Translations under genes and position numbers: made by a program | The notes under the pieces: model-generated | What the model was told of the DNA's origin: nothing | What the model saw: only the letters and a program-made list of their open reading frames with translations | Database searches by the model: none | Part shown: positions 1-64,000 of the stretch, piece after piece | Position numbering within the stretch: position 1 is the stretch's first letter | Layout of the letters: each line of letters starts with the position of its first letter | From: Thermoflexales bacterium | GTDB lineage: Bacteria; Chloroflexota; Anaerolineae; J036; Brachytrichaceae | Reading direction: 5' to 3' | DNA length: 64,000 bases | Assembly: GCA_025057935.1 (NCBI GenBank) | Contig: JANWUW010000071.1 | Coordinates: forward strand, 1 to 64,000

Positions 1-1395
1 CACGACTTTCGCCCTGACTATCTGCGCCTCGGCGAGTTCCGTCGGCAGCTCGGCATGCCGACAACGCTGGCGCTGACAGCAACAGCGACGCCAGAAGTCC
101 AAGAGGACATCGCCCGACAGCTCGGCTTAGTGCGCCCTGCCCGGGTGATCACGGGCTTCCAGCGTCCTAACCTGGTCTTCCATGTGCGGCTGACTCCCGA
201 CCCCGACAGCAAGCTCGCCGCGCTGCGCAAGGTCATCACCGCAGTCGGCGGGGCAGGTATCGTGTATGTCGGCACGCGCCGAGAGGCAGAAGAGCTGACT
301 GCGACGCTTCAGGCGAAGTTTCGCCTCCCCGTTTACTGCTACCACGGCGGGATGGAGCGCAGCCAGCGCGCGCAGGTGCAGGATGCCTATCTGCACGACC
401 CCCAAGCAATCATGGTCGCCACAAATGCGTTTGGCATGGGGGTGGATCGTCCAGATGTTCGCTTCGTGGTGCACTACACCTTGCCTGGTTCGCTGGAAGC
501 CTACTATCAGGAGGCGGGTCGGGCAGGGCGCGACGGCAAGTTGGCGCAGTGCGTGCTGCTCTATGACCCGCGCGACCGCGGGTTGCAAGAGTGGTTCATC
601 GAGAACGATATGCCTACCGCGCACGAGCTTCAAACCTTGCACGCAGCGCTCACCCAGCGCGCAGCGCAAGCTGGCGGACGAGTCACCCTTTCAGCCGAGG
701 AGCTGAGCGCCCTTAGCCGACTGCCCGAGACGAAACTGCGCGTTGGTCTGGCGCACTTGGAGCGCGTCGGCGCGGTCGAGATGCATTCCGCTGCCGCGCG
801 CGATCTCGCGTTTGTAGTGAAGCCGCTCACTGAAGCGATGCTGTCGGATGTGATGTCCAGCATTCACCTGTGGCGCGCGCACAAGCGCGCTCAGCTCGAC
901 AAGATGGTCGCCTATGCTGAGACGACCACCCGCTGCCGCCAGCAAATGCTCGTCGAGCACTTCGGCGATCGCAGCCCGATCACGGCGCGACCGTGCTGCG
1001 ACTTTCATATCCGCCAAGCGCGCGGCGAGGCACATCCCGATCACAGCCACGCGCGAGCGCAACCGAAGGCAGCCTCCCATGTCCACACCCTGGACGACAC
1101 GGCTGCGCTCCTCGCTCAAGGGTTAAGCATCAGCGAGGTCGCGGCTCGGCGCGGCTTGGTCGTCAGCACGATCTACACCCATGCAGCAAAGTTAATCGCG
1201 GAGGGGCGGCTTTCGCTGCGTGCCGTCGTCAGCGAGCAAGTCGAGCTCGCTGTCCGTCGCGCGATTGCTGAGGTCGGCAGCGCCGAGCGGCTCGCCCCCA
1301 TCAAGGCGCTGCTGCCAGAAGAGGTCGAGTACGGCGCAATTCGCTGCGTTGTGGCGCAAGTCCAACGCGAGCAGTCAGTCAAGGCGAATCACTAG
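1..1395 (+). CDS. recQ: ATP-dependent DNA helicase RecQ, 3' part (5' end outside window)
   Basis: The reading frame is open from base 1, so the gene is cut by the window edge and about 464 residues are visible. Helicase motif III (LALTATATP) comes first, followed by motif IV (IVYVGTRREAEEL) and motifs V/VI (ATNAFGMGVDRPDVR, then YYQEAGRAGRDG). These match the RecQ subgroup of superfamily 2 DNA helicases, 3'-5' unwinding enzymes of recombination and repair. After the helicase core comes a RecQ-type zinc region: Cys in CRQQML, then PCCDFH. RecQ normally has four Cys, and here one seems absent and the last is His. A C-terminal helix-turn-helix (GLSISEVAARRGLVVSTIYTH) resembles the helicase-associated HTH domain. 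Its last 21 bases overlap the end of the convergent amylase gene. The motifs before the ATPase Walker B are not in the window. Confidence 0.93.
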   Translation, partial: HDFRPDYLRLGEFRRQLGMPTTLALTATATPEVQEDIARQLGLVRPARVITGFQRPNLVFHVRLTPDPDSKLAALRKVITAVGGAGIVYVGTRREAEELTATLQAKFRLPVYCYHGGMERSQRAQVQDAYLHDPQAIMVATNAFGMGVDRPDVRFVVHYTLPGSLEAYYQEAGRAGRDGKLAQCVLLYDPRDRGLQEWFIENDMPTAHELQTLHAALTQRAAQAGGRVTLSAEELSALSRLPETKLRVGLAHLERVGAVEMHSAAARDLAFVVKPLTEAMLSDVMSSIHLWRAHKRAQLDKMVAYAETTTRCRQQMLVEHFGDRSPITARPCCDFHIRQARGEAHPDHSHARAQPKAASHVHTLDDTAALLAQGLSISEVAARRGLVVSTIYTHAAKLIAEGRLSLRAVVSEQVELAVRRAIAEVGSAERLAPIKALLPEEVEYGAIRCVVAQVQREQSVKANH

Positions 1396-2817
1396 CCCTG
1401 TGCGCGGATCAGCGCGCACGCCGAGCAGGCGCCCTTGCTGCACGGGATAGACCTGGGCACTGCCAAACACGGCTGTGCCGCGTGCCACTGCAGGGACATC
1501 TAAAGGCAAGTCGAGCTGAGCTGCGGTGTGACCTGCGTTGAGCAGCACCACAAGGCGCTCGTCGCCACGCTCGCGCAGGTAAGCCACGACTTGTGCGTCG
1601 GCATAGATCACCCGAAAGTCGCCGTCGCGCAGCGCGCGGTAAGCTTTGCGCAGCGCGATGGCTTGCTTGTAGTACTCCCGTAAGGGGTGATTCCAGGTGG
1701 AAGCGTCCCAGTTGAACGCGCGCCGGCAGTCTGGGTCTTTTGCGCCGCACATCCCTACCTCGTCGCCGTAGTAGATGCAGGGGGCGCCCGGGTAGGTCAT
1801 CATGCACAGCACAGCTAGGCGCAGCGCCGACTCGTCGCCGCGCGCGATCGACAGGAAGCGCGCGGTGTCGTGGCTGTCGAGCAGATTCAATTGCACCTCG
1901 CTGATGGCACGGTCATACAAGCGCCACAGCCGCTCCAGCGATTGCCCAAACTCGCGCCCGCTGAGCGGGGAGATCGGCGCGTAGCCAACGCCAGAGACCA
2001 GATGGGGATCCATGCGCGCGCCGACGAAGAACCCAATGCATGCCTTCGCGAAGAGGTAGTTCATCACAGCGTCGAACTGGTCGCCCTGCAGCCAGCGATG
2101 CGCCTCATGCCAAATCTCGCCGACAAGATACGCCTCTGGGTTGACGCGCTTGACCCGCTCGCGGAATTCCTGCCAGAAGGCATCGTCATCAATTTCGCCG
2201 GGCACGTCCAGTCGCCAGCCGTCGGCACCAAAGCGCATCCAGTACTCAGCAACGCCGAAGATGAACTCGCGCACCGCGGGCGTGTGCACGTTGAGTTTGG
2301 GCAGCGCCGGAATGCCCCACCAACATTCGTATTGAGGGTAGCCGTCGTAAGCGTTGAGCGGGAAACCGCGGATGTAGAACCAATCGAGATAGGGCGAGGC
2401 TGCGCCGTTCTCCAGCGCATGATTGAACTGATAGAAACCGCGCCCAGTATGGTTGAAGACGCCATCAATGATGACGCGCATGCCGCGCCGATGCGCTTGC
2501 TCGAGCAGCAAGCGAAACGCTACATCGCCGCCCAAGATTGGGTCCACGCGGTAGTAGTCGTGGGTATGGTAGCGATGATTAGCGGTGGATTGGAAGATCG
2601 GGTTGAGGTAGATCGCGGTAATGCCTAAATCCTGCAGATAATCTAGGCGTTCCGCAATCCCGATCAAGTCGCCGCCTTTGAAACCGTAAAGCGTCGGCGG
2701 GCTGTCCCAGGGCTCGAGATTGCTCGGCTTAGGGACTTGTTTGCTTTGGGCGAATCGGTCGGGGAAGATTTGGTAGAAGACAGCATGGCGAACCCAATCA
2801 GGTGTGACTACAGTCAT
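1375..2817 (-). CDS. Alpha-amylase family glycoside hydrolase (GH13; cyclomaltodextrinase/neopullulanase-like)
   Basis: This 480-residue protein has a GH13 TIM barrel that acts on alpha-glucans or maltooligosaccharides. The four GH13 regions are all visible: DGVFNHTG (Asp118, Asn122, His123), GWRLDVPGE (nucleophile Asp204), LVGEIWHE (acid/base Glu234) and LLDSHDTARF (Asp317). The opening AVFYQIFPDRF is typical of cyclomaltodextrinase or neopullulanase-type enzymes. Unlike the classical dimeric members it has no N-terminal starch-binding domain, and no signal peptide is seen, so it is probably cytoplasmic. The frame is open further upstream, but ATG 2817 places the conserved strand near the N-terminus and leaves 11 bases to the upstream DUF92 gene. 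The two are therefore likely co-transcribed. Exact substrate is not decidable from sequence. Confidence 0.9.
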   Translation of the reverse strand: MTVVTPDWVRHAVFYQIFPDRFAQSKQVPKPSNLEPWDSPPTLYGFKGGDLIGIAERLDYLQDLGITAIYLNPIFQSTANHRYHTHDYYRVDPILGGDVAFRLLLEQAHRRGMRVIIDGVFNHTGRGFYQFNHALENGAASPYLDWFYIRGFPLNAYDGYPQYECWWGIPALPKLNVHTPAVREFIFGVAEYWMRFGADGWRLDVPGEIDDDAFWQEFRERVKRVNPEAYLVGEIWHEAHRWLQGDQFDAVMNYLFAKACIGFFVGARMDPHLVSGVGYAPISPLSGREFGQSLERLWRLYDRAISEVQLNLLDSHDTARFLSIARGDESALRLAVLCMMTYPGAPCIYYGDEVGMCGAKDPDCRRAFNWDASTWNHPLREYYKQAIALRKAYRALRDGDFRVIYADAQVVAYLRERGDERLVVLLNAGHTAAQLDLPLDVPAVARGTAVFGSAQVYPVQQGRLLGVRADPRTGLVIRLD

Positions 2818-2828
2818 GATGTCGAGCC

Positions 2829-3707
2829 TCAACGAGCCGTTTGAGTCCAGAGCCAAAGCGCAGCAGTGAGCGCCGCGCCGAAGAGCGACGCAAGGAAATT
2901 CACCCAATCGTTGTTCATCCAGCGCCAGCCACGCACATGGCGATTCGGTGTGCCGTCGCGCTCGAAGGGCTTCTCTGTTTCCTTCTGTCGGCGCTCGCTG
3001 TAATACATTGCTTGCACGGTTGCGCCCAACATGCTGTCGAAAAGCGCGCCGCCTAGCCCACCGAGCGCAGCTAAACCAGCCACTGCAAGCGCGCTAGCGC
3101 GCAGGGGCGAGCCAAACGCAAGACCGAGGAGCGCATGCAGCACGCCGATGAACAGCGCGCCGCTGAGCGCTGCCAGCGTGCCGATCGCCGTGATGCCGCC
3201 GCTCGTGCCAGGCACCACCACTTGCGAAAGGCGCGTGATGCGCCTCGGCGGCGTCGGGCTAAGCACGCCCAGCTCGGTCGCCCAAGTATCGGCGTTCACT
3301 GTTGCCAGCGCGCCAACCATCGCCGCAAACAGCGCGTTTGCTGCGTTCGGTTCCACATTTGCAAGCGCACTGCTGCCCACCGCCAGCGCAGCCGCAGCAC
3401 CGCCGTTGGCAAGCGCCTGCCACCAGTCGCGCTGCCCGCCTTTCTCGAACATCTCTGCTGCGCGCTGCTTTCTTGGATCGCGCTCTTTGAAGTGGCTCAG
3501 CGCCGACGAGGAGACGAAGAACGCGATCAGCAACAGCCCTGCCGTCCAGCCGCCAAAGCCGAAAATAAGCGTGCCGATGAGAATCGCTCCCCAAACCCCG
3601 CTGCGCGAGAGCGCGCGGCGCCGATAAGCGACCACGCCGATCAAGCTGCTCAGCGCTAAGCCTAGGCCGAGTTGCGCCGCAAGCGACGCTGCTGACGAAG
3701 CAAGCAT
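2829..3707 (-). CDS. DUF92 family integral membrane protein (VTE6-like)
   Basis: This 292-residue hydrophobic protein belongs to the DUF92 family. The diagnostic segment reads NADTWATELGVLS, then PRRITR and VVPGTSGGITAIG. Plant VTE6, a phytyl-phosphate kinase of tocopherol and chlorophyll-phytol salvage, is in this family; for bacterial members the reaction is inferred only. Several membrane segments are evident, including the N-terminal helix, GVWGAILIGTLIFGFGGW, and a last helix near the C-terminus. ATG 3707 is chosen because a TACAAT -10 box lies only 9 bases upstream. A TTG at 3773 extends the frame but would lie upstream of the expected transcription start. It sits 11 bases upstream of the amylase gene. 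Confidence 0.82.
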   Translation of the reverse strand: MLASSAASLAAQLGLGLALSSLIGVVAYRRRALSRSGVWGAILIGTLIFGFGGWTAGLLLIAFFVSSSALSHFKERDPRKQRAAEMFEKGGQRDWWQALANGGAAAALAVGSSALANVEPNAANALFAAMVGALATVNADTWATELGVLSPTPPRRITRLSQVVVPGTSGGITAIGTLAALSGALFIGVLHALLGLAFGSPLRASALAVAGLAALGGLGGALFDSMLGATVQAMYYSERRQKETEKPFERDGTPNRHVRGWRWMNNDWVNFLASLFGAALTAALWLWTQTAR

Positions 3708-3716
3708 GCGCTGAAG

Positions 3717-3722
3717 ATTGTA
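3717..3722 (-). promoter_or_regulatory. -10 element for the DUF92 gene
   Basis: TACAAT on the minus strand ends 9 bases before ATG 3707. A transcript starting about 7 bases downstream would be almost leaderless. No clear -35 is seen. Confidence 0.6.
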
Positions 3723-3807
3723 GGCAGATTTGGGCAGTGCTGCCTCGACGTCAGCCCCCTCGAATATGCGCAATGAAGATAAAACTCATTGAGCAACTTG
3801 CCTTGAA

Positions 3808-3813
3808 TACAAT
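3808..3813 (+). promoter_or_regulatory. -10 element for the ABC ATPase gene
   Basis: TACAAT ends 11 bases before ATG 3825. A TTGAGC (3789-3794) lies only 13 bases upstream, short for a -35. It is divergent from the DUF92 promoter 86 bases away. Confidence 0.55.
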
Positions 3814-3824
3814 CGCCGCAGCGC

Positions 3825-4547
3825 ATGACAGAAGCCGATGTGATGATCCGTCTCGACCGCGTGACGAAGGCATACGAGGAGGGTGGGCAGCAGCGCCTTG
3901 TGTTGCATGAGGTGAGCGCTGAATTCAAACGCGGCGAGTTTGTCGTGCTCTTGGGCAAGAGCGGCAGCGGCAAGAGCACACTGCTCAACTTGATCGGCGG
4001 CATTGATGCTCCCACCGCAGGTGAGATCATCATTGGCGGGCAACCGATCAACCGCTTAAGCGACCACGACCGCACACTGTTCCGCAGGCAGCACATTGGG
4101 TTCGTCTTTCAAGCTTTTAACCTAATCCCTACGTTGACAGCGCTGGAGAACGTGATGCTGCCACTCGAGCTGGACGGACGTCCAGCGCGTGAAGCGCGTC
4201 GGCGTGCTGAGGCACTGCTGGAACAAGTGGGACTGGCGCATCGCATGCACGCCTTCCCTGAGCGTCTCAGTGGTGGCGAGCAGCAACGCGTCGCCATCGC
4301 GCGCGCGCTCGTCAACGACCCAATGGTTGTGCTCGCCGACGAGCCAACCGGCAACTTGGACTACGACACGGGACAGCAAGTGCTGCAGCTACTGGACGTG
4401 CTCACACGTCAGGCGGGCAAGAACCTCGTCATGGTCACGCACAGCGAGGAGATGGTCGGCGTGGCTGATCGCGTGTTCCGCCTGCGCGAGGGGAAACTGA
4501 TAGAAGATTTGCGGTTGGAAGCGAGTTTGGCGGGACTGAACTCTTAA
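3825..4547 (+). CDS. ABC transporter ATP-binding protein, LolD/MacB type
   Basis: This 240-residue cytoplasmic ATPase powers an ABC transporter. All nucleotide-binding motifs are intact: Walker [11 protein letters not shown]-loop VFQAFNLIP, signature [15 protein letters not shown], Walker [13 protein letters not shown] and H-loop VTHS. The [15 protein letters not shown] stretch and DEPTGNLD are typical of the LolD/MacB/FtsE-like exporter group, which works with FtsX-type permeases in lipoprotein release, peptide export or mechanotransmission. No such permease is next to it, so the partner must be elsewhere, and the substrate cannot be named. Its stop overlaps the stop of the convergent histidine kinase by 3 bases. 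Confidence 0.92.
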
Positions 4548-6238
4548 GCCGTGAGGTCCACGTATCGGAACGGCGCGCGAATGGTCGCCACTGTGCCGCG
4601 CGCATCGCGCCGCAGCGTGAACACGCCGCGCAGGTCCTCGCGCACCAGCATCTCGACAATGTTCAGCCCCAAGCTGTTGGAAGGCAACTCGCCGATGCCA
4701 ACGCCGTCGTCGCGCACCTCCACCTCTAACTCGCCGCCGAGGTCGATCAGGCGAATTTCGATGCTGCCTTGGCTGCGCCCGGGGAAGGCATGCTCAATCG
4801 CGTTTTGCAGCAGCTCGTTCACGCACAACGCCAGCGCCGTCGCTGCGCGCGAGCTAAGGCGCAGCGCATCACCGCACACTTCGATGGAAAGCGCTAGGTC
4901 CGGGCGCGTCATGCTTGCGCGCGTGAGCTGAGCGACGCGCATGAGCACGTCTTTGACGTTGACCAGCCGCAGACCCTCTTGGGCGAGCGCGTCGTGCACC
5001 GCAGCGATGGTCATGATGCGGTTGATGCTTTCCTGGAGCAGCTCCTTCGCCGACGGTCGGTGCTCGGCTTCATGGAGCTGCATTTGGAGGAGCATGACCA
5101 CGTTCTGCAGATTGTTCTTCACGCGGTGGTTCATCTCGCGCACGATGGCGGCGTTGCCGATTAGGTGCGCGTTTTCGATGGCGAGCGCGATCTGGTTCGC
5201 CAGCGTCGTGCACAGCGCGATCTGCGCCTCGCCAAAGCCGCGCCCATCACGCGACCACATGTTGAGCAAGCCAATCAGGCGCTCGCGCACCTTCATCGGC
5301 ACGCACAACAGCGTGTGCAGCTCGGCGCGCGCCGCCCACTGCCCCAACTCTCCCTCAAGCGCCTCATTCGCGCGCTGCACGATCACTGGGTCGCCGCGTT
5401 GAAGCTGGACTTGTTGCGTTTCGAGGAGCGGCATTGCATTGAGCATCCACGCTGGTTCAGGGGGCGCATTCTCCTCAGCATCCCAAACGGCGCGCGGTTG
5501 ATAGGCTTGCGCAGCTTCGTCGAGCAGTAGCACTGAGCAGCGCTGCGCGTTGACCGCGCGTGCGCCCATCTCGGCGACGACGCGCAGCGTGTCATCGAGG
5601 TAAAGCGGCGCGATCACTGCGCGGCTCACCTCAGCCACGGCTTGAAGCTCGCGCATCTTGCGCTCACTTTCTTCTTGGAGCATCGCGCGCTCCAGCAACC
5701 CAGCAACCACCTCGCCGATCAGCGACACGAACTCGATCTCCGCAGGTGTCCAAGTGTGGCGGCGATAGGTCTGCACGTTCATCGCACCGATCACGCGATC
5801 TTGGCTGACCAGAGGAACAGCCATGAGCGACTTGAAGGGCCTTTCGCGCGTGTCTGGGATCTCGTGGAAGCGCGGGTCACGTTGCGCATCACGCACAGCC
5901 ACCACTTGCCGATGCTGAGCCGCCCATCCCGTAAGCCCCTCGCCCATGTTCAAGTAGCTGTGATCCACCGCCAGTGGAAACAAACCGGTCGTCGCCTTGA
6001 GGATGAGGCGCTGGGTCTCCCGCTCGAGCAGGTAAATGGAGGTAGAGTTCACGCGCATGACGCGCGTGGTGGTCTGCGCGATGCGATTGAGGATGGTGCG
6101 CAGATCGGCGGTGGCGTTCACCGAGAGCAGAATCTCGCGCAGCGCAGCCAGCTCCTTGCGCGTGCGCTGAAGCGCTGTGCGCAACGCCAACGTGCGGGCG
6201 TCGGCACGCCTTGTTTTGCTCCGAGCAGTGCTGGGCAC
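4544..6238 (-). CDS. GAF-GAF sensor histidine kinase (HisKA_2 type)
   Basis: This 564-residue protein has no membrane segment. An N-terminal coiled stretch (about 1-45) is followed by two GAF domains (about 45-185, with [17 protein letters not shown], and about 205-355, with [17 protein letters not shown]). A short HisKA_2 dimerisation helix follows, with phospho-acceptor His371 in [14 protein letters not shown] HATPase domain ends the protein ([21 protein letters not shown]). The HRVKNNLQ form is typical of HWE/HisKA_2 kinases, which are often cytoplasmic light, redox or small-ligand sensors. The ligand is unknown: no chromophore Cys-His motif of a phytochrome is seen. GTG 6238 is used, with a TAGAAC -10 ending 6 bases upstream. 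No response regulator is adjacent. Confidence 0.9.
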
Positions 6239-6244
6239 AGTTGT

Positions 6245-6250
6245 GTTCTA
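6245..6250 (-). promoter_or_regulatory. -10 element for the GAF histidine kinase gene
   Basis: TAGAAC on the minus strand ends 6 bases before GTG 6238, predicting a leaderless message. It lies 50 bases from the divergent -10 of the sigma gene. Confidence 0.45.
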
Positions 6251-6299
6251 CCACAAAGCGATTGGAAAAGGGGCAGCACAAGCGACGCACGCAGCCGCC

Positions 6300-6305
6300 T
6301 ACAAT
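6300..6305 (+). promoter_or_regulatory. -10 element for the ECF sigma gene
   Basis: TACAAT ends 13 bases before GTG 6319 and lies downstream of the longer ATG/TTG alternatives. This supports the GTG as the real start. Confidence 0.55.
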
Positions 6306-6318
6306 TGCCTTGCTGCCT

Positions 6319-6921
6319 GTGAGCGAAACCGAAAGCGATCTCGTTCGCCGTGCTAAAACTGATCGCGAGGCGTTTGGCTTGCTGTACGAGCGCTACGTCA
6401 CCGCGATCTACCGCTACGTGTTTTATCGCGTCGGCAACGTGCAAGACGCTGAGGACCTCACAGCGCGCGTGTTCCTGCGCGCGCTGAACCACATTCACCG
6501 CTACGACGAGCGCGGGCTGCCCTTCTCAGCGTGGCTCTATCGCATCGCGCACAACGTGGTGGTGAACTTTCACCGCGATCAGCGCCGACACCCCTCGCTC
6601 TCGCTCGAGGAGGTAGCCGAAGATGTCGAGCGCCACCCCACAGCTGCGACGACTGACGAAGATGCCGAAGCCGTTGACCAAGCTTTTGACGCGGCACGCG
6701 CGCGCGCGCACTTGCTGCGCGCCATTCGCCATCTCCCTGAGGAGCGGCAGCACCTGCTGGTGCTCAAGTTTGTGCAAGGGCTCTCCAACGCCGAGATCGG
6801 CGCAATCATGAATCGAAGCGAGGGGGCGGTGAAGTCGCTGTACCATCGCACGCTGATTCAGCTGCGCGCGCTGATGGAGCAGCTCGAGCGTGAAGCCGGT
6901 GTTTCAGCAGACAAGCCATGA
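6319..6921 (+). CDS. ECF-type RNA polymerase sigma factor
   Basis: This 200-residue sigma-70-family factor has only regions 2 and 4. Region 2 includes FGLLYERYVTAIYRYVFYR and the AEDLTARVFLRAL helix, then PFSAWLYRIAHNVV. Region 4 is LPEERQHLLVLKFVQGLSNAEIGAIMNRSEGAVKSL, with a clear helix-turn-helix that binds the -35 element. Size and layout are those of extracytoplasmic-function factors. The frame is open to ATG 6211, but that would lie upstream of the TACAAT -10 at 6300-6305, so GTG 6319 is chosen. The next gene starts on its stop (ATGA), so the two are translationally coupled. No classical zinc anti-sigma (HxxxCxxC) follows; the 76-residue product is the best candidate partner. Confidence 0.9.
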   Translation: MSETESDLVRRAKTDREAFGLLYERYVTAIYRYVFYRVGNVQDAEDLTARVFLRALNHIHRYDERGLPFSAWLYRIAHNVVVNFHRDQRRHPSLSLEEVAEDVERHPTAATTDEDAEAVDQAFDAARARAHLLRAIRHLPEERQHLLVLKFVQGLSNAEIGAIMNRSEGAVKSLYHRTLIQLRALMEQLEREAGVSADKP

Positions 6922-7148
6922 GCACTCGCTTAACCGAAGCCGATATTGCCTGGTTGGAAGCGCGTTTGCGCGAGGCGTTTGCGCCTGTGGTGCCGCGCGC
7001 GGAGTTCGTCAGAGCTGCGCGCCAGCAGTTGATGCAAGCTCCCTCTCCTCCTTCAGCCCGCGCTGCACCTCCAACAGTGTTGCTTGCAACGGTGTTGGCG
7101 CTGCTCTCGCTTGTTGGAGTGCTCTGGTTCCTCCGGAAACTGCGTTAA
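6918..7148 (+). CDS. Small single-pass membrane protein, possible anti-sigma partner
   Basis: This 76-residue product is not a family I recognise. Residues 1-40 are charged and predicted helical (TEADIAWLEARLREAF, then FVRAARQQLMQ). A short Pro/Ala-rich linker follows, then one transmembrane helix (TVLLATVLALLSLVGVLWFL) and a basic tail RKLR. The basic tail suggests, by the positive-inside rule, a cytoplasmic C-terminus, although the orientation is not certain. Its ATG overlaps the sigma stop by 4 bases, so it is made with the sigma factor. Anti-sigma factors are commonly membrane-anchored and encoded directly after their ECF gene, which makes that role plausible but unproven. The histidine kinase gene starts 14 bases downstream. 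Confidence 0.7.
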   Translation: MSTRLTEADIAWLEARLREAFAPVVPRAEFVRAARQQLMQAPSPPSARAAPPTVLLATVLALLSLVGVLWFLRKLR

Positions 7149-7162
7149 TTTATGCCCGAGAT

Positions 7163-8368
7163 ATGTCCACGCTGCTAGTGGGCGTGCTGCTGGTCGCGTT
7201 GGCAGCATTGATCATTGCGCTGGTCCAGCTATATCGCCTGCGCGAGGCATACAACGACCTGAGCGCCAAAGCCTACCGCGCGCGCGTCGAGGTCACGCGC
7301 CTCACGCACCAGCTACAGCACACCGATGCTCTGCGGCAGGCGCTCTTCGAGCACCCCTTTGACGCCATCGCGCTCATGGACGAGGGGCAGCGCGTCATCG
7401 CGTGCAACGAGCGCGCTAAGGCGCTCGGCTTCAGCCAGATCGGCGCAAGCCTGATCGAGACCACGCGCTCGCACGAGTTAGACGCGCTTGTCGCCGACGC
7501 GCTCAACGGGCGCGAGCTGCTCACCCGCAACGTCACACTGAACGAGCGGCTCTATCGCGCGCACGCCACGCGCGCGCGTGACGTGGTGGTGCTCTTCCTC
7601 CACGACATCAGCGAGCTGCAGCGCCTCGGTCGTGCCCGCCGCGACTTCGTCGCCAACATCTCACACGAGCTGCGCACGCCACTCTCCGCGCTGCGGCTGC
7701 TTGTGGACTCGCTAGCGCTGGAGATCAAGCGCCCTTCCGCTGAGGTCAAACGCATGCTGGACCAGATCAACGCCCAACTCGGGTCGCTCACCCAGTTAGT
7801 GCAGGAGCTCTCCGACCTGAGTCAGATCGAATCTGGGCAACTGCCGATGCGGATGGTGCGCGCCTCACTTCGCGCCGCCGTGCAAGCCGTGTTTGAACAG
7901 CTCGAGCCCCAAGCTGCGCGCGCGCAGATCGCGCTCATCAACGAGGTGCCCGAAGATGCTTTTGGTTTGTTCGACCCTGTGCAGATCCAGCGTGTGCTCA
8001 CCAACCTTGTGCACAACGCGATCAAGTTCACGCCCGCAGGTAGCGTGACCGTGTTCGTGTGCACGCCAGAAGAAGCGGCAGCGCGCCTGCAGGCGCTGGC
8101 GCCGCGCTTGCCCGAAGCGCAACTACCTTCCCCAACAGATGTATGGCTTGTGGGCGTGCGCGACACAGGAGTGGGCATCCCGAAGGAGGAGCTGACGCGC
8201 ATCTTCGAGCGGTTTTACAAAGTGGATCGGGCGCGCGGCAAGGGTGGGACTGGGCTGGGGCTGTCCATCGCCAAGCACATCGTCGAAGCTCATGGCGGGC
8301 AGATCTGGGCGGAGAGTGATCTGGGCAAAGGAGCGACGTTCTACTTCACTTTGCTGCGCGAGGCATGA
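7163..8368 (+). CDS. Sensor histidine kinase, PhoR-like
   Basis: This 401-residue kinase has an N-terminal transmembrane helix (LLVGVLLVALAALIIALVQL), a short coiled stretch and a PAS-like region (about 60-150, LFEHPFDAIALMDEGQRVIACNE). A HisKA domain carries phospho-acceptor His168 in NISHELRTPLSAL. The HATPase_c domain has N box LVHNAIKFTP, G1 DTGVGIP and G2 GTGLGLSIAKHIVEAHGG. This is the PhoR/ResE-like architecture of a membrane-bound sensor. ATG 7163 puts the membrane helix at the N-terminus; the frame extends upstream through the sigma stop but without plausible coding. Its cognate response regulator is not in the window. Being third in the sigma operon suggests it belongs to the same signalling circuit. 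Confidence 0.9.
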   Translation: MSTLLVGVLLVALAALIIALVQLYRLREAYNDLSAKAYRARVEVTRLTHQLQHTDALRQALFEHPFDAIALMDEGQRVIACNERAKALGFSQIGASLIETTRSHELDALVADALNGRELLTRNVTLNERLYRAHATRARDVVVLFLHDISELQRLGRARRDFVANISHELRTPLSALRLLVDSLALEIKRPSAEVKRMLDQINAQLGSLTQLVQELSDLSQIESGQLPMRMVRASLRAAVQAVFEQLEPQAARAQIALINEVPEDAFGLFDPVQIQRVLTNLVHNAIKFTPAGSVTVFVCTPEEAAARLQALAPRLPEAQLPSPTDVWLVGVRDTGVGIPKEELTRIFERFYKVDRARGKGGTGLGLSIAKHIVEAHGGQIWAESDLGKGATFYFTLLREA

Positions 8369-8416
8369 GCGCGCATGCTTCACACATTCCCCTCTGTCAA
8401 TGCTGTGCCATCAAGC

Positions 8417-11400
8417 TCATCCCTGCGGCGACCGCGCCGCAACTGTGATGCTCAGGCGGTTGCTCTCTGTGCGATTACCAGCGGCATCGTACGCTACAGC
8501 GTAAATCTCGAACGTGCCCGTCTGCTTCAGCAGCCACTTCACCGTGAAGGGCGCTGTCGTCGTCGTTGCAATGCGCTCGCCATTGACGAAAAACTCCACG
8601 CGCCCAAGCGCATAGTTGTCGCGCGTCTCAGTTACGAGATCCACCCATTCATCATCAGGGATGACGAAGTTGGTGCCACCGAGAGGGGGGAGCAGGCGAA
8701 TGCTCGGCGGCGTGTTGTCCACAGTGACTGGGATGCTCGCTTCGGCGAGCTGACCATTGCTCTCCAAGCGCACAACCTTCAGGGTGTAAGGCCCCTCGCG
8801 CAACCCTGCAAGGTTCCAGTTCTCTAGCAAGCCAGCGCTAACTTGTTCACCGTGATCGGGCCCGATCTGCTGCCACTGCTCTGGCACTGGGTTCCAGCCA
8901 GGCGCGAAGTAAACACGATAGGCGAGCCACTCGCCACCGCGCGCGTTGCCGATGATCGGGACGATGCCCGGCGGGGGCAAGGTTGCTGGGTCACTGCCCT
9001 CTGGTGGAGCAGGGTTGGCGCTGAGGTAACTGTTGGGACGCGGCGAAAGAATGGCAACGTCAGCCGTGCTCATCGCGCCGCCGAAGCGATCATCGAACTC
9101 CATAGGCGCAAGCGGCATCGCCGCGCGTTCCTCCTCGCTCAGCGAGGCGTACCAGTCCATCGCCTGCGGCGGAAACACATACATTGGGCGCAGCTCGATC
9201 AGCTCGGCGGGCGTACCGGGCAGCGCAAGCTTGCCCGTTTCCTTGTTGATGGGGAAATTCTGAACCATCGTGCTGGGTTGCGTGGGCTCAGTGCCGGGGA
9301 TGAACAGCTCGGTGCGCGTTGGGCACACGCCGTTGTCCAGCATGCCGTCAATCGAGCACACGCGCACAGCGATCAACCCCTCAGGTTGCTCAAAAGCACG
9401 GATAGGGCGATCGCGATGCAGGTATTCCATTACCTGCTTCCAGATCGGCGCAGCGCCTGTGAGACCCGTGACCCCACGGCTCATGGGGCTGTTGTCAGTG
9501 TTGCCCACCCACACGCCCACCGTGAAGTCCGTGGTGTAGCCCACCGTCCAGTTGTCGCGGTAGTCGTTCGTCGTTCCCGTCTTCACGGCTGCTGGGCGGC
9601 TGCCGTCGAGGTCGAGCACCGAAGGAAAGCCAAAAGCAGCAGCGCGCGCACGCGCATCGGAGAGCATGCTAGTGAGAAGGTAAGTTAACTGCTTGCTCTT
9701 GGGACCAAGCAAATCTGGCTTGACAGCCGGTTGATACTCGTAAAGCACACGCCCGTTGCGGTCAACCACTTTGAGGATCGCCGCTGGGTCCAGATCGCGG
9801 AAGCCGGGGCGACGCTGCGCCACAGGGCGCGGCATGCCAACCATGCTCGCGCCGTTCGCAATCGTCGCGTAGGCGTAGGTGAGGTCTAGCAGCTTAACCT
9901 CACCGCCGCCGAGCGTGAGCGCCAAGCCGTAGTATTGCAAGCCGCGGTCGAGATCGGTGATGCCCAGCAGATGCGCCAAGCGGATCACATTGCCGAGCCC
10001 AGCGCGGTTCAGCGCGTCCACAGCAGGGATGTTGTAGGAGCGCGCCAGCGCTTCGCGCATGAGCACAGGGCCGTGATACTTGCGGTCGTAATTCTCTGGC
10101 AGGTAGGGCATCTCTCCGCCGCTGTCAAACGCAGTGCGCACATCCCAAAACAGCGTCGCCGGCGAGGCGCCTTGCCGCAGCAGCTCGAGATACGTGATCG
10201 GCTTGAACGCAGAGCCGGGCTGTCGCAGCCCCAACGCCACGTTGAACTTTCCGTCTATGTTGTCGTTGAAGTAATCAATGCTGCCGACCATTGAAAGGAT
10301 CTCGCCAGTGTCCTGCTTGATCACCACCACAGCCGCGTTGTTCACATTGCGGCGCTCCGCTTGCAGGCGCGAGACCTGCTCGTTGGCGATGCGGCGCACG
10401 GTTTCATCCAACTCCAAATCGAGCGTGGTGTAAATTGAAAGGCCGCCGCGCTCGACGAGGCTAGTGGCTGCCTCGATGCCGATGCCAAGGTGATCAGCGA
10501 GCAGCTCAACTGCGCGATCTTTGGCGTACACCGCAAAGTGAGGCGCGCGAATCGCAAAGCGCTGTGTGCGGCTAGCGTACTGCAGCGGCTGGCGCTTGGC
10601 TGCGGCTGCCTCGCGCGCGCTCACGTTGCAACCGGGCACGCCCATCTGCGAGCGCTCCACCATCTGGTCGAGCACCAGCGATTGGCGAAACTTGGCTTCG
10701 TTCGGGCTGTTGAAAGGATTGAGCCGCGGCGATTGCGGAATGTGCGCCAGCATCGCCGCTTCGGCAAGCGAGAGGTCTCTAGCGCTCTTGCCGAAGTAAA
10801 TGCGCGCGGCAGCTTCAATCCCATACGCAAGGTTGCCGTAGAAGTTGGTGTTGAGGTACCACTCGAGGATGTCGCGCTTGCTGTAGCGACGCGTGATCTC
10901 CGCAGCGAGCAGCACTTCCTTGATCTTGACTGCGGTTGTGCGCTTAGGACCCGCGCGCTCTTCCGGCGGCAGGATCACCTGCTTGACAAGCTGCTGCGTA
11001 ATGCCCGAGCCACCCTGCACTGCGCCACCTTGCAAATTTGCGATAAACGCGCGCACGATGCCGCGCAGGTCAAACCCTTGGTTCTCCCAGAACGTCTTGT
11101 CTTCGATCGCAACCGTGGCGCAGATAAGGTAGGGCGAGATCTCCTCAAGCGTGACCCATTGGCGATCGCCGCCAGTGGGATCGATGATCTCGTAAAGCAG
11201 CGCGCCGTTGCGGTCGTAAATCTTCGTAGTCTGAAAGCCCTCGCGCACCTTGACGATCTGGCTTGGGTCGGGCAAATCAGCAGTGAGTGCGCTGTATGCA
11301 GCGCTCAGCGCAAGCCCCACCCCACCGACCACCGCTGCGACGAACGTGAAGGTGACCGCAAATGCAATAAGCACCCCGGAGACAAGGCGACGCAACGGCG

Positions 11401-11464
11401 CCTGCTTAGCGGCACGCGCGCGCCGATGCCGCAGCCGCACAAGCGAAGCCGGGCGCAGACTCAT
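8417..11464 (-). CDS. Class A penicillin-binding protein (bifunctional transglycosylase/transpeptidase, PBP1A-like)
   Basis: This 1015-residue peptidoglycan synthase is anchored by an N-terminal helix at about 29-57. The GT51 glycosyltransferase domain has Glu121-Asp122 in AIEDKTFWENQGFD and GSGITQQLVKQ. The transpeptidase domain has Ser418 and Lys421 in PGSAFKP, the SYN triad in RSYNIPAV, and KTG at Lys628 in AVKTGTTNDYRDNW. A C-terminal extension of about 250 residues contains a Pro-rich stretch and a bacterial Ig-like fold (TVDNTPPSIRLLPP, then VEFFVNGERI and AYDAAGNRTES). This probably acts outside the membrane in wall binding or protein contact. Presence of an active class A PBP implies a peptidoglycan wall. 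Its ATG overlaps the ubiA stop by 4 bases. Confidence 0.95.
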   Translation of the reverse strand: MSLRPASLVRLRHRRARAAKQAPLRRLVSGVLIAFAVTFTFVAAVVGGVGLALSAAYSALTADLPDPSQIVKVREGFQTTKIYDRNGALLYEIIDPTGGDRQWVTLEEISPYLICATVAIEDKTFWENQGFDLRGIVRAFIANLQGGAVQGGSGITQQLVKQVILPPEERAGPKRTTAVKIKEVLLAAEITRRYSKRDILEWYLNTNFYGNLAYGIEAAARIYFGKSARDLSLAEAAMLAHIPQSPRLNPFNSPNEAKFRQSLVLDQMVERSQMGVPGCNVSAREAAAAKRQPLQYASRTQRFAIRAPHFAVYAKDRAVELLADHLGIGIEAATSLVERGGLSIYTTLDLELDETVRRIANEQVSRLQAERRNVNNAAVVVIKQDTGEILSMVGSIDYFNDNIDGKFNVALGLRQPGSAFKPITYLELLRQGASPATLFWDVRTAFDSGGEMPYLPENYDRKYHGPVLMREALARSYNIPAVDALNRAGLGNVIRLAHLLGITDLDRGLQYYGLALTLGGGEVKLLDLTYAYATIANGASMVGMPRPVAQRRPGFRDLDPAAILKVVDRNGRVLYEYQPAVKPDLLGPKSKQLTYLLTSMLSDARARAAAFGFPSVLDLDGSRPAAVKTGTTNDYRDNWTVGYTTDFTVGVWVGNTDNSPMSRGVTGLTGAAPIWKQVMEYLHRDRPIRAFEQPEGLIAVRVCSIDGMLDNGVCPTRTELFIPGTEPTQPSTMVQNFPINKETGKLALPGTPAELIELRPMYVFPPQAMDWYASLSEEERAAMPLAPMEFDDRFGGAMSTADVAILSPRPNSYLSANPAPPEGSDPATLPPPGIVPIIGNARGGEWLAYRVYFAPGWNPVPEQWQQIGPDHGEQVSAGLLENWNLAGLREGPYTLKVVRLESNGQLAEASIPVTVDNTPPSIRLLPPLGGTNFVIPDDEWVDLVTETRDNYALGRVEFFVNGERIATTTTAPFTVKWLLKQTGTFEIYAVAYDAAGNRTESNRLSITVAARSPQG

Positions 11465-12471
11465 GCGACCACCCCCGCCAGCTTCAGCCCGGTCTCAATC
11501 AGCAAGCCGAGCAAGAACAACGTGCCAAACGTGCGATTGTGGTAGAAGGCAAACGCCACCAGCCAAGTGGGCCAGACGTCAGCAGGAAACCATGCTGGGC
11601 GCTCAGCGGGCTTCGGCTGTCGAAACGCTTGGAAGGTGATGGCAAAGGCACGCAGCGCCAACACCACGATCAGCATGATCGGCGTGAAGAACCGCACAAC
11701 CACGAGCGCGACCACTAAAACGTATTGCAGCACCATGCATGCCAGCGCAACGGCACGCGCCAGCTTGTCACCAAGCAGCACTGGCAACGTGCGAATGCCC
11801 TTAGCGCGGTCAGACTCGAGCTTGTCGATGTGCTTGCCGAAGATCACCATGGTAGTGCCGAGCGCGTAGGGCAAGCCGCCGAGCACTGCGTTCCAATCCC
11901 ATGCCCCTGTGATCACGTAGTAGCCTCCGCCGATCATCAGCGGTCCCCACACGACCAGCACTGCCACCTCGCCCAGCCCGACGTACTTCAGCGGCCAGGT
12001 ATATGCCAGCACGAAGAACGCGCCAACAGCCAGCAGCAGCGCCGTCCATCCACCGCGCAACCACACCAGCGCCACACCGCATGCCACAGCGATGCCACCT
12101 GTGATCAGCGCGTAGCGCCAAGCGTCGCGCATGGTCCAAAATCCAGCCTCCAACGGCTGCACGCCATACTGCGCGCGGTAGTAGTTGCCTCGATCAACCC
12201 CTTTGGCGAAATCAATCATGTCGTTGAGCAGATTGTTGGTGGCGTGCGCCATGAGCAAGCCGAGCGTGACCAACAGCCACAAGCCAAAGTTGAACTGCGC
12301 AGCGCGCAAGGCGAAAATCCCCGCCAACGCCGCCGAGATGAACGTCATGATCAGCACTGCAGCGCGCGTCGCGATCAGCCAACGCGCAACTGTGCCGATT
12401 TGCTCCCACTCTGCTCGCTCCAAGCGCGGCACGCCGCGCAGGGCGCGCAGCCAGATGTTCGCCGTGCTCAT
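11461..12471 (-). CDS. UbiA-family prenyltransferase (MenA-like)
   Basis: This 336-residue polytopic membrane enzyme of the UbiA superfamily transfers a polyprenyl chain to an aromatic acceptor. The first Asp-rich motif is NNLLNDMIDFAKGVDRG and the second is DKLESDRAKGIRTLPVLLGDK, both needed for Mg-diphosphate binding. The overall layout resembles 1,4-dihydroxy-2-naphthoate polyprenyltransferase of menaquinone synthesis, but chlorophyll, tocopherol or lipid-carrier members cannot be excluded. ATG 12471 is supported by a TAGAAT -10 ending 8 bases upstream; upstream codons of the open frame would precede the transcription start. It is translationally coupled to the PBP gene, an unusual pairing. 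Confidence 0.87.
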   Translation of the reverse strand: MSTANIWLRALRGVPRLERAEWEQIGTVARWLIATRAAVLIMTFISAALAGIFALRAAQFNFGLWLLVTLGLLMAHATNNLLNDMIDFAKGVDRGNYYRAQYGVQPLEAGFWTMRDAWRYALITGGIAVACGVALVWLRGGWTALLLAVGAFFVLAYTWPLKYVGLGEVAVLVVWGPLMIGGGYYVITGAWDWNAVLGGLPYALGTTMVIFGKHIDKLESDRAKGIRTLPVLLGDKLARAVALACMVLQYVLVVALVVVRFFTPIMLIVVLALRAFAITFQAFRQPKPAERPAWFPADVWPTWLVAFAFYHNRTFGTLFLLGLLIETGLKLAGVVA

Positions 12472-12479
12472 CGGCGGGG

Positions 12480-12485
12480 ATTCTA
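12480..12485 (-). promoter_or_regulatory. -10 element for ubiA-PBP operon
   Basis: TAGAAT on the minus strand ends 8 bases before ATG 12471. The dyad at 12491-12519 occupies the position of the -35 region. Confidence 0.55.
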
Positions 12486-12490
12486 ATTGC

Positions 12491-12519
12491 GTCCCCTGCA
12501 GGTGCGCTTTGCAGGGGAC
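12491..12519. promoter_or_regulatory. Perfect 10-bp dyad between ubiA and manC
   Basis: GTCCCCTGCA and its exact reverse complement TGCAGGGGAC are separated by 9 bases. It lies just upstream of the ubiA -10 and about 80 bases before manC. It could be a protein operator or an RNA hairpin on the manC side. No T-tract follows, so it is not an obvious terminator. Confidence 0.5.
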
Positions 12520-12601
12520 AAGCCCCTCGCCCGCGCGCGACTGACAACTAACCGTCCCTCGCTTCAGCATGTGCGAGAATTTACCTCTGCAAACAAGCAC
12601 G

Positions 12602-13672
12602 ATGGACTATGCCTTGATCATGGCTGGCGGAGGCGGCACCCGCCTTTGGCCGCTCAGCCGCCGACAAGCGCCAAAGCAGCAACTACCGCTCGTCGAGGCG
12701 CGCAGCATGTTCCACGTCACTGTGGAGCGCCTCTACCCCCTCATCCCAGCGGAGCGCATCTTCGTCGTGACCAATGCCGAAGCAGCACGTGTTTTCCAAC
12801 ATCAGGTGCCCGCTCTGCCGCCCGGGAACTACATCCTCGAGCCGAGCGCGAAAGACAGCGGTCCTGCCGCTGCGCTGGGCTTAGTGCACATCGCGCGACG
12901 CGATCCCGACGCCACTGTCGCTGTGCTGCCCGCCGATCACCACATCAGCAACGTGCCAGCGTTCCTCGCCGCGCTGCAAGCAGCGCAGGAGGTAGCACGT
13001 TGGGGCTACATCGTCACACTCGGCATTCAGCCTTCGTGCCCAGCAACAGGTTTCGGCTACATCGAGCAAGGCGAGCCGATCGGCAGCGCCCATGGATTAA
13101 CCATCTATCGCGCGCTGCGCTTCACAGAGAAGCCTTCGCTAGAAGTCGCTCAGCAGTATCTTGCCAGCGGGAGACACGTGTGGAACAGCGGCATGTTCAT
13201 CATGACATGCGTAGTGGGACTGGCGGAGTTCGAGCGCCAACAGCCCAACTTTGCACAAGCACTGCGCGCGCTGAGCGACGCCATCGGGACGCCACGCTAC
13301 TCAGCGGCACTGGCAGAAGCTTGGGAAGCCGCCCCACGCCTCTCGCTGGACTACGCCATCATGGAAGGCGCTGAGCGCATGGCGGTCATCCCCGTCGAAA
13401 TCGGTTGGAGCGACATTGGCAACTGGGACGCTCTGCTCGCCGTGCTACCCAAAGACCACGACGGCAATGCGCTCTCGGGCGATGTGCTAGCAGTGGACAC
13501 ACACGGCGTCTTGGTGCGCGGCTCAGACCGCTTGATTGTCACGCTGGGCTTACACGATGTGATCATCGTGGACACGCCCGACGCGCTGCTGGTATGCGCG
13601 CGCGATCGCGCAGCCGACCTCAAGCAGGTTGTGGATCAACTGCGCGCGCTGGGGCGAGAAGAAGTGTTGTGA
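12602..13672 (+). CDS. manC: Mannose-1-phosphate guanylyltransferase
   Basis: This 356-residue cytoplasmic enzyme makes GDP-mannose from GTP and mannose-1-phosphate. The nucleotidyltransferase signature MAGGGGTRLWPLSR is at the N-terminus. LPADHHI, GFGYIE, FTEKP and VWNSGMF follow in the family order, and VEIGWSDIGNWDAL is the C-terminal hallmark. It is the short ManC form without a fused phosphomannose isomerase domain. ATG 12602 is chosen because the family starts immediately before the signature; a GAGAAT -10-like box is at 12575-12580. Its TGA overlaps the next ATG (TGATG), so it heads a polysaccharide operon with two chain-length regulators. Confidence 0.95.
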   Translation: MDYALIMAGGGGTRLWPLSRRQAPKQQLPLVEARSMFHVTVERLYPLIPAERIFVVTNAEAARVFQHQVPALPPGNYILEPSAKDSGPAAALGLVHIARRDPDATVAVLPADHHISNVPAFLAALQAAQEVARWGYIVTLGIQPSCPATGFGYIEQGEPIGSAHGLTIYRALRFTEKPSLEVAQQYLASGRHVWNSGMFIMTCVVGLAEFERQQPNFAQALRALSDAIGTPRYSAALAEAWEAAPRLSLDYAIMEGAERMAVIPVEIGWSDIGNWDALLAVLPKDHDGNALSGDVLAVDTHGVLVRGSDRLIVTLGLHDVIIVDTPDALLVCARDRAADLKQVVDQLRALGREEVL

Positions 13673-14355
13673 TGGCGCGCACGCTCACTGACTACCTCTC
13701 CATCTTGCTGCGGCGCTGGCCGGCGCTGGCGCTGCCGCTGATCATCGTCGCGATCATCACTGCGCTTACGACCCGGCCGACGCCGATCACCTATCAGGTC
13801 ACGCTCTCGTTCGCCGTGGGCTTGCCGCCGGAGCCGCTGCGCGCCGAAGCTTACAACTTCGACCGACACTACAACTGGCTCGCCTCAGAGTATGTCACGC
13901 AGGGCTTCGCGCTGATCGTCGGCAAAGGCATGTTCGCAGAAGCGGTGCAGCGCCGCCTTGCAGCACGCGGCATTCAGCTCGGCGCGCCGCTTGCCGGCGC
14001 AATTCGTTCCGAATACCGCTCCAGCGTCATGGTGGTATACGTCACCTGGCCCGACGCTGAGCTGGCAGCGCACATCGCGCAAGCTGTTGTGGACGAGCTC
14101 AACGAAAATTACGAGGCGTACTGGCCTCAGCTCAAAGGCGCGAGTGAATCACCGTTTCGGCTAATGGACCCAATCGTGCCAGTTAGCGTGCCGCTGCCCT
14201 TGCGCGATCGCTTCGACGTGCCTGTGCGCTTCGCAGCTGCAGCGCTGCTCGGCGTGCTGCTCGCCTTCACGTGGCATGCGCTCGATCCATTCGTGCATGA
14301 TCGGCGCGACCTTGAACAACTTGGTCTGAATGTGATCGCAATCGTGCGGAAGTAG
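13672..14355 (+). CDS. Wzz-like chain-length determinant membrane protein (first copy)
   Basis: This 227-residue protein has the two-helix Wzz layout: a membrane helix at about 15-35 (RRWPALALPLIIVAIITAL), a periplasmic-type alpha/beta region, and a second helix near 195-215 (VRFAAAALLGVLLAFTWHAL). Wzz proteins set chain length of exported polysaccharide together with the polymerase. The opening DYLSILLRRWPALALP is typical. The YITYQVTLSF-type strand after helix 1 is recognisable, though the conserved Pro-rich segment before helix 2 is reduced to MDPIVPVSVPLP. ATG 13672 shares its first base with the manC stop. It lies 3 bases before a second, related gene. Confidence 0.8.
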   Translation: MARTLTDYLSILLRRWPALALPLIIVAIITALTTRPTPITYQVTLSFAVGLPPEPLRAEAYNFDRHYNWLASEYVTQGFALIVGKGMFAEAVQRRLAARGIQLGAPLAGAIRSEYRSSVMVVYVTWPDAELAAHIAQAVVDELNENYEAYWPQLKGASESPFRLMDPIVPVSVPLPLRDRFDVPVRFAAAALLGVLLAFTWHALDPFVHDRRDLEQLGLNVIAIVRK

Positions 14356-14358
14356 CAT

Positions 14359-15030
14359 ATGGAACTGCAAGACTACTTGGACATCGCTCGTCGGCGCTGG
14401 TGGATTGTGGTGCTGGTGTCGGTTGTAGCTGCAGCTTCGGCGTTCGTCTTCAGCCGCCTGCAGACGCCGATCTACAAAGCTTCGATGCGCCTCACCATCC
14501 AACCCGCGCGCACTGACTTCGGCTTGACGCAATCGGCGAAGACGTTGCTTTCCTCTTACATCAACATCATCCACACCGAGCGCAACGCTGCTGAGATCGG
14601 CAAACGCCTGGGGCTAGACTACGCCCCGAGCTACATCTTCAACCAAACGCGCATGGCGGATGACGCGGCAACCTTCGGGATCGAGATCGAGGTGCGCGAC
14701 TACGATGGCGAGACCGCTAATCGCATTGCGCGCGAGTGGGCGCAGCTCTTCGTCGAATTCCGCAACAACGACAACGCCAAGCAGCGCCGCGAAGATCGCG
14801 TCGAGGCGATCCTCGGCGATGCGCCGCGCTACGTGCAAGACTTCCCGCGCACGCGCGTGAACACTGCGGCTGGCGGCATCCTCGGTGTGGTTGCAGGCAT
14901 TGCCATCGTCGCTGCGCTCGAGTGGCGCGACAGCCGCTGGGTTCGCTCCGCGCGCGATCTCGAGCGCGCGCTCTCGTTGCCCGTGCTCGCCATCGTGCAA
15001 GGACACGCCTCACCCAACGCTCGCTCATGA
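14359..15030 (+). CDS. Wzz-like chain-length determinant membrane protein (second copy)
   Basis: This 223-residue protein has a first membrane helix at about 12-32 (RRRWWIVVLVSVVAAASAF), then PIYKASMRLTIQPARTD, the typical Wzz strand. A second helix is at about 168-188 (AGGILGVVAGIAIVAALEW), and a short cytoplasmic tail ends it. The tail carries SARDLERALSLPVLAIV, like the segment that contacts a BY-kinase in Gram-positive and related systems. It follows the first Wzz-like gene by 3 bases and its stop overlaps the CpsD-like gene (ATGA). Two tandem Wzz-like proteins may form a hetero-oligomer. Confidence 0.83.
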   Translation: MELQDYLDIARRRWWIVVLVSVVAAASAFVFSRLQTPIYKASMRLTIQPARTDFGLTQSAKTLLSSYINIIHTERNAAEIGKRLGLDYAPSYIFNQTRMADDAATFGIEIEVRDYDGETANRIAREWAQLFVEFRNNDNAKQRREDRVEAILGDAPRYVQDFPRTRVNTAAGGILGVVAGIAIVAALEWRDSRWVRSARDLERALSLPVLAIVQGHASPNARS

Positions 15031-15641
15031 CCCTCGTGATGCTCACCCAGCCCAACTCGCGCGCTGCAGAGGCATATCGCGCGCTGCGCGCCAACCTCGC
15101 GCTTGCTGCTCTAGAACAGCCGCTGCGCGTGGTGTTGATTGCCCCCGCTGACCCCGCCACCGATGCCGCGAGCGTTGCTGGCAATCTCGCGATCGCGTTG
15201 GCAAATGCCGAGCAGCGCGTGATCGCTGTGGACGCCGACTTGCGCCAACCGTCGCTGCACCTGCGCTTTGGCGTGGACGGCACTCGAGGGCTGGTGGAAT
15301 GGCTCGGCGCGCTCGAGAGCGCGCCGCCGCTCTGCAGCACCTCGGTGGCGGGGCTGCACGTGCTCCCTGCTGGCACGCACACGAACGTCGTTGCCGCCGA
15401 CGTTGTCGCCTCGCGTCGCATGGCACAGGCGCTAAACACGTTGCGCGAGCTTGCGGACGCAGTTGTGGTGTGCGCGCCACCACTCTCCACCTACACCGAC
15501 GCAGCCGTGCTCGCACCTCACGCGGACGGCGTCGTGCTGGTTGTCGCTGCCCATCGCACACGGCGCACCGACGCCAAGCGCGCGCAAATCTTGCTCGAAC
15601 GCGCCCATGTGCGCCTGCTCGGAGCCGTGCTGCTCGAGTGA
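15027..15641 (+). CDS. CpsD/CapB-like ATPase-fold protein with lost Walker A and B motifs
   Basis: This 204-residue protein is clearly related to capsule BY-kinases. SRAAEAYRALRANLALA is the N-terminal motif, Walker A' is VIAVDADLRQPSLHLRFG, and GLHVLPAGT follows. The P-loop, normally GEGKST, reads ATDAAS, so the Lys is gone. Walker B, normally ending in an Asp before PP, reads VVVCAPP. No C-terminal tyrosine cluster is present. ATP hydrolysis or autophosphorylation is therefore unlikely, and a structural partner role for the two Wzz-like proteins is inferred. ATG 15027 overlaps the upstream stop by 4 bases. The GH13 gene begins 16 bases after its stop. Confidence 0.78.
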   Translation: MTLVMLTQPNSRAAEAYRALRANLALAALEQPLRVVLIAPADPATDAASVAGNLAIALANAEQRVIAVDADLRQPSLHLRFGVDGTRGLVEWLGALESAPPLCSTSVAGLHVLPAGTHTNVVAADVVASRRMAQALNTLRELADAVVVCAPPLSTYTDAAVLAPHADGVVLVVAAHRTRRTDAKRAQILLERAHVRLLGAVLLE

Positions 15642-15657
15642 ATCAGCACAACCAATC

Positions 15658-18600
15658 ATGCGCGAGTTTCACATCGCCCTCGATGCTCGCCTGCGCTACC
15701 AGTTTGACGACGCGCTGTTCCAGTTCACTGGCAACGCTGTGATTGCCGATCTACAAGCAGCGCGGCGCTTCGCGCATCGGATGAATGAGCGGCGCGATCG
15801 CAAGCGCTTCCCAGAGCGCATCGTGCGCGCCAGCGACGTATACGCTCTTGGGTTGATAGACGAGATCGCGCACTTCGTTGCTCGGCTCTACGACGAGGTA
15901 GTGCGCGCCCAGCTCGGCTTGCGCCGCAGCGTCTTCGCCGAAGCGCTCGACCACTTGCGCCACACGCTCGGCGAGGCAGCAGTCAACGCAACCCTGCACG
16001 CCTTCACGCAGCGCTTCCCGCCGCTCGTCGTATACCGCGGCACACAAAGCGTGGAGGATTACCTCGCTGAGCACAGCGCCGAGGCGCTGGAAGAGCTGCT
16101 GATGCTCTGGCTGGAGAACGCTAACCCTGCCTTCAGGCCCTTCGCCGAGCTTTTCGAAGATACTGCATTGCGCGAACACACGCCGTATGCCGCGCTCATG
16201 GAGGCGCTACGCGTCTACTTCGAGCAACTTCCGCCCTTCGGTCCAGACAACCAGCCACTCATCGAGATGTTGCTTGCGCCAGCGCGCGTAGCCCCAGACT
16301 CGCTTGAAGCCCAGTTGGCGTTCATTCAGCAGCGCTGGGCGCCTTTCTTCGGCGAGGCGTTCTCGCGCTTCCTGCACCGCCTGCTGCTCGGCTTCGACGC
16401 GATCCGCGAGGACCAAAAGGCGCTGCTCGCAGGCGGTCTAGGACCAGGACCGACACCAGTGCTCACGCTTGAAGCGCTGCGCGGCGCCTTCGCCACCGAC
16501 GATCTGCACATCGTCGAATATGAGGCGTTCTCACCCGACCGCGACTGGATGCCGCGCCTCGTGCTGATCGCAAAGAACACCTACGTGTGGCTAGACCAGC
16601 TCTCGCGCAAATACGGGCGCGCGATCACCCGCCTCGATCAAATCCCCGACGAGGAGTTAGACCAACTCGCGCGTTGGGGCGTCACGGGCATCTGGCTGAT
16701 CGGGGTGTGGGAGCGCAGCCGCGCCTCGCAGCGCATCAAGCACCTGATGGGCGACCACGAAGCGCTTGCTTCCGCCTACGCGATCTACGACTACGTGATC
16801 GCTGAGGATCTCGGCGGCGAAGCTGCGCTGGAGAACCTGAAGGCGCGCGCTTGGCAGCGCGGCATTCGCCTCGCTAGCGACATGGTGCCCAACCACATGG
16901 GCATCGACTCAAGGTGGGTGATCGAGCGCCCTGACTACTTCCTCTCGCTGCCCGAGCCGCCATTCCCTTCCTACACCTTCAATGGGCCGAACTTGTGCGA
17001 CGACCCACGCGTGGGCATTTTCATCGAAGACCACTACTACACGCGCACCGACGCTGCCGTGGTCTTCAAGCGCGTGGATTTCCACACGGGCGAGGTGCGC
17101 TACATCTACCACGGCAACGACGGCACCGCCACGCCGTGGAACGACACGGCACAGATCAACTACCTCAATCCCGAAGCGCGCGAGGCAGTGATGCAGGCGA
17201 TTTTGCGCGTGGCGCGCCTGTTCCCGATCATCCGCTTCGACGCAGCGATGACGCTAGTGAAACGCCACATTCGCCGCCTTTGGTTCCCCGCGCCGGGCGA
17301 AGGCGGCGCAATCCCCTCGCGCGCCGGGCACGGCATGAGCGCAGAGGCGTTCGAGCGCCTCATGCCCAACGAATTCTGGCGCGAGGTTGTTGACCGCGTC
17401 GCGCGAGAGGCGCCTGACACGCTGCTGCTTGCCGAGGCGTTTTGGCTGCTCGAGGGCTACTTCGTGCGCACGCTGGGGATGCACCGCGTCTATAACAGCG
17501 CGTTCATGAACATGCTGCGCGATGAGAACAACGCTGGCTACCGCAGCGTGATCAAGAACACCATCGAATTCGACCCCGAAGTGCTGCGACGCTACGTCAA
17601 CTTCTTAAACAATCCCGACGAGAAAACCGCCGTTGAGCAATTTGGCAAAGGCGACAAATACTTCGGCGTCACCACGCTGATGTGCACCATGCCCGGCTTG
17701 CCGATGTTCGGACACGGACAGATCGAAGGCTTTGCCGAGAAGTACGGCATGGAGTTCCGCCGCGCGCGCTGGCAAGAGACGCCCGACGCCGATCTGATCA
17801 CGCGGCATGAGCGCGAGATCTTCCCGCTGCTGCGCCGCCGCCATTGGTTTGCTGGCGTGGAGCGCTTCCGCCTTTACGATTGCTTCACCGATGAGGGCGT
17901 CGTCAACGAGGATGTCTTCGCCTACTCCAACTGCTACGTTGCGCCCGACGGAAGCAAAGTGCACACCTTAGTGCTGTACCACAACCGCTTCGCCACTGCG
18001 CGCGGTTGGATTCGCACCTCAGCCGCCTTCGCAGAGAAGGACGGCCAGGGCAAACGCTTAGTGCAGTCCACGCTTGGCGAAGCGCTCGAGCTCACTCCCG
18101 ACGACCGGCACTTCGTGTGGATGCGCGACTTCGTGAGCGGCATGGAGTATCTGCACAGCAGCCGCGAATTGAGCGAGAAAGGGCTGCGCGTGGAGCTCAA
18201 TGCTTACGAGCGCCGCGTCTTCCTTGACATCCGCGAGGTTGTTGATGACGCTGAGCATCCTTACAGTGAGCTGCATCGCCGGCTCAATGGGCGCGGCGTC
18301 CCGAGCATCGAGCGCGCTCTGCGCCGCTTGCGCGCCGAGCCGATCCTCAACGCCTACCGCGACGTGTTCGCTGCGGACTGGATGCAGCGAGCGGTCCGCA
18401 CTCCTGATGATCCAGCGCTGCTGACCGAGCGAGAGCCTCACCTGCTTGCGCTCTTGCAAGCGATCAAAGCGCACGTTCGCTCGCGCAGCAACGAGCGGCG
18501 CGTGCTTCGCACTATCCTCAACGACTTACGCGCGCTCGCGTCGGCTTATGCCGACGAGCAATGGGCGCAACACTTGCCCGCCACTGAGGAGGCACGCGCA

Positions 18601-19134
18601 ATGCTGATCGCGTGGGCGATCACGCGGCGGCTTGGCGAGCTGGTCTCCTTTGCAGAGGGCGAGACGCAGTCCCATCGCTGGATGCGCGAGTGGGTGCTGG
18701 ACGAGGCGCTGCGCGATGCGCTGCTCGCGCTAGGCTTAAGCAGCGAGAGCGCCCAACGTGCTGCAGTAGGGGTCGGCTTGATCATGGAGCATCGCGCGCT
18801 AGTGAGCGCACCTGCTCAAGTAGAAGCGCCGCCAACCTTGGGCGAGGCGCTCGCGCAGCTCTTCGCGGACCCAGATGCGCGCCTGCTGCTTGGCGTGAAT
18901 ACTTATCAAGGCGTGGAGTACTTCAACAAGGAAGCCTTCGAGTGGCTAGTGGAGCGCTCGCGCGAGGCTGCAGCAGCAGAAGCGCTCATGGATGCAGCGC
19001 TTGAGGTCGCAGCGCTGCAAGCGCAGATGCAGCATATGGCTACACGCGCGGCAACGCTGATCGCGCAGGCCGCAGAAGTCGGCTACCGCACAGCGGCAAT
19101 GCTCGAGACCGCGAAGGCGGCTGCGTCAACGTGA
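15658..19134 (+). CDS. Large alpha-amylase-family (GH13-like) protein, 1158 residues
   Basis: A GH13 barrel occupies roughly residues 330-800. Region I is DMVPNHMG (Asp408, Asn412, His413). The nucleophile Asp528 is in IIRFDAAMTL, acid/base Glu593 in LLLAEAFW, and the third carboxylate Asp654 in FLNNPDEKT, where the usual His-Asp is replaced by Pro-Asp. PGLPMFGHGQIEGF follows as in other members. The first ~300 residues are helical and of unknown function. The last ~300 are mostly helical and Ala/Glu-rich. No signal peptide is seen, so it probably acts in the cytoplasm on an alpha-glucan. Trehalose synthase, GlgE and debranching enzymes were considered, but none fits the whole length. It is the last gene of the manC operon. 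Confidence 0.82.
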   Translation: MREFHIALDARLRYQFDDALFQFTGNAVIADLQAARRFAHRMNERRDRKRFPERIVRASDVYALGLIDEIAHFVARLYDEVVRAQLGLRRSVFAEALDHLRHTLGEAAVNATLHAFTQRFPPLVVYRGTQSVEDYLAEHSAEALEELLMLWLENANPAFRPFAELFEDTALREHTPYAALMEALRVYFEQLPPFGPDNQPLIEMLLAPARVAPDSLEAQLAFIQQRWAPFFGEAFSRFLHRLLLGFDAIREDQKALLAGGLGPGPTPVLTLEALRGAFATDDLHIVEYEAFSPDRDWMPRLVLIAKNTYVWLDQLSRKYGRAITRLDQIPDEELDQLARWGVTGIWLIGVWERSRASQRIKHLMGDHEALASAYAIYDYVIAEDLGGEAALENLKARAWQRGIRLASDMVPNHMGIDSRWVIERPDYFLSLPEPPFPSYTFNGPNLCDDPRVGIFIEDHYYTRTDAAVVFKRVDFHTGEVRYIYHGNDGTATPWNDTAQINYLNPEAREAVMQAILRVARLFPIIRFDAAMTLVKRHIRRLWFPAPGEGGAIPSRAGHGMSAEAFERLMPNEFWREVVDRVAREAPDTLLLAEAFWLLEGYFVRTLGMHRVYNSAFMNMLRDENNAGYRSVIKNTIEFDPEVLRRYVNFLNNPDEKTAVEQFGKGDKYFGVTTLMCTMPGLPMFGHGQIEGFAEKYGMEFRRARWQETPDADLITRHEREIFPLLRRRHWFAGVERFRLYDCFTDEGVVNEDVFAYSNCYVAPDGSKVHTLVLYHNRFATARGWIRTSAAFAEKDGQGKRLVQSTLGEALELTPDDRHFVWMRDFVSGMEYLHSSRELSEKGLRVELNAYERRVFLDIREVVDDAEHPYSELHRRLNGRGVPSIERALRRLRAEPILNAYRDVFAADWMQRAVRTPDDPALLTEREPHLLALLQAIKAHVRSRSNERRVLRTILNDLRALASAYADEQWAQHLPATEEARAMLIAWAITRRLGELVSFAEGETQSHRWMREWVLDEALRDALLALGLSSESAQRAAVGVGLIMEHRALVSAPAQVEAPPTLGEALAQLFADPDARLLLGVNTYQGVEYFNKEAFEWLVERSREAAAAEALMDAALEVAALQAQMQHMATRAATLIAQAAEVGYRTAAMLETAKAAAST

Positions 19135-19186
19135 CGCGATCAAAGGCGCGAGCACGCAGCGCAAGAAGCCCCTACAGCGCATTCAC

Positions 19187-20053
19187 TCACAAGTAGCGAC
19201 CAATGAGCAGGTTCAGCCGCGCGCGCGCTTCTGGAGTAATGCGCTCGCGCGCAGTGATGATCGCGTTGCGCATTGCGCCGTCGCTCTCGTGCGGCAGCGT
19301 GGGCACAATTGGCGCTAAGTTGGCGATGGCGCGTTGCGCCAGCGCCAAATTGTCGTTCAGCCGCTGGATCACCATCTCCACGGTCACTGCTTCTTCCCCC
19401 TCGCGCCAGACATCGTAATCAGTGACGTGCGCCATGATGGCGAAGTCCAGCTCTGCCTCTCGCGCAAGAAACACCTCAGGGCAGGCTGTCATGCCGATCA
19501 CATCGCAGCCCCACATGCGGAACACGTGGCTCTCCGCCTTCGTGCTGAAGCGCGGCCCCTCGATGGTGATCAAGATGCCGCCCTCGTGCACTGTGCCGCC
19601 TGCGTCGCGCACTGCCTGCGCGAGTGCAGCGCGGAGCGAGCGCGAGAACGGTTCTGCCACCGAAGCATGTCCCACAAGACCGTCTTCGAAGAACGAAGCC
19701 TTGCGAATCCCTTTGGTGAAGTCGAAGACCTGATGCGGGATCACGATGTCGCGCGGCTCGAGGTGCTCGCGCAAACTTCCGCATGCGCTCACGCTGATCA
19801 CGTGGCGCACGCCCAGCGACTTCAGCGCCCAGATGTTCGCGCGATAGGGCACTTCGCTGGGGTTATAGCGATGCCCACGACCGTGACGCGGCAAGAAGGC
19901 AATCCGTTGTCCTGCGTATGTGCCAATCACGACCGCATCTGAGGGCGCGCCGAATGGCGTCTCGATGTAGCGCTCTTCAATGTCGGTTAGCCCTGGCATG
20001 GCATACAAGCCGCTGCCGCCGATCACAGCGAACGCGATGGGTTGCTCGCTCAT
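19187..20053 (-). CDS. mtnP: S-methyl-5'-thioadenosine phosphorylase
   Basis: This 288-residue cytoplasmic phosphorylase of the PNP/MTAP family splits methylthioadenosine into adenine and methylthioribose-1-phosphate for methionine salvage. Visible motifs are the phosphate-binding VIGGSGLY, then LPRHGRGHRYNPSEVPYRAN, ISVSACGSL, ITIEGPRFSTKAES and IGMTACPEVFLAREAEL. The final MAHVTDYDVW is the base-binding Asp region of the MTAP subgroup rather than purine-nucleoside phosphorylase. Length is normal. A TACACT -10 ends 10 bases before ATG 20053, so it seems to have its own promoter despite lying 24 bases after the phosphatase gene. Confidence 0.93.
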   Translation of the reverse strand: MSEQPIAFAVIGGSGLYAMPGLTDIEERYIETPFGAPSDAVVIGTYAGQRIAFLPRHGRGHRYNPSEVPYRANIWALKSLGVRHVISVSACGSLREHLEPRDIVIPHQVFDFTKGIRKASFFEDGLVGHASVAEPFSRSLRAALAQAVRDAGGTVHEGGILITIEGPRFSTKAESHVFRMWGCDVIGMTACPEVFLAREAELDFAIMAHVTDYDVWREGEEAVTVEMVIQRLNDNLALAQRAIANLAPIVPTLPHESDGAMRNAIITARERITPEARARLNLLIGRYL

Positions 20054-20063
20054 GACGATAGGC

Positions 20064-20069
20064 AGTGTA
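20064..20069 (-). promoter_or_regulatory. -10 element for mtnP
   Basis: TACACT on the minus strand ends 10 bases before ATG 20053, inside the short gap after the phosphatase gene. Confidence 0.5.
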
Positions 20070-20077
20070 CTGCGTGA

Positions 20078-20821
20078 TCAAGCCAGCAGCCGCGCGCGCA
20101 AGGCGCGCACTTCCGCCTCGTCCAAGCCTGCCTCGCGCAAGTAGCCGTAGGCGCCGCCGTAACGCGCCTCTAGCTCGTCTAGCACCTGCAGCATCACCTC
20201 AGGCGGGCAAGTGGTGAGCGCCGCCATGCGCGCCCGCATCTCCGGGTCTTCAAACGTGCTGAGCCACTGTTGATGCAGCGTGTGGAGGTAGTGCTCGCTG
20301 GCGTGGTAATCGGCAGCAATCACCTCATGCGGCACATCCGCAAGGTCGAGCAACAGGGCTGCGACAAGCCCAGTGCGATCCTTGCCAACGAAGCAGTGGA
20401 ACAGCACACCGCCCTCGGGCGCTTCGATGAAGAGACGCATGACACACGCAATGGCTTCTCGGCGCTGCTCGAGAACGAAGAAGTGCCATGCCACTCGATC
20501 GCGCGCGAAGAGGCGAGTTTCTTCTTCGCGCTGCGCTGGGTCGAGCAAGGAGAGATGGTGATAGCGCACGCTGGGGTGTTGCGCTAGGGGATTTGGGCGC
20601 TCAGCGACTTCCTGCGGGTAGCGCAAATCCACGATGAGGCGCACACCGTAAGCAAGCAATGCTTGCGTGCCCGCCTCGGTGAGATTGGAGAGCGTGTCGG
20701 AGCGCACGAAGGCGCGAAAGCGCATGCGTCCACCAGCAAGCGTGGGGTAGCCGCCCAAGTCGCGGGCGTTTGCGAGATGATCCCACTTCAGGCGACGCCC
20801 ATTGAGGATTTCAACCTGCAT
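20078..20821 (-). CDS. Protein-tyrosine/serine phosphatase (IphP-like)
   Basis: This 247-residue cytoplasmic phosphatase has the Cys-based P-loop HCFVGKDRTG (HCX5R), in which the Cys forms the phospho-enzyme. It also has the N-terminal NARDLGGYPT segment characteristic of the IphP / COG2365 group. IVDLRYPQEV is the usual strand before it. Members act on phosphotyrosine, phosphoserine or phosphoinositides; the substrate here is unknown. ATG 20821 is selected over ATG 20857 because a TACAAT -10 at 20833-20838 would place transcription start just before 20821. It lies directly upstream of mtnP. Confidence 0.88.
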   Translation of the reverse strand: MQVEILNGRRLKWDHLANARDLGGYPTLAGGRMRFRAFVRSDTLSNLTEAGTQALLAYGVRLIVDLRYPQEVAERPNPLAQHPSVRYHHLSLLDPAQREEETRLFARDRVAWHFFVLEQRREAIACVMRLFIEAPEGGVLFHCFVGKDRTGLVAALLLDLADVPHEVIAADYHASEHYLHTLHQQWLSTFEDPEMRARMAALTTCPPEVMLQVLDELEARYGGAYGYLREAGLDEAEVRALRARLLA

Positions 20822-20832
20822 CGCTGGACGCG

Positions 20833-20838
20833 ATTGTA
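20833..20838 (-). promoter_or_regulatory. -10 element for the phosphatase gene
   Basis: TACAAT on the minus strand ends 11 bases before ATG 20821. It lies inside the longer open frame, which decides the start. Confidence 0.6.
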
Positions 20839-20879
20839 TGGTCGGCAAGTTAAGCATGCGTCAACTTCACGCGAACTGC

Positions 20880-21638
20880 TCACGGCACGCGGATCACAAC
20901 GAACACACGATTGCCGAACCATTGCCCTTGAGGATCCTGCAAGCGCCACGTGCTGGTGTACACGCCAGGCTGCTCAGGCGCACGCATGGGCACGCTGATG
21001 TCCACTACGCCGTTGCTCGGCGTTGGCGAAACACTCACGCGCGACACTAACCCGAGCGGCGCATCGGACTCGTGCACCAGCGCGTAGCCCAGCCCCCAGT
21101 CGCAAGTGCTGACGTTGCGCATGCGCCAAGTTTTGGTGAACGTCGCTCCGGGGCGGATCACCGTGCCGTCGGGCACAGTGACGTCTTGCACAAACACCGC
21201 TGCTTGGCGACAGCCGCGCTCGCCGACCACGATCGTGGTCACCACGGCGAGGTTCGGCGTCGGAGTTGGCAGCGCGCCGTAAAGCACGCGGAAGGCGACT
21301 GGCGCGCTGCGCCTGCCCTGCGCATCCACCGCCACTGCTTGGAATGTGAGCAAGCCTTGCCGATTGGGGCGATAGGCGAAGCGCGCCGTGAACGCGGGCG
21401 GATGCTCGCCGCGCTTCTCCTCAGCGACCACCACGCCGTCTAGCGACAACTCGATGCGCGCCACGCCAGCGCTCGCAGCGGCAGAAATAGCGATCGCGAT
21501 CGGCTGGCCAGCGTCGAAGCGCGCGCCGTCCTTCGGCGTGATCACGACAACCGCGGGCGCAGATGGCGTTGACGCAGCACACGCTGCCACAAGCGCCGCG
21601 CTGACCAGCGCACTAAGCGTCCACCTCCATCGCAACAC
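20880..21638 (-). CDS. Lipoprotein with Ig-like and NBR1-like domains
   Basis: This 252-residue surface lipoprotein has a signal peptide ending in the lipobox LVAAC (Cys20). A first Ig-like domain (about 30-120, VVVITPKDGARFDAGQPIAIAI) is followed by a TPTPN linker. The second domain (about 145-250) has the NBR1 central-domain pattern: VPDGTVIRPGATFTKTWRMRN, then CDWGLGY and PGVYTSTWRLQDPQG. That domain is common in Chloroflexota exported proteins and is thought to be an adhesion or scaffold fold. GTG 21638 follows a TATGAT -10 by 8 bases. No enzyme domain is present. Neighbours give no clear functional link. Confidence 0.85.
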   Translation of the reverse strand: MLRWRWTLSALVSAALVAACAASTPSAPAVVVITPKDGARFDAGQPIAIAISAAASAGVARIELSLDGVVVAEEKRGEHPPAFTARFAYRPNRQGLLTFQAVAVDAQGRRSAPVAFRVLYGALPTPTPNLAVVTTIVVGERGCRQAAVFVQDVTVPDGTVIRPGATFTKTWRMRNVSTCDWGLGYALVHESDAPLGLVSRVSVSPTPSNGVVDISVPMRAPEQPGVYTSTWRLQDPQGQWFGNRVFVVIRVP

Positions 21639-21646
21639 TGGCGGAA

Positions 21647-21652
21647 ATCATA
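21647..21652 (-). promoter_or_regulatory. -10 element for the Ig lipoprotein gene
   Basis: TATGAT on the minus strand ends 8 bases before GTG 21638, in the 20-base gap after the nucleotidyltransferase gene. Confidence 0.5.
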
Positions 21653-21658
21653 GCCATT

Positions 21659-22921
21659 TCATTCGCTTTGCTCAGCAAGCAAACGCCGCAAGAGCGCCTC
21701 TTCCTCCTCTGCTGAACGCACTTCACCGTCCAGCCAAGCGTCGCGCAGGCGCTGAAGCAGCTTGCCGTATCGCGGTCCTGGCGGCAAGCCGAGGGCGCGC
21801 AGCGTCTCACCACTGCACACAGGGCGTGTGCGTCGCCATTCGGTATGCTCGCGGAGCAGCGCAGCGCGCTTGGCAGGATCGCGCTCGAAGGTGTAGCCCA
21901 AGCACAAGGCAAGCGCGCTGAAGTGGCTGAGCAGCGCGGATTGCTGGCTCGGGCGAGCGCGGAAAAGCGCGGCGCTCAGGCTGCCCAATGCCCCAAGCGC
22001 CACCAATGCATCGCGCACAAGGTGCATGAAGGGGATCCAGTCCACCCAGCGACTGACCGCAAGCTGACCAAGCTGGTAGGTCAAAGCGCCCCACCCTAAC
22101 GCATGTTGCAACTCTGGGCGCGATACCCCTAGCGTCGCTGGCGCCCAGCGCGGGTCGTTCAACGTCTCGCGCACACGGTCGAAGCGCCTGTTCAGCGTCT
22201 CAGGCGACGGCACTGGGATGCCGAGCGCGCGAAACGCGCCCCACAAAATGAGCAGCGCCAGCGCGCCCTCTGGATGGTGCTCCTCGAAGATCAACTCCAT
22301 ATCGTATTTCATGCGCTCGCCGCTCAGCGCGCGAAGGTAGGGCAACCCATCCTCCATCCACGCGCGCGTGAAAGGTTCAACGGCGAAGCCGAGCCGCGCC
22401 GCATAACGCGCGCCGCGCAAGATGCGCGTGGGGTCATCTTGGAAACTGCGCGGGTGCAAGGCGCGCAACACGCGCGCATCTAGGTCGCGCCGACCGCCCA
22501 GCGGGTCAATCAACGCTCCATCGGAGAGGCGCAGTGCCATGGCGTTCACAGTGAAGTCACGGCGCTGCAAGTCCGTCTCCAGCGTGCTCGGCTCGACAAT
22601 GGGCAGCGCGGCTGGATGCGGGTAGGTTTCGCGCCGCGCCGTGGCGATGTCCACAACGAGGTCGGCGAAACGCCATGTGGCTGTGCCGAAGCGCGGATAC
22701 AGCTGCACGCTGCCGCCGTGTTGAGCGCGGAGCTGCTGCGCGAGCGCAATTGCGTCGCCTTCCACTACGAAGTCTAAGTCGTCGATGACAGGCGCGCCTA
22801 GCAGCCAATCGCGCACTGCGCCGCCGACGAGGTACGCCGACATCCCCAGCGATGCAGCCGCTTGCCGAATCGTGTCCAAAGCAGCGCGCTGCGTTGGATA
22901 AAGCTGCTCGCTGAGTTGCAT
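21659..22921 (-). CDS. CCA tRNA nucleotidyltransferase / poly(A) polymerase family protein
   Basis: This 420-residue class II nucleotidyltransferase has AYLVGGAVRDWLLG (the GG motif) and DDLDFVVEGDA, with the two catalytic Asp. RRDFTVNAMAL and DPLGGRRDLDARVLRALHPRSFQDDPTRILRGARYAARLGF are the neck and nucleotide-selecting segments of CCA-adding enzymes. The helical C-terminal half is less conserved and no HD domain is evident. It adds or repairs the tRNA 3' CCA end, or one nucleotide of it, since some lineages split C- and A-adding. ATG 22921 lies 8 bases after the upstream solute-binding protein gene, suggesting one transcript. Confidence 0.88.
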   Translation of the reverse strand: MQLSEQLYPTQRAALDTIRQAAASLGMSAYLVGGAVRDWLLGAPVIDDLDFVVEGDAIALAQQLRAQHGGSVQLYPRFGTATWRFADLVVDIATARRETYPHPAALPIVEPSTLETDLQRRDFTVNAMALRLSDGALIDPLGGRRDLDARVLRALHPRSFQDDPTRILRGARYAARLGFAVEPFTRAWMEDGLPYLRALSGERMKYDMELIFEEHHPEGALALLILWGAFRALGIPVPSPETLNRRFDRVRETLNDPRWAPATLGVSRPELQHALGWGALTYQLGQLAVSRWVDWIPFMHLVRDALVALGALGSLSAALFRARPSQQSALLSHFSALALCLGYTFERDPAKRAALLREHTEWRRTRPVCSGETLRALGLPPGPRYGKLLQRLRDAWLDGEVRSAEEEEALLRRLLAEQSE

Positions 22922-22928
22922 GCTCGCG

Positions 22929-24629
22929 CTACGGCAGCGGCGCGCGCGCTGTCGCGGTCGCCTCAACGACGGACACAGGGCGCACGTTGATCATCCACGC
23001 ATGCAAAGTGCGGAAGCGGTCGCTGGGGTAGGTGATCGGCGTGACTTGAACGCCGCGCACGCGCGCAGAGACGACGTAATAGTAGGGCGGGTAGAAGAGC
23101 GGGATCGCAGGCACGGCTTGGGCAAAGCGCTGCTGGAAGCGACGATACAACTCAAATCGCGTGTTGCGGTCGAGCGTCTGGCGCGCTTGGAGCAGCCACT
23201 CGTTGACTTCGGGGTCATCCCATCCAGCGAAGTTCTTGCCGCTGTCCTTGCGACTCCCGTGCCACAGCGGGAAAGGATCAGGATCGCCATCGAGCAGGGT
23301 CTCGACCAGCGCGGCCTGAAACTGATGTGTGGCAAGGAAATTGGGCACAATGTTGGGCGCTGGCACCACGCTCACGGGCACATCCAGCTCGCGCCACTGT
23401 CGAGCGATCACTTGCCCCACACGCAGCATCAGCGGATTATCGGGCACCAGCAGCGTGAAACCAAGCGGCTCATCTTCCTTTTGCCAAACGGCACTGTTAA
23501 ACGGCGCAACGACCTTGAGGGAATAGCCAGCGCCTTCGAGCAGGGCGCGCGCCCGCTTCAAATCGCGCGGGGGAAGCTGCACCTCAGCGAGCCACGCCCA
23601 ACTGTTTGGCGGCAGGGGCGTATGCGCCACCATCGCGCGCCCCTCAAGCGCCTCGCGCACAATCGCCTCGCGATCGAGCGCCAAGCGCAGCGCCTCACGC
23701 ACGGGCTGCTCGCTCAGGGGCAACACGCCGCTATCGCGCCGCAGGTTGAAAAGCAGCATGACGTAGCGCGCTTGCGGCATGGCGTAGATCACGGCATCAG
23801 GGAGCGCCTCGGCGCGCTTCACGTCTTCTAGGCTAAGCCCAGCCGCACTGTCCACCTCGCCAGCTTGAAACGCCTCGAATAGGGCGCTGGAGTTGGGATA
23901 GAAGCGCAGCACCAACCGCGCAAGCTGAGGCTTCGAACCCGCAAAAGTTTCGGAGGGCACGAGCACAACGCGCGTGATGCGCCCTCCACTAACATCCACC
24001 TCGGTCACACGCCAGGCGCCGTTGCCACGCGGATTCTGGTTGAAGGGCAACGCCTCCAGTTGCGTCGCAACTGTGCCAGAGAGCAGATGGCTGGGCAACA
24101 ACCCTAAGGCGGTGTAGTTCAGAAACGGCGCGAAGGGGCGCGCAAGCTGGAACTGCACCGTTTGCGAATCCACCACCGTTGTGGTGATGGCGCTCCACGC
24201 CTGATGAAGCGCGCGCGGACCAGGGAACGCTGGGTCGCGCACCAGCTCGAGCGTGAAGCGCACATCCTCAGTGGTGACCGGCGTTCCGTCTTCCCAGCGT
24301 GCATCGCCGCGCAAGCGGAAGGTGTAGGTTGTGCCGTCTGGCGAGATGCTCCAAGATTCAGCGAGGTCAGGCTGCGCCTCGCCGTCCTCGCCTAAGCGCG
24401 TCAACCCGCGGAACACAAGAGTGCAGACATCGCGCGCAGCCTCGTCTTGAGGGCAGAGCAGTGGGTTGATCGCGCGCGGCGCACCGACGATTCCTTCCGT
24501 CATCGTCCCGCCCGGCGTCGGCACAAACACGACATCCCGCCGCGTTAAGTTGGATGAGAGGACTGCGGCTGCAATGCTGATCGCCCCGACGGCGGCAACG
24601 CCGACCAGCAGCGCACGCATCACGCGCAT
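22929..24629 (-). CDS. ABC transporter substrate-binding protein, family 5 (peptide/nickel type)
   Basis: This 566-residue extracytoplasmic solute-binding protein has an N-terminal hydrophobic segment (ALLVGVAAVGAISIAAAVL) without a lipobox, so it is an uncleaved anchor or a Sec signal. The SBP_bac_5 pattern is clear: NPLLCPQDEAARDVCTLVFRGL, DLAESWSISPDGTTYTFRLR, WEDGTPVTTEDVRFTLE, VREALRLALDREAIV and, near the end, PAIPLFYPPYYYV. Family members bind oligopeptides, nickel, sugars or heme. No permease or ATPase gene is adjacent, so the transporter and ligand are unknown. Two palindromes lie in the 60 bases upstream. The CCA-adding-type gene follows at 8 bases. Confidence 0.9.
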   Translation of the reverse strand: MRVMRALLVGVAAVGAISIAAAVLSSNLTRRDVVFVPTPGGTMTEGIVGAPRAINPLLCPQDEAARDVCTLVFRGLTRLGEDGEAQPDLAESWSISPDGTTYTFRLRGDARWEDGTPVTTEDVRFTLELVRDPAFPGPRALHQAWSAITTTVVDSQTVQFQLARPFAPFLNYTALGLLPSHLLSGTVATQLEALPFNQNPRGNGAWRVTEVDVSGGRITRVVLVPSETFAGSKPQLARLVLRFYPNSSALFEAFQAGEVDSAAGLSLEDVKRAEALPDAVIYAMPQARYVMLLFNLRRDSGVLPLSEQPVREALRLALDREAIVREALEGRAMVAHTPLPPNSWAWLAEVQLPPRDLKRARALLEGAGYSLKVVAPFNSAVWQKEDEPLGFTLLVPDNPLMLRVGQVIARQWRELDVPVSVVPAPNIVPNFLATHQFQAALVETLLDGDPDPFPLWHGSRKDSGKNFAGWDDPEVNEWLLQARQTLDRNTRFELYRRFQQRFAQAVPAIPLFYPPYYYVVSARVRGVQVTPITYPSDRFRTLHAWMINVRPVSVVEATATARAPLP

Positions 24630-24632
24630 ACT

Positions 24633-24648
24633 CGGATGCGCGCATCCG
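24633..24648. promoter_or_regulatory. 16-bp perfect palindrome at the start of the solute-binding protein gene
   Basis: CGGATGCGCGCATCCG ends 3 bases before ATG 24629. It would cover the ribosome-binding region as an RNA hairpin, or serve as a dimeric operator. Confidence 0.45.
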
Positions 24649-24661
24649 CTCGGAGGGCACT

Positions 24662-24680
24662 GCGCTGCATGATGCAGCGC
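24662..24680. repeat. Inverted repeat after secG
   Basis: GCGCTGCAT and its exact complement ATGCAGCGC flank a single base, 9 bases after the secG stop. No T-tract follows on the secG strand, so terminator function is doubtful. Confidence 0.4.
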
Positions 24681-24689
24681 CGCGACGAG

Positions 24690-24917
24690 CTACTGCGCGT
24701 TGAAGAGCAGCACATTCACGATCGCAAGGGCAAAGAAAGCAATTGCGGTGAGGATGGTTAAAGTGAAGAGCACGCGATCCACCCCGCGCCGAGTTTGATA
24801 CACGCTCTGCGCACCGCCAAATACACCGCCCAGCTCTTCGCCTCGCGATTGCAGCAGCACACCTGCAATGAGCGCAACGCCGAGGAGGATTTGCGCGATG
24901 CTCAAGAAGACGTTCAT
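24690..24917 (-). CDS. secG: Preprotein translocase subunit SecG
   Basis: This 75-residue protein has two membrane helices (LSIAQILLGVALIAGVLLQ and VLFTLTILTAIAFFALAIVNVLL). They flank the conserved cytoplasmic loop RGEELGGVFGGAQSVYQTRRGVDR, which is the SecG signature. SecG assists SecYE-SecA protein export. Length is normal. The frame continues upstream, but ATG 24917 is fixed by a consensus TATAAT ending 9 bases before it, so the message is probably leaderless. It is divergent from the CoA-binding gene and shares the same few bases for the promoter. Confidence 0.92.
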   Translation of the reverse strand: MNVFLSIAQILLGVALIAGVLLQSRGEELGGVFGGAQSVYQTRRGVDRVLFTLTILTAIAFFALAIVNVLLFNAQ

Positions 24918-24926
24918 GGCGGCGCG

Positions 24927-24934
24927 ATTATACT
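24927..24934. promoter_or_regulatory. Overlapping divergent -10 elements
   Basis: TATAAT on the minus strand (24927-24932) serves secG, ending 9 bases before its ATG. TATACT on the plus strand (24929-24934) lies 24 bases before the CoA-binding gene. The two hexamers overlap by 4 bases. Confidence 0.55.
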
Positions 24935-24958
24935 CACGCCATCGCAGGGACAACGCCC

Positions 24959-25465
24959 ATGGCAAAACTGATCCAAACGCCCGAAGAAGCCTTCGCGCTG
25001 CTGCTGCGCTATCGCCACATCGCCATGGTCGGCCTAAGCAGCAACCCGTACCGCCCGAGCCACTTCGCAGCCGTTTACATGCTCGCTGAGGGCTACAACA
25101 TCATTCCCATCAACCCGCGCGAGCGCGAAATCTTGGGAAGGAAGTCCTACCCTTCGCTCACCGAAGCCGCGCGCGAACATACCATCGAAATCGTGGATAT
25201 CTTCCGCAGCCCAAAGGATGTGCCGCCGATCGTAGAGGAAGCGATCGCCATCGGCGCCAAGGTGGTCTGGATGCAGCTTGGGATCGTGAACGAGGCAGCC
25301 GCACAGCGCGCGCTTGAGGCCGGGCTAGATGTGGTGATGGACCGCTGCGTCAAGCTCGAGCATGCGCGGTTCATGGGCGGTCAAAACCTAATTGGGTTGA
25401 ACACTGGCGTAATCAGCGCGCGCCGCTTGCGCTTGCAGCCAACGTGGCTCAACAGAGAGGGTTAA
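24959..25465 (+). CDS. CoA-binding domain protein (COG1832)
   Basis: This 168-residue protein has a single Rossmann CoA-binding domain like the N-terminal part of succinyl-CoA synthetase alpha. IAMVGLSSNPYRPSHFAAVYM is the nucleotide loop. IIPINPREREILGRKSYPSL and EIVDIFRSPKDVPPIVEEAI follow, then AKVVWMQLGIVNEAA and VMDRCVKLEH. These are diagnostic of the COG1832 family. The function is not established; a CoA or dinucleotide-binding regulatory role is assumed. Length is typical. It shares a divergent promoter with secG, and a membrane protein gene follows at 5 bases. Confidence 0.9.
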   Translation: MAKLIQTPEEAFALLLRYRHIAMVGLSSNPYRPSHFAAVYMLAEGYNIIPINPREREILGRKSYPSLTEAAREHTIEIVDIFRSPKDVPPIVEEAIAIGAKVVWMQLGIVNEAAAQRALEAGLDVVMDRCVKLEHARFMGGQNLIGLNTGVISARRLRLQPTWLNREG

Positions 25466-25470
25466 ATCCA

Positions 25471-26193
25471 ATGCGCGGGACGCCAAAGCTCATCTTGGAC
25501 ATCGTGATGGGCGCGATCGTGCCCCTGCTGATCTTGAACAATCTCACGCGCGTGGTCGGCGCGCCTGTGGCTTACGTTTGGGCAGCGCTCGTGCCAGTGG
25601 CGTACATCTTGCTCGATACGTTCATCTTCAGCCGCCGCTTCAACGCCATCACTACTTACGTGGCGCTTTCTGCTATCGCGCAAGGCGCGCTGGCGTTTTG
25701 GTTTGTTGATGGATGGCGTTACGCGCTCAAAGACACAGCGGGCTTGATCCTCGGCGCGCTGATCTTCTTCGGCTCGCTGGTGTTGCGCAAACCGATGATG
25801 CGCTTCTTCGCTGAGCAAGTGTTCCAGCCAGACACACCAGCGAAAGCTCAGGCGCTTCATCGCCTTTTCGCACAGCCCGCAGTGTGGCGCAGCTTGCTTC
25901 AAACCACGGCGATCCTCGGCGCTCAAAATGTACTGCTTGGCGCCTTCAACTTCATCCTCAATGTGAGCCTAGTGACCGCGCCGTTCGGCTCTGATCAGTT
26001 CAACTTCCAAGTGGGGCAAGTGAACGCGATCACGCGCGTTGCGTTCGTAGTGTTGAACTTCGGGGTGTTCGCTGTGGCTTTCTACCTGCTCTACCGCAGC
26101 ATCTTCAACGTGCTGCCGGTCGAGGAGGGCAAAAGCCCCTTCGATAGCGATTTCTGGGTGTTGATGGAGCGCGGCGGGCTGCTGAAGACGTAG
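25471..26193 (+). CDS. Polytopic membrane protein, VC0807-like
   Basis: This 240-residue protein has about six membrane segments. LDIVMGAIVPLLILNNL near the N-terminus and YILLDTFIFSRRFNAITTYVALSA resemble the VC0807 family of uncharacterised inner-membrane proteins. I know of no assigned function. ATG 25471 follows the CoA-binding gene by 5 bases and is likely co-transcribed. The last membrane segment (VVLNFGVFAVAFYLLYRSIF) is followed by a short soluble tail. Confidence 0.65.
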   Translation: MRGTPKLILDIVMGAIVPLLILNNLTRVVGAPVAYVWAALVPVAYILLDTFIFSRRFNAITTYVALSAIAQGALAFWFVDGWRYALKDTAGLILGALIFFGSLVLRKPMMRFFAEQVFQPDTPAKAQALHRLFAQPAVWRSLLQTTAILGAQNVLLGAFNFILNVSLVTAPFGSDQFNFQVGQVNAITRVAFVVLNFGVFAVAFYLLYRSIFNVLPVEEGKSPFDSDFWVLMERGGLLKT

Positions 26194-26349
26194 GGGGTGT
26201 GATTGCGCGCGCTGTCCGTGTGCACGCAGCCCTCCGCGATTGCGCCTATCGCGCCTGCACTGCAGGCTTCTTGCCCTCACCTCATCGGTTGCGCTCGCGC
26301 AGAAATAGAGCAGCGCACTCCGCGCGCATCGCCCGCGCGCTGCTAAAAC

Positions 26350-26355
26350 TATAAT
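26350..26355 (+). promoter_or_regulatory. -10 element for transketolase
   Basis: A consensus TATAAT ends 16 bases before ATG 26372 and only 4 bases before an in-frame GTG at 26360. This favours the ATG. The rest of the 178-base gap (26194-26371) shows no other feature. Confidence 0.6.
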
Positions 26356-26371
26356 CCTTGTGTCTCAAACC

Positions 26372-28384
26372 ATGTTGAACACTCCACTCGCTGTATCCAC
26401 TTACACTGCGCTCGATCAAGCCTGCGCCAACGCCATCCGCACGTTGACGCTAGACGCTGTCCAAACTGCAAACTCAGGACACCCCGGCATGCCGCTCGGC
26501 ATGGCAGACGTGGCTTGGGTGCTGTATTCGCGCTTCATGCGCTTCGATCCGAAAGCGCCGCGTTGGTTCAACCGCGATCGCTTCATCGTCTCAGCCGGAC
26601 ACGGTTCGATGTTGCCCTACTCCATCCTCTACCTCACTGGCTACGAGGCGATGACGCTGGACGAAATCAAGCGTTTCCGGCAATGGGGCAGCTTGACGCC
26701 CGGTCACCCTGAGAACCATCTCACACCTGGCATCGAGGTCACCACCGGTCCACTGGGCAGCGGCACAGCGAACTCGGTTGGCATGGCGCTCGCCGAGGCG
26801 TGGCTGGCAGCTAAGTACAACCGCCCTGGATTCAACGTGATTGACCACCACACCTACGCCATCGTCAGCGATGGCGACCTCGAAGAGGGGATCAGCCACG
26901 AAGCCGCTTCGCTTGCTGGGCACCTCGGCTTAGGTAAGCTGATCTGGCTTTACGACGACAACAGCGTCACCATCGACGGTCCCACATCGCTGGCGTACAG
27001 CGATGACGTGCCGAAGCGCTTCGAAGCATATGGTTGGCACGTGCAAACTGTGGATGCGCACGACATGGCAGCCGTCGAAGCTGCGCTACACGCCGCGCGC
27101 GCCGTCACCGACCGCCCAAGCTTGATCTGCTGCAAAAGCATCATCGGCAAGAGCATGCCCACGCGCCAGGGCACTCACAAAGCCCACAGCGACGCACCGG
27201 GCTGGGACGAAGTGAAAGCAGCAAAAGCGGCGCTCGGCGTTGACCCAGAGCGCACCTTCTATGTGCCTGACGAAGTGCTCGCAGCTTGGCGTGCAGTGGG
27301 CGAACGCGCCGCTCAAGCGCACAGAGCATGGGAAGCGCTCATGGAGCGCTACGCAGAAGCTTATCCTGACCTCGCGCGTGAGCTGCACGCTGTGATCGAG
27401 GGCGCGCTGCCGCCTGGATGGCAAGCCGGGCTTCCATCCTTCGATCCCAATGACAAGCCCATGGCAACCCGCGCCGCAAGCGGAATCGTGATCAACGCCC
27501 TTGTCGAGCGCATTCCGCAGTTGCTCGGCGGCTCGGCAGATCTCACCCCTTCGAACAACACACAACCCAAAGGCGCGAAGCCCCTCGCTCGTGGCGATTA
27601 CAGCGGTCGTTATATCCATTACGGCGTGCGCGAACATGCCATGGCGGGCATCATGAATGGCATGGCGCTGCACGGCGGCATCTTGCCTTATGGCGGGACG
27701 TTCCTTTGCTTCAGCGACTACATGCGCCCGGCAATTCGGCTCGCAGCGCTCAGCCACGCGCATGTGATTTTCGTGTTCACCCACGACAGCGTCGGACTCG
27801 GCGAAGATGGTCCTACTCACCAGCCCATCGAGCATCTCGCTAGCTTGCGCGCCATGCCCAATTTGCTCACGCTGCGCCCTGCAGACGCCAACGAGACTGT
27901 CGCCGCTTGGAAGGTCGCCGTAGAATGGAAGCGCGGTCCGGTTGCGCTCCTGTTATCGCGCCAAGCGCTGCCCATCCTGCCTAAGAAAGAAGGCTTCGAG
28001 CGCGGCGCCTACATTTTCCACGACGTGGACAACCCTCAGATACTGTTGGTGGCAAGCGGCTCAGAAGTGAGCTTGGCGCTTGATGCAGCCCGAGCTCTAG
28101 CAGAGCGCAACGTGCCCGCGCGCGTCATCTCAGTGCCGTCGTGGGAGTTGTTCGAGCTACAAGACGAAGCCTACAAGCGGACCATCTTCCCGCCCAACTT
28201 GCCCAAGGTTGTGATCGAAGCGGGCGTGTCGCAGGGCTGGCACAAATACACTGGTCCACTAGCGCGCTTCATCACCATAGATAATCGCTTCGGCGCCTCG
28301 GCGCCCTACAAAGACATCTTCAAGCACCTCGGATTCACTGTGGAGCACGTGGTCGAGGAGGCGCTTGCGTTGTTAGCAAGCTAG
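26372..28384 (+). CDS. tkt: Transketolase
   Basis: This 670-residue thiamine-diphosphate enzyme of the pentose phosphate pathway transfers two-carbon ketol units between sugar phosphates. The N-terminal domain has [20 protein letters not shown] and the ThDP-binding [10 protein letters not shown] motif (GDG followed by the metal-ligand Asn in DDNSVTIDG). The Pyr domain has the catalytic Glu in [20 protein letters not shown], plus [26 protein letters not shown]. The C-terminal domain ([16 protein letters not shown]) is complete. All invariant His residues appear present. Start ATG 26372 is preferred from the promoter position. It appears to be monocistronic. Confidence 0.97.
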
Positions 28385-28390
28385 CGCGGT

Positions 28391-29155
28391 TCAAGTCAAA
28401 GCGCCATCGCGGCTGCCCTCTGCCAACAGTTCGCGCACGCGCGCCACGAGGTACCCGAACGCTGGCTCACTTTCCACTGCCCACACGCGCGGTCGCGCAA
28501 GAGGGACACGCACTTCGCCAACAGGATGGCCGGGGCGCGCGCTGCTCACGATCACGCGATCAGCGATGAAGATCGCCTCGCCGATGTCGTGCGTCACCAT
28601 CACCAACGCCATGCCGAATCGAGTGGCGAGGCGGTCAACAAGCGCAGTGAGGCTTTCGCGCGTGAGCGCGTCGAGTGCGCCAAACGGCTCGTCAAGTAAG
28701 AGAAGCGGCGGCGCAGTGATCAGCGCACGCGCTAGCGCGACGCGCTGCGCCATGCCGCCGCTTAGCGTGTGCGGCTTGGCATGCTCGAACCCGCTCAAGC
28801 CCACCTCTTGCAAGAGCGCGCTCGGGTCAAGCGCGCGCCGACCGCGCAGCGCACGCATCTCAAGCGGAAGCGTCACGTTTTGCAACACAGTGCGCCAAGG
28901 TAGCAGCGTCGGCTCTTGAAACATCAAGCCAATCGCCGCGTTTGGCTCTTCGACGGGGCGACCCTTGAAGCACACGCGCCCCTCAGTAGGGCGGAGCAAC
29001 CCAGCGAGCACACGTAACAACGTACTCTTGCCACATCCGCTTGGTCCGACGATCGCCACGCGCTCGCCGGGTTGCACCTGAAGCGAAAAGCGCCGCAGCG
29101 CCTCAACGCCGTTGGGGTAGACGTGAGTGACGTCCTCGGCGACGAGCAAGCTCAC
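28391..29155 (-). CDS. ABC transporter ATP-binding protein of the FMN-riboswitch importer
   Basis: This 254-residue cytoplasmic ATPase is of the SsuB/TauB/ThiZ type. Walker A is GPSGCGKST, the Q-loop is [11 protein letters not shown], the signature [15 protein letters not shown], Walker [13 protein letters not shown] and the H-loop [11 protein letters not shown] 29155 overlaps the stop of the substrate-binding protein by 4 bases (GTGA); longer starts would run far into that gene. It energises the importer encoded by the two upstream genes. The operon-level riboswitch points to a flavin rather than to nitrate, taurine or thiamine precursor, which the family alone would also allow. Confidence 0.92.
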
Positions 29156-30141
29156 GGCAGCAGCGCGTTTGTGAAGTACTCGTTCGGGTCGCGCAGTGCG
29201 CTGATCTGCCCCATCTCGAGCAACGTGCGTTGTGTGAAATCCCACGCCTCAGCAGACGAAGCGCCAAGCCGCTGCGCTTTCATCAAGTCGATCGTTGCCA
29301 GCAGCACGCGCTTTTGCACTGGGTCTTCGGGCGAGAGTCCTTCAACGAACTTGGCGCTGATGCGCAAGGCAGCGTCGGGATCGTTGATGGTGTCCTGAAT
29401 GCCGCGCAGCAGCGCGCGCACCATCCCGCGTGCCAACGCTGGGCGCTCGCTCAATGTGCGCTCGTTGGTGACCAAGCCGTTCGCCACCAGGTTCACTGCA
29501 TCGCCGACGAAGAAAACGTTGACTGGGTAACCACCCGCTTCCAACACGATCGGCTCATTCACAATGTAGCCTACTGCTGCATCCACTTGCCCTTGCTGCA
29601 CGGCTGCGACTTGGGTGAAGCCAATCTCGCGCACGTTCACATCCTGCTCGTTCAAGCCGTTCACTTTAAGGAAAGCGCGCCAGCCAACGTAGGTGGCGCC
29701 GAAGAAACCCGGCAAACCTACCGTCTTGCTGCGCAAATCAGCAGGCGTGGTGATGCCCTTCTCTTTCAAGCTGAAGACAGCGATGGGAAACTTTTGGTAC
29801 CAAGCAGCGATGTACTTCACGGGCAAGCCCTGCGCGCGCGCCAACACCACTTGCTCACCGCTCGCGACTGTGAACGGCAGCTCGCCTGCGCCGACCAGCT
29901 TCATGCCGTCGGTCTCGAAGCTGTAATCGAATGAAAGCGCGATGCCTTCCTCGGCGAAGTAACCGCGTTCGACCGCGACGTAGAACGGCGCGAATTGCAC
30001 GTTGGGGATGTAGCCCATCGGCAGCCGAATCTGCTCGACGGCTGGAGTGGGTGGCGGCGCGGGCGGCGGCACAGGCACAGCACAACTCGCCAACGCCACC
30101 GTCAGCACGAAACCAACAAAACTCGTCTTCTTCCAGCGCAT
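29152..30141 (-). CDS. ribY: Riboflavin-type ABC transporter substrate-binding protein (NMT1/THI5-like)
   Basis: This 329-residue lipoprotein has a signal peptide with lipobox ALASC, a Pro-rich linker, then an NMT1/THI5-like periplasmic-binding fold (LPMGYIPNVQFAPFYVAVERGYFAEEGI). ELPFTVASGEQVVLARAQGLPVKYIAA is the usual following segment. Such proteins bind thiamine precursors, nitrate, sulfonates or, in the RibXY system, riboflavin. The upstream FMN riboswitch makes a flavin ligand the best reading. ATG 30141 has a good Shine-Dalgarno (GAGGTG) about 9 bases upstream. It lies 46 bases after the permease gene and overlaps the ATPase gene. Confidence 0.85.
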   Translation of the reverse strand: MRWKKTSFVGFVLTVALASCAVPVPPPAPPPTPAVEQIRLPMGYIPNVQFAPFYVAVERGYFAEEGIALSFDYSFETDGMKLVGAGELPFTVASGEQVVLARAQGLPVKYIAAWYQKFPIAVFSLKEKGITTPADLRSKTVGLPGFFGATYVGWRAFLKVNGLNEQDVNVREIGFTQVAAVQQGQVDAAVGYIVNEPIVLEAGGYPVNVFFVGDAVNLVANGLVTNERTLSERPALARGMVRALLRGIQDTINDPDAALRISAKFVEGLSPEDPVQKRVLLATIDLMKAQRLGASSAEAWDFTQRTLLEMGQISALRDPNEYFTNALLP

Positions 30142-30187
30142 ATCTCTGCACACCTCTCAAAGCAACTTCTGCGTATCAGCTACATCG

Positions 30188-30976
30188 TCAGCCCAGCAAC
30201 ACGCGGCGCTCTACAATACGCACGAGGGCATAGAGCGCGAGCGCCAACACAATGGTGACGATCACGCTGACCATGACGAGCGGCGTGTCGTAGGTGCCGC
30301 TGCCAAGGCTGACGAGGAACCCTAATCCACGACTGGCGCTGAGGAACTCCCCGGCGATGGCGCCGACCATGGAAAGCGTCACGCTCACGCGCAAGCCAGC
30401 GAACACAAACGGCAGCGCAGCGGGCAACTCCAGCTTTGTGAATGTTTCGAAGGCGTTAGCTTGCATCGCGCGAAAGAGATCGCGCAGCACCGCCGGCGCA
30501 CTGCGCAAGCCAGTCATGATGTTGATCGCCATGGGGAAAAACACCACCAGCGCGCACACCACGGCTTTGGCTAATGTGCCGTTCCCGAACCAGATGAAGA
30601 TCAGCGGCGCCACCGCCACAAACGGAACGCCCTGCGAAGCAATGACGAAAGGCGAAAGCAACCGCTCAGCCAATGCTGACTTCGCCATCGGCACGCCGAG
30701 GAGAAACGCTGCCAAGCTGCCCAGTATCAGCCCGAGAAGCGCCTCAGAGAGGGTGACAAGCGCGTGAAACAGCAGCGTACCGTCGAGAAGTTTGTGCCAG
30801 GCACGCACGAGCACTGCGGCTGGGCTGGGCAAGATAAACGGCGGATAATGCTGCGCGAGCCAGTGCCACGCAAGCAAAGTCGCGCCTAGGCTGATCAGGG
30901 GTGCCCAGCGCAGCCAACCTTCCAGCTTTGCTGGCGATGCTGGGCGCGTTGGCGCCCAACGTTGAGCAATATGCAT
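30188..30976 (-). CDS. ribX: Riboflavin-type ABC transporter permease
   Basis: This 262-residue inner-membrane permease is of the SsuC/ThiX type with about six helices. The coupling (EAA) loop is DLFRAMQANAFETFTKLELPAALPFVFAGLRVS. PSPAAVLVRAWHKLL at the N-terminus and SQGVPFVAVAPLIFIWFG are typical of this importer group. ATG 30976 is chosen: it falls immediately after the riboswitch terminator's U-tract, whereas the longer open frame would start inside the regulatory leader. It is the first gene of the ribX-ribY-ATPase operon controlled by FMN. Confidence 0.87.
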   Translation of the reverse strand: MHIAQRWAPTRPASPAKLEGWLRWAPLISLGATLLAWHWLAQHYPPFILPSPAAVLVRAWHKLLDGTLLFHALVTLSEALLGLILGSLAAFLLGVPMAKSALAERLLSPFVIASQGVPFVAVAPLIFIWFGNGTLAKAVVCALVVFFPMAINIMTGLRSAPAVLRDLFRAMQANAFETFTKLELPAALPFVFAGLRVSVTLSMVGAIAGEFLSASRGLGFLVSLGSGTYDTPLVMVSVIVTIVLALALYALVRIVERRVLLG

Positions 30977-30978
30977 AC

Positions 30979-31015
30979 AAAAAGCCCCGAAGCTTTCAAA
31001 CACGCGCTTCGGGGC
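30979..31015 (-). terminator. Intrinsic terminator in the FMN riboswitch leader
   Basis: On the minus strand GCCCCGAAGC (31015-31006) pairs perfectly with GCTTCGGGGC (30993-30984) across a 12-base loop and is followed by TTTTT (30983-30979). The permease ATG begins 2 bases further on, so the hairpin may also hide the ribosome-binding site. The left arm is complementary to the aptamer's own CTTCGGGGC. Confidence 0.85.
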
Positions 31016-31115
31016 AAGGCATAGCGAAAGCCAAAGTTCTTGAGAAGCGGAGAGCAAGGCGTAGCTCGCCTTCAAGGCTACGCCGAGCTTCACCGCACCT
31101 CGATCGTACGCTATG

Positions 31116-31238
31116 ACCGCCTTCTTTACATCCCGACTGTCACGGTCGGCCCCGGAGTTTCACCGGATCCTGCGTGCCTCTCAACACGCTCGTGGGCTAT
31201 ACCACCGATCGGGAATTGCACCCTGCCCCGAAGACGGT
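31116..31238 (-). promoter_or_regulatory. FMN riboswitch (RFN element)
   Basis: The minus strand reads as a near-consensus FMN aptamer: CTTCGGGGCAGGGTG, then AATTCCCGATCGGTGGT, TATAGCCCACGAGC, GGATCCGGTGAAACTCCGG, GGCCGACCGTGACAGTC and GGGATGTAAAGAAGG. P1 pairs ACCGTCTTC (31238-31230) with GAAGGCGGT (31124-31116), with one G-U pair. In this class FMN binding represses flavin synthesis or uptake genes. The window shows no rib biosynthesis gene, only an ABC importer downstream. Confidence 0.95.
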
Positions 31239-31256
31239 GTTTGTCATTTTGCTGCA

Positions 31257-31262
31257 ATTGTA
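31257..31262 (-). promoter_or_regulatory. -10 element for the riboswitch operon
   Basis: TACAAT on the minus strand lies 18 bases before the aptamer P1, placing the start point a few bases ahead of it. No good -35 is seen. Bases 31263-31356 on the plus side hold only the leader of the DUF454 gene; I see nothing else there. Confidence 0.55.
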
Positions 31263-31356
31263 CTGCGACAAGATGGGGATGAGAGGAGCTCCGATGAACT
31301 TCCTATTTCCGTCTTACAAGCTGTGGTAACTTTTGAGTAGCAGAGGTGACGCCACC

Positions 31357-31809
31357 ATGCTGCGAGCTTGGATCGAGCGTAGCTTTCAAGCATTGCTGCG
31401 CGAGTGGCAGCACCACACGAACCCGGCGCGTCATCGACCTTTGCCCATCGCGCCAGCCGCAAGCCCCACACAGCGGCTTGGTTTCTTCTTCGCGGGCGTG
31501 GTATTGCTGTCCATCGGCGGTGTGGGCTGGCTCACGCCGATCATGCCCACTTGGCCTTTCGTGCTCGCAGCGCTGTTTTGCTTCGCGCGCGCTTCGAATC
31601 GCTTGCGGTGCTGGTTGATGCACAACCGCGTGATGATGAGCGTGTACAGCCTTGTGCGCAGCCGCCCCGAGCCAGTGTTTGTCCTCGCGCGTCGCCTCAT
31701 ACATTGGCTCAGCGGCGCTCACGAGGGCGACGAGCATGCCTATGCAACCTCTTGTGCTGAGACTAAGAAATCCTTAACCGCGTTGCAACGAAAAGTTGAG
31801 CGAATCTAA
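31357..31809 (+). CDS. DUF454 family membrane protein (YbaN-like)
   Basis: This 150-residue protein has a basic N-terminal third, then GFFFAGVVLLSIGGVGWLTPIMPTWPFVLAALFCFARASNRL. That is the DUF454/YbaN pattern: helix, LGxxGxxLPxxPTxPFxLLAAxCFARSS. It is an inner-membrane protein with no assigned function. About 40 extra residues at the N-terminus compared with E. coli YbaN are predicted cytoplasmic. ATG 31357 has GAGGTG 8 bases upstream. It is divergent from the riboswitch operon. Confidence 0.8.
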   Translation: MLRAWIERSFQALLREWQHHTNPARHRPLPIAPAASPTQRLGFFFAGVVLLSIGGVGWLTPIMPTWPFVLAALFCFARASNRLRCWLMHNRVMMSVYSLVRSRPEPVFVLARRLIHWLSGAHEGDEHAYATSCAETKKSLTALQRKVERI

Positions 31810-31891
31810 AATGCATAAAGGATAAGCGCCACGACTGCGCATTGCAAACCGAGGACAAAACTTTGACCGAGAACGAAAGGAGGATGCACAC

Positions 31892-32152
31892 ATGGAGCTC
31901 ATCAAGGTCGCTGCGACCTCCCGCTCAACAGCCGTGGCAGGCGCCATTGCCGGCGTTGTGCGCGAGCATGGTCGTGCTGAAGTGCAGGCGATCGGCGCCG
32001 GGGCAGTGAACCAAGCCATTAAGGCTGCTGCGATTGCGCGCAACTACCTGCTGCTCGACGGGATCAACGTGGTGGTGATCCCGTCGTTCGGCGAGGTGGA
32101 CATTGACGGCGCAGAGCGCACGGCGATCCGCTTGACCATTGAGCCGCGGTAA
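31892..32152 (+). CDS. spoVS: Stage V sporulation protein S family protein
   Basis: This 86-residue protein has a single SpoVS (Alba-like fold) domain: LIKVAATSRSTAVAGAIAGVVRE, then VQAIGAGAVNQAIKAAAIARNYL and a final IDGAERTAIRLTIEPR. SpoVS works in Bacillus spore-coat assembly, but orthologs are found in many non-sporulating Chloroflexota and Deinococcus-Thermus, where nucleic-acid binding is suspected. It is the exact family length. A near-perfect Shine-Dalgarno (AAAGGAGG) lies about 8 bases upstream, and a TAAAAT box at 31807-31812 would give a leader of roughly 70 bases, unlike the leaderless neighbours. This suggests high translation. Confidence 0.95.
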   Translation: MELIKVAATSRSTAVAGAIAGVVREHGRAEVQAIGAGAVNQAIKAAAIARNYLLLDGINVVVIPSFGEVDIDGAERTAIRLTIEPR

Positions 32153-32288
32153 ACGGCTGTCGCGCGAGGCCCTGCAGCACAGCAACGCGAGCCAACACAC
32201 AAAAGAGCGCACACTCTGCACAGAGGGGATGTGAGTCGGGCTGAGCGTGCGTGAATGCGCCCTCACGCCTGAGCGCGGCATAGAATAG

Positions 32289-33617
<1,329 letters not shown>

Positions 33618-33633
33618 GCCGCCGAGAGGACGC

Positions 33634-34068
33634 ATGCGTTTTGTGGGCGCTGCGCTTGCCGTCGGAGTGCTTTTGAGCACGTTAGGCTGTTGGGCAAGCC
33701 CAACCGCGCCTCAACCTGTAGCCACGATTAACCCTTTCGTCACGTTTGAGACCACGACAATCGAGGAAACAGAGTACGACCAAGTGGCGCAGCCCATCAC
33801 TCTGCTTGAGTTCTACGCAGAGTGGTGCGCAGTGTGCAAGCGCACAGCGCCGCTCGTGCAGCGGCTGCGCAAAGAGTTCGGCGATCGCGTGATCTTCGCC
33901 TCATACGACGTGGATCAGCCTGCCAGCGCGGAGTGGGTGCGCGCCTACCGCGTTGTCGGCGTGCCCACTTACGTGCTGCTAGACGGCAAGCAAACTGTGC
34001 TTGCACGCATTAGCGGTGCCTTCGATTACGCGACGATGCGCGCGCGGCTAGAGCGCTACACGCGCTGA
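33634..34068 (+). CDS. Thioredoxin-domain lipoprotein
   Basis: This 144-residue exported protein has a signal peptide with lipobox LSTLGC. After a short linker comes a thioredoxin fold with the redox motif WCAVC in FYAEWCAVCKRTAPLVQRL, then the cis-Pro in VVGVPTYVLL. The CAVC form differs from the thioredoxin CGPC and resembles TlpA- or DsbD-gamma-like proteins that deliver electrons outside the membrane. A role in cytochrome or disulfide maturation is inferred. It starts 16 bases after the enolase stop, and the next membrane gene follows at 4 bases. Confidence 0.86.
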   Translation: MRFVGAALAVGVLLSTLGCWASPTAPQPVATINPFVTFETTTIEETEYDQVAQPITLLEFYAEWCAVCKRTAPLVQRLRKEFGDRVIFASYDVDQPASAEWVRAYRVVGVPTYVLLDGKQTVLARISGAFDYATMRARLERYTR

Positions 34069-34072
34069 ACTC

Positions 34073-34636
34073 ATGGAGCGACCCACTACCTCGGCCCCGC
34101 AAATGCCGCCTGGCGTCACTGTGGAGCAAACCGCAGCAGGGGTGCGCGTGACGCATCGTGTCTTCTCCGCATCGGCGATGAGCTTCAGCGTGATCTTCAT
34201 CGCCGTGTTCGTAGCCATGGTGATTGCCAACATTGTAGCCTCCGCACAAGGCATGCCCTCGTTCAGCGCGTGCGTGATGGTGCCGAGCGCGGCGCTCGCC
34301 ATGCTGGGCAGTGTGGGGGTATATCAATCAATGCTTGGGCGGTTTGTGATCGAAATAACGCCAGAGCAGTTGCGCGTGCGCGCCTTGCATGTGCCGTTGG
34401 CACCGCGCCTGCGCGTTGCAGACCCGCGTGAGATCGTCGCCATACACTGCACCTATGCCCGCGTGGGCAAAAACTACTTCGACCTGCGCGCGCGGCTGCG
34501 CGGCGGGCGCTCCGTGCCGCTCATCGAAGCGATCCACTCGCGCGAGGCAGCGCTTTTCTTGCGCCGCACGTTGGCGCGCGCGCTGCATGTGCACGAGGAG
34601 CACGCCCTCGACCAACGCATCGAAGAGGTGAGCTAA
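34073..34636 (+). CDS. Two-helix membrane protein of unknown function
   Basis: This 187-residue protein has two adjacent membrane segments (about 37-60, SFSVIFIAVFVAMVIANIV, and about 68-88, VMVPSAALAMLGSVGVYQS). These are followed by a soluble beta-rich stretch (FVIEITPEQLRVRALHV, then FDLRARLRGGRSVPLIEAI) that looks like a bacterial PH-type or DUF-type membrane-associated domain. I cannot name a family. It follows the thioredoxin lipoprotein by 4 bases and ends right before a strong hairpin. Confidence 0.6.
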   Translation: MERPTTSAPQMPPGVTVEQTAAGVRVTHRVFSASAMSFSVIFIAVFVAMVIANIVASAQGMPSFSACVMVPSAALAMLGSVGVYQSMLGRFVIEITPEQLRVRALHVPLAPRLRVADPREIVAIHCTYARVGKNYFDLRARLRGGRSVPLIEAIHSREAALFLRRTLARALHVHEEHALDQRIEEVS

Positions 34637-34674
34637 GTGAGAAGCCGGCAGCGCAAATGCTGCCGGCTTCTCAC
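34637..34674. terminator. Bidirectional hairpin between convergent genes
   Basis: GTGAGAAGCCGGCAGC and its exact reverse complement form a 16-bp stem with a 6-base loop. It lies between two converging genes (34636 and 34686). No U-tract follows on either strand, so it may act as a 3'-end stabiliser or Rho-linked terminator. Confidence 0.7.
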
Positions 34675-34685
34675 ATGCGTGAATT

Positions 34686-35498
34686 TCACCGTCCTATGAG
34701 GCTGCCAAGGTCAATGTTGAAACCTTGGTTCTTGCCCTCAGCGCGCCCTGCGTAGCTCAGCACTGCGCCAGCGAGCTTGCTCATCGGCATCGTCTGGAGC
34801 CACACGCGCCCAGGACCTGTGAGCACGGCGAAGAACAGCCCTTCACCACCGAAGAGGATGTTCTTGATGCCCTTGACGAACTCAATGTCGAACGAGACCG
34901 TCGGCTCGAACATCGCCACGTGCCCGGTATCCACTTTCAGCCGCTCGCCGGGCTGCAGGGTGTACTCCACCACTTCGCCGTCAACGGTTACAAAGATAGT
35001 GCCTGGGCCGGTGAACTTTTGCAGGATCAGCCCCTCGCCGCCGAAGAACCCCGCTCCAAGATTGCGCTGGAAGAAGATGTCGAGTGAAAGACTCTTCTCG
35101 CCGACGAGGAAGGCAGTGCGTTGGGCGATGATCTGCTGACCCGGAGCGAGATGCAGGGCGAGGATTTTGCCGGGGAAGTCGTTGGCGAAGGTGATCTCTG
35201 CACCGTCGCGGCGCGCAGTGTAGTCCACGATGAACAGGGATTCACCCGCCACAGCGCGCTTGAGCAGCCCGCCCAAGCCGCCGCCAAGGTTGGTGTTCAT
35301 ATCCACGCCGTCCTGCATCCAAGCGAGCGAGCCGGTCTCGGTGAAGACCGTTTGTCCGGCGCGCAGGCGAATGCGCACGGCTTGGAGCAGCGTGCCGATG
35401 ATCTCAAACTCGGACCCGCCCATCGTCTGACCACGCACAGCGATGGTGGGGTCAGGCACGTCCAATCGCTGCCCGGGCTGGCTCACGTATTCGCTCAT
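34686..35498 (-). CDS. AIM24 / TIGR00266 family protein
   Basis: This 270-residue beta-rich protein has [35 protein letters not shown] and [48 protein letters not shown] and [27 protein letters not shown] follow. These are the TIGR00266 (AIM24-like) hallmarks, a family named for a mitochondrial biogenesis protein. The bacterial function is unknown; a tubular-spiral beta structure is typical. ATG 35498 has an excellent GGAGGA ribosome site about 7 bases upstream, unlike most genes here. It is divergent from comEC. Confidence 0.92.
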
Positions 35499-35555
35499 GA
35501 TTTGTCCTCCTCTCTCTTCTCCGCTCTTCAAGTTTGCATAGAAAGCGTCGCGCCC

Positions 35556-35561
35556 TAAAAT
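35556..35561 (+). promoter_or_regulatory. -10 element for comEC
   Basis: TAAAAT ends 6 bases before GTG 35568, so transcription should begin at or within a base or two of the start codon. Confidence 0.6.
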
Positions 35562-35567
35562 GGGCTT

Positions 35568-37850
35568 GTGCTGCGCAGTGCGCCCTTCGTCGTGATAAGC
35601 ACAGCGCTATTCGCCGGTGTTTGGCTGGCAGCACACTTCGAAATCCCGGCGTGGTCAGCAGCGCTCGCTTTTGCCTTTGCTGCACTGAGCGCTGCTGCAA
35701 GTATATCCCTGCGCGCTGGATTTGCTTCGCGTTGGGCGCTGGTTGCGCTCAGCGCCATGGCGGGCGGGGCGCTGCGCTTCGCGGTTGCCTCGCCACAGCC
35801 GCCCGAGCACTCCATCGTGCGCTTGAGCGGCGAGCGTGTGATCTTCGAGGGCGTCGTGGCAGAAGCGCCGGAGCATCGCGCGACGACAACTCATCTGCGC
35901 GTGCGCCTCACGCGCTTGATCAAGCCGAGCGATGAAACCGTCGCCTCCGACGAAGTAGTGCTAGTGCGCGCGCTGACCGACGAAAGCTGGCGCTACGGCG
36001 ATGTGGTACGCGTGGAGGGCGTAGTGGACGCGCCGCCGCGCGTGAGCGCGTTCGACTACCGGCGCTACCTTGCTTACCGCGGCGTGTTCGCTTGGGTGCC
36101 GCGCCCGAGCGTTGTGCAGCGCATCGGCTATCAACCCGACTCGGCGCTCTACGCGCAACTCTTGGCAGTGCGCGATGCAGTACGCACTGCAGTGCACCGC
36201 GCCGTGCCGATGCCAGAATCGGCGCTGCTCAACGGTATCCTCATTGGCGACGACCGCTTGCTGCCTGAGTCGCTTAAGGAGGACTTCCGCACTACTGGCA
36301 CTGCACACATCGTCGCCATCTCGGGCGCTAACGTGAGCTTGGTGATCGCGCTGGTCGTGGTAGTGCTGGGGCGCATGTTGCATCGGCGTGCGGCTGCCGC
36401 GGCTGCGCTGCCAGTGATCGCGCTGTACGTGCTGTTCATCGGAGCGCCGGCTTCTGCCGTGCGCGCAGCGAGCATGACTGCGCTGGGACTAGTAGGGCAA
36501 CTATTCTGGCGGCGCGGCTTCACTCTGAACACGCTGTTCGCTGCGTGCGCGTTGATCGTCCTAGCGAACCCGTTCACGTTGTTCGACACAGGGTTTCAGC
36601 TCAGCGCAGCAGCAACATTGGGGCTGACGCTGTTTGCAGATCGGTGGGCAACGCCGACGCGCGCTTGGCTAGAGCGCCATGTATCCAACGCGATAGCGCG
36701 CCCTGCGCTCAGCGCTGTGCTCGATGGCACACTCGTGACGCTGGCAGCGCAGCTCGCCACGTTGCCGCTGCTGGTGGTGATGTTCAACCAGATCTCACTT
36801 GTCGCGCTGCTCAGCAACGCGCTCATTTTGCCGCTGCAACCGCCGATCATGCTGCTCGGCGCGCTGACCGCGTTGGTCGGCATGGTCGCTCCAGAGATTG
36901 CGAGTTGGGTCGCGCTGCCAGTGCGCGTTTTGCTGACGCTCACCATCCGCGCCGTGCGCTGGACGGCGGACTTCCCGCTCGCTGCCATACCAGTACACGA
37001 GGAAGGCACGTTGGCGCTTGTAGCGGGGTACGCGATGCTGGTTGGTGCGTTGTGGTTTCGCGCGCAGCCGCATTTCGTGCAACGAGGCATGCTGATGACT
37101 CTGCACCGCGACAGCAAGCGGTGGCTCACGGTGACTGGCGGGACACTCGTGCTCGGCGTTGGGTTGTTCGCGTGGTTTCAGCGCCCGCCTGATCAGGTTC
37201 GCCTTGTGCTGCGCGACAGCAACGCGCTGATGCACACGCCCAGCGGCGCACAGTTACTCTTTATCAGTCGCGGCGATGCGCTGGCGTTGGTGCGCACCGA
37301 GCAGCCCTTCTGGGATCGCGAAATCGAGGTGGTGGTGCTGAGCCACGCCGACGCTCTCGCGCGCGAGGCAGCTTTGCCTGTCTTGCAGCGCTATCGCGTG
37401 AGCACGTTGGTGATGCCCGCCCAGCCCAGCGAAGAAGACGCGGAGCTGAACCAAGCGTGGCGTTTAGCGCTGCGCAACGTGCAACGCGTGGTCAGTGGCA
37501 CACTTGACCGCCACACGCTCGGCGAGGCGATCACTGCAACCGTGGTCGCGCGGCAGCCCGCGCGCGGCATGCAGGCGATTGGCGTGCAGATCCGACGCGG
37601 AACAGTGCTCGTTGATCTCGCAGGCGAAGGCAAACCCGCGCGCATCGAGCCGCAAACGGCGCTGCTCTTCGTGACGCCGCGCGGTGTGAACGCTGCGCAG
37701 CTCACTGCAGCGTCGCCGCGCTGGGTGGTGTGGACGGATAGCTCGGGGCGCTCTCCAGCGCCCGCGAGTGGCACGCATAGCCTCTGGCTGCGTCAAGCGC
37801 GCACGGCGGTTTTCCTCATTGGCGAGCAACACGTGCAGCGCGCGCGGTGA
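35568..37850 (+). CDS. comEC: ComEC/Rec2-type DNA uptake channel protein
   Basis: This 760-residue membrane protein forms the inner-membrane channel for single-stranded DNA in natural transformation. The N-terminal OB-like soluble part (about 75-190, [17 protein letters not shown]) is followed by the competence domain: [41 protein letters not shown] and several membrane helices with [15 protein letters not shown]. The C-terminal third should be a metallo-beta-lactamase domain. It keeps the order of strands ([22 protein letters not shown]) but the HxHxDH metal site is missing. GTG 35568 is set by the -10 box. No comEA or comF is adjacent. Confidence 0.88.
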
Positions 37851-37858
37851 ACGCTGGC

Positions 37859-37864
37859 TAGAAT
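37859..37864 (+). promoter_or_regulatory. -10 element for the SIS-domain gene
   Basis: TAGAAT ends 9 bases before ATG 37874, immediately after the comEC stop. Confidence 0.55.
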
Positions 37865-37873
37865 GCCGCGCCG

Positions 37874-38965
37874 ATGAATCGCTTTCGAGATCACATCTTC
37901 AGCTTGCCTGCGCTCATGCGCGAGATCGCGCCCGCGTTCGCTGAGGAGGCGCAGCGTGTGGTCGCACAAGCAGGGTTGGCGAGGATACAGCGCTTGCATC
38001 TCATCGGCTGCGGCGACAGTTACATGGCAGCTCTCGCTGCTGAACTAGCGTTCGAGATGATCGCTGGCGTGCCGACCGAGCCGCAGAACGCGATGACCTT
38101 TGCGCGCTACGCCGTCGAGTTCGCGCCTGCTGCGGATGCTGCCGTGATAGGCATCTCGGTCTCTGGCAGCGTGAGTCGCACCATCGAGGGTGTGTTGCGC
38201 GCGCGCAAACGCGGCTTGCGCACGCTTGCCGTGACCAGCGCAGCGCACACTCCCATCGCTCAAGCTGCTGAACACGTGGTAACGACGCGCGTGCCTGACC
38301 TGCCAACCCCTGATGGCATGCAAGTGCCAGGCGCACGCTCCTACGTCGCCTCAATGTGGATGCTCTACGCGCTGGCGTTGGCGCTTGCAGAAGCGCGCAG
38401 CCGCGAGACGCGCTCGTGGCACGAAGCACTTTCAACTGCTGCTGATGCAGCCGAGGCAACGTTAGCGCGGTGCGATGCCGCCGCGCGCGTGCTCGCCGAG
38501 CAAACGCTTCATGCGCCGGTGGTGGTGTTTTGTGGCAGCGGACCAAACTACGCGACAGCATTGTTTGGTGCCGCGAAGGTGCTCGAAGCGTGCGGCGATC
38601 ACGCAGTCGGGCAAGATGTGGAGGAGTGGGCACATCTGCAGTATTTCGCGCACACGCAGGCAACGCCAACGTTTCTCATCACTGCCTACGCGCGCGACGC
38701 AAGCCGCGCTGAGGAAGTCAAAGTGGCAATGCAGGCAATTGGGTGTCGGGTGCTCGAAGTCTCGCCGCGCGCAGACGCTGATTTGCGCGTCGCTGCCTGC
38801 CCTGAGGTGTTCTCGCCGTTGGTTATGAGCATCCCGCTCATGCTCTTTGCAGCATACCGTGCCGAGCAGAAGGGTGAAACCTACTTTCGCGGCTTCGGCG
38901 GAGGACGCAGCATAGAAGGGGGAGGCGGCATCAGCCGCATCCGCACCAGTCACATTGTGGCGTGA
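37874..38965 (+). CDS. Double-SIS domain sugar isomerase-like protein
   Basis: This 363-residue cytoplasmic protein has two SIS domains like the isomerase half of glucosamine-6-phosphate synthase. Domain 1 has LHLIGCGDSYMAALAAELAF and GISVSGSVSRTIEGVLRARKRG. Domain 2 has VVFCGSGPNYATALFGAAKVLEACGDHAVGQDVEEWAHLQYF. The AgaS/GlmS/FrlB-like group isomerises or deaminates amino-sugar or fructosamine phosphates. The glutaminase domain of GlmS is absent, so ammonia-dependent or deglycating activity is possible. The exact substrate is unknown. It lies directly before a membrane glycosyltransferase-like gene. Confidence 0.82.
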   Translation: MNRFRDHIFSLPALMREIAPAFAEEAQRVVAQAGLARIQRLHLIGCGDSYMAALAAELAFEMIAGVPTEPQNAMTFARYAVEFAPAADAAVIGISVSGSVSRTIEGVLRARKRGLRTLAVTSAAHTPIAQAAEHVVTTRVPDLPTPDGMQVPGARSYVASMWMLYALALALAEARSRETRSWHEALSTAADAAEATLARCDAAARVLAEQTLHAPVVVFCGSGPNYATALFGAAKVLEACGDHAVGQDVEEWAHLQYFAHTQATPTFLITAYARDASRAEEVKVAMQAIGCRVLEVSPRADADLRVAACPEVFSPLVMSIPLMLFAAYRAEQKGETYFRGFGGGRSIEGGGGISRIRTSHIVA

Positions 38966-38967
38966 AC

Positions 38968-40878
38968 ATGCGTCGCTCTGCTGCCCGAGTCGCTCATCTA
39001 GCAGCGCTAGGCATAGTCGCGCTGCCGACGTTGATCTACGTCGGGGCGCTGTTGTTTGACCCTGGTCGCGCCTTGGTGCTGTGGGAGCGCGGGCACGTCA
39101 ACCTCGAGCAAGCGCTTCCTCTCGCGCTGAGCCTAACCGCCTACGCAGTGTTGGCGATGGCGCTGTGGTTGCGTCTACCCGATGCGCCAACACACGCGCA
39201 GCGCGCAGCCGCGCTAACGCTGGCGTGCATCGGCGGCGCCGTGCTGCAAACAGCCGCTCTGCGCGTCGTGGAAACGTATCCGCTGCGCGCCATCTTCCTC
39301 CGCCAATACTCGGACTTCACAGGAGGCTACTTCACTGTTGGCGTGCGCGTAGATGACCTTGCGCAGTGGCTGGGGCGCTTCGCGGCAGAAATGGAAAGCT
39401 ACAACGTGCATGCCGAGCGCCACCCGCCGGGCTTGCCGATGCTCTTCTGGGCACTGCGCGTGATCATCGGTTTGTTTCCAAACTTAGCAGCGCAGCTCAC
39501 GCCCACTTTGCGCCCGCTCGCATGCTTTGACCTGCGCCCTGGCGAGCTGGACGATGTGCAAATCGCAGCCGGCGCATTGGGCGCAGTGTTGGAGAGCGCG
39601 CTTGCGTGGCTAGTGCCAGTTGTGTTGTTCCTCTTCCTGCGGCTCGCGGCTGATGAGCGTGCTGCAGTGCTAGCGGCGCTGCTTTACCCGCTCATCCCCG
39701 GCGCGCTGCAGTGGGTCTCGCAGTGGAATCGCAGCTTCGGCTTGTTCGGGCTGGTCGCGCTGATCCTGATTGAGCGGCTAGTGCGCGGCCGGCATGCTGA
39801 ACCACAAGCTTTGGCGCTGGCTGCCCTCACTGGCTTGACGCTCTCCGCAGCAGTGTGGCTCAGTTTTGGCAACGCGCCGCAAGTGATGATGGCCGGTCTC
39901 TACGCGCTAGTGCGTGCGGTTCAGACAGGTGACTTCGCCCGTTGGAATACGTGGATAAAACGCCTGGTTGCAGCAGGGCTTGCTTTTGCCGCGCCGTGGC
40001 TCACCGCTGCAGGGTTGACACACTTCGACCCGATCGCCACTTACCGAAACGCGATGCAGGTCCATCTCGCGCTGCAGCGCGATTACTGGCCCTTCGTCGT
40101 TTGGCATGCTTGGGATTTGTTCACCTTTGCTGGCGTGCCGCTCAGCGCGATCGCACTGCTGTTCACGTGGCGTCGCGCGCCGGCGCTGACAGCAGCGTGG
40201 GTAGTGACGCTCGCAGCACAGTGCGTGCTGCACGTCGCGCGCGGCGAGACAGGGCGCGTGTGGATGTATTTCGCGCCCGTGATTGTGGGCTTGGCGGCGT
40301 GGTGGCTGCGTGCGCAGCCGTATCCCCAAGCTGTCGGCATAGCGGGGCTGCTGATAGCGCAGTCATTTGTCCACATCGCGCTGCTGCGCGTGATCAGCTA
40401 CGGCGTTGATCCGCTCGCTGCGCCTGTGCCCACTCTGCCGCGCGACCTAATACCCGTCGAAGTGCGCTTTGAGCCAAACGGCGAAGTGCGACTCTTGGGC
40501 TTCCGACTCACGCAGACCTCGTTCGCGCCGGGCGAATCCGGCTTGCTCGAGTTATTCTGGCGGCACGACGGCGAGGGCATGCTTTCGCCTGCGCGCAAGG
40601 TGTTCGTGCACATCACAGAGGCGCTGGAGGATAAAGTGCGCATTGCCGAACACGACGCCCACCCCGCGAACTGGACGCTGCCCACGAGCTGCTGGTTGCC
40701 CGGCCAACTAGTCTACGACCCACACCCCTTCACCATTGACGCGCACGCTCCACCTGGCGAGTATTGGGTGCTGGTCGGTCTCTACGACGAACGCACAGGC
40801 GAGCGTGCATTCGTGCACACTGCGCAGGTCGCGCGCTACAGCGCGGTGGCGCTGCCCGTGAAGATCTCTGTGCGCTAG
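38968..40878 (+). CDS. Polytopic membrane protein, ArnT/PMT-like glycosyltransferase fold
   Basis: This 636-residue protein has about ten or more membrane helices and a C-terminal soluble beta-domain (about 510-636). The N-terminal loop carries FTGGYFTVGVRVDDLAQWLG and NVHAERHPPGLPMLFWALR. A charged loop with HxPGxP is reminiscent of lipid-linked sugar transferases of the GT-C/ArnT type. The tail (SGLLELFWRHDG, KVFVHITEAL, PPGEYWVLVGLYDERTGER) is a domain I associate with Chloroflexota membrane glycosyltransferases. Substrate is unknown. A GTG at 38962 overlapping the upstream stop is an equally possible start; the ATG 6 bases later was chosen. Confidence 0.7.
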   Translation: MRRSAARVAHLAALGIVALPTLIYVGALLFDPGRALVLWERGHVNLEQALPLALSLTAYAVLAMALWLRLPDAPTHAQRAAALTLACIGGAVLQTAALRVVETYPLRAIFLRQYSDFTGGYFTVGVRVDDLAQWLGRFAAEMESYNVHAERHPPGLPMLFWALRVIIGLFPNLAAQLTPTLRPLACFDLRPGELDDVQIAAGALGAVLESALAWLVPVVLFLFLRLAADERAAVLAALLYPLIPGALQWVSQWNRSFGLFGLVALILIERLVRGRHAEPQALALAALTGLTLSAAVWLSFGNAPQVMMAGLYALVRAVQTGDFARWNTWIKRLVAAGLAFAAPWLTAAGLTHFDPIATYRNAMQVHLALQRDYWPFVVWHAWDLFTFAGVPLSAIALLFTWRRAPALTAAWVVTLAAQCVLHVARGETGRVWMYFAPVIVGLAAWWLRAQPYPQAVGIAGLLIAQSFVHIALLRVISYGVDPLAAPVPTLPRDLIPVEVRFEPNGEVRLLGFRLTQTSFAPGESGLLELFWRHDGEGMLSPARKVFVHITEALEDKVRIAEHDAHPANWTLPTSCWLPGQLVYDPHPFTIDAHAPPGEYWVLVGLYDERTGERAFVHTAQVARYSAVALPVKISVR

Positions 40879-40891
40879 ATCATCGCTGTCC

Positions 40892-40897
40892 TACAAT
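40892..40897 (+). promoter_or_regulatory. -10 element for the trans-sulfuration gene
   Basis: TACAAT ends 6 bases before ATG 40904. The predicted transcript is leaderless. Confidence 0.6.
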
Positions 40898-40903
40898 CCC
40901 CGC

Positions 40904-42046
40904 ATGCGCTTCAACACGCTCGCCATCCACGCTGGGCAGCCGCCAGATCCCGCTTACGGCGCAGTGATGACGCCGATTTACCAAACCTCCACGTTCGCGC
41001 AGAAGCGAATGGGCGAGGCGGAATACGACTATGCGCGCACGGCCAATCCTACACGCACGGCGCTTCAGCAGTGCATTGCAGCGCTCGAGGGCGGCAAGCA
41101 CGGCTTGGCGTTCGCCTCTGGCATGGCGGCGATCGACGCTGTGTTGCGTTTGTTGCAGCCCGGCGACCACATCCTCGCCAGCAACGATGTTTACGGCGGC
41201 ACATACCGCATCTTCAAGCGCGTGTATGAGGGCTATGGCATTCATGCCTCGTTTGTCGAGATGGGCGATCTCGACGCAGTGCGCGGCGCGCTTCAGCCCA
41301 ACACGCGCATGGTGTGGGTGGAGACACCCTCCAACCCGCTGCTCAAAATCGCCGACATTGCGGCGCTTGCGGCGCTGCTGCGCGCGCGATCGCCGCGCCC
41401 CTTGCTTGTGGTGGACAACACGTTCGCCTCGCCTTACTTGCAGCAGCCGCTGCTCCTTGGCGCAGATGCGGTGGTGCACAGCGCTACGAAGTACCTTGGC
41501 GGTCACAGCGATGTGGTGAACGGGCTGATCGTGCTCAACGACGACGCGCTGCATGAGCGGCTGAAATTCTTGCAGAACGCTGTGGGCGCAGTGCCGGGGC
41601 CTTTCGACTGCTTCTTAGTGCTGCGCGGCATCAAGACGCTGCCTGTGCGCATGGAGCGCCATTGCGACAACGCCCAGCGCATCGCGCACTGGCTCACGAA
41701 GCATCCTGCTGTTGCGCGCGTCTTCTACCCCGGCTTGCCTGATCATCCAGGGCATGCAATCGCGCGGCGGCAAATGCGCGCGTTCGGCGGCATGGTGTCG
41801 TTCATCGTCAAGGGCGGCGCACAAGCAGCGCGCCGCGTGGTCGAGCGCACGCGCGTTTTCACCCTCGCGGAGTCGCTCGGTGGCGTGGAGTCGCTGATCG
41901 AAGTGCCTGCAGCCATGACCCACGCCAGCGTCGCCGATTCGCCGCTCGCGGTTGACCCTGCCCTCATTCGCCTGAGCGTGGGCATCGAGGATTCCGACGA
42001 TCTCATCGAGGACCTGGCGCAGGCGCTTGAGGCTGCAGGTGCATGA
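40904..42046 (+). CDS. Trans-sulfuration PLP enzyme (cystathionine gamma-synthase / gamma-lyase type)
   Basis: This 380-residue PLP-dependent enzyme of the Cys/Met metabolism family has the typical MTPIYQTSTFAQKRMGEAEYDYARTANPTR start. GLAFASGMAAIDAVLRLLQPGDHIL and WVETPSNPLLKIADI follow. The PLP-binding Lys is in HSATKYLGGHSDVVNG, and the C-terminal AESLGGVESLIEVPAAMTHAS is conserved. It joins or splits cystathionine in methionine/cysteine interconversion; synthase and lyase activities cannot be told apart by eye. It may connect with the methionine salvage enzyme MtnP elsewhere in the window. A DUF2085 gene follows after 27 bases. Confidence 0.93.
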   Translation: MRFNTLAIHAGQPPDPAYGAVMTPIYQTSTFAQKRMGEAEYDYARTANPTRTALQQCIAALEGGKHGLAFASGMAAIDAVLRLLQPGDHILASNDVYGGTYRIFKRVYEGYGIHASFVEMGDLDAVRGALQPNTRMVWVETPSNPLLKIADIAALAALLRARSPRPLLVVDNTFASPYLQQPLLLGADAVVHSATKYLGGHSDVVNGLIVLNDDALHERLKFLQNAVGAVPGPFDCFLVLRGIKTLPVRMERHCDNAQRIAHWLTKHPAVARVFYPGLPDHPGHAIARRQMRAFGGMVSFIVKGGAQAARRVVERTRVFTLAESLGGVESLIEVPAAMTHASVADSPLAVDPALIRLSVGIEDSDDLIEDLAQALEAAGA

Positions 42047-42073
42047 ACGCGGCGGAGTCGCAAGGGTCGCGCC

Positions 42074-42655
42074 ATGCAACAACGCTGGCTTACGCTGCTG
42101 ATCGGCGGCATCTTGGCATACGCGCTGCTGCCGTTCCTCGCGCCGGTGCTCATGCAGCTCGGCTACCCCCAAGCCGCGCAATGGATCTACGTGCCGTACA
42201 AGTTCACTTGCCACACTTACGGCTTTCGCTCGTTTTACCTCTTCGGTGAAGCGTTCGCCTACGACCGCGAGACATTCGAGCGATTGAGCGGGCTGAACAC
42301 GCGCACAGCGAGCGGCTTGCTTGCTGCGCGCGACTTTCAAGGCAATACGCGCATCGGGTACAAGGTGGCGCTGTGCCAGCGCGATGTGGCGATTTACTTG
42401 GCGATGGGCTTGAATGGCTTGGTCTATCTGCGCCTACGACGGCGCACACAGCCGATCCCCTGGTGGCTGTTCATCGCGGTGGGCTTAGTGCCAATCGCAG
42501 TGGACGGCGTCTCGCAGCTCATCAGCCAGCCGCCGTTCAACCTAATCCCATTTCGCGAGAGCACCTGGTTACTGCGCTTGATCACTGGCGGGCTGCTGGG
42601 AACAACATTAGCGTGGCTGGTGTTCCCGCTGCTCGACGGTCTGTTGCGCGACTGA
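42074..42655 (+). CDS. DUF2085 family membrane protein
   Basis: This 193-residue protein has about four membrane helices. CHTYGFRSFYLFGE corresponds to the DUF2085 CHQRPERSFFLFG pattern. It is followed by ALCQRDVAIYLAMGLNGLVYL, then PIAVDGVSQL and ESTWLLRLITGGLLGTTLAWL. The function is unknown; the conserved Cys and His suggest a metal or redox site in the membrane. The first Cys-His is retained and the second Cys is in LCQRD. It lies 27 bases after the trans-sulfuration gene, possibly in the same transcript. Confidence 0.85.
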   Translation: MQQRWLTLLIGGILAYALLPFLAPVLMQLGYPQAAQWIYVPYKFTCHTYGFRSFYLFGEAFAYDRETFERLSGLNTRTASGLLAARDFQGNTRIGYKVALCQRDVAIYLAMGLNGLVYLRLRRRTQPIPWWLFIAVGLVPIAVDGVSQLISQPPFNLIPFRESTWLLRLITGGLLGTTLAWLVFPLLDGLLRD

Positions 42656-42702
42656 ACGCTGAGCGCGTGCCGAACTTTCCGCCATTGTGCGCATTGGTTG
42701 CG

Positions 42703-42708
42703 CATAAT
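42703..42708 (+). promoter_or_regulatory. -10 element for the PQQ dehydrogenase gene
   Basis: CATAAT ends 11 bases before ATG 42720. Confidence 0.45.
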
Positions 42709-42719
42709 CCGCAAAAACA

Positions 42720-44018
42720 ATGACGAGCAAGGTTCGACTTCTAGCGCTGCTCGCTGCGGGTGCACTGCTTGTTGCGGCTTGCAGCACAGTGCCAACTATG
42801 CCCACTGCTCAACCAGCGGATGCGCCGCAACTGCAACCTTCGCCCAGCGCTGCTCAAGCCGAGCCAGCCCGAGCCGAAGCCACACCAACGCAAACCACTC
42901 GACCGACACTCCCTGCTGAAGCGAGACCTGAAGCGAGACCCGAACCAGAGCCAACGCCGAGCGTTCGCCCAGCGCTGCGCCTCTTCGTCAGCGGGTTGGT
43001 GCGCCCCACCGACCTCACTCACGCGGGGGACCCGCGCACGCTCTACGTCACTGAGCAGCCCGGGCGCGTGCGCGTGATACGCGATGGCGTGCTGCTCCCC
43101 GAGCCGTTCCTCGACTTGACCGATCGCGTCGGCTCACAGGGGAACGAACAGGGGCTGCTCGGCATTGCCTTCGCGCCAGACTTCGCGCGATCACGCAAGC
43201 TCTTTGTGAACTACACTAACCGCGCTGGCGACACTGTGATCGCCGGTTTCCTTGCTCGCGCGGATGGTCTGAGCGCCGACCCCTCAAGCGCGTGGACAGT
43301 GCTGCAGATCGATCAGCCTTACGCAAACCACAACGGCGGGCAAATCCGCTTTGGTCCAGATGGCATGCTCTACATCGGCGTGGGCGACGGCGGCAGCGCA
43401 GGCGATCCGCTCAACGCGGGACAAGACGTGCGCACGCTGCTTGGCAAGCTGCTGCGCATTGACGTATCCAACTCGTCGCCGAGCGAGCCCTACCGCATTC
43501 CAGCCGATAACCCTGACTTCGGGCCCAACAGTCGGCGCGAGCTGTGGGCAATTGGGCTGCGCAACCCTTGGCGCTTCAGCTTCGACCGCCTAACGGGCGA
43601 CCTCTACATCGCCGATGTGGGACAGAACCGCTATGAGGAGATCAACTTCCAACCCGCCACAAGCCGCGGTGGCGAGAACTACGGTTGGCGTTTGCGCGAA
43701 GGCTTTGCGCCGTTCAGAGGCAACGGGGTTGAAGGACTGACCGACCCGATTTGGCAATATGGGCGCGATGAAGGCTGCTCGGTGACCGGCGGCTACGTGT
43801 ATCGCGGCAGTGCTGTGCCGCCGCTTTACGGCGCATACCTCTACGGCGACTTCTGCTCTGGGCGCATCTGGACGCTGCGCCGCGACGGGAGTGGAAACTG
43901 GCAGAACGCTCTGCTCTTTGACACGGACTTGAACATCGCCTCGTTCGGCGAGGACGCCGAAGGCGAGCTCTACGTGCTCGACCTGAATGGCGCGATTCAC
44001 CGCATTGTGGGGGAGTAG
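42720..44018 (+). CDS. PQQ-dependent sugar dehydrogenase lipoprotein (GSDH family)
   Basis: This 432-residue exported lipoprotein has lipobox LVAAC and a Pro/Ala/Glu/Thr-rich linker (about 25-85). A six-bladed beta-propeller of the glucose/sorbosone dehydrogenase family follows: GLVRPTDLTHAG, TLYVTEQPGRVRVIRDG, NEQGLLGIAFAPDF, NHNGGQIRFGPDGMLYIGVGDGG, LWAIGLRNPWRFSFD, GDLYIADVGQNRYEEIN and GGENYGWR. The catalytic-type His in NHNGG is present. It oxidises aldose sugars with PQQ outside the membrane. No pqq biosynthesis genes are in view, so the cofactor may come from elsewhere or the enzyme may be an apo-propeller. Confidence 0.9.
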   Translation: MTSKVRLLALLAAGALLVAACSTVPTMPTAQPADAPQLQPSPSAAQAEPARAEATPTQTTRPTLPAEARPEARPEPEPTPSVRPALRLFVSGLVRPTDLTHAGDPRTLYVTEQPGRVRVIRDGVLLPEPFLDLTDRVGSQGNEQGLLGIAFAPDFARSRKLFVNYTNRAGDTVIAGFLARADGLSADPSSAWTVLQIDQPYANHNGGQIRFGPDGMLYIGVGDGGSAGDPLNAGQDVRTLLGKLLRIDVSNSSPSEPYRIPADNPDFGPNSRRELWAIGLRNPWRFSFDRLTGDLYIADVGQNRYEEINFQPATSRGGENYGWRLREGFAPFRGNGVEGLTDPIWQYGRDEGCSVTGGYVYRGSAVPPLYGAYLYGDFCSGRIWTLRRDGSGNWQNALLFDTDLNIASFGEDAEGELYVLDLNGAIHRIVGE

Positions 44019-45330
44019 CGCAGCGCGAATAAGCCAGCTTCGCGCGATCATTCGTGCCCGGGCAGTGCCCCTTTCGCAATGGGTGCGCCGACTTGCGCTC
44101 GCGTTGCTGTGCCTGGCGCTGCTGCGCTTCGACGTGCCGCCCTACGGCGATCGCGCCGCCTCGCTCGACCGCCTCATCGGCGCGCATCAGTTTGACCTCC
44201 TGAGGTGGTGGGTGCGCGCCGCGCTCGCCAAAGCGCGCGCCGAGGCGCTAGCCGCCCACTGGCACATGAGCGAAGAAGATCAGATTGCGCTTGTGCAGGA
44301 GTACGTTCAGCAGCTCGGCACGCTGGATGCTGTGAACGCACAAATCGAGGCGCTGTACGCCGATCCGCTCATCTCCGATCCCCACGCCGCGAGTGCCACA
44401 CTGCGCGCGCGCCGCGACGCACTGCGTGCCTGGCTCAGCGCGCATCAGTCGCTCGTAGAGTCCATCCTGCAGGATCAGGTGGAAAGCGTCTTGCGCGAGG
44501 AGGGATTCGCTGTTGGCGGGCAGACGCTGCCGCCCGTGCGCTTCCGCTTCACCGAGCTGCCAGAGGTAATGGTGATCTCACGCCGCGATCGCATCGAGCG
44601 CATTGATGGACGCATGCTGACGCCGGGCATTCCCCTGGAGGAGAAAGACCGGCTTGAGCGCGAGGTGAGCAGGCGCTTCAACGTTTCAGCACTAGTGGTG
44701 CGCATCGGCGGCTTGGCGGCGTATCCTGTCATGCTGCCACAAACCACCGCCCTAGACTGGCTGCTTGAAGTGCTCGCCCACGAGTGGGCGCACAACTACC
44801 TTGCGATGACGCTGAGCTGGGTGGGCTTGAACATACTGTCCGACCCCCACGCGCTTATCATCAACGAGACCACGGCAAGCATTGTCGGGCGCGAGATCGG
44901 TCCGCGGGTGATGGCGCGTTACTACCCCCAGCTCTCTGCAGCTCTGGCTTCAGACGTGCGTCCTCATCCCCATGTTGAGGAAGCGTCGGAGAAGTTCGAC
45001 TTCCGCCGCGAAATGCGCGCGACACGCTTAAGAGTAGACGCGCTGCTGGCAGAGGGCAAGATCGAAGAAGCCGAGGCTTACATGGAAGCGCGCCGGCGCG
45101 TGTTTGTGGCGAACGGCTACCCGATTCGCAAGCTGAACCAAGCCTACTTCGCGTTCTACGGCGCCTACAACGACGAGCCCGGCGGCGCACCAGCCGCTGG
45201 TGATGATCCGATCGGCCCCGCAGTGCAGAGACTCCGCGCGCAGAGCGCCTCGCTGGGCGACTTCTTACGCGCAGTTGCTAGCCTGCGCAGCCTTGAGGAC
45301 CTTTACGCGCGCGTGGGCGCGCCGCGCTGA
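43987..45330 (+). CDS. Putative membrane-anchored zinc aminopeptidase
   Basis: This 447-residue protein has an N-terminal hydrophobic stretch (LALALLCLALL), a helical middle region, then the zinc motif HEWAH in LEVLAHEWAHNYLA. A downstream Glu in INETTASIVGREIG fits a gluzincin-like HExxH...E arrangement. The tail with NQAYFAFYGAYNDEPGG resembles the predicted aminopeptidase group COG4324, but I am not certain. The nominal ATG 43987 overlaps the PQQ dehydrogenase gene by 32 bases; GTG 44065 or 44083 would avoid the overlap and leave the hydrophobic segment nearer the N-terminus. The gene is probably co-transcribed with the dehydrogenase. Confidence 0.75.
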   Translation: MARFTALWGSSAARISQLRAIIRARAVPLSQWVRRLALALLCLALLRFDVPPYGDRAASLDRLIGAHQFDLLRWWVRAALAKARAEALAAHWHMSEEDQIALVQEYVQQLGTLDAVNAQIEALYADPLISDPHAASATLRARRDALRAWLSAHQSLVESILQDQVESVLREEGFAVGGQTLPPVRFRFTELPEVMVISRRDRIERIDGRMLTPGIPLEEKDRLEREVSRRFNVSALVVRIGGLAAYPVMLPQTTALDWLLEVLAHEWAHNYLAMTLSWVGLNILSDPHALIINETTASIVGREIGPRVMARYYPQLSAALASDVRPHPHVEEASEKFDFRREMRATRLRVDALLAEGKIEEAEAYMEARRRVFVANGYPIRKLNQAYFAFYGAYNDEPGGAPAAGDDPIGPAVQRLRAQSASLGDFLRAVASLRSLEDLYARVGAPR

Positions 45331-45357
45331 CAAGAGGACAACGAGGGCAGTGCACGC

Positions 45358-46236
45358 TCAAGCCGCCGCGCGGTTGAACATCACTACGCCAGCGATGATC
45401 AGCGCGCCGCCGAGCACCATAGGCACGGTGATCACTTCGCCCAGCAACCATGCGCCCAGCACAGCAGTCACGAGCGGCACAAGGTAAGAGGGAATGGTGG
45501 AAAACGTGGCACCGAAGCGCTGGTTCAGCACCAGAATGGCGATGAATGAGACGACAGAGTTCATCGCTATGACGTAGAGGAGCTGAAGCCAGCCAAGCGC
45601 TGAGAGAGTATGCAGGTTCAGCTCACCGAACGCTAGCCCAAAGGCAAACGCTGGCAGCGCAGCGGCGAGGTGCTGCCCGCCAGCCAGCACCCAGGTGTCC
45701 ACCGTCTGCATGTAGCGCCGCATGATCACTGCGCCAAGCGACGCCGCGAGCATCCCGCCGAAGCCAAAAGCGTAGCCGCGCCAATCTGCGGGCTCTTCGC
45801 CGAGCCCTGTGTCACCGCTGAGCAGCAACAGCCCTGTGCCAGCAGCAGCCACGCCCAGACCCAGCAATTTGGTGCGTGTGAGCGGCTCATGCTGCAGCGT
45901 GAAGTGCGCGATGACGCCTGTCGCTACTGGCATGAGCGTGAAGATCAGCGAAAGCACGCTGCTCGAGATGAACACTAGCGAGAGCGTCACGCCGATCACC
46001 GGCGCGGCTGTGTTCAGCACACCCAGCGCGATGAGGAGCAACTGCCTCTGCCGATCGCGCGGCAGATGAGCGCGCCGCGCCCAAACCACAGGCGCGAAGA
46101 AGGCAGCAGCAAGCAGCAAGCGCAACGCAGCGAATGCCTCGGGCGAAAGCGCAGCGAATCCAAGCCGCGTGACTACCACAGCGCTGCCCAGCGCGAGCGC
46201 TGCGATGAGCGTGAGCGCGCCAGCCGGGCCGCGCAT
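45358..46236 (-). CDS. DMT-superfamily EamA transporter
   Basis: This 292-residue inner-membrane transporter has ten helices in two EamA repeats. The first has PEAFAALRLLLAAAFFAPVVW and SLVFISSSVLSLIFTLMPVATGVIAHF. The second has SVVSFIAILVLNQRFGATFSTIPSYLVPLVTAVLGAWLLGE. Members export amino acids, purines or other metabolites; the substrate here is unknown. It starts 3 bases after the MoeB-rhodanese stop, so both are likely on one transcript. It converges with the peptidase gene across a 27-base gap without a visible terminator. Confidence 0.88.
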   Translation of the reverse strand: MRGPAGALTLIAALALGSAVVVTRLGFAALSPEAFAALRLLLAAAFFAPVVWARRAHLPRDRQRQLLLIALGVLNTAAPVIGVTLSLVFISSSVLSLIFTLMPVATGVIAHFTLQHEPLTRTKLLGLGVAAAGTGLLLLSGDTGLGEEPADWRGYAFGFGGMLAASLGAVIMRRYMQTVDTWVLAGGQHLAAALPAFAFGLAFGELNLHTLSALGWLQLLYVIAMNSVVSFIAILVLNQRFGATFSTIPSYLVPLVTAVLGAWLLGEVITVPMVLGGALIIAGVVMFNRAAA

Positions 46237-46239
46237 GCC

Positions 46240-47406
46240 TTAATACACAGGCGTGCTTGGGTCCACTTCGCGTGCCCAAGCGAGCAAGCCGCCCTTCACA
46301 TTCCGCACTTTGCGGAAGCCAATGTCCTCGATCAAGAACCGCACCACATCGGCGCTGCGTGCGCCGCTGCGACAGTACACAAGGATCTCATCCGCTTGGC
46401 TCAACTCGTGGAGGTGCTCCTTCACCTTATCTTTCGGGATGAGGCGCGCGCCGGGCAAGCGTGCGATCGCCCACTCGTACGGCTCGCGCACATCGAGCAA
46501 CAGGGTGTTGGTGCGCTCCAAGCCCTCATCGAGCCGCTGCTTGAGTTCTTGCACGGTGATCTCCGGCACCGCTTTGGGAGGTGGCGAGGTATGCGCGGGC
46601 ACGCCACAGAACGCCTCGTAGTCAATCAGCGCCGTGATGGTGGGATTAGCGCCGCAGATGGGGCAGTTGGGGTCTTTGCGCAGCTTGAGCTCGCGGAAGC
46701 TCATCTCCAGCGCGTCGTAGAGCAGCAATCGACCAATCAGCGGCTCGCCAATGCCGGTGATGATCTTCACCGCCTCTGTGGCTTGGATCACACCGATCAC
46801 GCCCGGAAGCACGCCAAGCACGCCACCTTCGGCGCAGCTCGGCACCAGGCCCGGCGGGGGCGGCTCGGGGAAGACGCAGCGGTAGCACGGTCCGCGCGCC
46901 GCCCAGAACACCGATGCTTGCCCATCGAAGCGGAAGATGCTGCCATGGACGTTGGGCTTGCCGAGCAGCACGCAGGCATCGTTCACAAGGTAGCGCGTGG
47001 GGAAATTGTCGGCGCCGTCAAGCACCACGTCGTATTCGCGCATGATGTCAAGCGCGTTGGCGCTGGTGAGCGGTGTTTCGTAAGTGATGATCTCAACGTG
47101 GGGATTCAGGTCGCGCAGGCGTTCGGCAGCGCTCTGCAACTTCGGCTTGCCGACGTTGCGCTGCCCATACAGGACTTGGCGCTGTAGGTTGCTCTCATCT
47201 ACTACATCGAAGTCAACCAGCCCGAGCCGCCCCACGCCAGCCGCTGCAAGATATAGGGCTGCTGGCGATCCAAGCCCGCCAACGCCAACAATGAGCACTC
47301 GTGCCTGCTTCAGCTTGCGCTGCCCTTCAATGCCGATCTCGGGCAAGATCAGATGACGCGAGTATCGGCGGATCTCCGCATCCGAAAGCGCGCTGGCTAC
47401 ATTCAT
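46240..47406 (-). CDS. MoeB/ThiF-type adenylyltransferase with C-terminal rhodanese domain
   Basis: This 388-residue protein activates the C-terminus of a ubiquitin-like sulfur carrier (MoaD, ThiS or CysO) by adenylation. The E1-like domain (1-255) has RYSRHLILPEIGIEGQRKL, the nucleotide loop VGVGGLGSPAALYLAAAGVG and LGLVDFDVVDESNLQRQ. The zinc Cys pairs are CYRC and CPIC, and the candidate catalytic Cys is in VPSCAEGGVLG. A linker leads to a rhodanese domain (about 285-388) with active-site loop YCRSGARS that can carry persulfide. The fusion suits molybdopterin, thiamine or thiolated-tRNA sulfur transfer. It is divergent from nuoA. Confidence 0.93.
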   Translation of the reverse strand: MNVASALSDAEIRRYSRHLILPEIGIEGQRKLKQARVLIVGVGGLGSPAALYLAAAGVGRLGLVDFDVVDESNLQRQVLYGQRNVGKPKLQSAAERLRDLNPHVEIITYETPLTSANALDIMREYDVVLDGADNFPTRYLVNDACVLLGKPNVHGSIFRFDGQASVFWAARGPCYRCVFPEPPPPGLVPSCAEGGVLGVLPGVIGVIQATEAVKIITGIGEPLIGRLLLYDALEMSFRELKLRKDPNCPICGANPTITALIDYEAFCGVPAHTSPPPKAVPEITVQELKQRLDEGLERTNTLLLDVREPYEWAIARLPGARLIPKDKVKEHLHELSQADEILVYCRSGARSADVVRFLIEDIGFRKVRNVKGGLLAWAREVDPSTPVY

Positions 47407-47485
47407 GACATGCTCCAGCGAAAGGATACCGCAGGCGAAGTGAGAAATACGCTGCGCTTCGCTCAGCTTATCCCGTGCCTGCGGC

Positions 47486-47491
47486 TATAAT
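47486..47491 (+). promoter_or_regulatory. -10 element for nuoA
   Basis: A consensus TATAAT lies 93 bases before nuoA ATG, unlike the short spacing elsewhere. It gives a leader of about 85 bases that contains the hairpin at 47527-47564. No good -35 is visible. Confidence 0.6.
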
Positions 47492-47526
47492 GCTGCCGCT
47501 TTTCTCGGGAAACACAGGTAACCGCG

Positions 47527-47564
47527 AGCCACAGCGCTACGAGCGCATCTCAAGCGCTGTGGCT
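47527..47564 (+). promoter_or_regulatory. 12-bp hairpin in the nuoA leader
   Basis: AGCCACAGCGCT and its exact complement AGCGCTGTGGCT are separated by 14 bases in the untranslated leader. No T-tract follows, so it is not a terminator. A protein or ribosome-related control element is possible. Confidence 0.5.
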
Positions 47565-47584
47565 GTATTACGGATGGGCGCGCC

Positions 47585-47941
47585 ATGAGAACCGATTTTG
47601 CTTTCGTCGGCGTGATGATTGTTGCAGCAGCGCTGCTGATGGGCGTAACGCTCCTTGCAGCCGCACTGCTCCGCCCCAAGAAACCCAACCCCGCAAAGCT
47701 CTCCACCTATGAATGCGGCATGGAGACGGTGGGAGATACATGGGTGCAGTTCCGCGTGAGCTACTACATCCTTGCCCTCGTCTTCGTGCTGTTTGACATC
47801 GAAGCGATCCTGCTCTTCCCGATCGCTGTGGCGTTCAACGCGCTGCCGCTGTTTGCTGTGCTCAACGTCACCCTTTTTATTCTTGTGCTGCTGGCAGCGT
47901 TGCTCTACGCTTGGCGCAAGGGGGCGCTGGACTGGGAGTGA
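47585..47941 (+). CDS. nuoA: NADH-quinone oxidoreductase subunit A
   Basis: This 118-residue membrane subunit of complex I has three helices. The conserved LSTYECGMETVGDTWVQFRVSYYILALVFVLFDIEAILLFP is present, including the Cys loop and the FDxE acidic pair. NuoA sits beside NuoH and NuoJ near the quinone site. No Shine-Dalgarno is seen. It has its own promoter and leader and is followed at 8 bases by an intrinsic terminator. nuoB, C and D, which usually come next, are not in the window. Confidence 0.96.
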   Translation: MRTDFAFVGVMIVAAALLMGVTLLAAALLRPKKPNPAKLSTYECGMETVGDTWVQFRVSYYILALVFVLFDIEAILLFPIAVAFNALPLFAVLNVTLFILVLLAALLYAWRKGALDWE

Positions 47942-47948
47942 ACGGAGT

Positions 47949-47982
47949 AGCCTGATGGGCACATCGCCCGTCAGGCTTTTTT
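47949..47982 (+). terminator. Intrinsic terminator between nuoA and nuoH
   Basis: AGCCTGATGGGC and GCCCGTCAGGCT form a 12-bp stem with one G-U pair and a 5-base loop, followed by TTTTTT. nuoH starts only 7 bases later. It may act as a partial terminator that sets the nuoA to nuoH ratio. Confidence 0.85.
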
Positions 47983-47989
47983 GTGCGCT

Positions 47990-49243
47990 ATGGACGCGAT
48001 CACAAACCTTCTAAAAATCATCAGCGACTTCGTCGCCGAGCTGATCCGCTCGGTGCTCGGCTTCAGCCCATTGCTCGCCGAACTGGTGGTGATGGGTTTG
48101 GCTGCTGTGGTGCTGATCACCTTCGCGGCGCTCTCGTTCATGGGCTTGACCTACGTCGAGCGCAAGGTGGTGGCGCGCATTCAGGATCGCCTTGGTCCCA
48201 ACCAAGCGGGTCCGTTTGGGCTGCTGCAACCACTTGCCGACGGCATCAAGATGTTCACCAAAGAGGACACCACACCCGCGACTGCTGATCGCTGGGTGTA
48301 CAACCTCGCGCCGCTGGTGATCGCAGTGTTCGCGCTTGCGACTTACGCGGTCATCCCGTTCGCGCCGGGCGTGGTCGGCACGAACTTGAACGTTGGCGTG
48401 TTTTACGTGTTGGCGATCGGCTCGGGGAGCATCGTGGCGATTCTCATGGCGGGCTGGGGGAGCAACAACAAGTATGCGCTGCTGGGCGCCTTCCGCACGG
48501 TGGCGCAGCTCATCGGCTATGAAGTGCCAATGCTGCTCAATGTGCTCACGGTAGTGCTGGTCACTGGCTCGATGAGCCTCATTGACATCATCAACCACCA
48601 GACGCTCGCAGAGGGCAACCCCGGCATCCCGCACATCCTCATGTTGCCCTTGCCCGCGTTGGTGTTCCTGATCAGCGGCATTGCCGAGACAGCGCGTTCG
48701 CCGTTCGACCTGCTGGAGGCAGAGTCTGAGATCGTCGCTGGCTTCCACACCGAATACAGCGGCATGAAGTTCGCGCTGTTCTTCCTCGGCGAGTACGTCA
48801 ACGCGCTCGCGGTGGCGTTCATCTTCTCAACGCTGTTCCTCGGTGGCTACGCAGGTCCTATCCTGCCGCCGTACGTGTGGATCTTGCTCAAGGCGGCGCT
48901 GGTGTTCTTCGTCTTCATGTGGCTGCGCGGCACGCTGCCGCGTGTGCGCATTGACCAAATGCACGCGCTGAACTGGAAGTTCCTTGTGCCAATGAGCACG
49001 GTGAACCTTGTGCTGGTGATGCTCGTGCTCAAGCTCTTCCCCACTAGCGAGGCTGCAGCGCAGACTTTCGGCGGCATCTTGGTCACTCCTTGGGTGCAAG
49101 CGCTGATCCTGCTAGCGGTGAATCTTGCGGTGTTGTTTGTGTCGCTGGCGCTGGCAGCGCGCGCAGCACGGCGATTCCGCCAGGCGGAAGAGGAAATGAT
49201 CATGCGGCGGCGCTCGGCGAATCTTGCCACTGCGCGCGCCTGA
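47990..49243 (+). CDS. nuoH: NADH-quinone oxidoreductase subunit H
   Basis: This 417-residue polytopic subunit (about eight or nine helices) forms the quinone chamber with NuoA and NuoD/B. It has YVERKVVARIQDRLGPNQAGPFGLLQPLADGIKMFTKED, the AETARSPFDLLEAESEIVAGFHTEYSG quinone loop with its acidic residues, and LRGTLPRVRIDQMHALNWKFLVP. The C-terminal 60 residues form an extra helix and a charged tail. ATG 47990 follows a terminator U-tract by 7 bases and has no clear Shine-Dalgarno. nuoI, its usual follower, is missing. Confidence 0.96.
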   Translation: MDAITNLLKIISDFVAELIRSVLGFSPLLAELVVMGLAAVVLITFAALSFMGLTYVERKVVARIQDRLGPNQAGPFGLLQPLADGIKMFTKEDTTPATADRWVYNLAPLVIAVFALATYAVIPFAPGVVGTNLNVGVFYVLAIGSGSIVAILMAGWGSNNKYALLGAFRTVAQLIGYEVPMLLNVLTVVLVTGSMSLIDIINHQTLAEGNPGIPHILMLPLPALVFLISGIAETARSPFDLLEAESEIVAGFHTEYSGMKFALFFLGEYVNALAVAFIFSTLFLGGYAGPILPPYVWILLKAALVFFVFMWLRGTLPRVRIDQMHALNWKFLVPMSTVNLVLVMLVLKLFPTSEAAAQTFGGILVTPWVQALILLAVNLAVLFVSLALAARAARRFRQAEEEMIMRRRSANLATARA

Positions 49244-49271
49244 GCACGTCCTCGCGTAGGAGGTCCCAAGC

Positions 49272-49973
49272 ATGACGATTCAGCAGCTCATCTTCATCGC
49301 GCTGGCGATTCTCGTGATCGGCTCAGCGCTGTTCGTGGTGACGACCAGCAACTTGTTTCGCGGCGCGCTGATGCTGATCGTGGCATTCTTCGGCATCGCC
49401 GGCTTCTACGTGTTGCTCGACAACGGGCTGTTCGCCGTGGCGCAGGTGATGATCTACATCGGCGCGATCTCGATCCTGATCATCTTTTCGGTCATGCTCA
49501 CGCGCGGCATGCAGGCGATGATCCCGCGCAATGCTCAAGCTGGCAGCGTGGCGATCGCCGCGGGCTTGCTGTTCCTGATCCTATTGCTGGCGTTCGGTCC
49601 GTTCCGCTTGGTGGTGGATCTCAGCGGCGTGCCTGTGCTCGCAACGCTGTTCCGCACGGAGTCGCCGCGTGTGCTCGGCGGCTTGCCTTGGTCGTTTGCC
49701 AACCGCGAAGTGCCCGAGACCTACATTGCGGATTTTGGGCGCGCCCTCGTGGACTTGAACCAGTTCCTCTTGCCATTCTTGCTGGTGGCGTTCCTCGTGG
49801 ATGCAGTGTTAGCGGGCGCTATCTACATCGCGCGTCAGCGCAAACCTGCGGAGGTGATCGCCGAACGCGAGGCTATCGCCAAGGAAGAGGCTGAGGAGAT
49901 CGCCGCGCTGCAACCACAGGCAGCGTCGCCTGCTTTGCCGCAGAGCGCCGTAGCCTCAACGGCTGAACACTGA
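49272..49973 (+). CDS. nuoJ: NADH-quinone oxidoreductase subunit J
   Basis: This 233-residue subunit has five helices. FFGIAGFYVLLDNGLFAVAQVMIYIGAISILIIFSVMLTRG is the conserved NuoJ block, with the pi-bulge helix. The C-terminal 60 residues (IARQRKPAEVIAEREAIAKEEAEEIAAL and an Ala/Pro tail) are a charged cytoplasmic extension, longer than E. coli NuoJ. ATG 49272 has a strong AGGAGG ribosome site. It lies 28 bases after nuoH and 16 before nuoK. Confidence 0.95.
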   Translation: MTIQQLIFIALAILVIGSALFVVTTSNLFRGALMLIVAFFGIAGFYVLLDNGLFAVAQVMIYIGAISILIIFSVMLTRGMQAMIPRNAQAGSVAIAAGLLFLILLLAFGPFRLVVDLSGVPVLATLFRTESPRVLGGLPWSFANREVPETYIADFGRALVDLNQFLLPFLLVAFLVDAVLAGAIYIARQRKPAEVIAEREAIAKEEAEEIAALQPQAASPALPQSAVASTAEH

Positions 49974-49989
49974 AGGAGTTGGTGCTGCC

Positions 49990-50322
49990 ATGAACCTCCA
50001 AAACACTATCAACGGCATTCCGCTGGAGTGGTACCTGATCGTCGCGGCTGCGTTGTTCAGCATTGGTCTTTACGGCGTGTTGGCGCGTAAGAATGCTGTC
50101 GCCATGCTGATGGGCGTGGAGCTAATGCTGAACTCGGTCAACCTCAACCTGCTTGCCTTCTGGCGCTACCTCGCGCCAGAGTCTGCGGCCGGCTTGGCAT
50201 TTGCCGCGTTCGTCTTCGTGATTGCAGCAGCCGAGACCGCTGTGGGCTTGGCGTTGATCATCGCGGTATACCGCTCACTCAAGAGCGTAGACCCAGAAAC
50301 CCTCACGCAACTCAAACTCTGA
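49990..50322 (+). CDS. nuoK: NADH-quinone oxidoreductase subunit K
   Basis: This 110-residue three-helix subunit is a relative of MrpC. It has LFSIGLYGVLARKNAVAMLMGVELMLNSVNLNLLAF, with the proton-path Glu of helix 2 (VELMLN), and VIAAAETAVGLALIIAVYRS, with the Glu of helix 3. Both carboxylates needed for proton transfer are present. AAGGAG lies upstream of ATG 49990. It is followed by nuoL after 10 bases. Confidence 0.96.
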   Translation: MNLQNTINGIPLEWYLIVAAALFSIGLYGVLARKNAVAMLMGVELMLNSVNLNLLAFWRYLAPESAAGLAFAAFVFVIAAAETAVGLALIIAVYRSLKSVDPETLTQLKL

Positions 50323-50332
50323 GCCGAAGAGC

Positions 50333-52540
50333 ATGTTTGCCGAAGCACCCGTAACCGCACCACCATACCTTGCCACGTTGCTCTGGCTAGCGCCTTTGCC
50401 GCCACTTGTGGCGTTCGCGCTGATCGCGCTCTTCTTTAACCGTTACAAACAGCTCAGCGCGACCATCGCCGTCGTTTCGATGCTGGCTTCGACGGTGATC
50501 TCGTTCATCGTGTTCTTCAACGTGTGGCAGCTCAAGGACTTGGGCAAAGCGCCGATCCGCAGCACTTTCCCTTGGCTGCCCACAGGAGACACTGTGCTCA
50601 ACATCGGCGTTGGCGTGGATCCTCTGGGCGCGACTTTCCTCTTCATGGTGCCGTTGGCGTGCTCGCTGATCTTCATCTACTCGACGGGCTACATGGCGGG
50701 CGACCCCTACTACTCGCGCTTCTTCGCCTACCTCAGCCTGTTCGGCGGCTCCATGATGGGGCTGGTGGTCAGCGACAACTTGTTGACGCTGTTCATCTTT
50801 TGGGAGCTGATGGGGTTCTGCTCCTACTCGCTGATCGGCTTCTTCTTCCGCAAGCCCTCAGCGTATCGCGCAGCAGTGAAGGCGTTCATGACCACGCGCG
50901 TGGGCGACATGTTGCTGCTGCTGGGCATGGCATACCTTTATACGCAGACCGGCACGCTGAGCTTCCACGAAATCCTGCACAACGAAGAAGTGCTCACGAG
51001 GCTTGCGGAGACGCAATCCGCGTTCGGGCTCTCTGCCGCTGCTGCAATTGCGTTGTTGATCTTCGGCGGCACTGTGGGCAAGAGCGCGCAGTGGCCGCTC
51101 CATGTTTGGTTGCCAGACGCAATGGAAGGCCCCACGCCGGTCTCAGCAATGATCCACGCTGCCACGATGGTGAGCGCCGGCGTGTTTATGCTGCTGCGCT
51201 TCTTCCCATTGCTGCAAGCTGCAGGTGAGCACAACACGGCGTTCCTCGTCGTGGCGTTGATCGGTGCTTTCACCGCGTTCATGGGCGCCACGATTGCTGT
51301 GGCGCAATACGACATCAAGCGCGTGCTCGCGTTCTCCACTATCTCGCAACTTGGCTTTATGGTGGCGGCTACGGGCATTGGCGCCTACGTGGCTGCGGCA
51401 TTCCACCTGCTCACCCATGCCTTCTTCAAGGCGCTGCTTTTCCTCGCCTCAGGTTCGGTGATCCACGGCGTGGAGCACGGGCATCATCACGTAAGCCATG
51501 CTGCTCACGGGAATCATGGAAGCCACGCAGCACACAGCAACGAGGAGCATGACGGACACAGCATGCACAGCGACGCGAGCCATGCTCACGACTTCGACCC
51601 ACAGGACATGCGCAACATGGGCGGCTTGGCGCGGCGCATGCCGATTACCTTCGCGACGTTTTTGATTGGCGGCGCGGCGCTGGCGGGTTTCCCCTTCATC
51701 ACTGCCGGCTTCTGGAGCAAGGACGAGATCTTCGCCGACGCCTACTACCACGGTCTGGTGAAAGGCGATGGTTTGGCGACGCTGGTGTTTGTGCTGCTGG
51801 TGCTCAGTGCCCTGATGACAGCGTTCTACACCACGCGCCAGATCGTGATGACCTTCCTTGGGCAGCCGCGCACTGAAGCCGCTGCGCACGCAGAGGAGAG
51901 CGCGCCCTCAATGACGTTCCCGCTGATCGTGTTGTCAGTGTTCGCGCTCTTTATCGGCTTCATCAACATCCCCAAAGACTTCCCCGTGTTCGGCGCGCTG
52001 ATGGGTGATGGCGCCTTCTGGTTGAAGAATTATCTCGCCAGCATGCTGCTTGAGAAGCCCGAAGCGCCGCCGTTCAACGCAGTTCCGGTGTTGTTCTCAA
52101 TCGCAGTTGCCCTAGGCGGCATCGCGCTCGGCTATGCAGCATACGGCGTGCGCCCGTTGACCGCTGGACAAACAGACCCCGTGGAGCGTCTGCCGTTCTT
52201 CAAGTTCCTTCACAACCGCTGGTATTGGGACGATCTGTATCGCATCATCTTCGTCAGGCCGATGCAAGCGATCGCCGATCGCTACACTGACGTGGTTGAC
52301 CGCGGCGTCATTGACCGCGTGCTGGAGGGCGGCTATGCGCTGGGCGCACGCGTGACCAAGAGCTTCGCCGAATTCGATCGCGTAGTGATCACAGGCTTCT
52401 CCGACACAGTGGGGCGCATCTTTCGCGCAGCTGGCGATTGGGTGCGCGACTTGCAGACTGGGCAGGTGCAGAACTACCTGCTCTCCAGCCTTGCCATGGC
52501 GTTGGTGATCATCGTCGTCTTCATCTTCCTGTTCCAGTAG
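50333..52540 (+). CDS. nuoL: NADH-quinone oxidoreductase subunit L with His-rich insert
   Basis: This 735-residue distal antiporter-like subunit (ordinary NuoL is about 610-700) has the pump Glu in TLFIFWELMGFCSYSLIGFF, and GKSAQWPLHVWLPDAMEGPTPVSAMIHAATMVSAGV with its Lys. ASGSVIHGVEH is followed at residues 378-419 by a stretch with 15 His in 42 residues, before DMRNMGGLARRMPIT. After WYWDDLYRIIFV comes the lateral helix. Between VDRGVID and LQTGQVQNY there are 45 residues, versus about 20 in ordinary NuoL as I remember it. This would lengthen the lateral helix to span an extra subunit. Confidence 0.96.
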   Translation: MFAEAPVTAPPYLATLLWLAPLPPLVAFALIALFFNRYKQLSATIAVVSMLASTVISFIVFFNVWQLKDLGKAPIRSTFPWLPTGDTVLNIGVGVDPLGATFLFMVPLACSLIFIYSTGYMAGDPYYSRFFAYLSLFGGSMMGLVVSDNLLTLFIFWELMGFCSYSLIGFFFRKPSAYRAAVKAFMTTRVGDMLLLLGMAYLYTQTGTLSFHEILHNEEVLTRLAETQSAFGLSAAAAIALLIFGGTVGKSAQWPLHVWLPDAMEGPTPVSAMIHAATMVSAGVFMLLRFFPLLQAAGEHNTAFLVVALIGAFTAFMGATIAVAQYDIKRVLAFSTISQLGFMVAATGIGAYVAAAFHLLTHAFFKALLFLASGSVIHGVEHGHHHVSHAAHGNHGSHAAHSNEEHDGHSMHSDASHAHDFDPQDMRNMGGLARRMPITFATFLIGGAALAGFPFITAGFWSKDEIFADAYYHGLVKGDGLATLVFVLLVLSALMTAFYTTRQIVMTFLGQPRTEAAAHAEESAPSMTFPLIVLSVFALFIGFINIPKDFPVFGALMGDGAFWLKNYLASMLLEKPEAPPFNAVPVLFSIAVALGGIALGYAAYGVRPLTAGQTDPVERLPFFKFLHNRWYWDDLYRIIFVRPMQAIADRYTDVVDRGVIDRVLEGGYALGARVTKSFAEFDRVVITGFSDTVGRIFRAAGDWVRDLQTGQVQNYLLSSLAMALVIIVVFIFLFQ

Positions 52541-52550
52541 GAGCGTCTCC

Positions 52551-54119
52551 ATGAGCCTGCTGAACACGAATATCCTCTCCATCATCACGTTCTTGCCGCT
52601 GCTGGGGATGCTGCTGGTGCTGCTCACGCCGCCGCGCGCGGTGCGCACCATCCAGTGGGGCTCCATCGCCTTCAGCTTGATCCCCTTGGCGCTTTCGGTA
52701 GTGCTCTTCTTCAGCTACGACCAAAGCAAAGGCGGCTTCCAGTTCGTCGAGAGCGCCACGTGGTTCCCGCAGATCAACGCCACCTACAAACTCGGCATAG
52801 ACGGCATCAGCCTGCCGCTGGTGGTGCTCACCACTTTTCTCACACCGCTGGCGATGATCATCAGCACCAGCATCGAGAAGAACCCGAAGGCATACTACGC
52901 CCTGTTCTTCCTCCTCGAGACCACGGTCCTGGGCGTGTTTGTTTCGCTTGACCTCATCTTGTTCTTCATCTTCTACGAGATCGGCTTGGTGCCGATGTTC
53001 TTCTTGATCAACCAGTGGGGTGGAGCGAACCGGCGCTATGCCTCGTTCAAGTTCATCCTCTACACCATGTTTGCCAGCTTGGGTATGTTGCTGGCGATTC
53101 AGGTGATTGGTCTCACCTCGAAGAGTTTCGACATGGTGTATCTAGCAAGTGAAGCGGGGCGACCGTTCACCGAGCGCAACCCGGCGAACTTCTTCGGCTG
53201 GGACACATCGGTGTGGAAGGCAGTGGCGTTCGTTGCCTTCACCATCGCGTTCGCGCTGAAGATCCCGATTTGGCCGCTGCACACTTGGCTGCCCGATGCG
53301 CACACTGAGGCGCCAACTGGCGGCTCGATGATGCTGGCGGGCATTCTGCTCAAGCTGGGCGGCTATGGCTTCTTCCGCCTCGTCATGCCGTTGTTTCCCG
53401 ACGTGTTCGGTCAGGCGCTGCTGCCTGGCTTGACCTTTGCTCAAGTGCTGGCGATCCTGGCGCTCTTGAGCATCATCCTTGGCGCATTTGCGGCTTGGGG
53501 GCAGAACGACTTCAAGAAGCTGGTGGCGTACTCTTCGATCAACCACATGGGCTTCGTCTCGATGGGCATTGCAGCCACGGGCTTGGCGCTTGCGCCAAAC
53601 AGCACTGTGCGTGAGATCGACGCCATCATCGCAGGCAACGGCGCTGTGCTGCAGATGGTCACACACGGCTTGAGCAGCGCAGCGATGTTCGCCATGGTCG
53701 GCGTGCTCTACGACCGCGCGCACACGCGCGACCTCAACCGCTATGGCGGGTTGTGGGCGATGATGCCCGCATACGGTGCCATGCTCATCTTCTGCGCGAT
53801 GGGGTCGCTGGGCTTGCCAGGGCTTTCGGGATTCGTGAGCGAGTTCATGGTGGTGCGCGGGGCTTGGCCCGTCTTCACGCTTTACACCATTCTGGCGATG
53901 GCGGGCTTGCTCGTCACTGGCATTTACATCCTCAAAGCAATCCAGAAGGTGCTGCACGGTCCGCTGGGAGAGGAATGGCATCACCACCCGCTCCCTGACA
54001 TCCGCTTCACGGAAATCCTAGGTGTGGCACCGCTGATGGGCGCGATGCTAGTGTTGGGCGTGTACCCTGCGCTGGCGCTCAACTTGATCAACGTTGGCGT
54101 GCAAGGGCTGCTGAGGTAG
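52551..54119 (+). CDS. nuoM: NADH-quinone oxidoreductase subunit M (first copy, canonical)
   Basis: This 522-residue antiporter-like proton-pumping subunit of complex I has 14 helices. The key residues are intact: Glu143 in FIFYEIGLVP, Lys237 in the broken helix FALKIPIWPLHTWLPDAHTEAP, and Lys268 in GILLKLGGYGFF. The conserved FKKLVAYSSINHMGFV and GLPGLSGFVSEFMV follow. It lies 10 bases after nuoL. A second nuoM-like gene follows after 6 bases. Confidence 0.96.
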   Translation: MSLLNTNILSIITFLPLLGMLLVLLTPPRAVRTIQWGSIAFSLIPLALSVVLFFSYDQSKGGFQFVESATWFPQINATYKLGIDGISLPLVVLTTFLTPLAMIISTSIEKNPKAYYALFFLLETTVLGVFVSLDLILFFIFYEIGLVPMFFLINQWGGANRRYASFKFILYTMFASLGMLLAIQVIGLTSKSFDMVYLASEAGRPFTERNPANFFGWDTSVWKAVAFVAFTIAFALKIPIWPLHTWLPDAHTEAPTGGSMMLAGILLKLGGYGFFRLVMPLFPDVFGQALLPGLTFAQVLAILALLSIILGAFAAWGQNDFKKLVAYSSINHMGFVSMGIAATGLALAPNSTVREIDAIIAGNGAVLQMVTHGLSSAAMFAMVGVLYDRAHTRDLNRYGGLWAMMPAYGAMLIFCAMGSLGLPGLSGFVSEFMVVRGAWPVFTLYTILAMAGLLVTGIYILKAIQKVLHGPLGEEWHHHPLPDIRFTEILGVAPLMGAMLVLGVYPALALNLINVGVQGLLR

Positions 54120-54125
54120 TTGCAC

Positions 54126-55655
54126 ATGGTGAACTTTCCGATTCTCACCTTGATCATGGTCGCGCCGCTGATCGGCGCTGCGATCATCTTGCTGCTTCCC
54201 AAAGACCGCGCAGACGCGATCAAGGTCGTGGCAGCAGCGGCGTCGTTTGTCTCAATGGCGCTTGCGTTCGTGGTCTTCCTCGCCTACGACCGCACGCAGG
54301 GCGGTTTTCAGTTTCAAGAGAAAGTGCCCTGGATCCCTGAGTTCGGCATCAGCTACCACCTTGGCGTGGACGGGTTTGCCGCGCCGCAACTGTTGCTGAC
54401 GGGGATTGTGATGTTCTCAGCAGTGCTCGTCTCGTGGCAGGTCGAAGATCGCCCGCGCGAGTTCTTTGCCTTCCTGCTGCTGTTGGTCGCTGGTGTCTTC
54501 GGCAGCTTCATGGCGCTGGACTTATTCCTGATGCTTATCTTCTACGAGCTGGTGCTGTTCCCAGTGTATGTGCTGATCGCGGGCTGGGGTAGCAAGCGCC
54601 GCGAATACGCCGCAATGAAGCTGACGATCTACCTCTTCGTCGGGTCGCTAGTGGCGATCATCGGCATTTTGGCGCTTTACTTCCAAGCCGGCAACTCGTT
54701 TAACTTCTTCGACTTGAAAGACGGCGTGGCGAAGTTGCCGAACTCTGTGGAAGTGCAGCGAACGTGGTTCCTGCCAGTGTTCGTTGGGTTTGGCGTGCTT
54801 GCCTCGCTGTGGCCGCTGCACAACTGGTCGCCCGATGGTTACGCCGCTGCACCCACAGCAGTCTCGATGCTGCATGGCGGCGTGTTGAAGGCGACAGGCG
54901 CCTATTGCGCGCTGCGCTTCGGTGTGCAGATCATGCCCCAAGGCGCGAGCTACTGGATGCCAGTGGTGGTGTTCTTCGCCATGGCGGGCTTGATCTACGC
55001 CGCGCTGATCGCGTTCCGCCAGACTGACCTTAAGTACATCATCGGCTTTTCCTCAGTGAGTCACTTGGGGTTGGTGCTGTTGGGCATTGCAGCGTTGAAC
55101 GAGTATGGCTTGAACGGCGCAGGCTTGGAGCTGTTCGCAGGGGGCGTGATGACCGGCTTGATGTTCGCGCTGGTGGGCATGATCTACGAGCGTTCCCATC
55201 GCCGCGACCTCACTGAGCTGAGCGGGCTTGGGCGCGTAATGCCGTTGGCGGGCGTGGGTTTCGTCATCGGCGCGCTGACGCTCATGGGCATGCCTGGCTT
55301 GCCCGGCTTCCCAGCGGAGGTGCAAATCTTCATGGGCTTGTGGAGCGCCTCGACAACGCCGAGCCAAATGTTCCCTGGCGCGACCAACGGATGGTACGCA
55401 GTAGTCGCAGTGGCGGGCATCTTGGCTGTGGTGATCAACGCAGCGTGGACGCTGCGCGTGGCACAGCGCGTGTACTTCAGCGAGCCGCAACATCCTGAGC
55501 TGCTCTCGCTGCCGGGATTAACGCCGTTGGAGAAGGTTGCCATCGGGTTGATGTGCGGTGTGCTCATTGTCGTCGGCGTGCTGCCGAACACAGTGATGAG
55601 TGCGATTGCTGCCGGCGTGCAGACCATCGTGCAGGGGTTTGCAACGGCAAGCTAA
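54126..55655 (+). CDS. NADH-quinone oxidoreductase subunit M (second copy, missing the helix-7 lysine)
   Basis: This 509-residue protein is clearly NuoM-like: LGVDGFAAPQLLLTGIVM, then Glu141 in LIFYELVLFPVYVLIAGWG, and LKYIIGFSSVSHLGLVLLG. Lys255 is kept in GVLKATGAY. But the broken-helix segment reads GVLASLWPLHNWSPDGYAAAP, where the first copy has ALKIPIWPLHTWLPDAHTEAP, so the pump Lys is Leu225 and the helix-breaking Pro is Ser. It is either a specialised extra pump or spacer of a '2M' complex I. A GAGGT site precedes ATG 54126; a TTG at 54120 is a weaker start. Confidence 0.93.
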   Translation: MVNFPILTLIMVAPLIGAAIILLLPKDRADAIKVVAAAASFVSMALAFVVFLAYDRTQGGFQFQEKVPWIPEFGISYHLGVDGFAAPQLLLTGIVMFSAVLVSWQVEDRPREFFAFLLLLVAGVFGSFMALDLFLMLIFYELVLFPVYVLIAGWGSKRREYAAMKLTIYLFVGSLVAIIGILALYFQAGNSFNFFDLKDGVAKLPNSVEVQRTWFLPVFVGFGVLASLWPLHNWSPDGYAAAPTAVSMLHGGVLKATGAYCALRFGVQIMPQGASYWMPVVVFFAMAGLIYAALIAFRQTDLKYIIGFSSVSHLGLVLLGIAALNEYGLNGAGLELFAGGVMTGLMFALVGMIYERSHRRDLTELSGLGRVMPLAGVGFVIGALTLMGMPGLPGFPAEVQIFMGLWSASTTPSQMFPGATNGWYAVVAVAGILAVVINAAWTLRVAQRVYFSEPQHPELLSLPGLTPLEKVAIGLMCGVLIVVGVLPNTVMSAIAAGVQTIVQGFATAS

Positions 55656-55677
55656 CAGCGGAGAAGAGCGACGAGCC

Positions 55678-57168
55678 ATGGGCGGATTTACAAGCGTGAA
55701 CCCAGCGGAGTTCCTCGGCATTCTGCCAGAGATTTTGCTGGTGCTTTGGGCGAGCGCGCTGTTCGCAATTGACCTTGTTGCGGGACAGAGTTTGACACGA
55801 CGCGGATTGGGTTTACTCACTGCAGGCGGGCTAGCAGTGATCTTGGTGATCACGTTGCTGACTGCGCCCACTGAGCCGCAGACCGTGCTCGGCGGCATGG
55901 TGCGCAACGACTTCTTCACGACTGCCTTCCGCGTCATCTTCATCGTCGGCGCAGCGTTGACGGCGCTGATCGGCGTTGACTTTCGACCGATGCGCGCAGG
56001 TGGCGAGTTCTTCGTGCTCACGACCTTCAGCGCGGCAGCCATGTCGCTGATGGCAAGCGCCAATGACATCATCCTGCTCTATCTCGCCACGGAGACATCC
56101 AGCCTCTCGCTTTACCTACTTGCTGGCTTCTGGCGCGGCAACAAGCTAAGCGCAGAGGCTGCCTTGAAGTATTTCGTCTTCGGCGCCGTCACCTCGACGA
56201 CAATGCTCTTCGGCTTGAGCCTGCTGTTCGGCTTGAGCGGCGGCAACACCAACTATGCGGCAATCGGGCGCGCGCTGCTTGATCCAGCGCTGCGCGTGCC
56301 GACCACACTGGCAGCGCTGTTCGTGTTGGTAGGTTTTGCCTTCAAGACTTCCGCTGTGCCCTTCCACTTTTGGGCGCCAGATGTGTATCACGGCGCACCC
56401 ACACCAGTCGCTGGATACATCAGCACTGCCTCGAAAGCAGCTGGCTTTGCCATTTTGCTGCGCTTCCTGTTCTACACCCTGCCGCCAGGCACTTCTGAGG
56501 CATCGTTGAGCTGGGCGACGCTGATGCAGCCCATCGCCATCCTCACCATGGTATTGGGCAGCTTGTTCGCGCTGGTGCAGTCCGACGTGAAGCGCATGTT
56601 GGCGTACTCCAGCGTGGCGCAGGCAGGGTATGTGTTCGTTGGCGTGAGCGCGATGGCGCTGGGCACAGCGAATCGCGCTGAGGCGCTCGCAGCAGTGATT
56701 TTCTACCTTGCCACGTACATGCTAACCAACATCGCTGCGTTCGGCGCGCTGGGTATGGTGGAGTATCGCGTCGGCAGCACAGATCTCAAGGCGTTCAATG
56801 GCTTGGGGCGGCGCGCGCCTTATCTTGCGCTCGCCATGTCAGCAGCGCTGCTGAGTTTGCTCGGCGCTCCGCCAATGGTCGGCTTCGTGGCGAAGCTGAT
56901 CATCTTCCGCGAGGCAATCGGCGCGAACTTGATCGGCTTAGTGGTGATCGGCATCATCACGGTGCTGATCTCGGTCGCCTACTATCTCAACGTGGTGCGC
57001 GCGATGTATGTCGAGCGGAGCGAAGACGAGCAAAAGCCGCTGATCGTGCCGGCGCCAACAACAGTCACGCTGTCCATCACAGCAACAGGTGTGCTGGCGC
57101 TGACAGTCGTCTCGCCACCATTCTGGGAGATCGCACTGCAAGCTGCGCGCGCTTTCCTCGGCGCGTGA
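55678..57168 (+). CDS. nuoN: NADH-quinone oxidoreductase subunit N
   Basis: This 496-residue antiporter-like subunit next to NuoK has the pump Glu in YLATETSSLSLYLLAGF, Lys in VGFAFKTSAVPFHFWAPDVYHGAPTP and Lys in STASKAAGFAILLRF. SDVKRMLAYSSVAQAGYVFVG follows, so all key charges are retained. ATG 55678 is preferred over an upstream start at 55600, which would run into the second nuoM. It is the last gene of the nuo cluster and is followed by a bidirectional hairpin. Confidence 0.96.
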   Translation: MGGFTSVNPAEFLGILPEILLVLWASALFAIDLVAGQSLTRRGLGLLTAGGLAVILVITLLTAPTEPQTVLGGMVRNDFFTTAFRVIFIVGAALTALIGVDFRPMRAGGEFFVLTTFSAAAMSLMASANDIILLYLATETSSLSLYLLAGFWRGNKLSAEAALKYFVFGAVTSTTMLFGLSLLFGLSGGNTNYAAIGRALLDPALRVPTTLAALFVLVGFAFKTSAVPFHFWAPDVYHGAPTPVAGYISTASKAAGFAILLRFLFYTLPPGTSEASLSWATLMQPIAILTMVLGSLFALVQSDVKRMLAYSSVAQAGYVFVGVSAMALGTANRAEALAAVIFYLATYMLTNIAAFGALGMVEYRVGSTDLKAFNGLGRRAPYLALAMSAALLSLLGAPPMVGFVAKLIIFREAIGANLIGLVVIGIITVLISVAYYLNVVRAMYVERSEDEQKPLIVPAPTTVTLSITATGVLALTVVSPPFWEIALQAARAFLGA

Positions 57169-57188
57169 TGACACAGCAGTGGAAAACA

Positions 57189-57224
57189 ACGCCTCGGCAG
57201 GTTTCAGGTTTCCTGCCGAGGCGT
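57189..57224. terminator. Bidirectional terminator between nuoN and the chaperonin-like gene
   Basis: ACGCCTCGGCAGG and its exact complement form a 13-bp stem with a 10-base loop. A T-rich run (GTTGGTTTT) follows on the plus strand and TTGTTTT on the minus strand. It sits between two converging genes. Confidence 0.8.
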
Positions 57225-57234
57225 GTTGGTTTTG

Positions 57235-58878
57235 CTACGGATACGCTGCCGATTGCGGCTTGCGGTGATGCACAACTACCTCAGTGGTGAGCACTTGGGC
57301 AGCGAGGCTGCCCGCGACGCGCACCGCGTTCTCAACCACCTCAAGAGCATCCACCACGCCTGCGCGGGCGAGGTCAACGAGCGCCCCGCTACGCACATCG
57401 AATCCGAATGCGGCTTCGCCTTCTCGATTCGCTTCGCGCGCAGCATGCAAGCTTGCTGAAGCATCCATGCCCGCATTCGCAACCAGCGTGCGCATTGGGG
57501 CTTCTAAGGCGCGCACCACACAGCGCATGCCCCAGCCAACGTCATCGTTGGAGGCGGTGGGGATGCTCATGCTGGCTTTGAGCAGCGCTGCGCCGCCGCC
57601 CGCCACCACGCCGCTGCGCAGCGCGAGCTGCATCACGCGCGCAAGACGAGCGGCGGTGTCGCGCCGCGCCTCTTGCACACGTTGGGTTGGCGCGCCGATG
57701 CGCAAGATGCCCATGCTGCCGCTGAGCTGACCCAAACGGCGAAGCAGATCATCGAACGTGCTGGAATCGGTGGTGGTCTCGAGTTGTCTGCGGATGCCGG
57801 CGATGGTTTGGCGCAGGCGCTGCACGTCGCGCCGCCCAGCGATGATGCCGAATTGCTTGGCGTTTGCCCATACGCGCCGCGCCTCACCCACGTCCTCGCG
57901 CGAGAGCTTCTGGGCAAAGGGCATTTTGTCGCTGAAGAGCACGCGCCCGCCGGTAAGCAGCGCAATGTCGTGCAGCGCCACAGCGCGCTTGTCGCCGCCG
58001 TAAGGGGTTTTGATCGGCAAGGGATGGAAGAGCCCACGATGCTTTGCTTGCAGCAAGACGGTGCGTGCCTCGTCGGTGAGGTCGCTGGCGATAATCGCAG
58101 CGGCGCGGTATCCCATTGCTTCCAGCTTTTGCAACAGCATGATTGTGTTCGCAGCAGTGTCGAGCAAGCCGTCGAGCACAATTACCGCTGCGTTCTGTAG
58201 TCGTGCCACACGATCGGTCGGGTCGGCTGTAAAGCCGCCGCCCAGCCACGGCGCATCCCACAGTGCCCCTTCAAGGAACTCGTATTCAATGCGGTTGGGG
58301 TCGTTGTTGTAGATGTTGATGTAGGCGTCGTCACCAAGCACGTAAACCAACTCGACAAGCGCTTGCCGCAGCTCAACGTCAGGCGTCGCCGCGGCTGCGA
58401 GTCCCTCTAGCCAAGCTCGGCGTCGCGCCCCGAGCGGAGCAGGTTCAGTCAGGCGCCTCAGCGCCTCCACAGCGAGGGCAACGCCGCGCTCAATGCCAAC
58501 GCGCACTCTCACAGGAGAAGCCCCCGCAGCGATGGCACGCATTCCCTCGTGCACTATGCTTTGCGCGATGACAGCGGTAGTGGCTGCGCCATCGCCGCAG
58601 ATTTCGTGCATGCGCCAAAGCGCGTGGCGCAGCATCATGGCGCCTACGTCGGCAGTGGGGTGTGGCAGCTCGATGAGGCGGCGCGCGATGGCTGCAGCAT
58701 GATCGAGCACCTCGGGCGTGCGGTCGCGCGTCAAGCCCTCGATGAGCACAACGCGCGCAAGCGGTCCTAGGGTGGGCTTGACCAGTTCAGCGAGCGCGTC
58801 GAAGCCGCGCACAAGCGCTTCGCGCTCGAAGATCACGGCAGGACGACGGGGGAACGAAGTTTGGCTAGGTGTGCGCAT
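57235..58878 (-). CDS. Divergent group I chaperonin (Cpn60/GroEL-like) paralog
   Basis: This 547-residue protein spans the whole Cpn60 fold. VKPTLGPLARVVLIEG corresponds to the GroEL VTLGPKGRNVVLD segment, and GDGAATTAVIAQSIVHEG to GDGTTTATVLAQAII. SGVVAGGGAALLKA and AGVVDALEVVENAV (then SLAAQVLTTEVVV) also match GroEL. The Asp of GDG and the TPEVLD Asp are present. The Asp equivalent to GroEL Asp398, needed for ATP hydrolysis, is replaced by Arg when aligned from GVVAGGG. No co-chaperonin gene is adjacent. It is probably a paralog of a canonical GroEL encoded elsewhere. ATG 58878 follows a TATACT box by 10 bases. Confidence 0.85.
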   Translation of the reverse strand: MRTPSQTSFPRRPAVIFEREALVRGFDALAELVKPTLGPLARVVLIEGLTRDRTPEVLDHAAAIARRLIELPHPTADVGAMMLRHALWRMHEICGDGAATTAVIAQSIVHEGMRAIAAGASPVRVRVGIERGVALAVEALRRLTEPAPLGARRRAWLEGLAAAATPDVELRQALVELVYVLGDDAYINIYNNDPNRIEYEFLEGALWDAPWLGGGFTADPTDRVARLQNAAVIVLDGLLDTAANTIMLLQKLEAMGYRAAAIIASDLTDEARTVLLQAKHRGLFHPLPIKTPYGGDKRAVALHDIALLTGGRVLFSDKMPFAQKLSREDVGEARRVWANAKQFGIIAGRRDVQRLRQTIAGIRRQLETTTDSSTFDDLLRRLGQLSGSMGILRIGAPTQRVQEARRDTAARLARVMQLALRSGVVAGGGAALLKASMSIPTASNDDVGWGMRCVVRALEAPMRTLVANAGMDASASLHAAREANREGEAAFGFDVRSGALVDLARAGVVDALEVVENAVRVAGSLAAQVLTTEVVVHHRKPQSAAYP

Positions 58879-58888
58879 CACGCGCAGG

Positions 58889-58894
58889 AGTATA
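58889..58894 (-). promoter_or_regulatory. -10 element for the chaperonin-like gene
   Basis: TATACT on the minus strand ends 10 bases before ATG 58878, in the 48-base gap after rtcB. No CIRCE element is present nearby. Confidence 0.55.
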
Positions 58895-58926
58895 GTGAGC
58901 TTGCATGCTAGACTGGACTGTTGGTT

Positions 58927-60135
58927 TCAAATATCGCGCGGGTCGTCAGTCATCATCACCAGGCGCGGCTGGAAGCGCGCGATCACGTCCACAAGATCAG
59001 CCTGTGCGGCGATCACCTCGTCAATGTTCTTGTATGCCTGTGGCGACTCATCCAAGCCGCCGCCGAGCAACTTCACGCCGCGCTGTTTGAGATATTCGTT
59101 GCGCATCTTGGCGGTGAGCGTGCGGAAAGCTTCGTTGCGGCTGAGCCGTCGCCCAGCACCGTGCGAGGCGCTGTTCAACGAGAGCGGGTTTCCTTTGCCG
59201 CGCACCACATAGCCGGGGTCGCCCATCGTGCCTGGGATCACGCCGAGCACGCCAGCATGTGCTGGGGTAGCCCCCTTTCGGTGCACGAATACCTCATGCC
59301 CGTCTGGTAAGCGCTCGCGCCAAGCAAAGTTGTGATGATTCTCCACTGTGGCGATCACCTCTAGGCCGCCAGCGCGCGCGATTTGGTTGTGGATCACGCG
59401 GTGGTTTGCCGAAGCAAAGCGCCCTGCAAGATTCATCGCCAGCCAGTATTCCTGCCCTGGCTCGCTCTCGATGTCCAACCACGCTAGATGCGCCAGCTCT
59501 TTGGGCAGCTCGGGATGCAAGCTGCGCGCCAGCTTGCTGTAGTAATCGGCGATCTGGTAACCCACGCCGCGGCTGCCGCTGTGCGACAGCAACGCAAGGT
59601 AGCGCCCAGGCTGCAGGCCGAGCTTGGGTTCATACTCGAGCACTTCGAGCTCGCCGAACTCGACAAAGTGGTTGCCGCTGCCCGAGGTGCCAAGCTGCGG
59701 CACAGCTTTAGTCTCATAGAGCTCGCGCAGCAGCTTGGTGGCCTTCCAATCAGGATCGTCGAGGATGGGATCTTTGCGCGGCGGATGCCACTCTGCCCCG
59801 GCGCCGAAGCGCGTGTTCTCACGCAGCAACTTCTCAAAGCGCGCCTCTTGTTGCTTGAGCAACTCGGGTGGCGCATCGAAGACGCTCAGACGCATGCGGC
59901 ATGCAATATCCACACCTACGGCGTAGGGGATCACCGCATCCTCGGTCGCCAGCACGCCGCCGATTGGCAAGCCATAGCCCACATGTGCATCCGGCATGAG
60001 TGCCCCTGCGACGCTCACGGGCAGGCGCATTGCGTTATCCATCTGCTGGCGCGAGGCGTTATCAATGAACGCCTCGCCCCAGACAGCATAGGGCAGGGGT
60101 TGGCTGCGCAGGGATGCGTTCTTGTTCTTTCCCAT
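58927..60135 (-). CDS. rtcB: RNA-splicing ligase RtcB
   Basis: This 402-residue GTP- and Mn-dependent RNA ligase joins 2',3'-cyclic phosphate or 3'-phosphate ends to 5'-OH ends, in tRNA repair or splicing. It has MPDAHVGYGLPIGGV, the metal-binding Asp-Cys in VGVDIACRM, GTSGSGNHFVEFGE, LLSHSGSRGVGY, ENHHNFAW, HRKGATPAH and the guanylated His in SASHGAGRRLSR. Length is typical of the shorter bacterial type. ATG 60135 is preceded by GGAGAG, within a small ATCTC...GAGAT hairpin. No archease gene is adjacent. A DNA-repair or stress role is possible given the Hsp20 gene on the other side. Confidence 0.94.
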   Translation of the reverse strand: MGKNKNASLRSQPLPYAVWGEAFIDNASRQQMDNAMRLPVSVAGALMPDAHVGYGLPIGGVLATEDAVIPYAVGVDIACRMRLSVFDAPPELLKQQEARFEKLLRENTRFGAGAEWHPPRKDPILDDPDWKATKLLRELYETKAVPQLGTSGSGNHFVEFGELEVLEYEPKLGLQPGRYLALLSHSGSRGVGYQIADYYSKLARSLHPELPKELAHLAWLDIESEPGQEYWLAMNLAGRFASANHRVIHNQIARAGGLEVIATVENHHNFAWRERLPDGHEVFVHRKGATPAHAGVLGVIPGTMGDPGYVVRGKGNPLSLNSASHGAGRRLSRNEAFRTLTAKMRNEYLKQRGVKLLGGGLDESPQAYKNIDEVIAAQADLVDVIARFQPRLVMMTDDPRDI

Positions 60136-60250
60136 CTCTCCGGGAGATGTTATCAAGCCCGGATTGACTGCTCATTAGTGCTGCTCGGCAGATACTTTTA
60201 AGCGCATAAGCGCAGGTTGTCAACCAAGTTTTACCTCATCGTTAACCCAC

Positions 60251-60280
60251 CTCTAACGCGTGCTAGAAAGCAACTCTAAC
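60251..60280. repeat. Direct repeat CTCTAAC upstream of hsp20
   Basis: CTCTAAC occurs at 60251-60257 and 60274-60280, 23 bases apart, about two helical turns. A short TGCTagaaAGCA dyad lies between them. It lies in the 206-base gap between divergent rtcB and hsp20 (60136-60341), which holds nothing else I can name besides a plausible but weak -10 region for hsp20 near 60291-60300. Confidence 0.4.
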
Positions 60281-60341
60281 ACACTGCCCCTACTGTAAAA
60301 GGTGCAAGAAAAAGCAAAATGACTATCACGGAGGTGAGACT

Positions 60342-60803
60342 ATGGCAGGCTTGGTGCGTCGGACCTGGGATCCAGCAGGTGAGATGCTCGCGTTGAGCGA
60401 GGCGATGGATCAGTTGCTGCGCAATGCCTTCATTCGCCCGAGTCGGTGGCTGTTTGAGGAATTCGGCGCAGAGGTGCCGCCGATGGACGTGGTGGAGACG
60501 CCAGAGGCGTTCCTTGTGAAGGCGGCGCTGCCAGGGTGGAAGCCTGAGGATGTTGAGGTGACCATCGAGAACGGTCAGCTCACCATCAAGGGTGAGTGGA
60601 AGCGGGAGAGCGAGACCAAGGACGACAAGGCGCAGTGGCATCGCCGCGAGATTCGTCAGAGCTCGTTCGTGCGCAGCTTCGTGCTGCCCACCGAGGTAGA
60701 GGCGGAGAAGGCAAAGGCGCACTTCGAGAACGGCGTGCTCACTTTGACCATTCCGAAGTCGGAGGTCGTCAAGCCGAAGCAGATCAAGATCGAGGTCAAG
60801 TGA
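60342..60803 (+). CDS. Small heat shock protein, Hsp20/alpha-crystallin family
   Basis: This 153-residue chaperone binds unfolding proteins without ATP. The N-terminal arm (about 1-45) is followed by an alpha-crystallin domain: PPMDVVETPEAFLVKAALPGWKPEDVEVTIENGQLTIKGEW, then RREIRQSSFVRSFVLPTEVEAEKAKAHFENGVLTLTIPKSE. The IxI-like tail is KPKQIKIEVK. ATG 60342 has a strong GGAGGTGA ribosome site. An intrinsic terminator follows. Heat regulation is expected, but I see neither CIRCE nor the HspR operator; two CTCTAAC repeats are upstream. Confidence 0.95.
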   Translation: MAGLVRRTWDPAGEMLALSEAMDQLLRNAFIRPSRWLFEEFGAEVPPMDVVETPEAFLVKAALPGWKPEDVEVTIENGQLTIKGEWKRESETKDDKAQWHRREIRQSSFVRSFVLPTEVEAEKAKAHFENGVLTLTIPKSEVVKPKQIKIEVK

Positions 60804-60825
60804 GCGAGAAGCCGTCCCTGCGAAG

Positions 60826-60864
60826 AAGCGAGGAGGCGCTGGAGGCAGTGCCTCCTCGCTTTTT
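60826..60864 (+). terminator. Intrinsic terminator after hsp20
   Basis: AAGCGAGGAGGC pairs with GCCTCCTCGCTT over a 12-base loop and is followed by TTTTT. It lies 23 bases after the hsp20 stop, and its last T overlaps the stop codon of the convergent membrane-protein gene. Confidence 0.85.
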
Positions 60865-61682
60865 CATGCCGCCAACGTGAGCACCACAACTACAAGCGCA
60901 GCCGCAAACCAACGCAACGGGTGACGAAGAGACGAGAGAACAAGTTGGGGCAACCAGATCAAACAGAGGCCGAATGCACCTATCGGTTGTCGCGTGAGGA
61001 TCAGCGCGAGCAGGGTGACTGCATAACCCAGATTGCGCCAAAGCGCCGCGCTGTGCACTGCGCCTGCAAAAGCGGCGCTCATCCCGAACGCAAGCGCAGC
61101 GATCGCAGGAGTGGGAAAGCTAACCAATCCGAACCCGAGCAAAAACGGTAGCCCAATGCGTGCCACGCTGCTCGCAAGCGCTGGCGCTCCGCGTCCCTGC
61201 GCAGCCAGCATTGTGCCCTGCGCGAAAAGGCTCACGCCTAGCGTGAGCGCCAGCGCGTAATCCCCCAGAGCGCTGCCTAGCATGAGCCCAGCAACTAACC
61301 CCAACCCAGCGAGGTAGAGCGAGTGCCGCTCTCGAGGTAAGAGCCACTCTTGCCACCAGCTCAGCCAAGTCTCCAACCATGCCGTGGTGCGCGATGCAGG
61401 CGAATGCGGTGCAGTGTAAGGTAGTAGCGGCAGCGTTCGCTTGTGTGTCCACGCCCGCCACTGCTCCATGGCATCGTGCCAGTCTTTCTCGGCGAGGCTG
61501 AGCCACATTGCTTGCCACGCGAGCACGAGCAACAGCCCCAAGCCCAGCTTCTGCGGCATTCCCTCAGGCCAGGAGAAACGCGAGGCAGCCACAGCACCGC
61601 CAAGCATCGCCATCCACGCCCACACGATCAGCCCAGCGTAGGCTGACGAGGATGCAGCGCGTGTTGAAGATTGAGCGCTCAC
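60864..61682 (-). CDS. Hydrophobic membrane protein of unknown function
   Basis: This 272-residue protein has several helices: LIVWAWMAMLGGAVAAS, LGLGLLLVLAWQAMWLSL, a central amphipathic Trp-rich stretch (WLETWLSWWQEWLLP), then LAGLGLVAGLMLGSALGDYALALTLG and three more near the C-terminus. I recognise no family. GTG 61682 overlaps the stop of the S41 protease by 4 bases, so it is translationally coupled to that protease and may be its partner or substrate-presenting protein. It converges with hsp20. Confidence 0.7.
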   Translation of the reverse strand: MSAQSSTRAASSSAYAGLIVWAWMAMLGGAVAASRFSWPEGMPQKLGLGLLLVLAWQAMWLSLAEKDWHDAMEQWRAWTHKRTLPLLPYTAPHSPASRTTAWLETWLSWWQEWLLPRERHSLYLAGLGLVAGLMLGSALGDYALALTLGVSLFAQGTMLAAQGRGAPALASSVARIGLPFLLGFGLVSFPTPAIAALAFGMSAAFAGAVHSAALWRNLGYAVTLLALILTRQPIGAFGLCLIWLPQLVLSSLRHPLRWFAAALVVVVLTLAA

Positions 61683-62989
61683 GGTGCTGCGAGCTTGCCT
61701 GTCTTCAGATACGCGACCGCAGCTTCGAGTTGCGCATCCTTCCCAGCGCGCTCATCTTCTGGCGTGTTGATGACCACGAGGTCGGGCTGTATGCCTTCGT
61801 TGTGGATCTGTCGCTCGTTTGGCGTGTACCAGCGCTCAATGGTGATGCGCAACTGGGCGCCATTAGCAAGCGTCTGAGGAGATTGCACTGACCCTTTGCC
61901 AAATGTGCGCTCGCCGATTAACACGCCCCGCTTGCGATCCTGAATCGCGCCCGCGACGATTTCGGCTGCGCTTGCCGAGCCGCCATTGACCAACACCACC
62001 AAGGGGATGTCTTGCGCGATGCCGCGGCTGGTGGTGCGCGTAACTTTCCTGTTGTTGCGGTAATCGCGCTCAACCACCAGCACGCCAGCGTCCAAGAACA
62101 AGTCGCCTACTTCGCGCGCTTGGCTGAGCAAGCCGCCGGGGTTGTCGCGCAGATCGAGGATAAGACCCTTGGGGTTCTGCGCGAGCAAGCGTTGAAGTTC
62201 GCGCTCCAGCTGTCGGCTAGCCTGTTGGCTGAAATCGAAGAGGCGCACGTAGGCAATGTCGCCATCGCCTACGGTGCGGCTCTCCACTAGCGGTATCACG
62301 ATGCGCGCGCGCACGATGGAGACTTCGAAGGGGCGCGGGTTGTCCCCGCGGCGGATGGTGAGGCGCACAGTGGTGCCTTTCGGTCCGCGCACCATTGCAG
62401 CGACTTCGGTGGTATTCAGCCCGAGCACGCTCTGCCCGTCCACTGCCTCGATGATGTCACCCGGGAGCAGCCCTGCCTTCTCAGCAGGGGTGCCTGGCAG
62501 CGTGCGCACGATCTGGATGCTGCCGCCTGGGGTCTGTTTCAGCGTTGCGCCGATGCCCTCGAACTCACCGCTCATGTCCTCGTTGAGGATTTTGGCGAAG
62601 CGAGGCTCGATGTATTGGGTGTAGGGGTCGCCCAGCGCGTTGACCATGCCACGAATAGCGCCATCAGTCAGCGCCTCGCGCGAGGGAAGTGTGCCATACC
62701 ACTGCTCGCGCAGGCGACGCAGCACATCGTTGACGAGAGCGTAGTCTAGGGGCTCCTCAGCGCGTGCCTCGGGCGCGCTGTGGCTGGAGACGGTGGTCAA
62801 CGTGGCAAGCTCGAAGGGGAACGCGCCAAAGCTGAATGCGCCCGGCCGCGCGAGCAACACTCCGACCGTCATGCCGAGCACGAAGATGATCGCTCCTGTG
62901 AACATGCCCAGCAACCCAAGTGCAACCTGCCGCAGCAGCGCGGCTGAGCGCTGTTGGGCTTTCTCCTCTGATGTAGTTGGCGTTGCCAT
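61679..62989 (-). CDS. S41-family C-terminal processing protease (CtpA-like)
   Basis: This 436-residue periplasmic or extracytoplasmic serine protease has an N-terminal membrane anchor (LGLLGMFTGAIIFVLGMTVGVLL). A PDZ domain is at about 130-235 (GIGATLKQTPGG, GLLPGDIIEAVDGQSVLGL), then the catalytic S41 domain. The nucleophile is in LVNGGSASAAEIVAGAI and the Lys in GERTFGKGSVQ, with LDLRDNPGGLL as the usual loop. Such enzymes trim or degrade secreted proteins by recognising C-terminal residues. It lies 10 bases after a related gene and overlaps the following membrane-protein gene. Confidence 0.93.
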   Translation of the reverse strand: MATPTTSEEKAQQRSAALLRQVALGLLGMFTGAIIFVLGMTVGVLLARPGAFSFGAFPFELATLTTVSSHSAPEARAEEPLDYALVNDVLRRLREQWYGTLPSREALTDGAIRGMVNALGDPYTQYIEPRFAKILNEDMSGEFEGIGATLKQTPGGSIQIVRTLPGTPAEKAGLLPGDIIEAVDGQSVLGLNTTEVAAMVRGPKGTTVRLTIRRGDNPRPFEVSIVRARIVIPLVESRTVGDGDIAYVRLFDFSQQASRQLERELQRLLAQNPKGLILDLRDNPGGLLSQAREVGDLFLDAGVLVVERDYRNNRKVTRTTSRGIAQDIPLVVLVNGGSASAAEIVAGAIQDRKRGVLIGERTFGKGSVQSPQTLANGAQLRITIERWYTPNERQIHNEGIQPDLVVINTPEDERAGKDAQLEAAVAYLKTGKLAAP

Positions 62990-62999
62990 GTTCCACCCC

Positions 63000-64000
63000 T
63001 CAAGAGCTGCTGCGCGCTTCCTTCACGCCCGAACGCAAGCGCGCGATCAGTGTTCGAAGCGCGGTTTGGAGTTGACTTTCTGCGTCGTCTTCTGCAAGCA
63101 CGTCGGGGTTCAAGCCCTTACCGTCCAGTTGCTCGCGACGAGCGGTCAGCCAACGCGCTGCAGTGACGCGCACAGCTGAGCCATCGCGCAGCTCGAAGAC
63201 GAACTGCACCGAGCCTTTGCCTAGCGTTTTCTGACCGACGAGCACAGCACGCTGATGATCGCGTAGCGCCGCTGCGACAACCTCGGCAGCGCTGGCTGTG
63301 CCCCCGTTTACAAGAACCACGAGCGGCTGCGTTTCTGGCAACGCATGTGAGACAGAGCGTGTGCGGTGCACGATCTCCGCTTGGTTGCGACGCACTTCGT
63401 AAGCTACAATGCGATCACGCAAGAAGAAGCTCGTCACCTCGACTGCAGCGTTGAGCAAGCCGCCGGCGTTGTCGCGCAGGTCCAGCACGTAGCCCTGCAC
63501 GCCGGCTTGGGCAAGCGCGCGCAGCGCCGCCTCGAGTTGGGCAGCCGTGCGCTCGGTGAAGCCGCGAATGGCAACGTAGCCGATCGGGAGCGCAGCAGCC
63601 GTCGTCGTAATGATGCGGTGTTCGACAGAGGGTAGCTCAATGCGTTCGCGCGTGATGGCGAACTTCAAGCGCTGCGAGCCGCGCAGCACTTCAATCACCA
63701 CAACAGTGCCCTCCTCGCCGCGCAAGCGCATTGCGTCCTCGATGCTTGCGGGAAAAGGCAACGGCACGCCGTCCACAGCGACGAGGAGATCGCCTTCGCG
63801 CACGCCGGCCCGCTCCGCTGGACCGTCGGGCGTCGGTGAAAGCGCGATGCGCCCTTCAGGTGTGAGCCGAAGCTGCACGCCAATGCCGCCGAAGACGCCG
63901 CGCATGTGGTCGCGCTCAACGGCGCGCGGCGCAGGCTCAACGAAGCTCGTGTAGGGGTCGTTCAGCGTGCTCAATGCTCCGCGAATCGCGCCATACTCGC
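63000..64000 (-). CDS. S41-family C-terminal processing protease, second copy (N-terminus outside window)
   Basis: The frame is open to the right edge of the window: reading beyond the first usable start gives EYGAIRGALSTLNDPYTSFVEP, the usual S41 N-terminal region. The visible 333 or so residues contain the PDZ domain (VFGGIGVQLRLTPEGRIALS, AGVREGDLLVAVDGVPLP). The protease domain has LDLRDNAGGLL, the nucleophile in LVNGGTASAAEVVAAAL and Lys in GQKTLGKGSVQ. The signal or anchor is off the edge. It is the upstream member of a tandem pair, likely a duplication. Confidence 0.93.
   Translation of the reverse strand, partial: EYGAIRGALSTLNDPYTSFVEPAPRAVERDHMRGVFGGIGVQLRLTPEGRIALSPTPDGPAERAGVREGDLLVAVDGVPLPFPASIEDAMRLRGEEGTVVVIEVLRGSQRLKFAITRERIELPSVEHRIITTTAAALPIGYVAIRGFTERTAAQLEAALRALAQAGVQGYVLDLRDNAGGLLNAAVEVTSFFLRDRIVAYEVRRNQAEIVHRTRSVSHALPETQPLVVLVNGGTASAAEVVAAALRDHQRAVLVGQKTLGKGSVQFVFELRDGSAVRVTAARWLTARREQLDGKGLNPDVLAEDDAESQLQTALRTLIARLRSGVKEARSSS

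Follow-up and report, generated by a model that had tools for sequence, protein, structure and literature searches.

How might a leader RNA ahead of a flavin-uptake operon in a Thermoflexales bacterium turn the presence of FMN into a decision on expression, and which flavin would that operon bring into the cell? The window, i.e., the whole analysed stretch of 64,000 nucleotides from contig JANWUW010000071.1, contains on its minus strand the only FMN riboswitch found in the source genome, with the aptamer at 31115..31239 (RF00050; cmscan 99.8 bits against a gathering score of 66.2 bits, E 6.1e-22, model positions 1-138 complete). According to the Rfam alignment and a count of its extension, P1 comprises nine pairs between its 5' strand (31230..31238, minus strand) and its 3' strand (31116..31124, minus strand). 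A linker of about 100 bases (31020..31115, minus strand) separates the aptamer from a 10-bp hairpin. All stretches on which the original prediction had been built were found on the minus strand where it had placed them, namely GCCCCGAAGC at 31015-31006, CTTCGGGGC at 31233-31225, the outer linker ends CATAGCG (31115-31109) and CGCTATG (31026-31020), and, inside the linker, the GGCGTAGC/GCTACGCC hairpin at 31084-31058. A promoter scan found no sigma-70-like promoter, and the inclusion of 31243-31239 in the transcript is putative. Judged from its sequence, the locus is very probably an FMN-OFF riboswitch ahead of a flavin-uptake operon, with FMN as the presumed ligand.

The downstream genes and the genomes compared

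Behind the riboswitch lie, all on the minus strand, a ribX-like ABC permease gene (30188..30976; PF00528 matched on a longer frame from 31093, probable start ATG at 30976), a ribY-like gene for an NMT1-type substrate-binding protein (29152..30153; PF09084, E 3.4e-48), and a ribZ-like ATPase gene (28391..29245; PF00005, E 4.4e-36, with the true start probably inside the frame). The longest frames of the latter two share 94 bases (29152-29245); the ATPase start probably lies deeper within its frame, unless the two genes are coupled in translation. This gene order is a RibXYZ-type layout. RibXY and RibXYZ are described as flavin ABC transporters of Chloroflexi, in which an FMN riboswitch likewise precedes the genes for a permease and a substrate-binding protein, next to an ATPase gene, and riboflavin uptake by RibXY of Chloroflexus aurantiacus was demonstrated through complementation (PMC4418817). 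By gene content and riboswitch the present operon matches RibXYZ, and transport is predicted. Among solved proteins, those closest in sequence to the binding protein are thiamin-precursor proteins (3ix1 ranks best, E 7e-25), a kinship that favours neither FMN nor riboflavin as the likely cargo.

Order and family comprise the same 28 genomes, and an FMN riboswitch is present in 24 of them, with 25 leaders in total. A permease homologue is present in 26 of the 28 genomes and lies downstream of 24 of the 25 leaders. Two permease homologues, L138 (genome G003) and L139 (G006), have no detectable FMN riboswitch; the gene upstream of each, which from its motif we take to be that of a small Rieske-type ferredoxin, runs in the same direction and ends just before the permease. 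Among the 25 leaders, L025 (contig C90 of genome G009) is a second FMN riboswitch and precedes an apparent ribD, not a permease; RibB and RibH are encoded on the same contig, the sole such case in the family, which may reflect acquisition or a stray contig. Tests of covariation and of the linker ends used 23 of the 25 leaders, L004 and L017 being left out because no hairpin was found in them automatically. Across the class, an FMN riboswitch is present in 145 of 199 genomes; 87 leaders outside the family were taken (the 27 best-scoring and 60 hand-picked, mostly one per genus), of which 78 were scored and nine were not located by the search motif.

The hairpin before the permease start codon

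The hairpin occupies 30984..31015 on the minus strand and has a GC-rich stem of 10 bp, a 12-base loop and an energy of -20.1 kcal/mol; a simple terminator scan with a loop limit of 8 does not call the site. It is followed by a T-run (30979..30983, minus strand; TTTTTGT, 6 T in 8 nt), two bases (G, T), and the ATG at 30976-30974. The right arm carries GGGG (30985..30988, minus strand), the probable ribosome-binding site, 8 bases before the ATG and at a similar spacing across the order; as CGGGG, the arm offers a modest ribosome site here. On contig C98 of the source genome, G000 (5738-7127), 16S rRNA was matched in two pieces, short of the 3' end of the model and near the contig end, and the 3' end of the 16S gene, with the anti-SD, falls outside this contig.

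In 23 of the 25 order leaders, GGG(G)/GAGG lies in the right arm, 7-9 bases upstream of the start codon; the exceptions in spacing are L017 (5-6 bases) and L018 (4 bases to the first ATG, 7 to the second). This agrees with the suggestion in the original prediction that the terminator may block translation too. The number of T in the eight bases after the stem differs between leaders, ranging from 2 to 6 in 23 leaders of the order; in L002, the nearest relative, the T-run is only TTT and is paired within the stem. Because the T-run is only five bases long here and TTT in L002, termination may be weak. These comparisons suggest a dual platform, in which the same hairpin may end transcription and hide the ribosome site, the latter role being the more constant across the order. 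Barrick and Breaker (2007, PMC2258182) describe a class of terminators whose 3' side contains the ribosome site, and the present hairpin, with a probable ribosome site in its right arm, shows no difference in kind.

Two other readings compete with the dual platform. It is a distinct possibility, tentatively entertained, that the switch is mainly translational, with the hairpin as ribosome-site sequestor and the T-run as an incidental spacer; the right-arm motif kept before the start across the order and the varying T content speak for this, but the present leader combines a 10-bp GC-rich stem with 6 T of 8, and at least four T occur in the six bases after the stem in 49 of the 55 class leaders whose left arm pairs with the aptamer edge. 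A transcription attenuator only, to which the nearness of the ATG would be incidental, is improbable: the stem and T-run of the present leader and the terminators found class-wide would suit it, but the GGGG-to-start spacing is near-fixed across the order.

Pairing partners of the left arm

The original prediction had the left arm pair over nine bases with the 5' edge of the aptamer (GCCCCGAAGC/CTTCGGGGC) as an antiterminator; this pairing is real and was underestimated. In the minimum-energy fold of the whole leader, 31243-31235 and 31233-31220 pair with 31020-31005 and 31003-30997, giving 23 pairs between CAAACACCG plus CTTCGGGGCAGGGT (31243-31220) and GCCTTGCCCCGAAGCG plus GTGTTTG (31020-30997). 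As delimited by this fold and the duplex, the 5' strand (31220..31243, minus strand; 31234 unpaired) contains bases upstream of P1, the 5' strand of P1 and the J1/2-P2 edge, and the 3' strand (30997..31020, minus strand; 31004 unpaired) contains five bases before the hairpin, the left arm and most of the loop. The duplex energy of -40.9 kcal/mol was not reached by any of 5000 dinucleotide-shuffled versions of the downstream part (best -35.7, mean -22.0 kcal/mol), nor by any of 5000 shuffles of the aptamer 5' edge (best -36.1 kcal/mol). The flank-loop part alone (31250-31234 with 31009-30994) was equalled by 282 of 5000 loop shuffles and is therefore weak evidence by itself; the comparison between leaders carries it.

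In that comparison (n=23), the aptamer edge paired with the left arm plus loop of its own leader at a mean of -27.1 kcal/mol, against -23.9 for permuted partners, and with the shared core cut away at -5.7 against -3.8; in both cases, 0 of 20000 permutations were as good. With one leader per genus, the median p was 0.008 (full) and 0.014 (core removed). The pairs covary with differing letters, e.g., GAGCTA/TAGCTC in L005, TCTGGT/ACCAGA in L003 and GCAAG/CTTGC in L014, or AGCGG/CCGCT in L006 against GCAG/CTGC in L015. Genera 2 and 8 and part of genus 4 show the flank-loop extension only weakly. A simple longest-helix test gave a weaker result, with p<=0.05 in 16 of 25 family leaders and 38 of 78 class leaders. 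Only seven of the 25 family leaders were picked out by a strict right-arm-mimic test (expectation 0.3), since the right arm in a large part of the order reproduces GGGG alone rather than CTTCGGGG. Class-wide, the left arm of the downstream hairpin pairs with the aptamer 5' edge in 55 of 78 leaders, where 4.3 were expected from shuffles; the flank-loop extension was undetected at this level (54 leaders; matched -2.27, permuted -2.11, 4438 of 20000 permutations as good). On these sequence comparisons, the antiterminator is supported, and extends beyond the nine bases originally predicted.

Without FMN, the emerging left arm and loop would pair with the aptamer 5' edge and the bases just upstream, and the resulting helix would dissolve P1 and release the right arm, leaving the GGGG ribosome site accessible, so that the operon would be made. 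With FMN, P1 and J1/2 would be locked and the left arm would pair with the right arm; the T-run could then release RNA polymerase, and the transcripts that escape would have their ribosome site buried. FMN would have to bind before the left arm emerges. This is the usual logic of FMN riboswitches, and the architecture is already known, also beyond the phylum. In work on the Bifidobacterium rib operon, which attributes the antiterminator model to Winkler et al. (2002), TTCAGGGC is the antiterminator and the P1 strands are anti-antiterminators (PMC7522473). The antiterminator element lies at the aptamer 5' edge there and at corresponding positions here; unlike in the Bifidobacterium operon, the antiterminator of the present leader extends into upstream bases and the loop of the hairpin, and the genes under control form an uptake operon.

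Minimum-energy folds of growing transcripts follow this course in part. P1 is formed at 3' ends 31112 and 31016 but gives way to the left arm from 3' end 31006, and by 30994 the flank-loop pairs are also in place; at 3' end 31060, however, a linker pairing is preferred over P1, which counts against the model. Forcing the terminator gives -118.1 kcal/mol, compared with -123.3 for the free fold, a cost of 5.2 kcal/mol that a nanomolar ligand could cover. When the full Rfam aptamer is enforced together with the terminator, the energy is -98.2 against -123.3 kcal/mol; this gap of 25 kcal/mol, which comes partly from the constraint itself since other pairs inside the aptamer are forbidden, also counts against the model. 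Because it exceeds any ligand's contribution, the switch would have to be kinetic, and a kinetic mode of action is described for FMN riboswitches in PMC7573352. The same study places the switching sequence of FMN aptamer structures at residues 6-11, including J1/2, at the aptamer 5' edge as in the present leader; those structures are of other species and of the aptamer without expression platform (PMC7573352).

A further helix, CATAGCG/CGCTATG, had been proposed to bring the aptamer next to the terminator; that it does so and belongs to the switch is, in our view, very doubtful. The helix has seven perfect pairs starting next to P1, stabilises the FMN-bound fold by 1.4 kcal/mol when forced, and keeps five of its seven pairs (CATAG/CTATG) in L002, where the linker has otherwise diverged; the sixth pair there is G.G, without compensation, and the third genus member (L014) has only five unrelated pairs at the site (p 0.158). 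Its excess over chance is marginal: such a helix would arise in the source leader with p 0.047 in a loose and 0.018 in a tight positional window, values that are uncorrected and belong to a helix picked by eye beforehand. Across the order, p<=0.05 was reached in two of 23 leaders in the loose window and again in two of 23 in the tight one (L001, 0.018; L016, 0.026; Fisher p 0.14). The docking claim therefore lacks support, with no covariation and no significance across the order, and the connector was dropped as a switch part after both windows (23 leaders) and the genus alignment. The inner hairpin at 31084-31058 sits in a poorly conserved part of the linker.

It is scarcely credible that the antiterminator match arises only because GC-rich arms resemble the conserved GGGGC core, which is common to all aptamers read in the comparison, since the part outside the core covaries among the order leaders, no shuffle matched the duplex, and pairing in the class far exceeds the 4.3 leaders expected.

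Flavin supply and the cargo of the transporter

The flavokinase domain (PF01687) was found in none of the 28 genomes of the order; all 10 bacterial controls were positive, as were 106 of 120 class genomes, and six of the 14 class genomes without it belong to the present family. The CTP-dependent (archaeal-type) riboflavin kinase (PF01982) was likewise found in 0 of 28 genomes, and FAD synthetase (PF06574) in all 28 (in the source genome, G000, on contig C84, L129). The RibF frame was read out in nine genomes from six of the eight genera. In these nine, RibF continues for 87-99 residues past the FAD-synthetase domain but, unlike two RibF proteins of the class, has neither the FPTAN and NIG.RPTF stretches nor the C-terminal part; in two of the nine, no Pfam flavokinase was detected even at E 10. 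RibH (PF00885) and RibB (PF00926) each occur in one genome, both on the G009 contig with the second riboswitch, and these two markers of riboflavin synthesis are missing in the other 27.

With the kinase domains absent and FAD synthetase kept, the cells should be able to convert FMN into FAD but not to phosphorylate riboflavin to FMN, as far as the kinds of kinase searched for are concerned. Either FMN would then be imported, with RibXYZ as the candidate, or a so far unrecognised kinase would exist. The fuller proposal, that riboflavin kinase and riboflavin synthesis were lost in the order, and that RibXYZ imports FMN so that the switch reads the transporter's cargo directly, is finely balanced and leans slightly towards doubt. 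In contrast to RibXY of Chloroflexus aurantiacus, shown to take up riboflavin (PMC4418817), the transporter in the present order may thus carry FMN. A literature search over largely open-access papers, judged mostly by title and the start of the abstract, recognised none as describing FMN uptake together with kinase loss. FMN is not generally known as a form of the vitamin that bacteria import.

The leader offers a readable case in which one hairpin arm would be shared by antiterminator, terminator and ribosome-site lock, with covariation. If the kinase loss holds in function, an FMN uptake system could be named and the whole order would depend on imported FMN, and if the switch indeed reads the cargo of RibXYZ, no enzyme would stand between uptake and signal.
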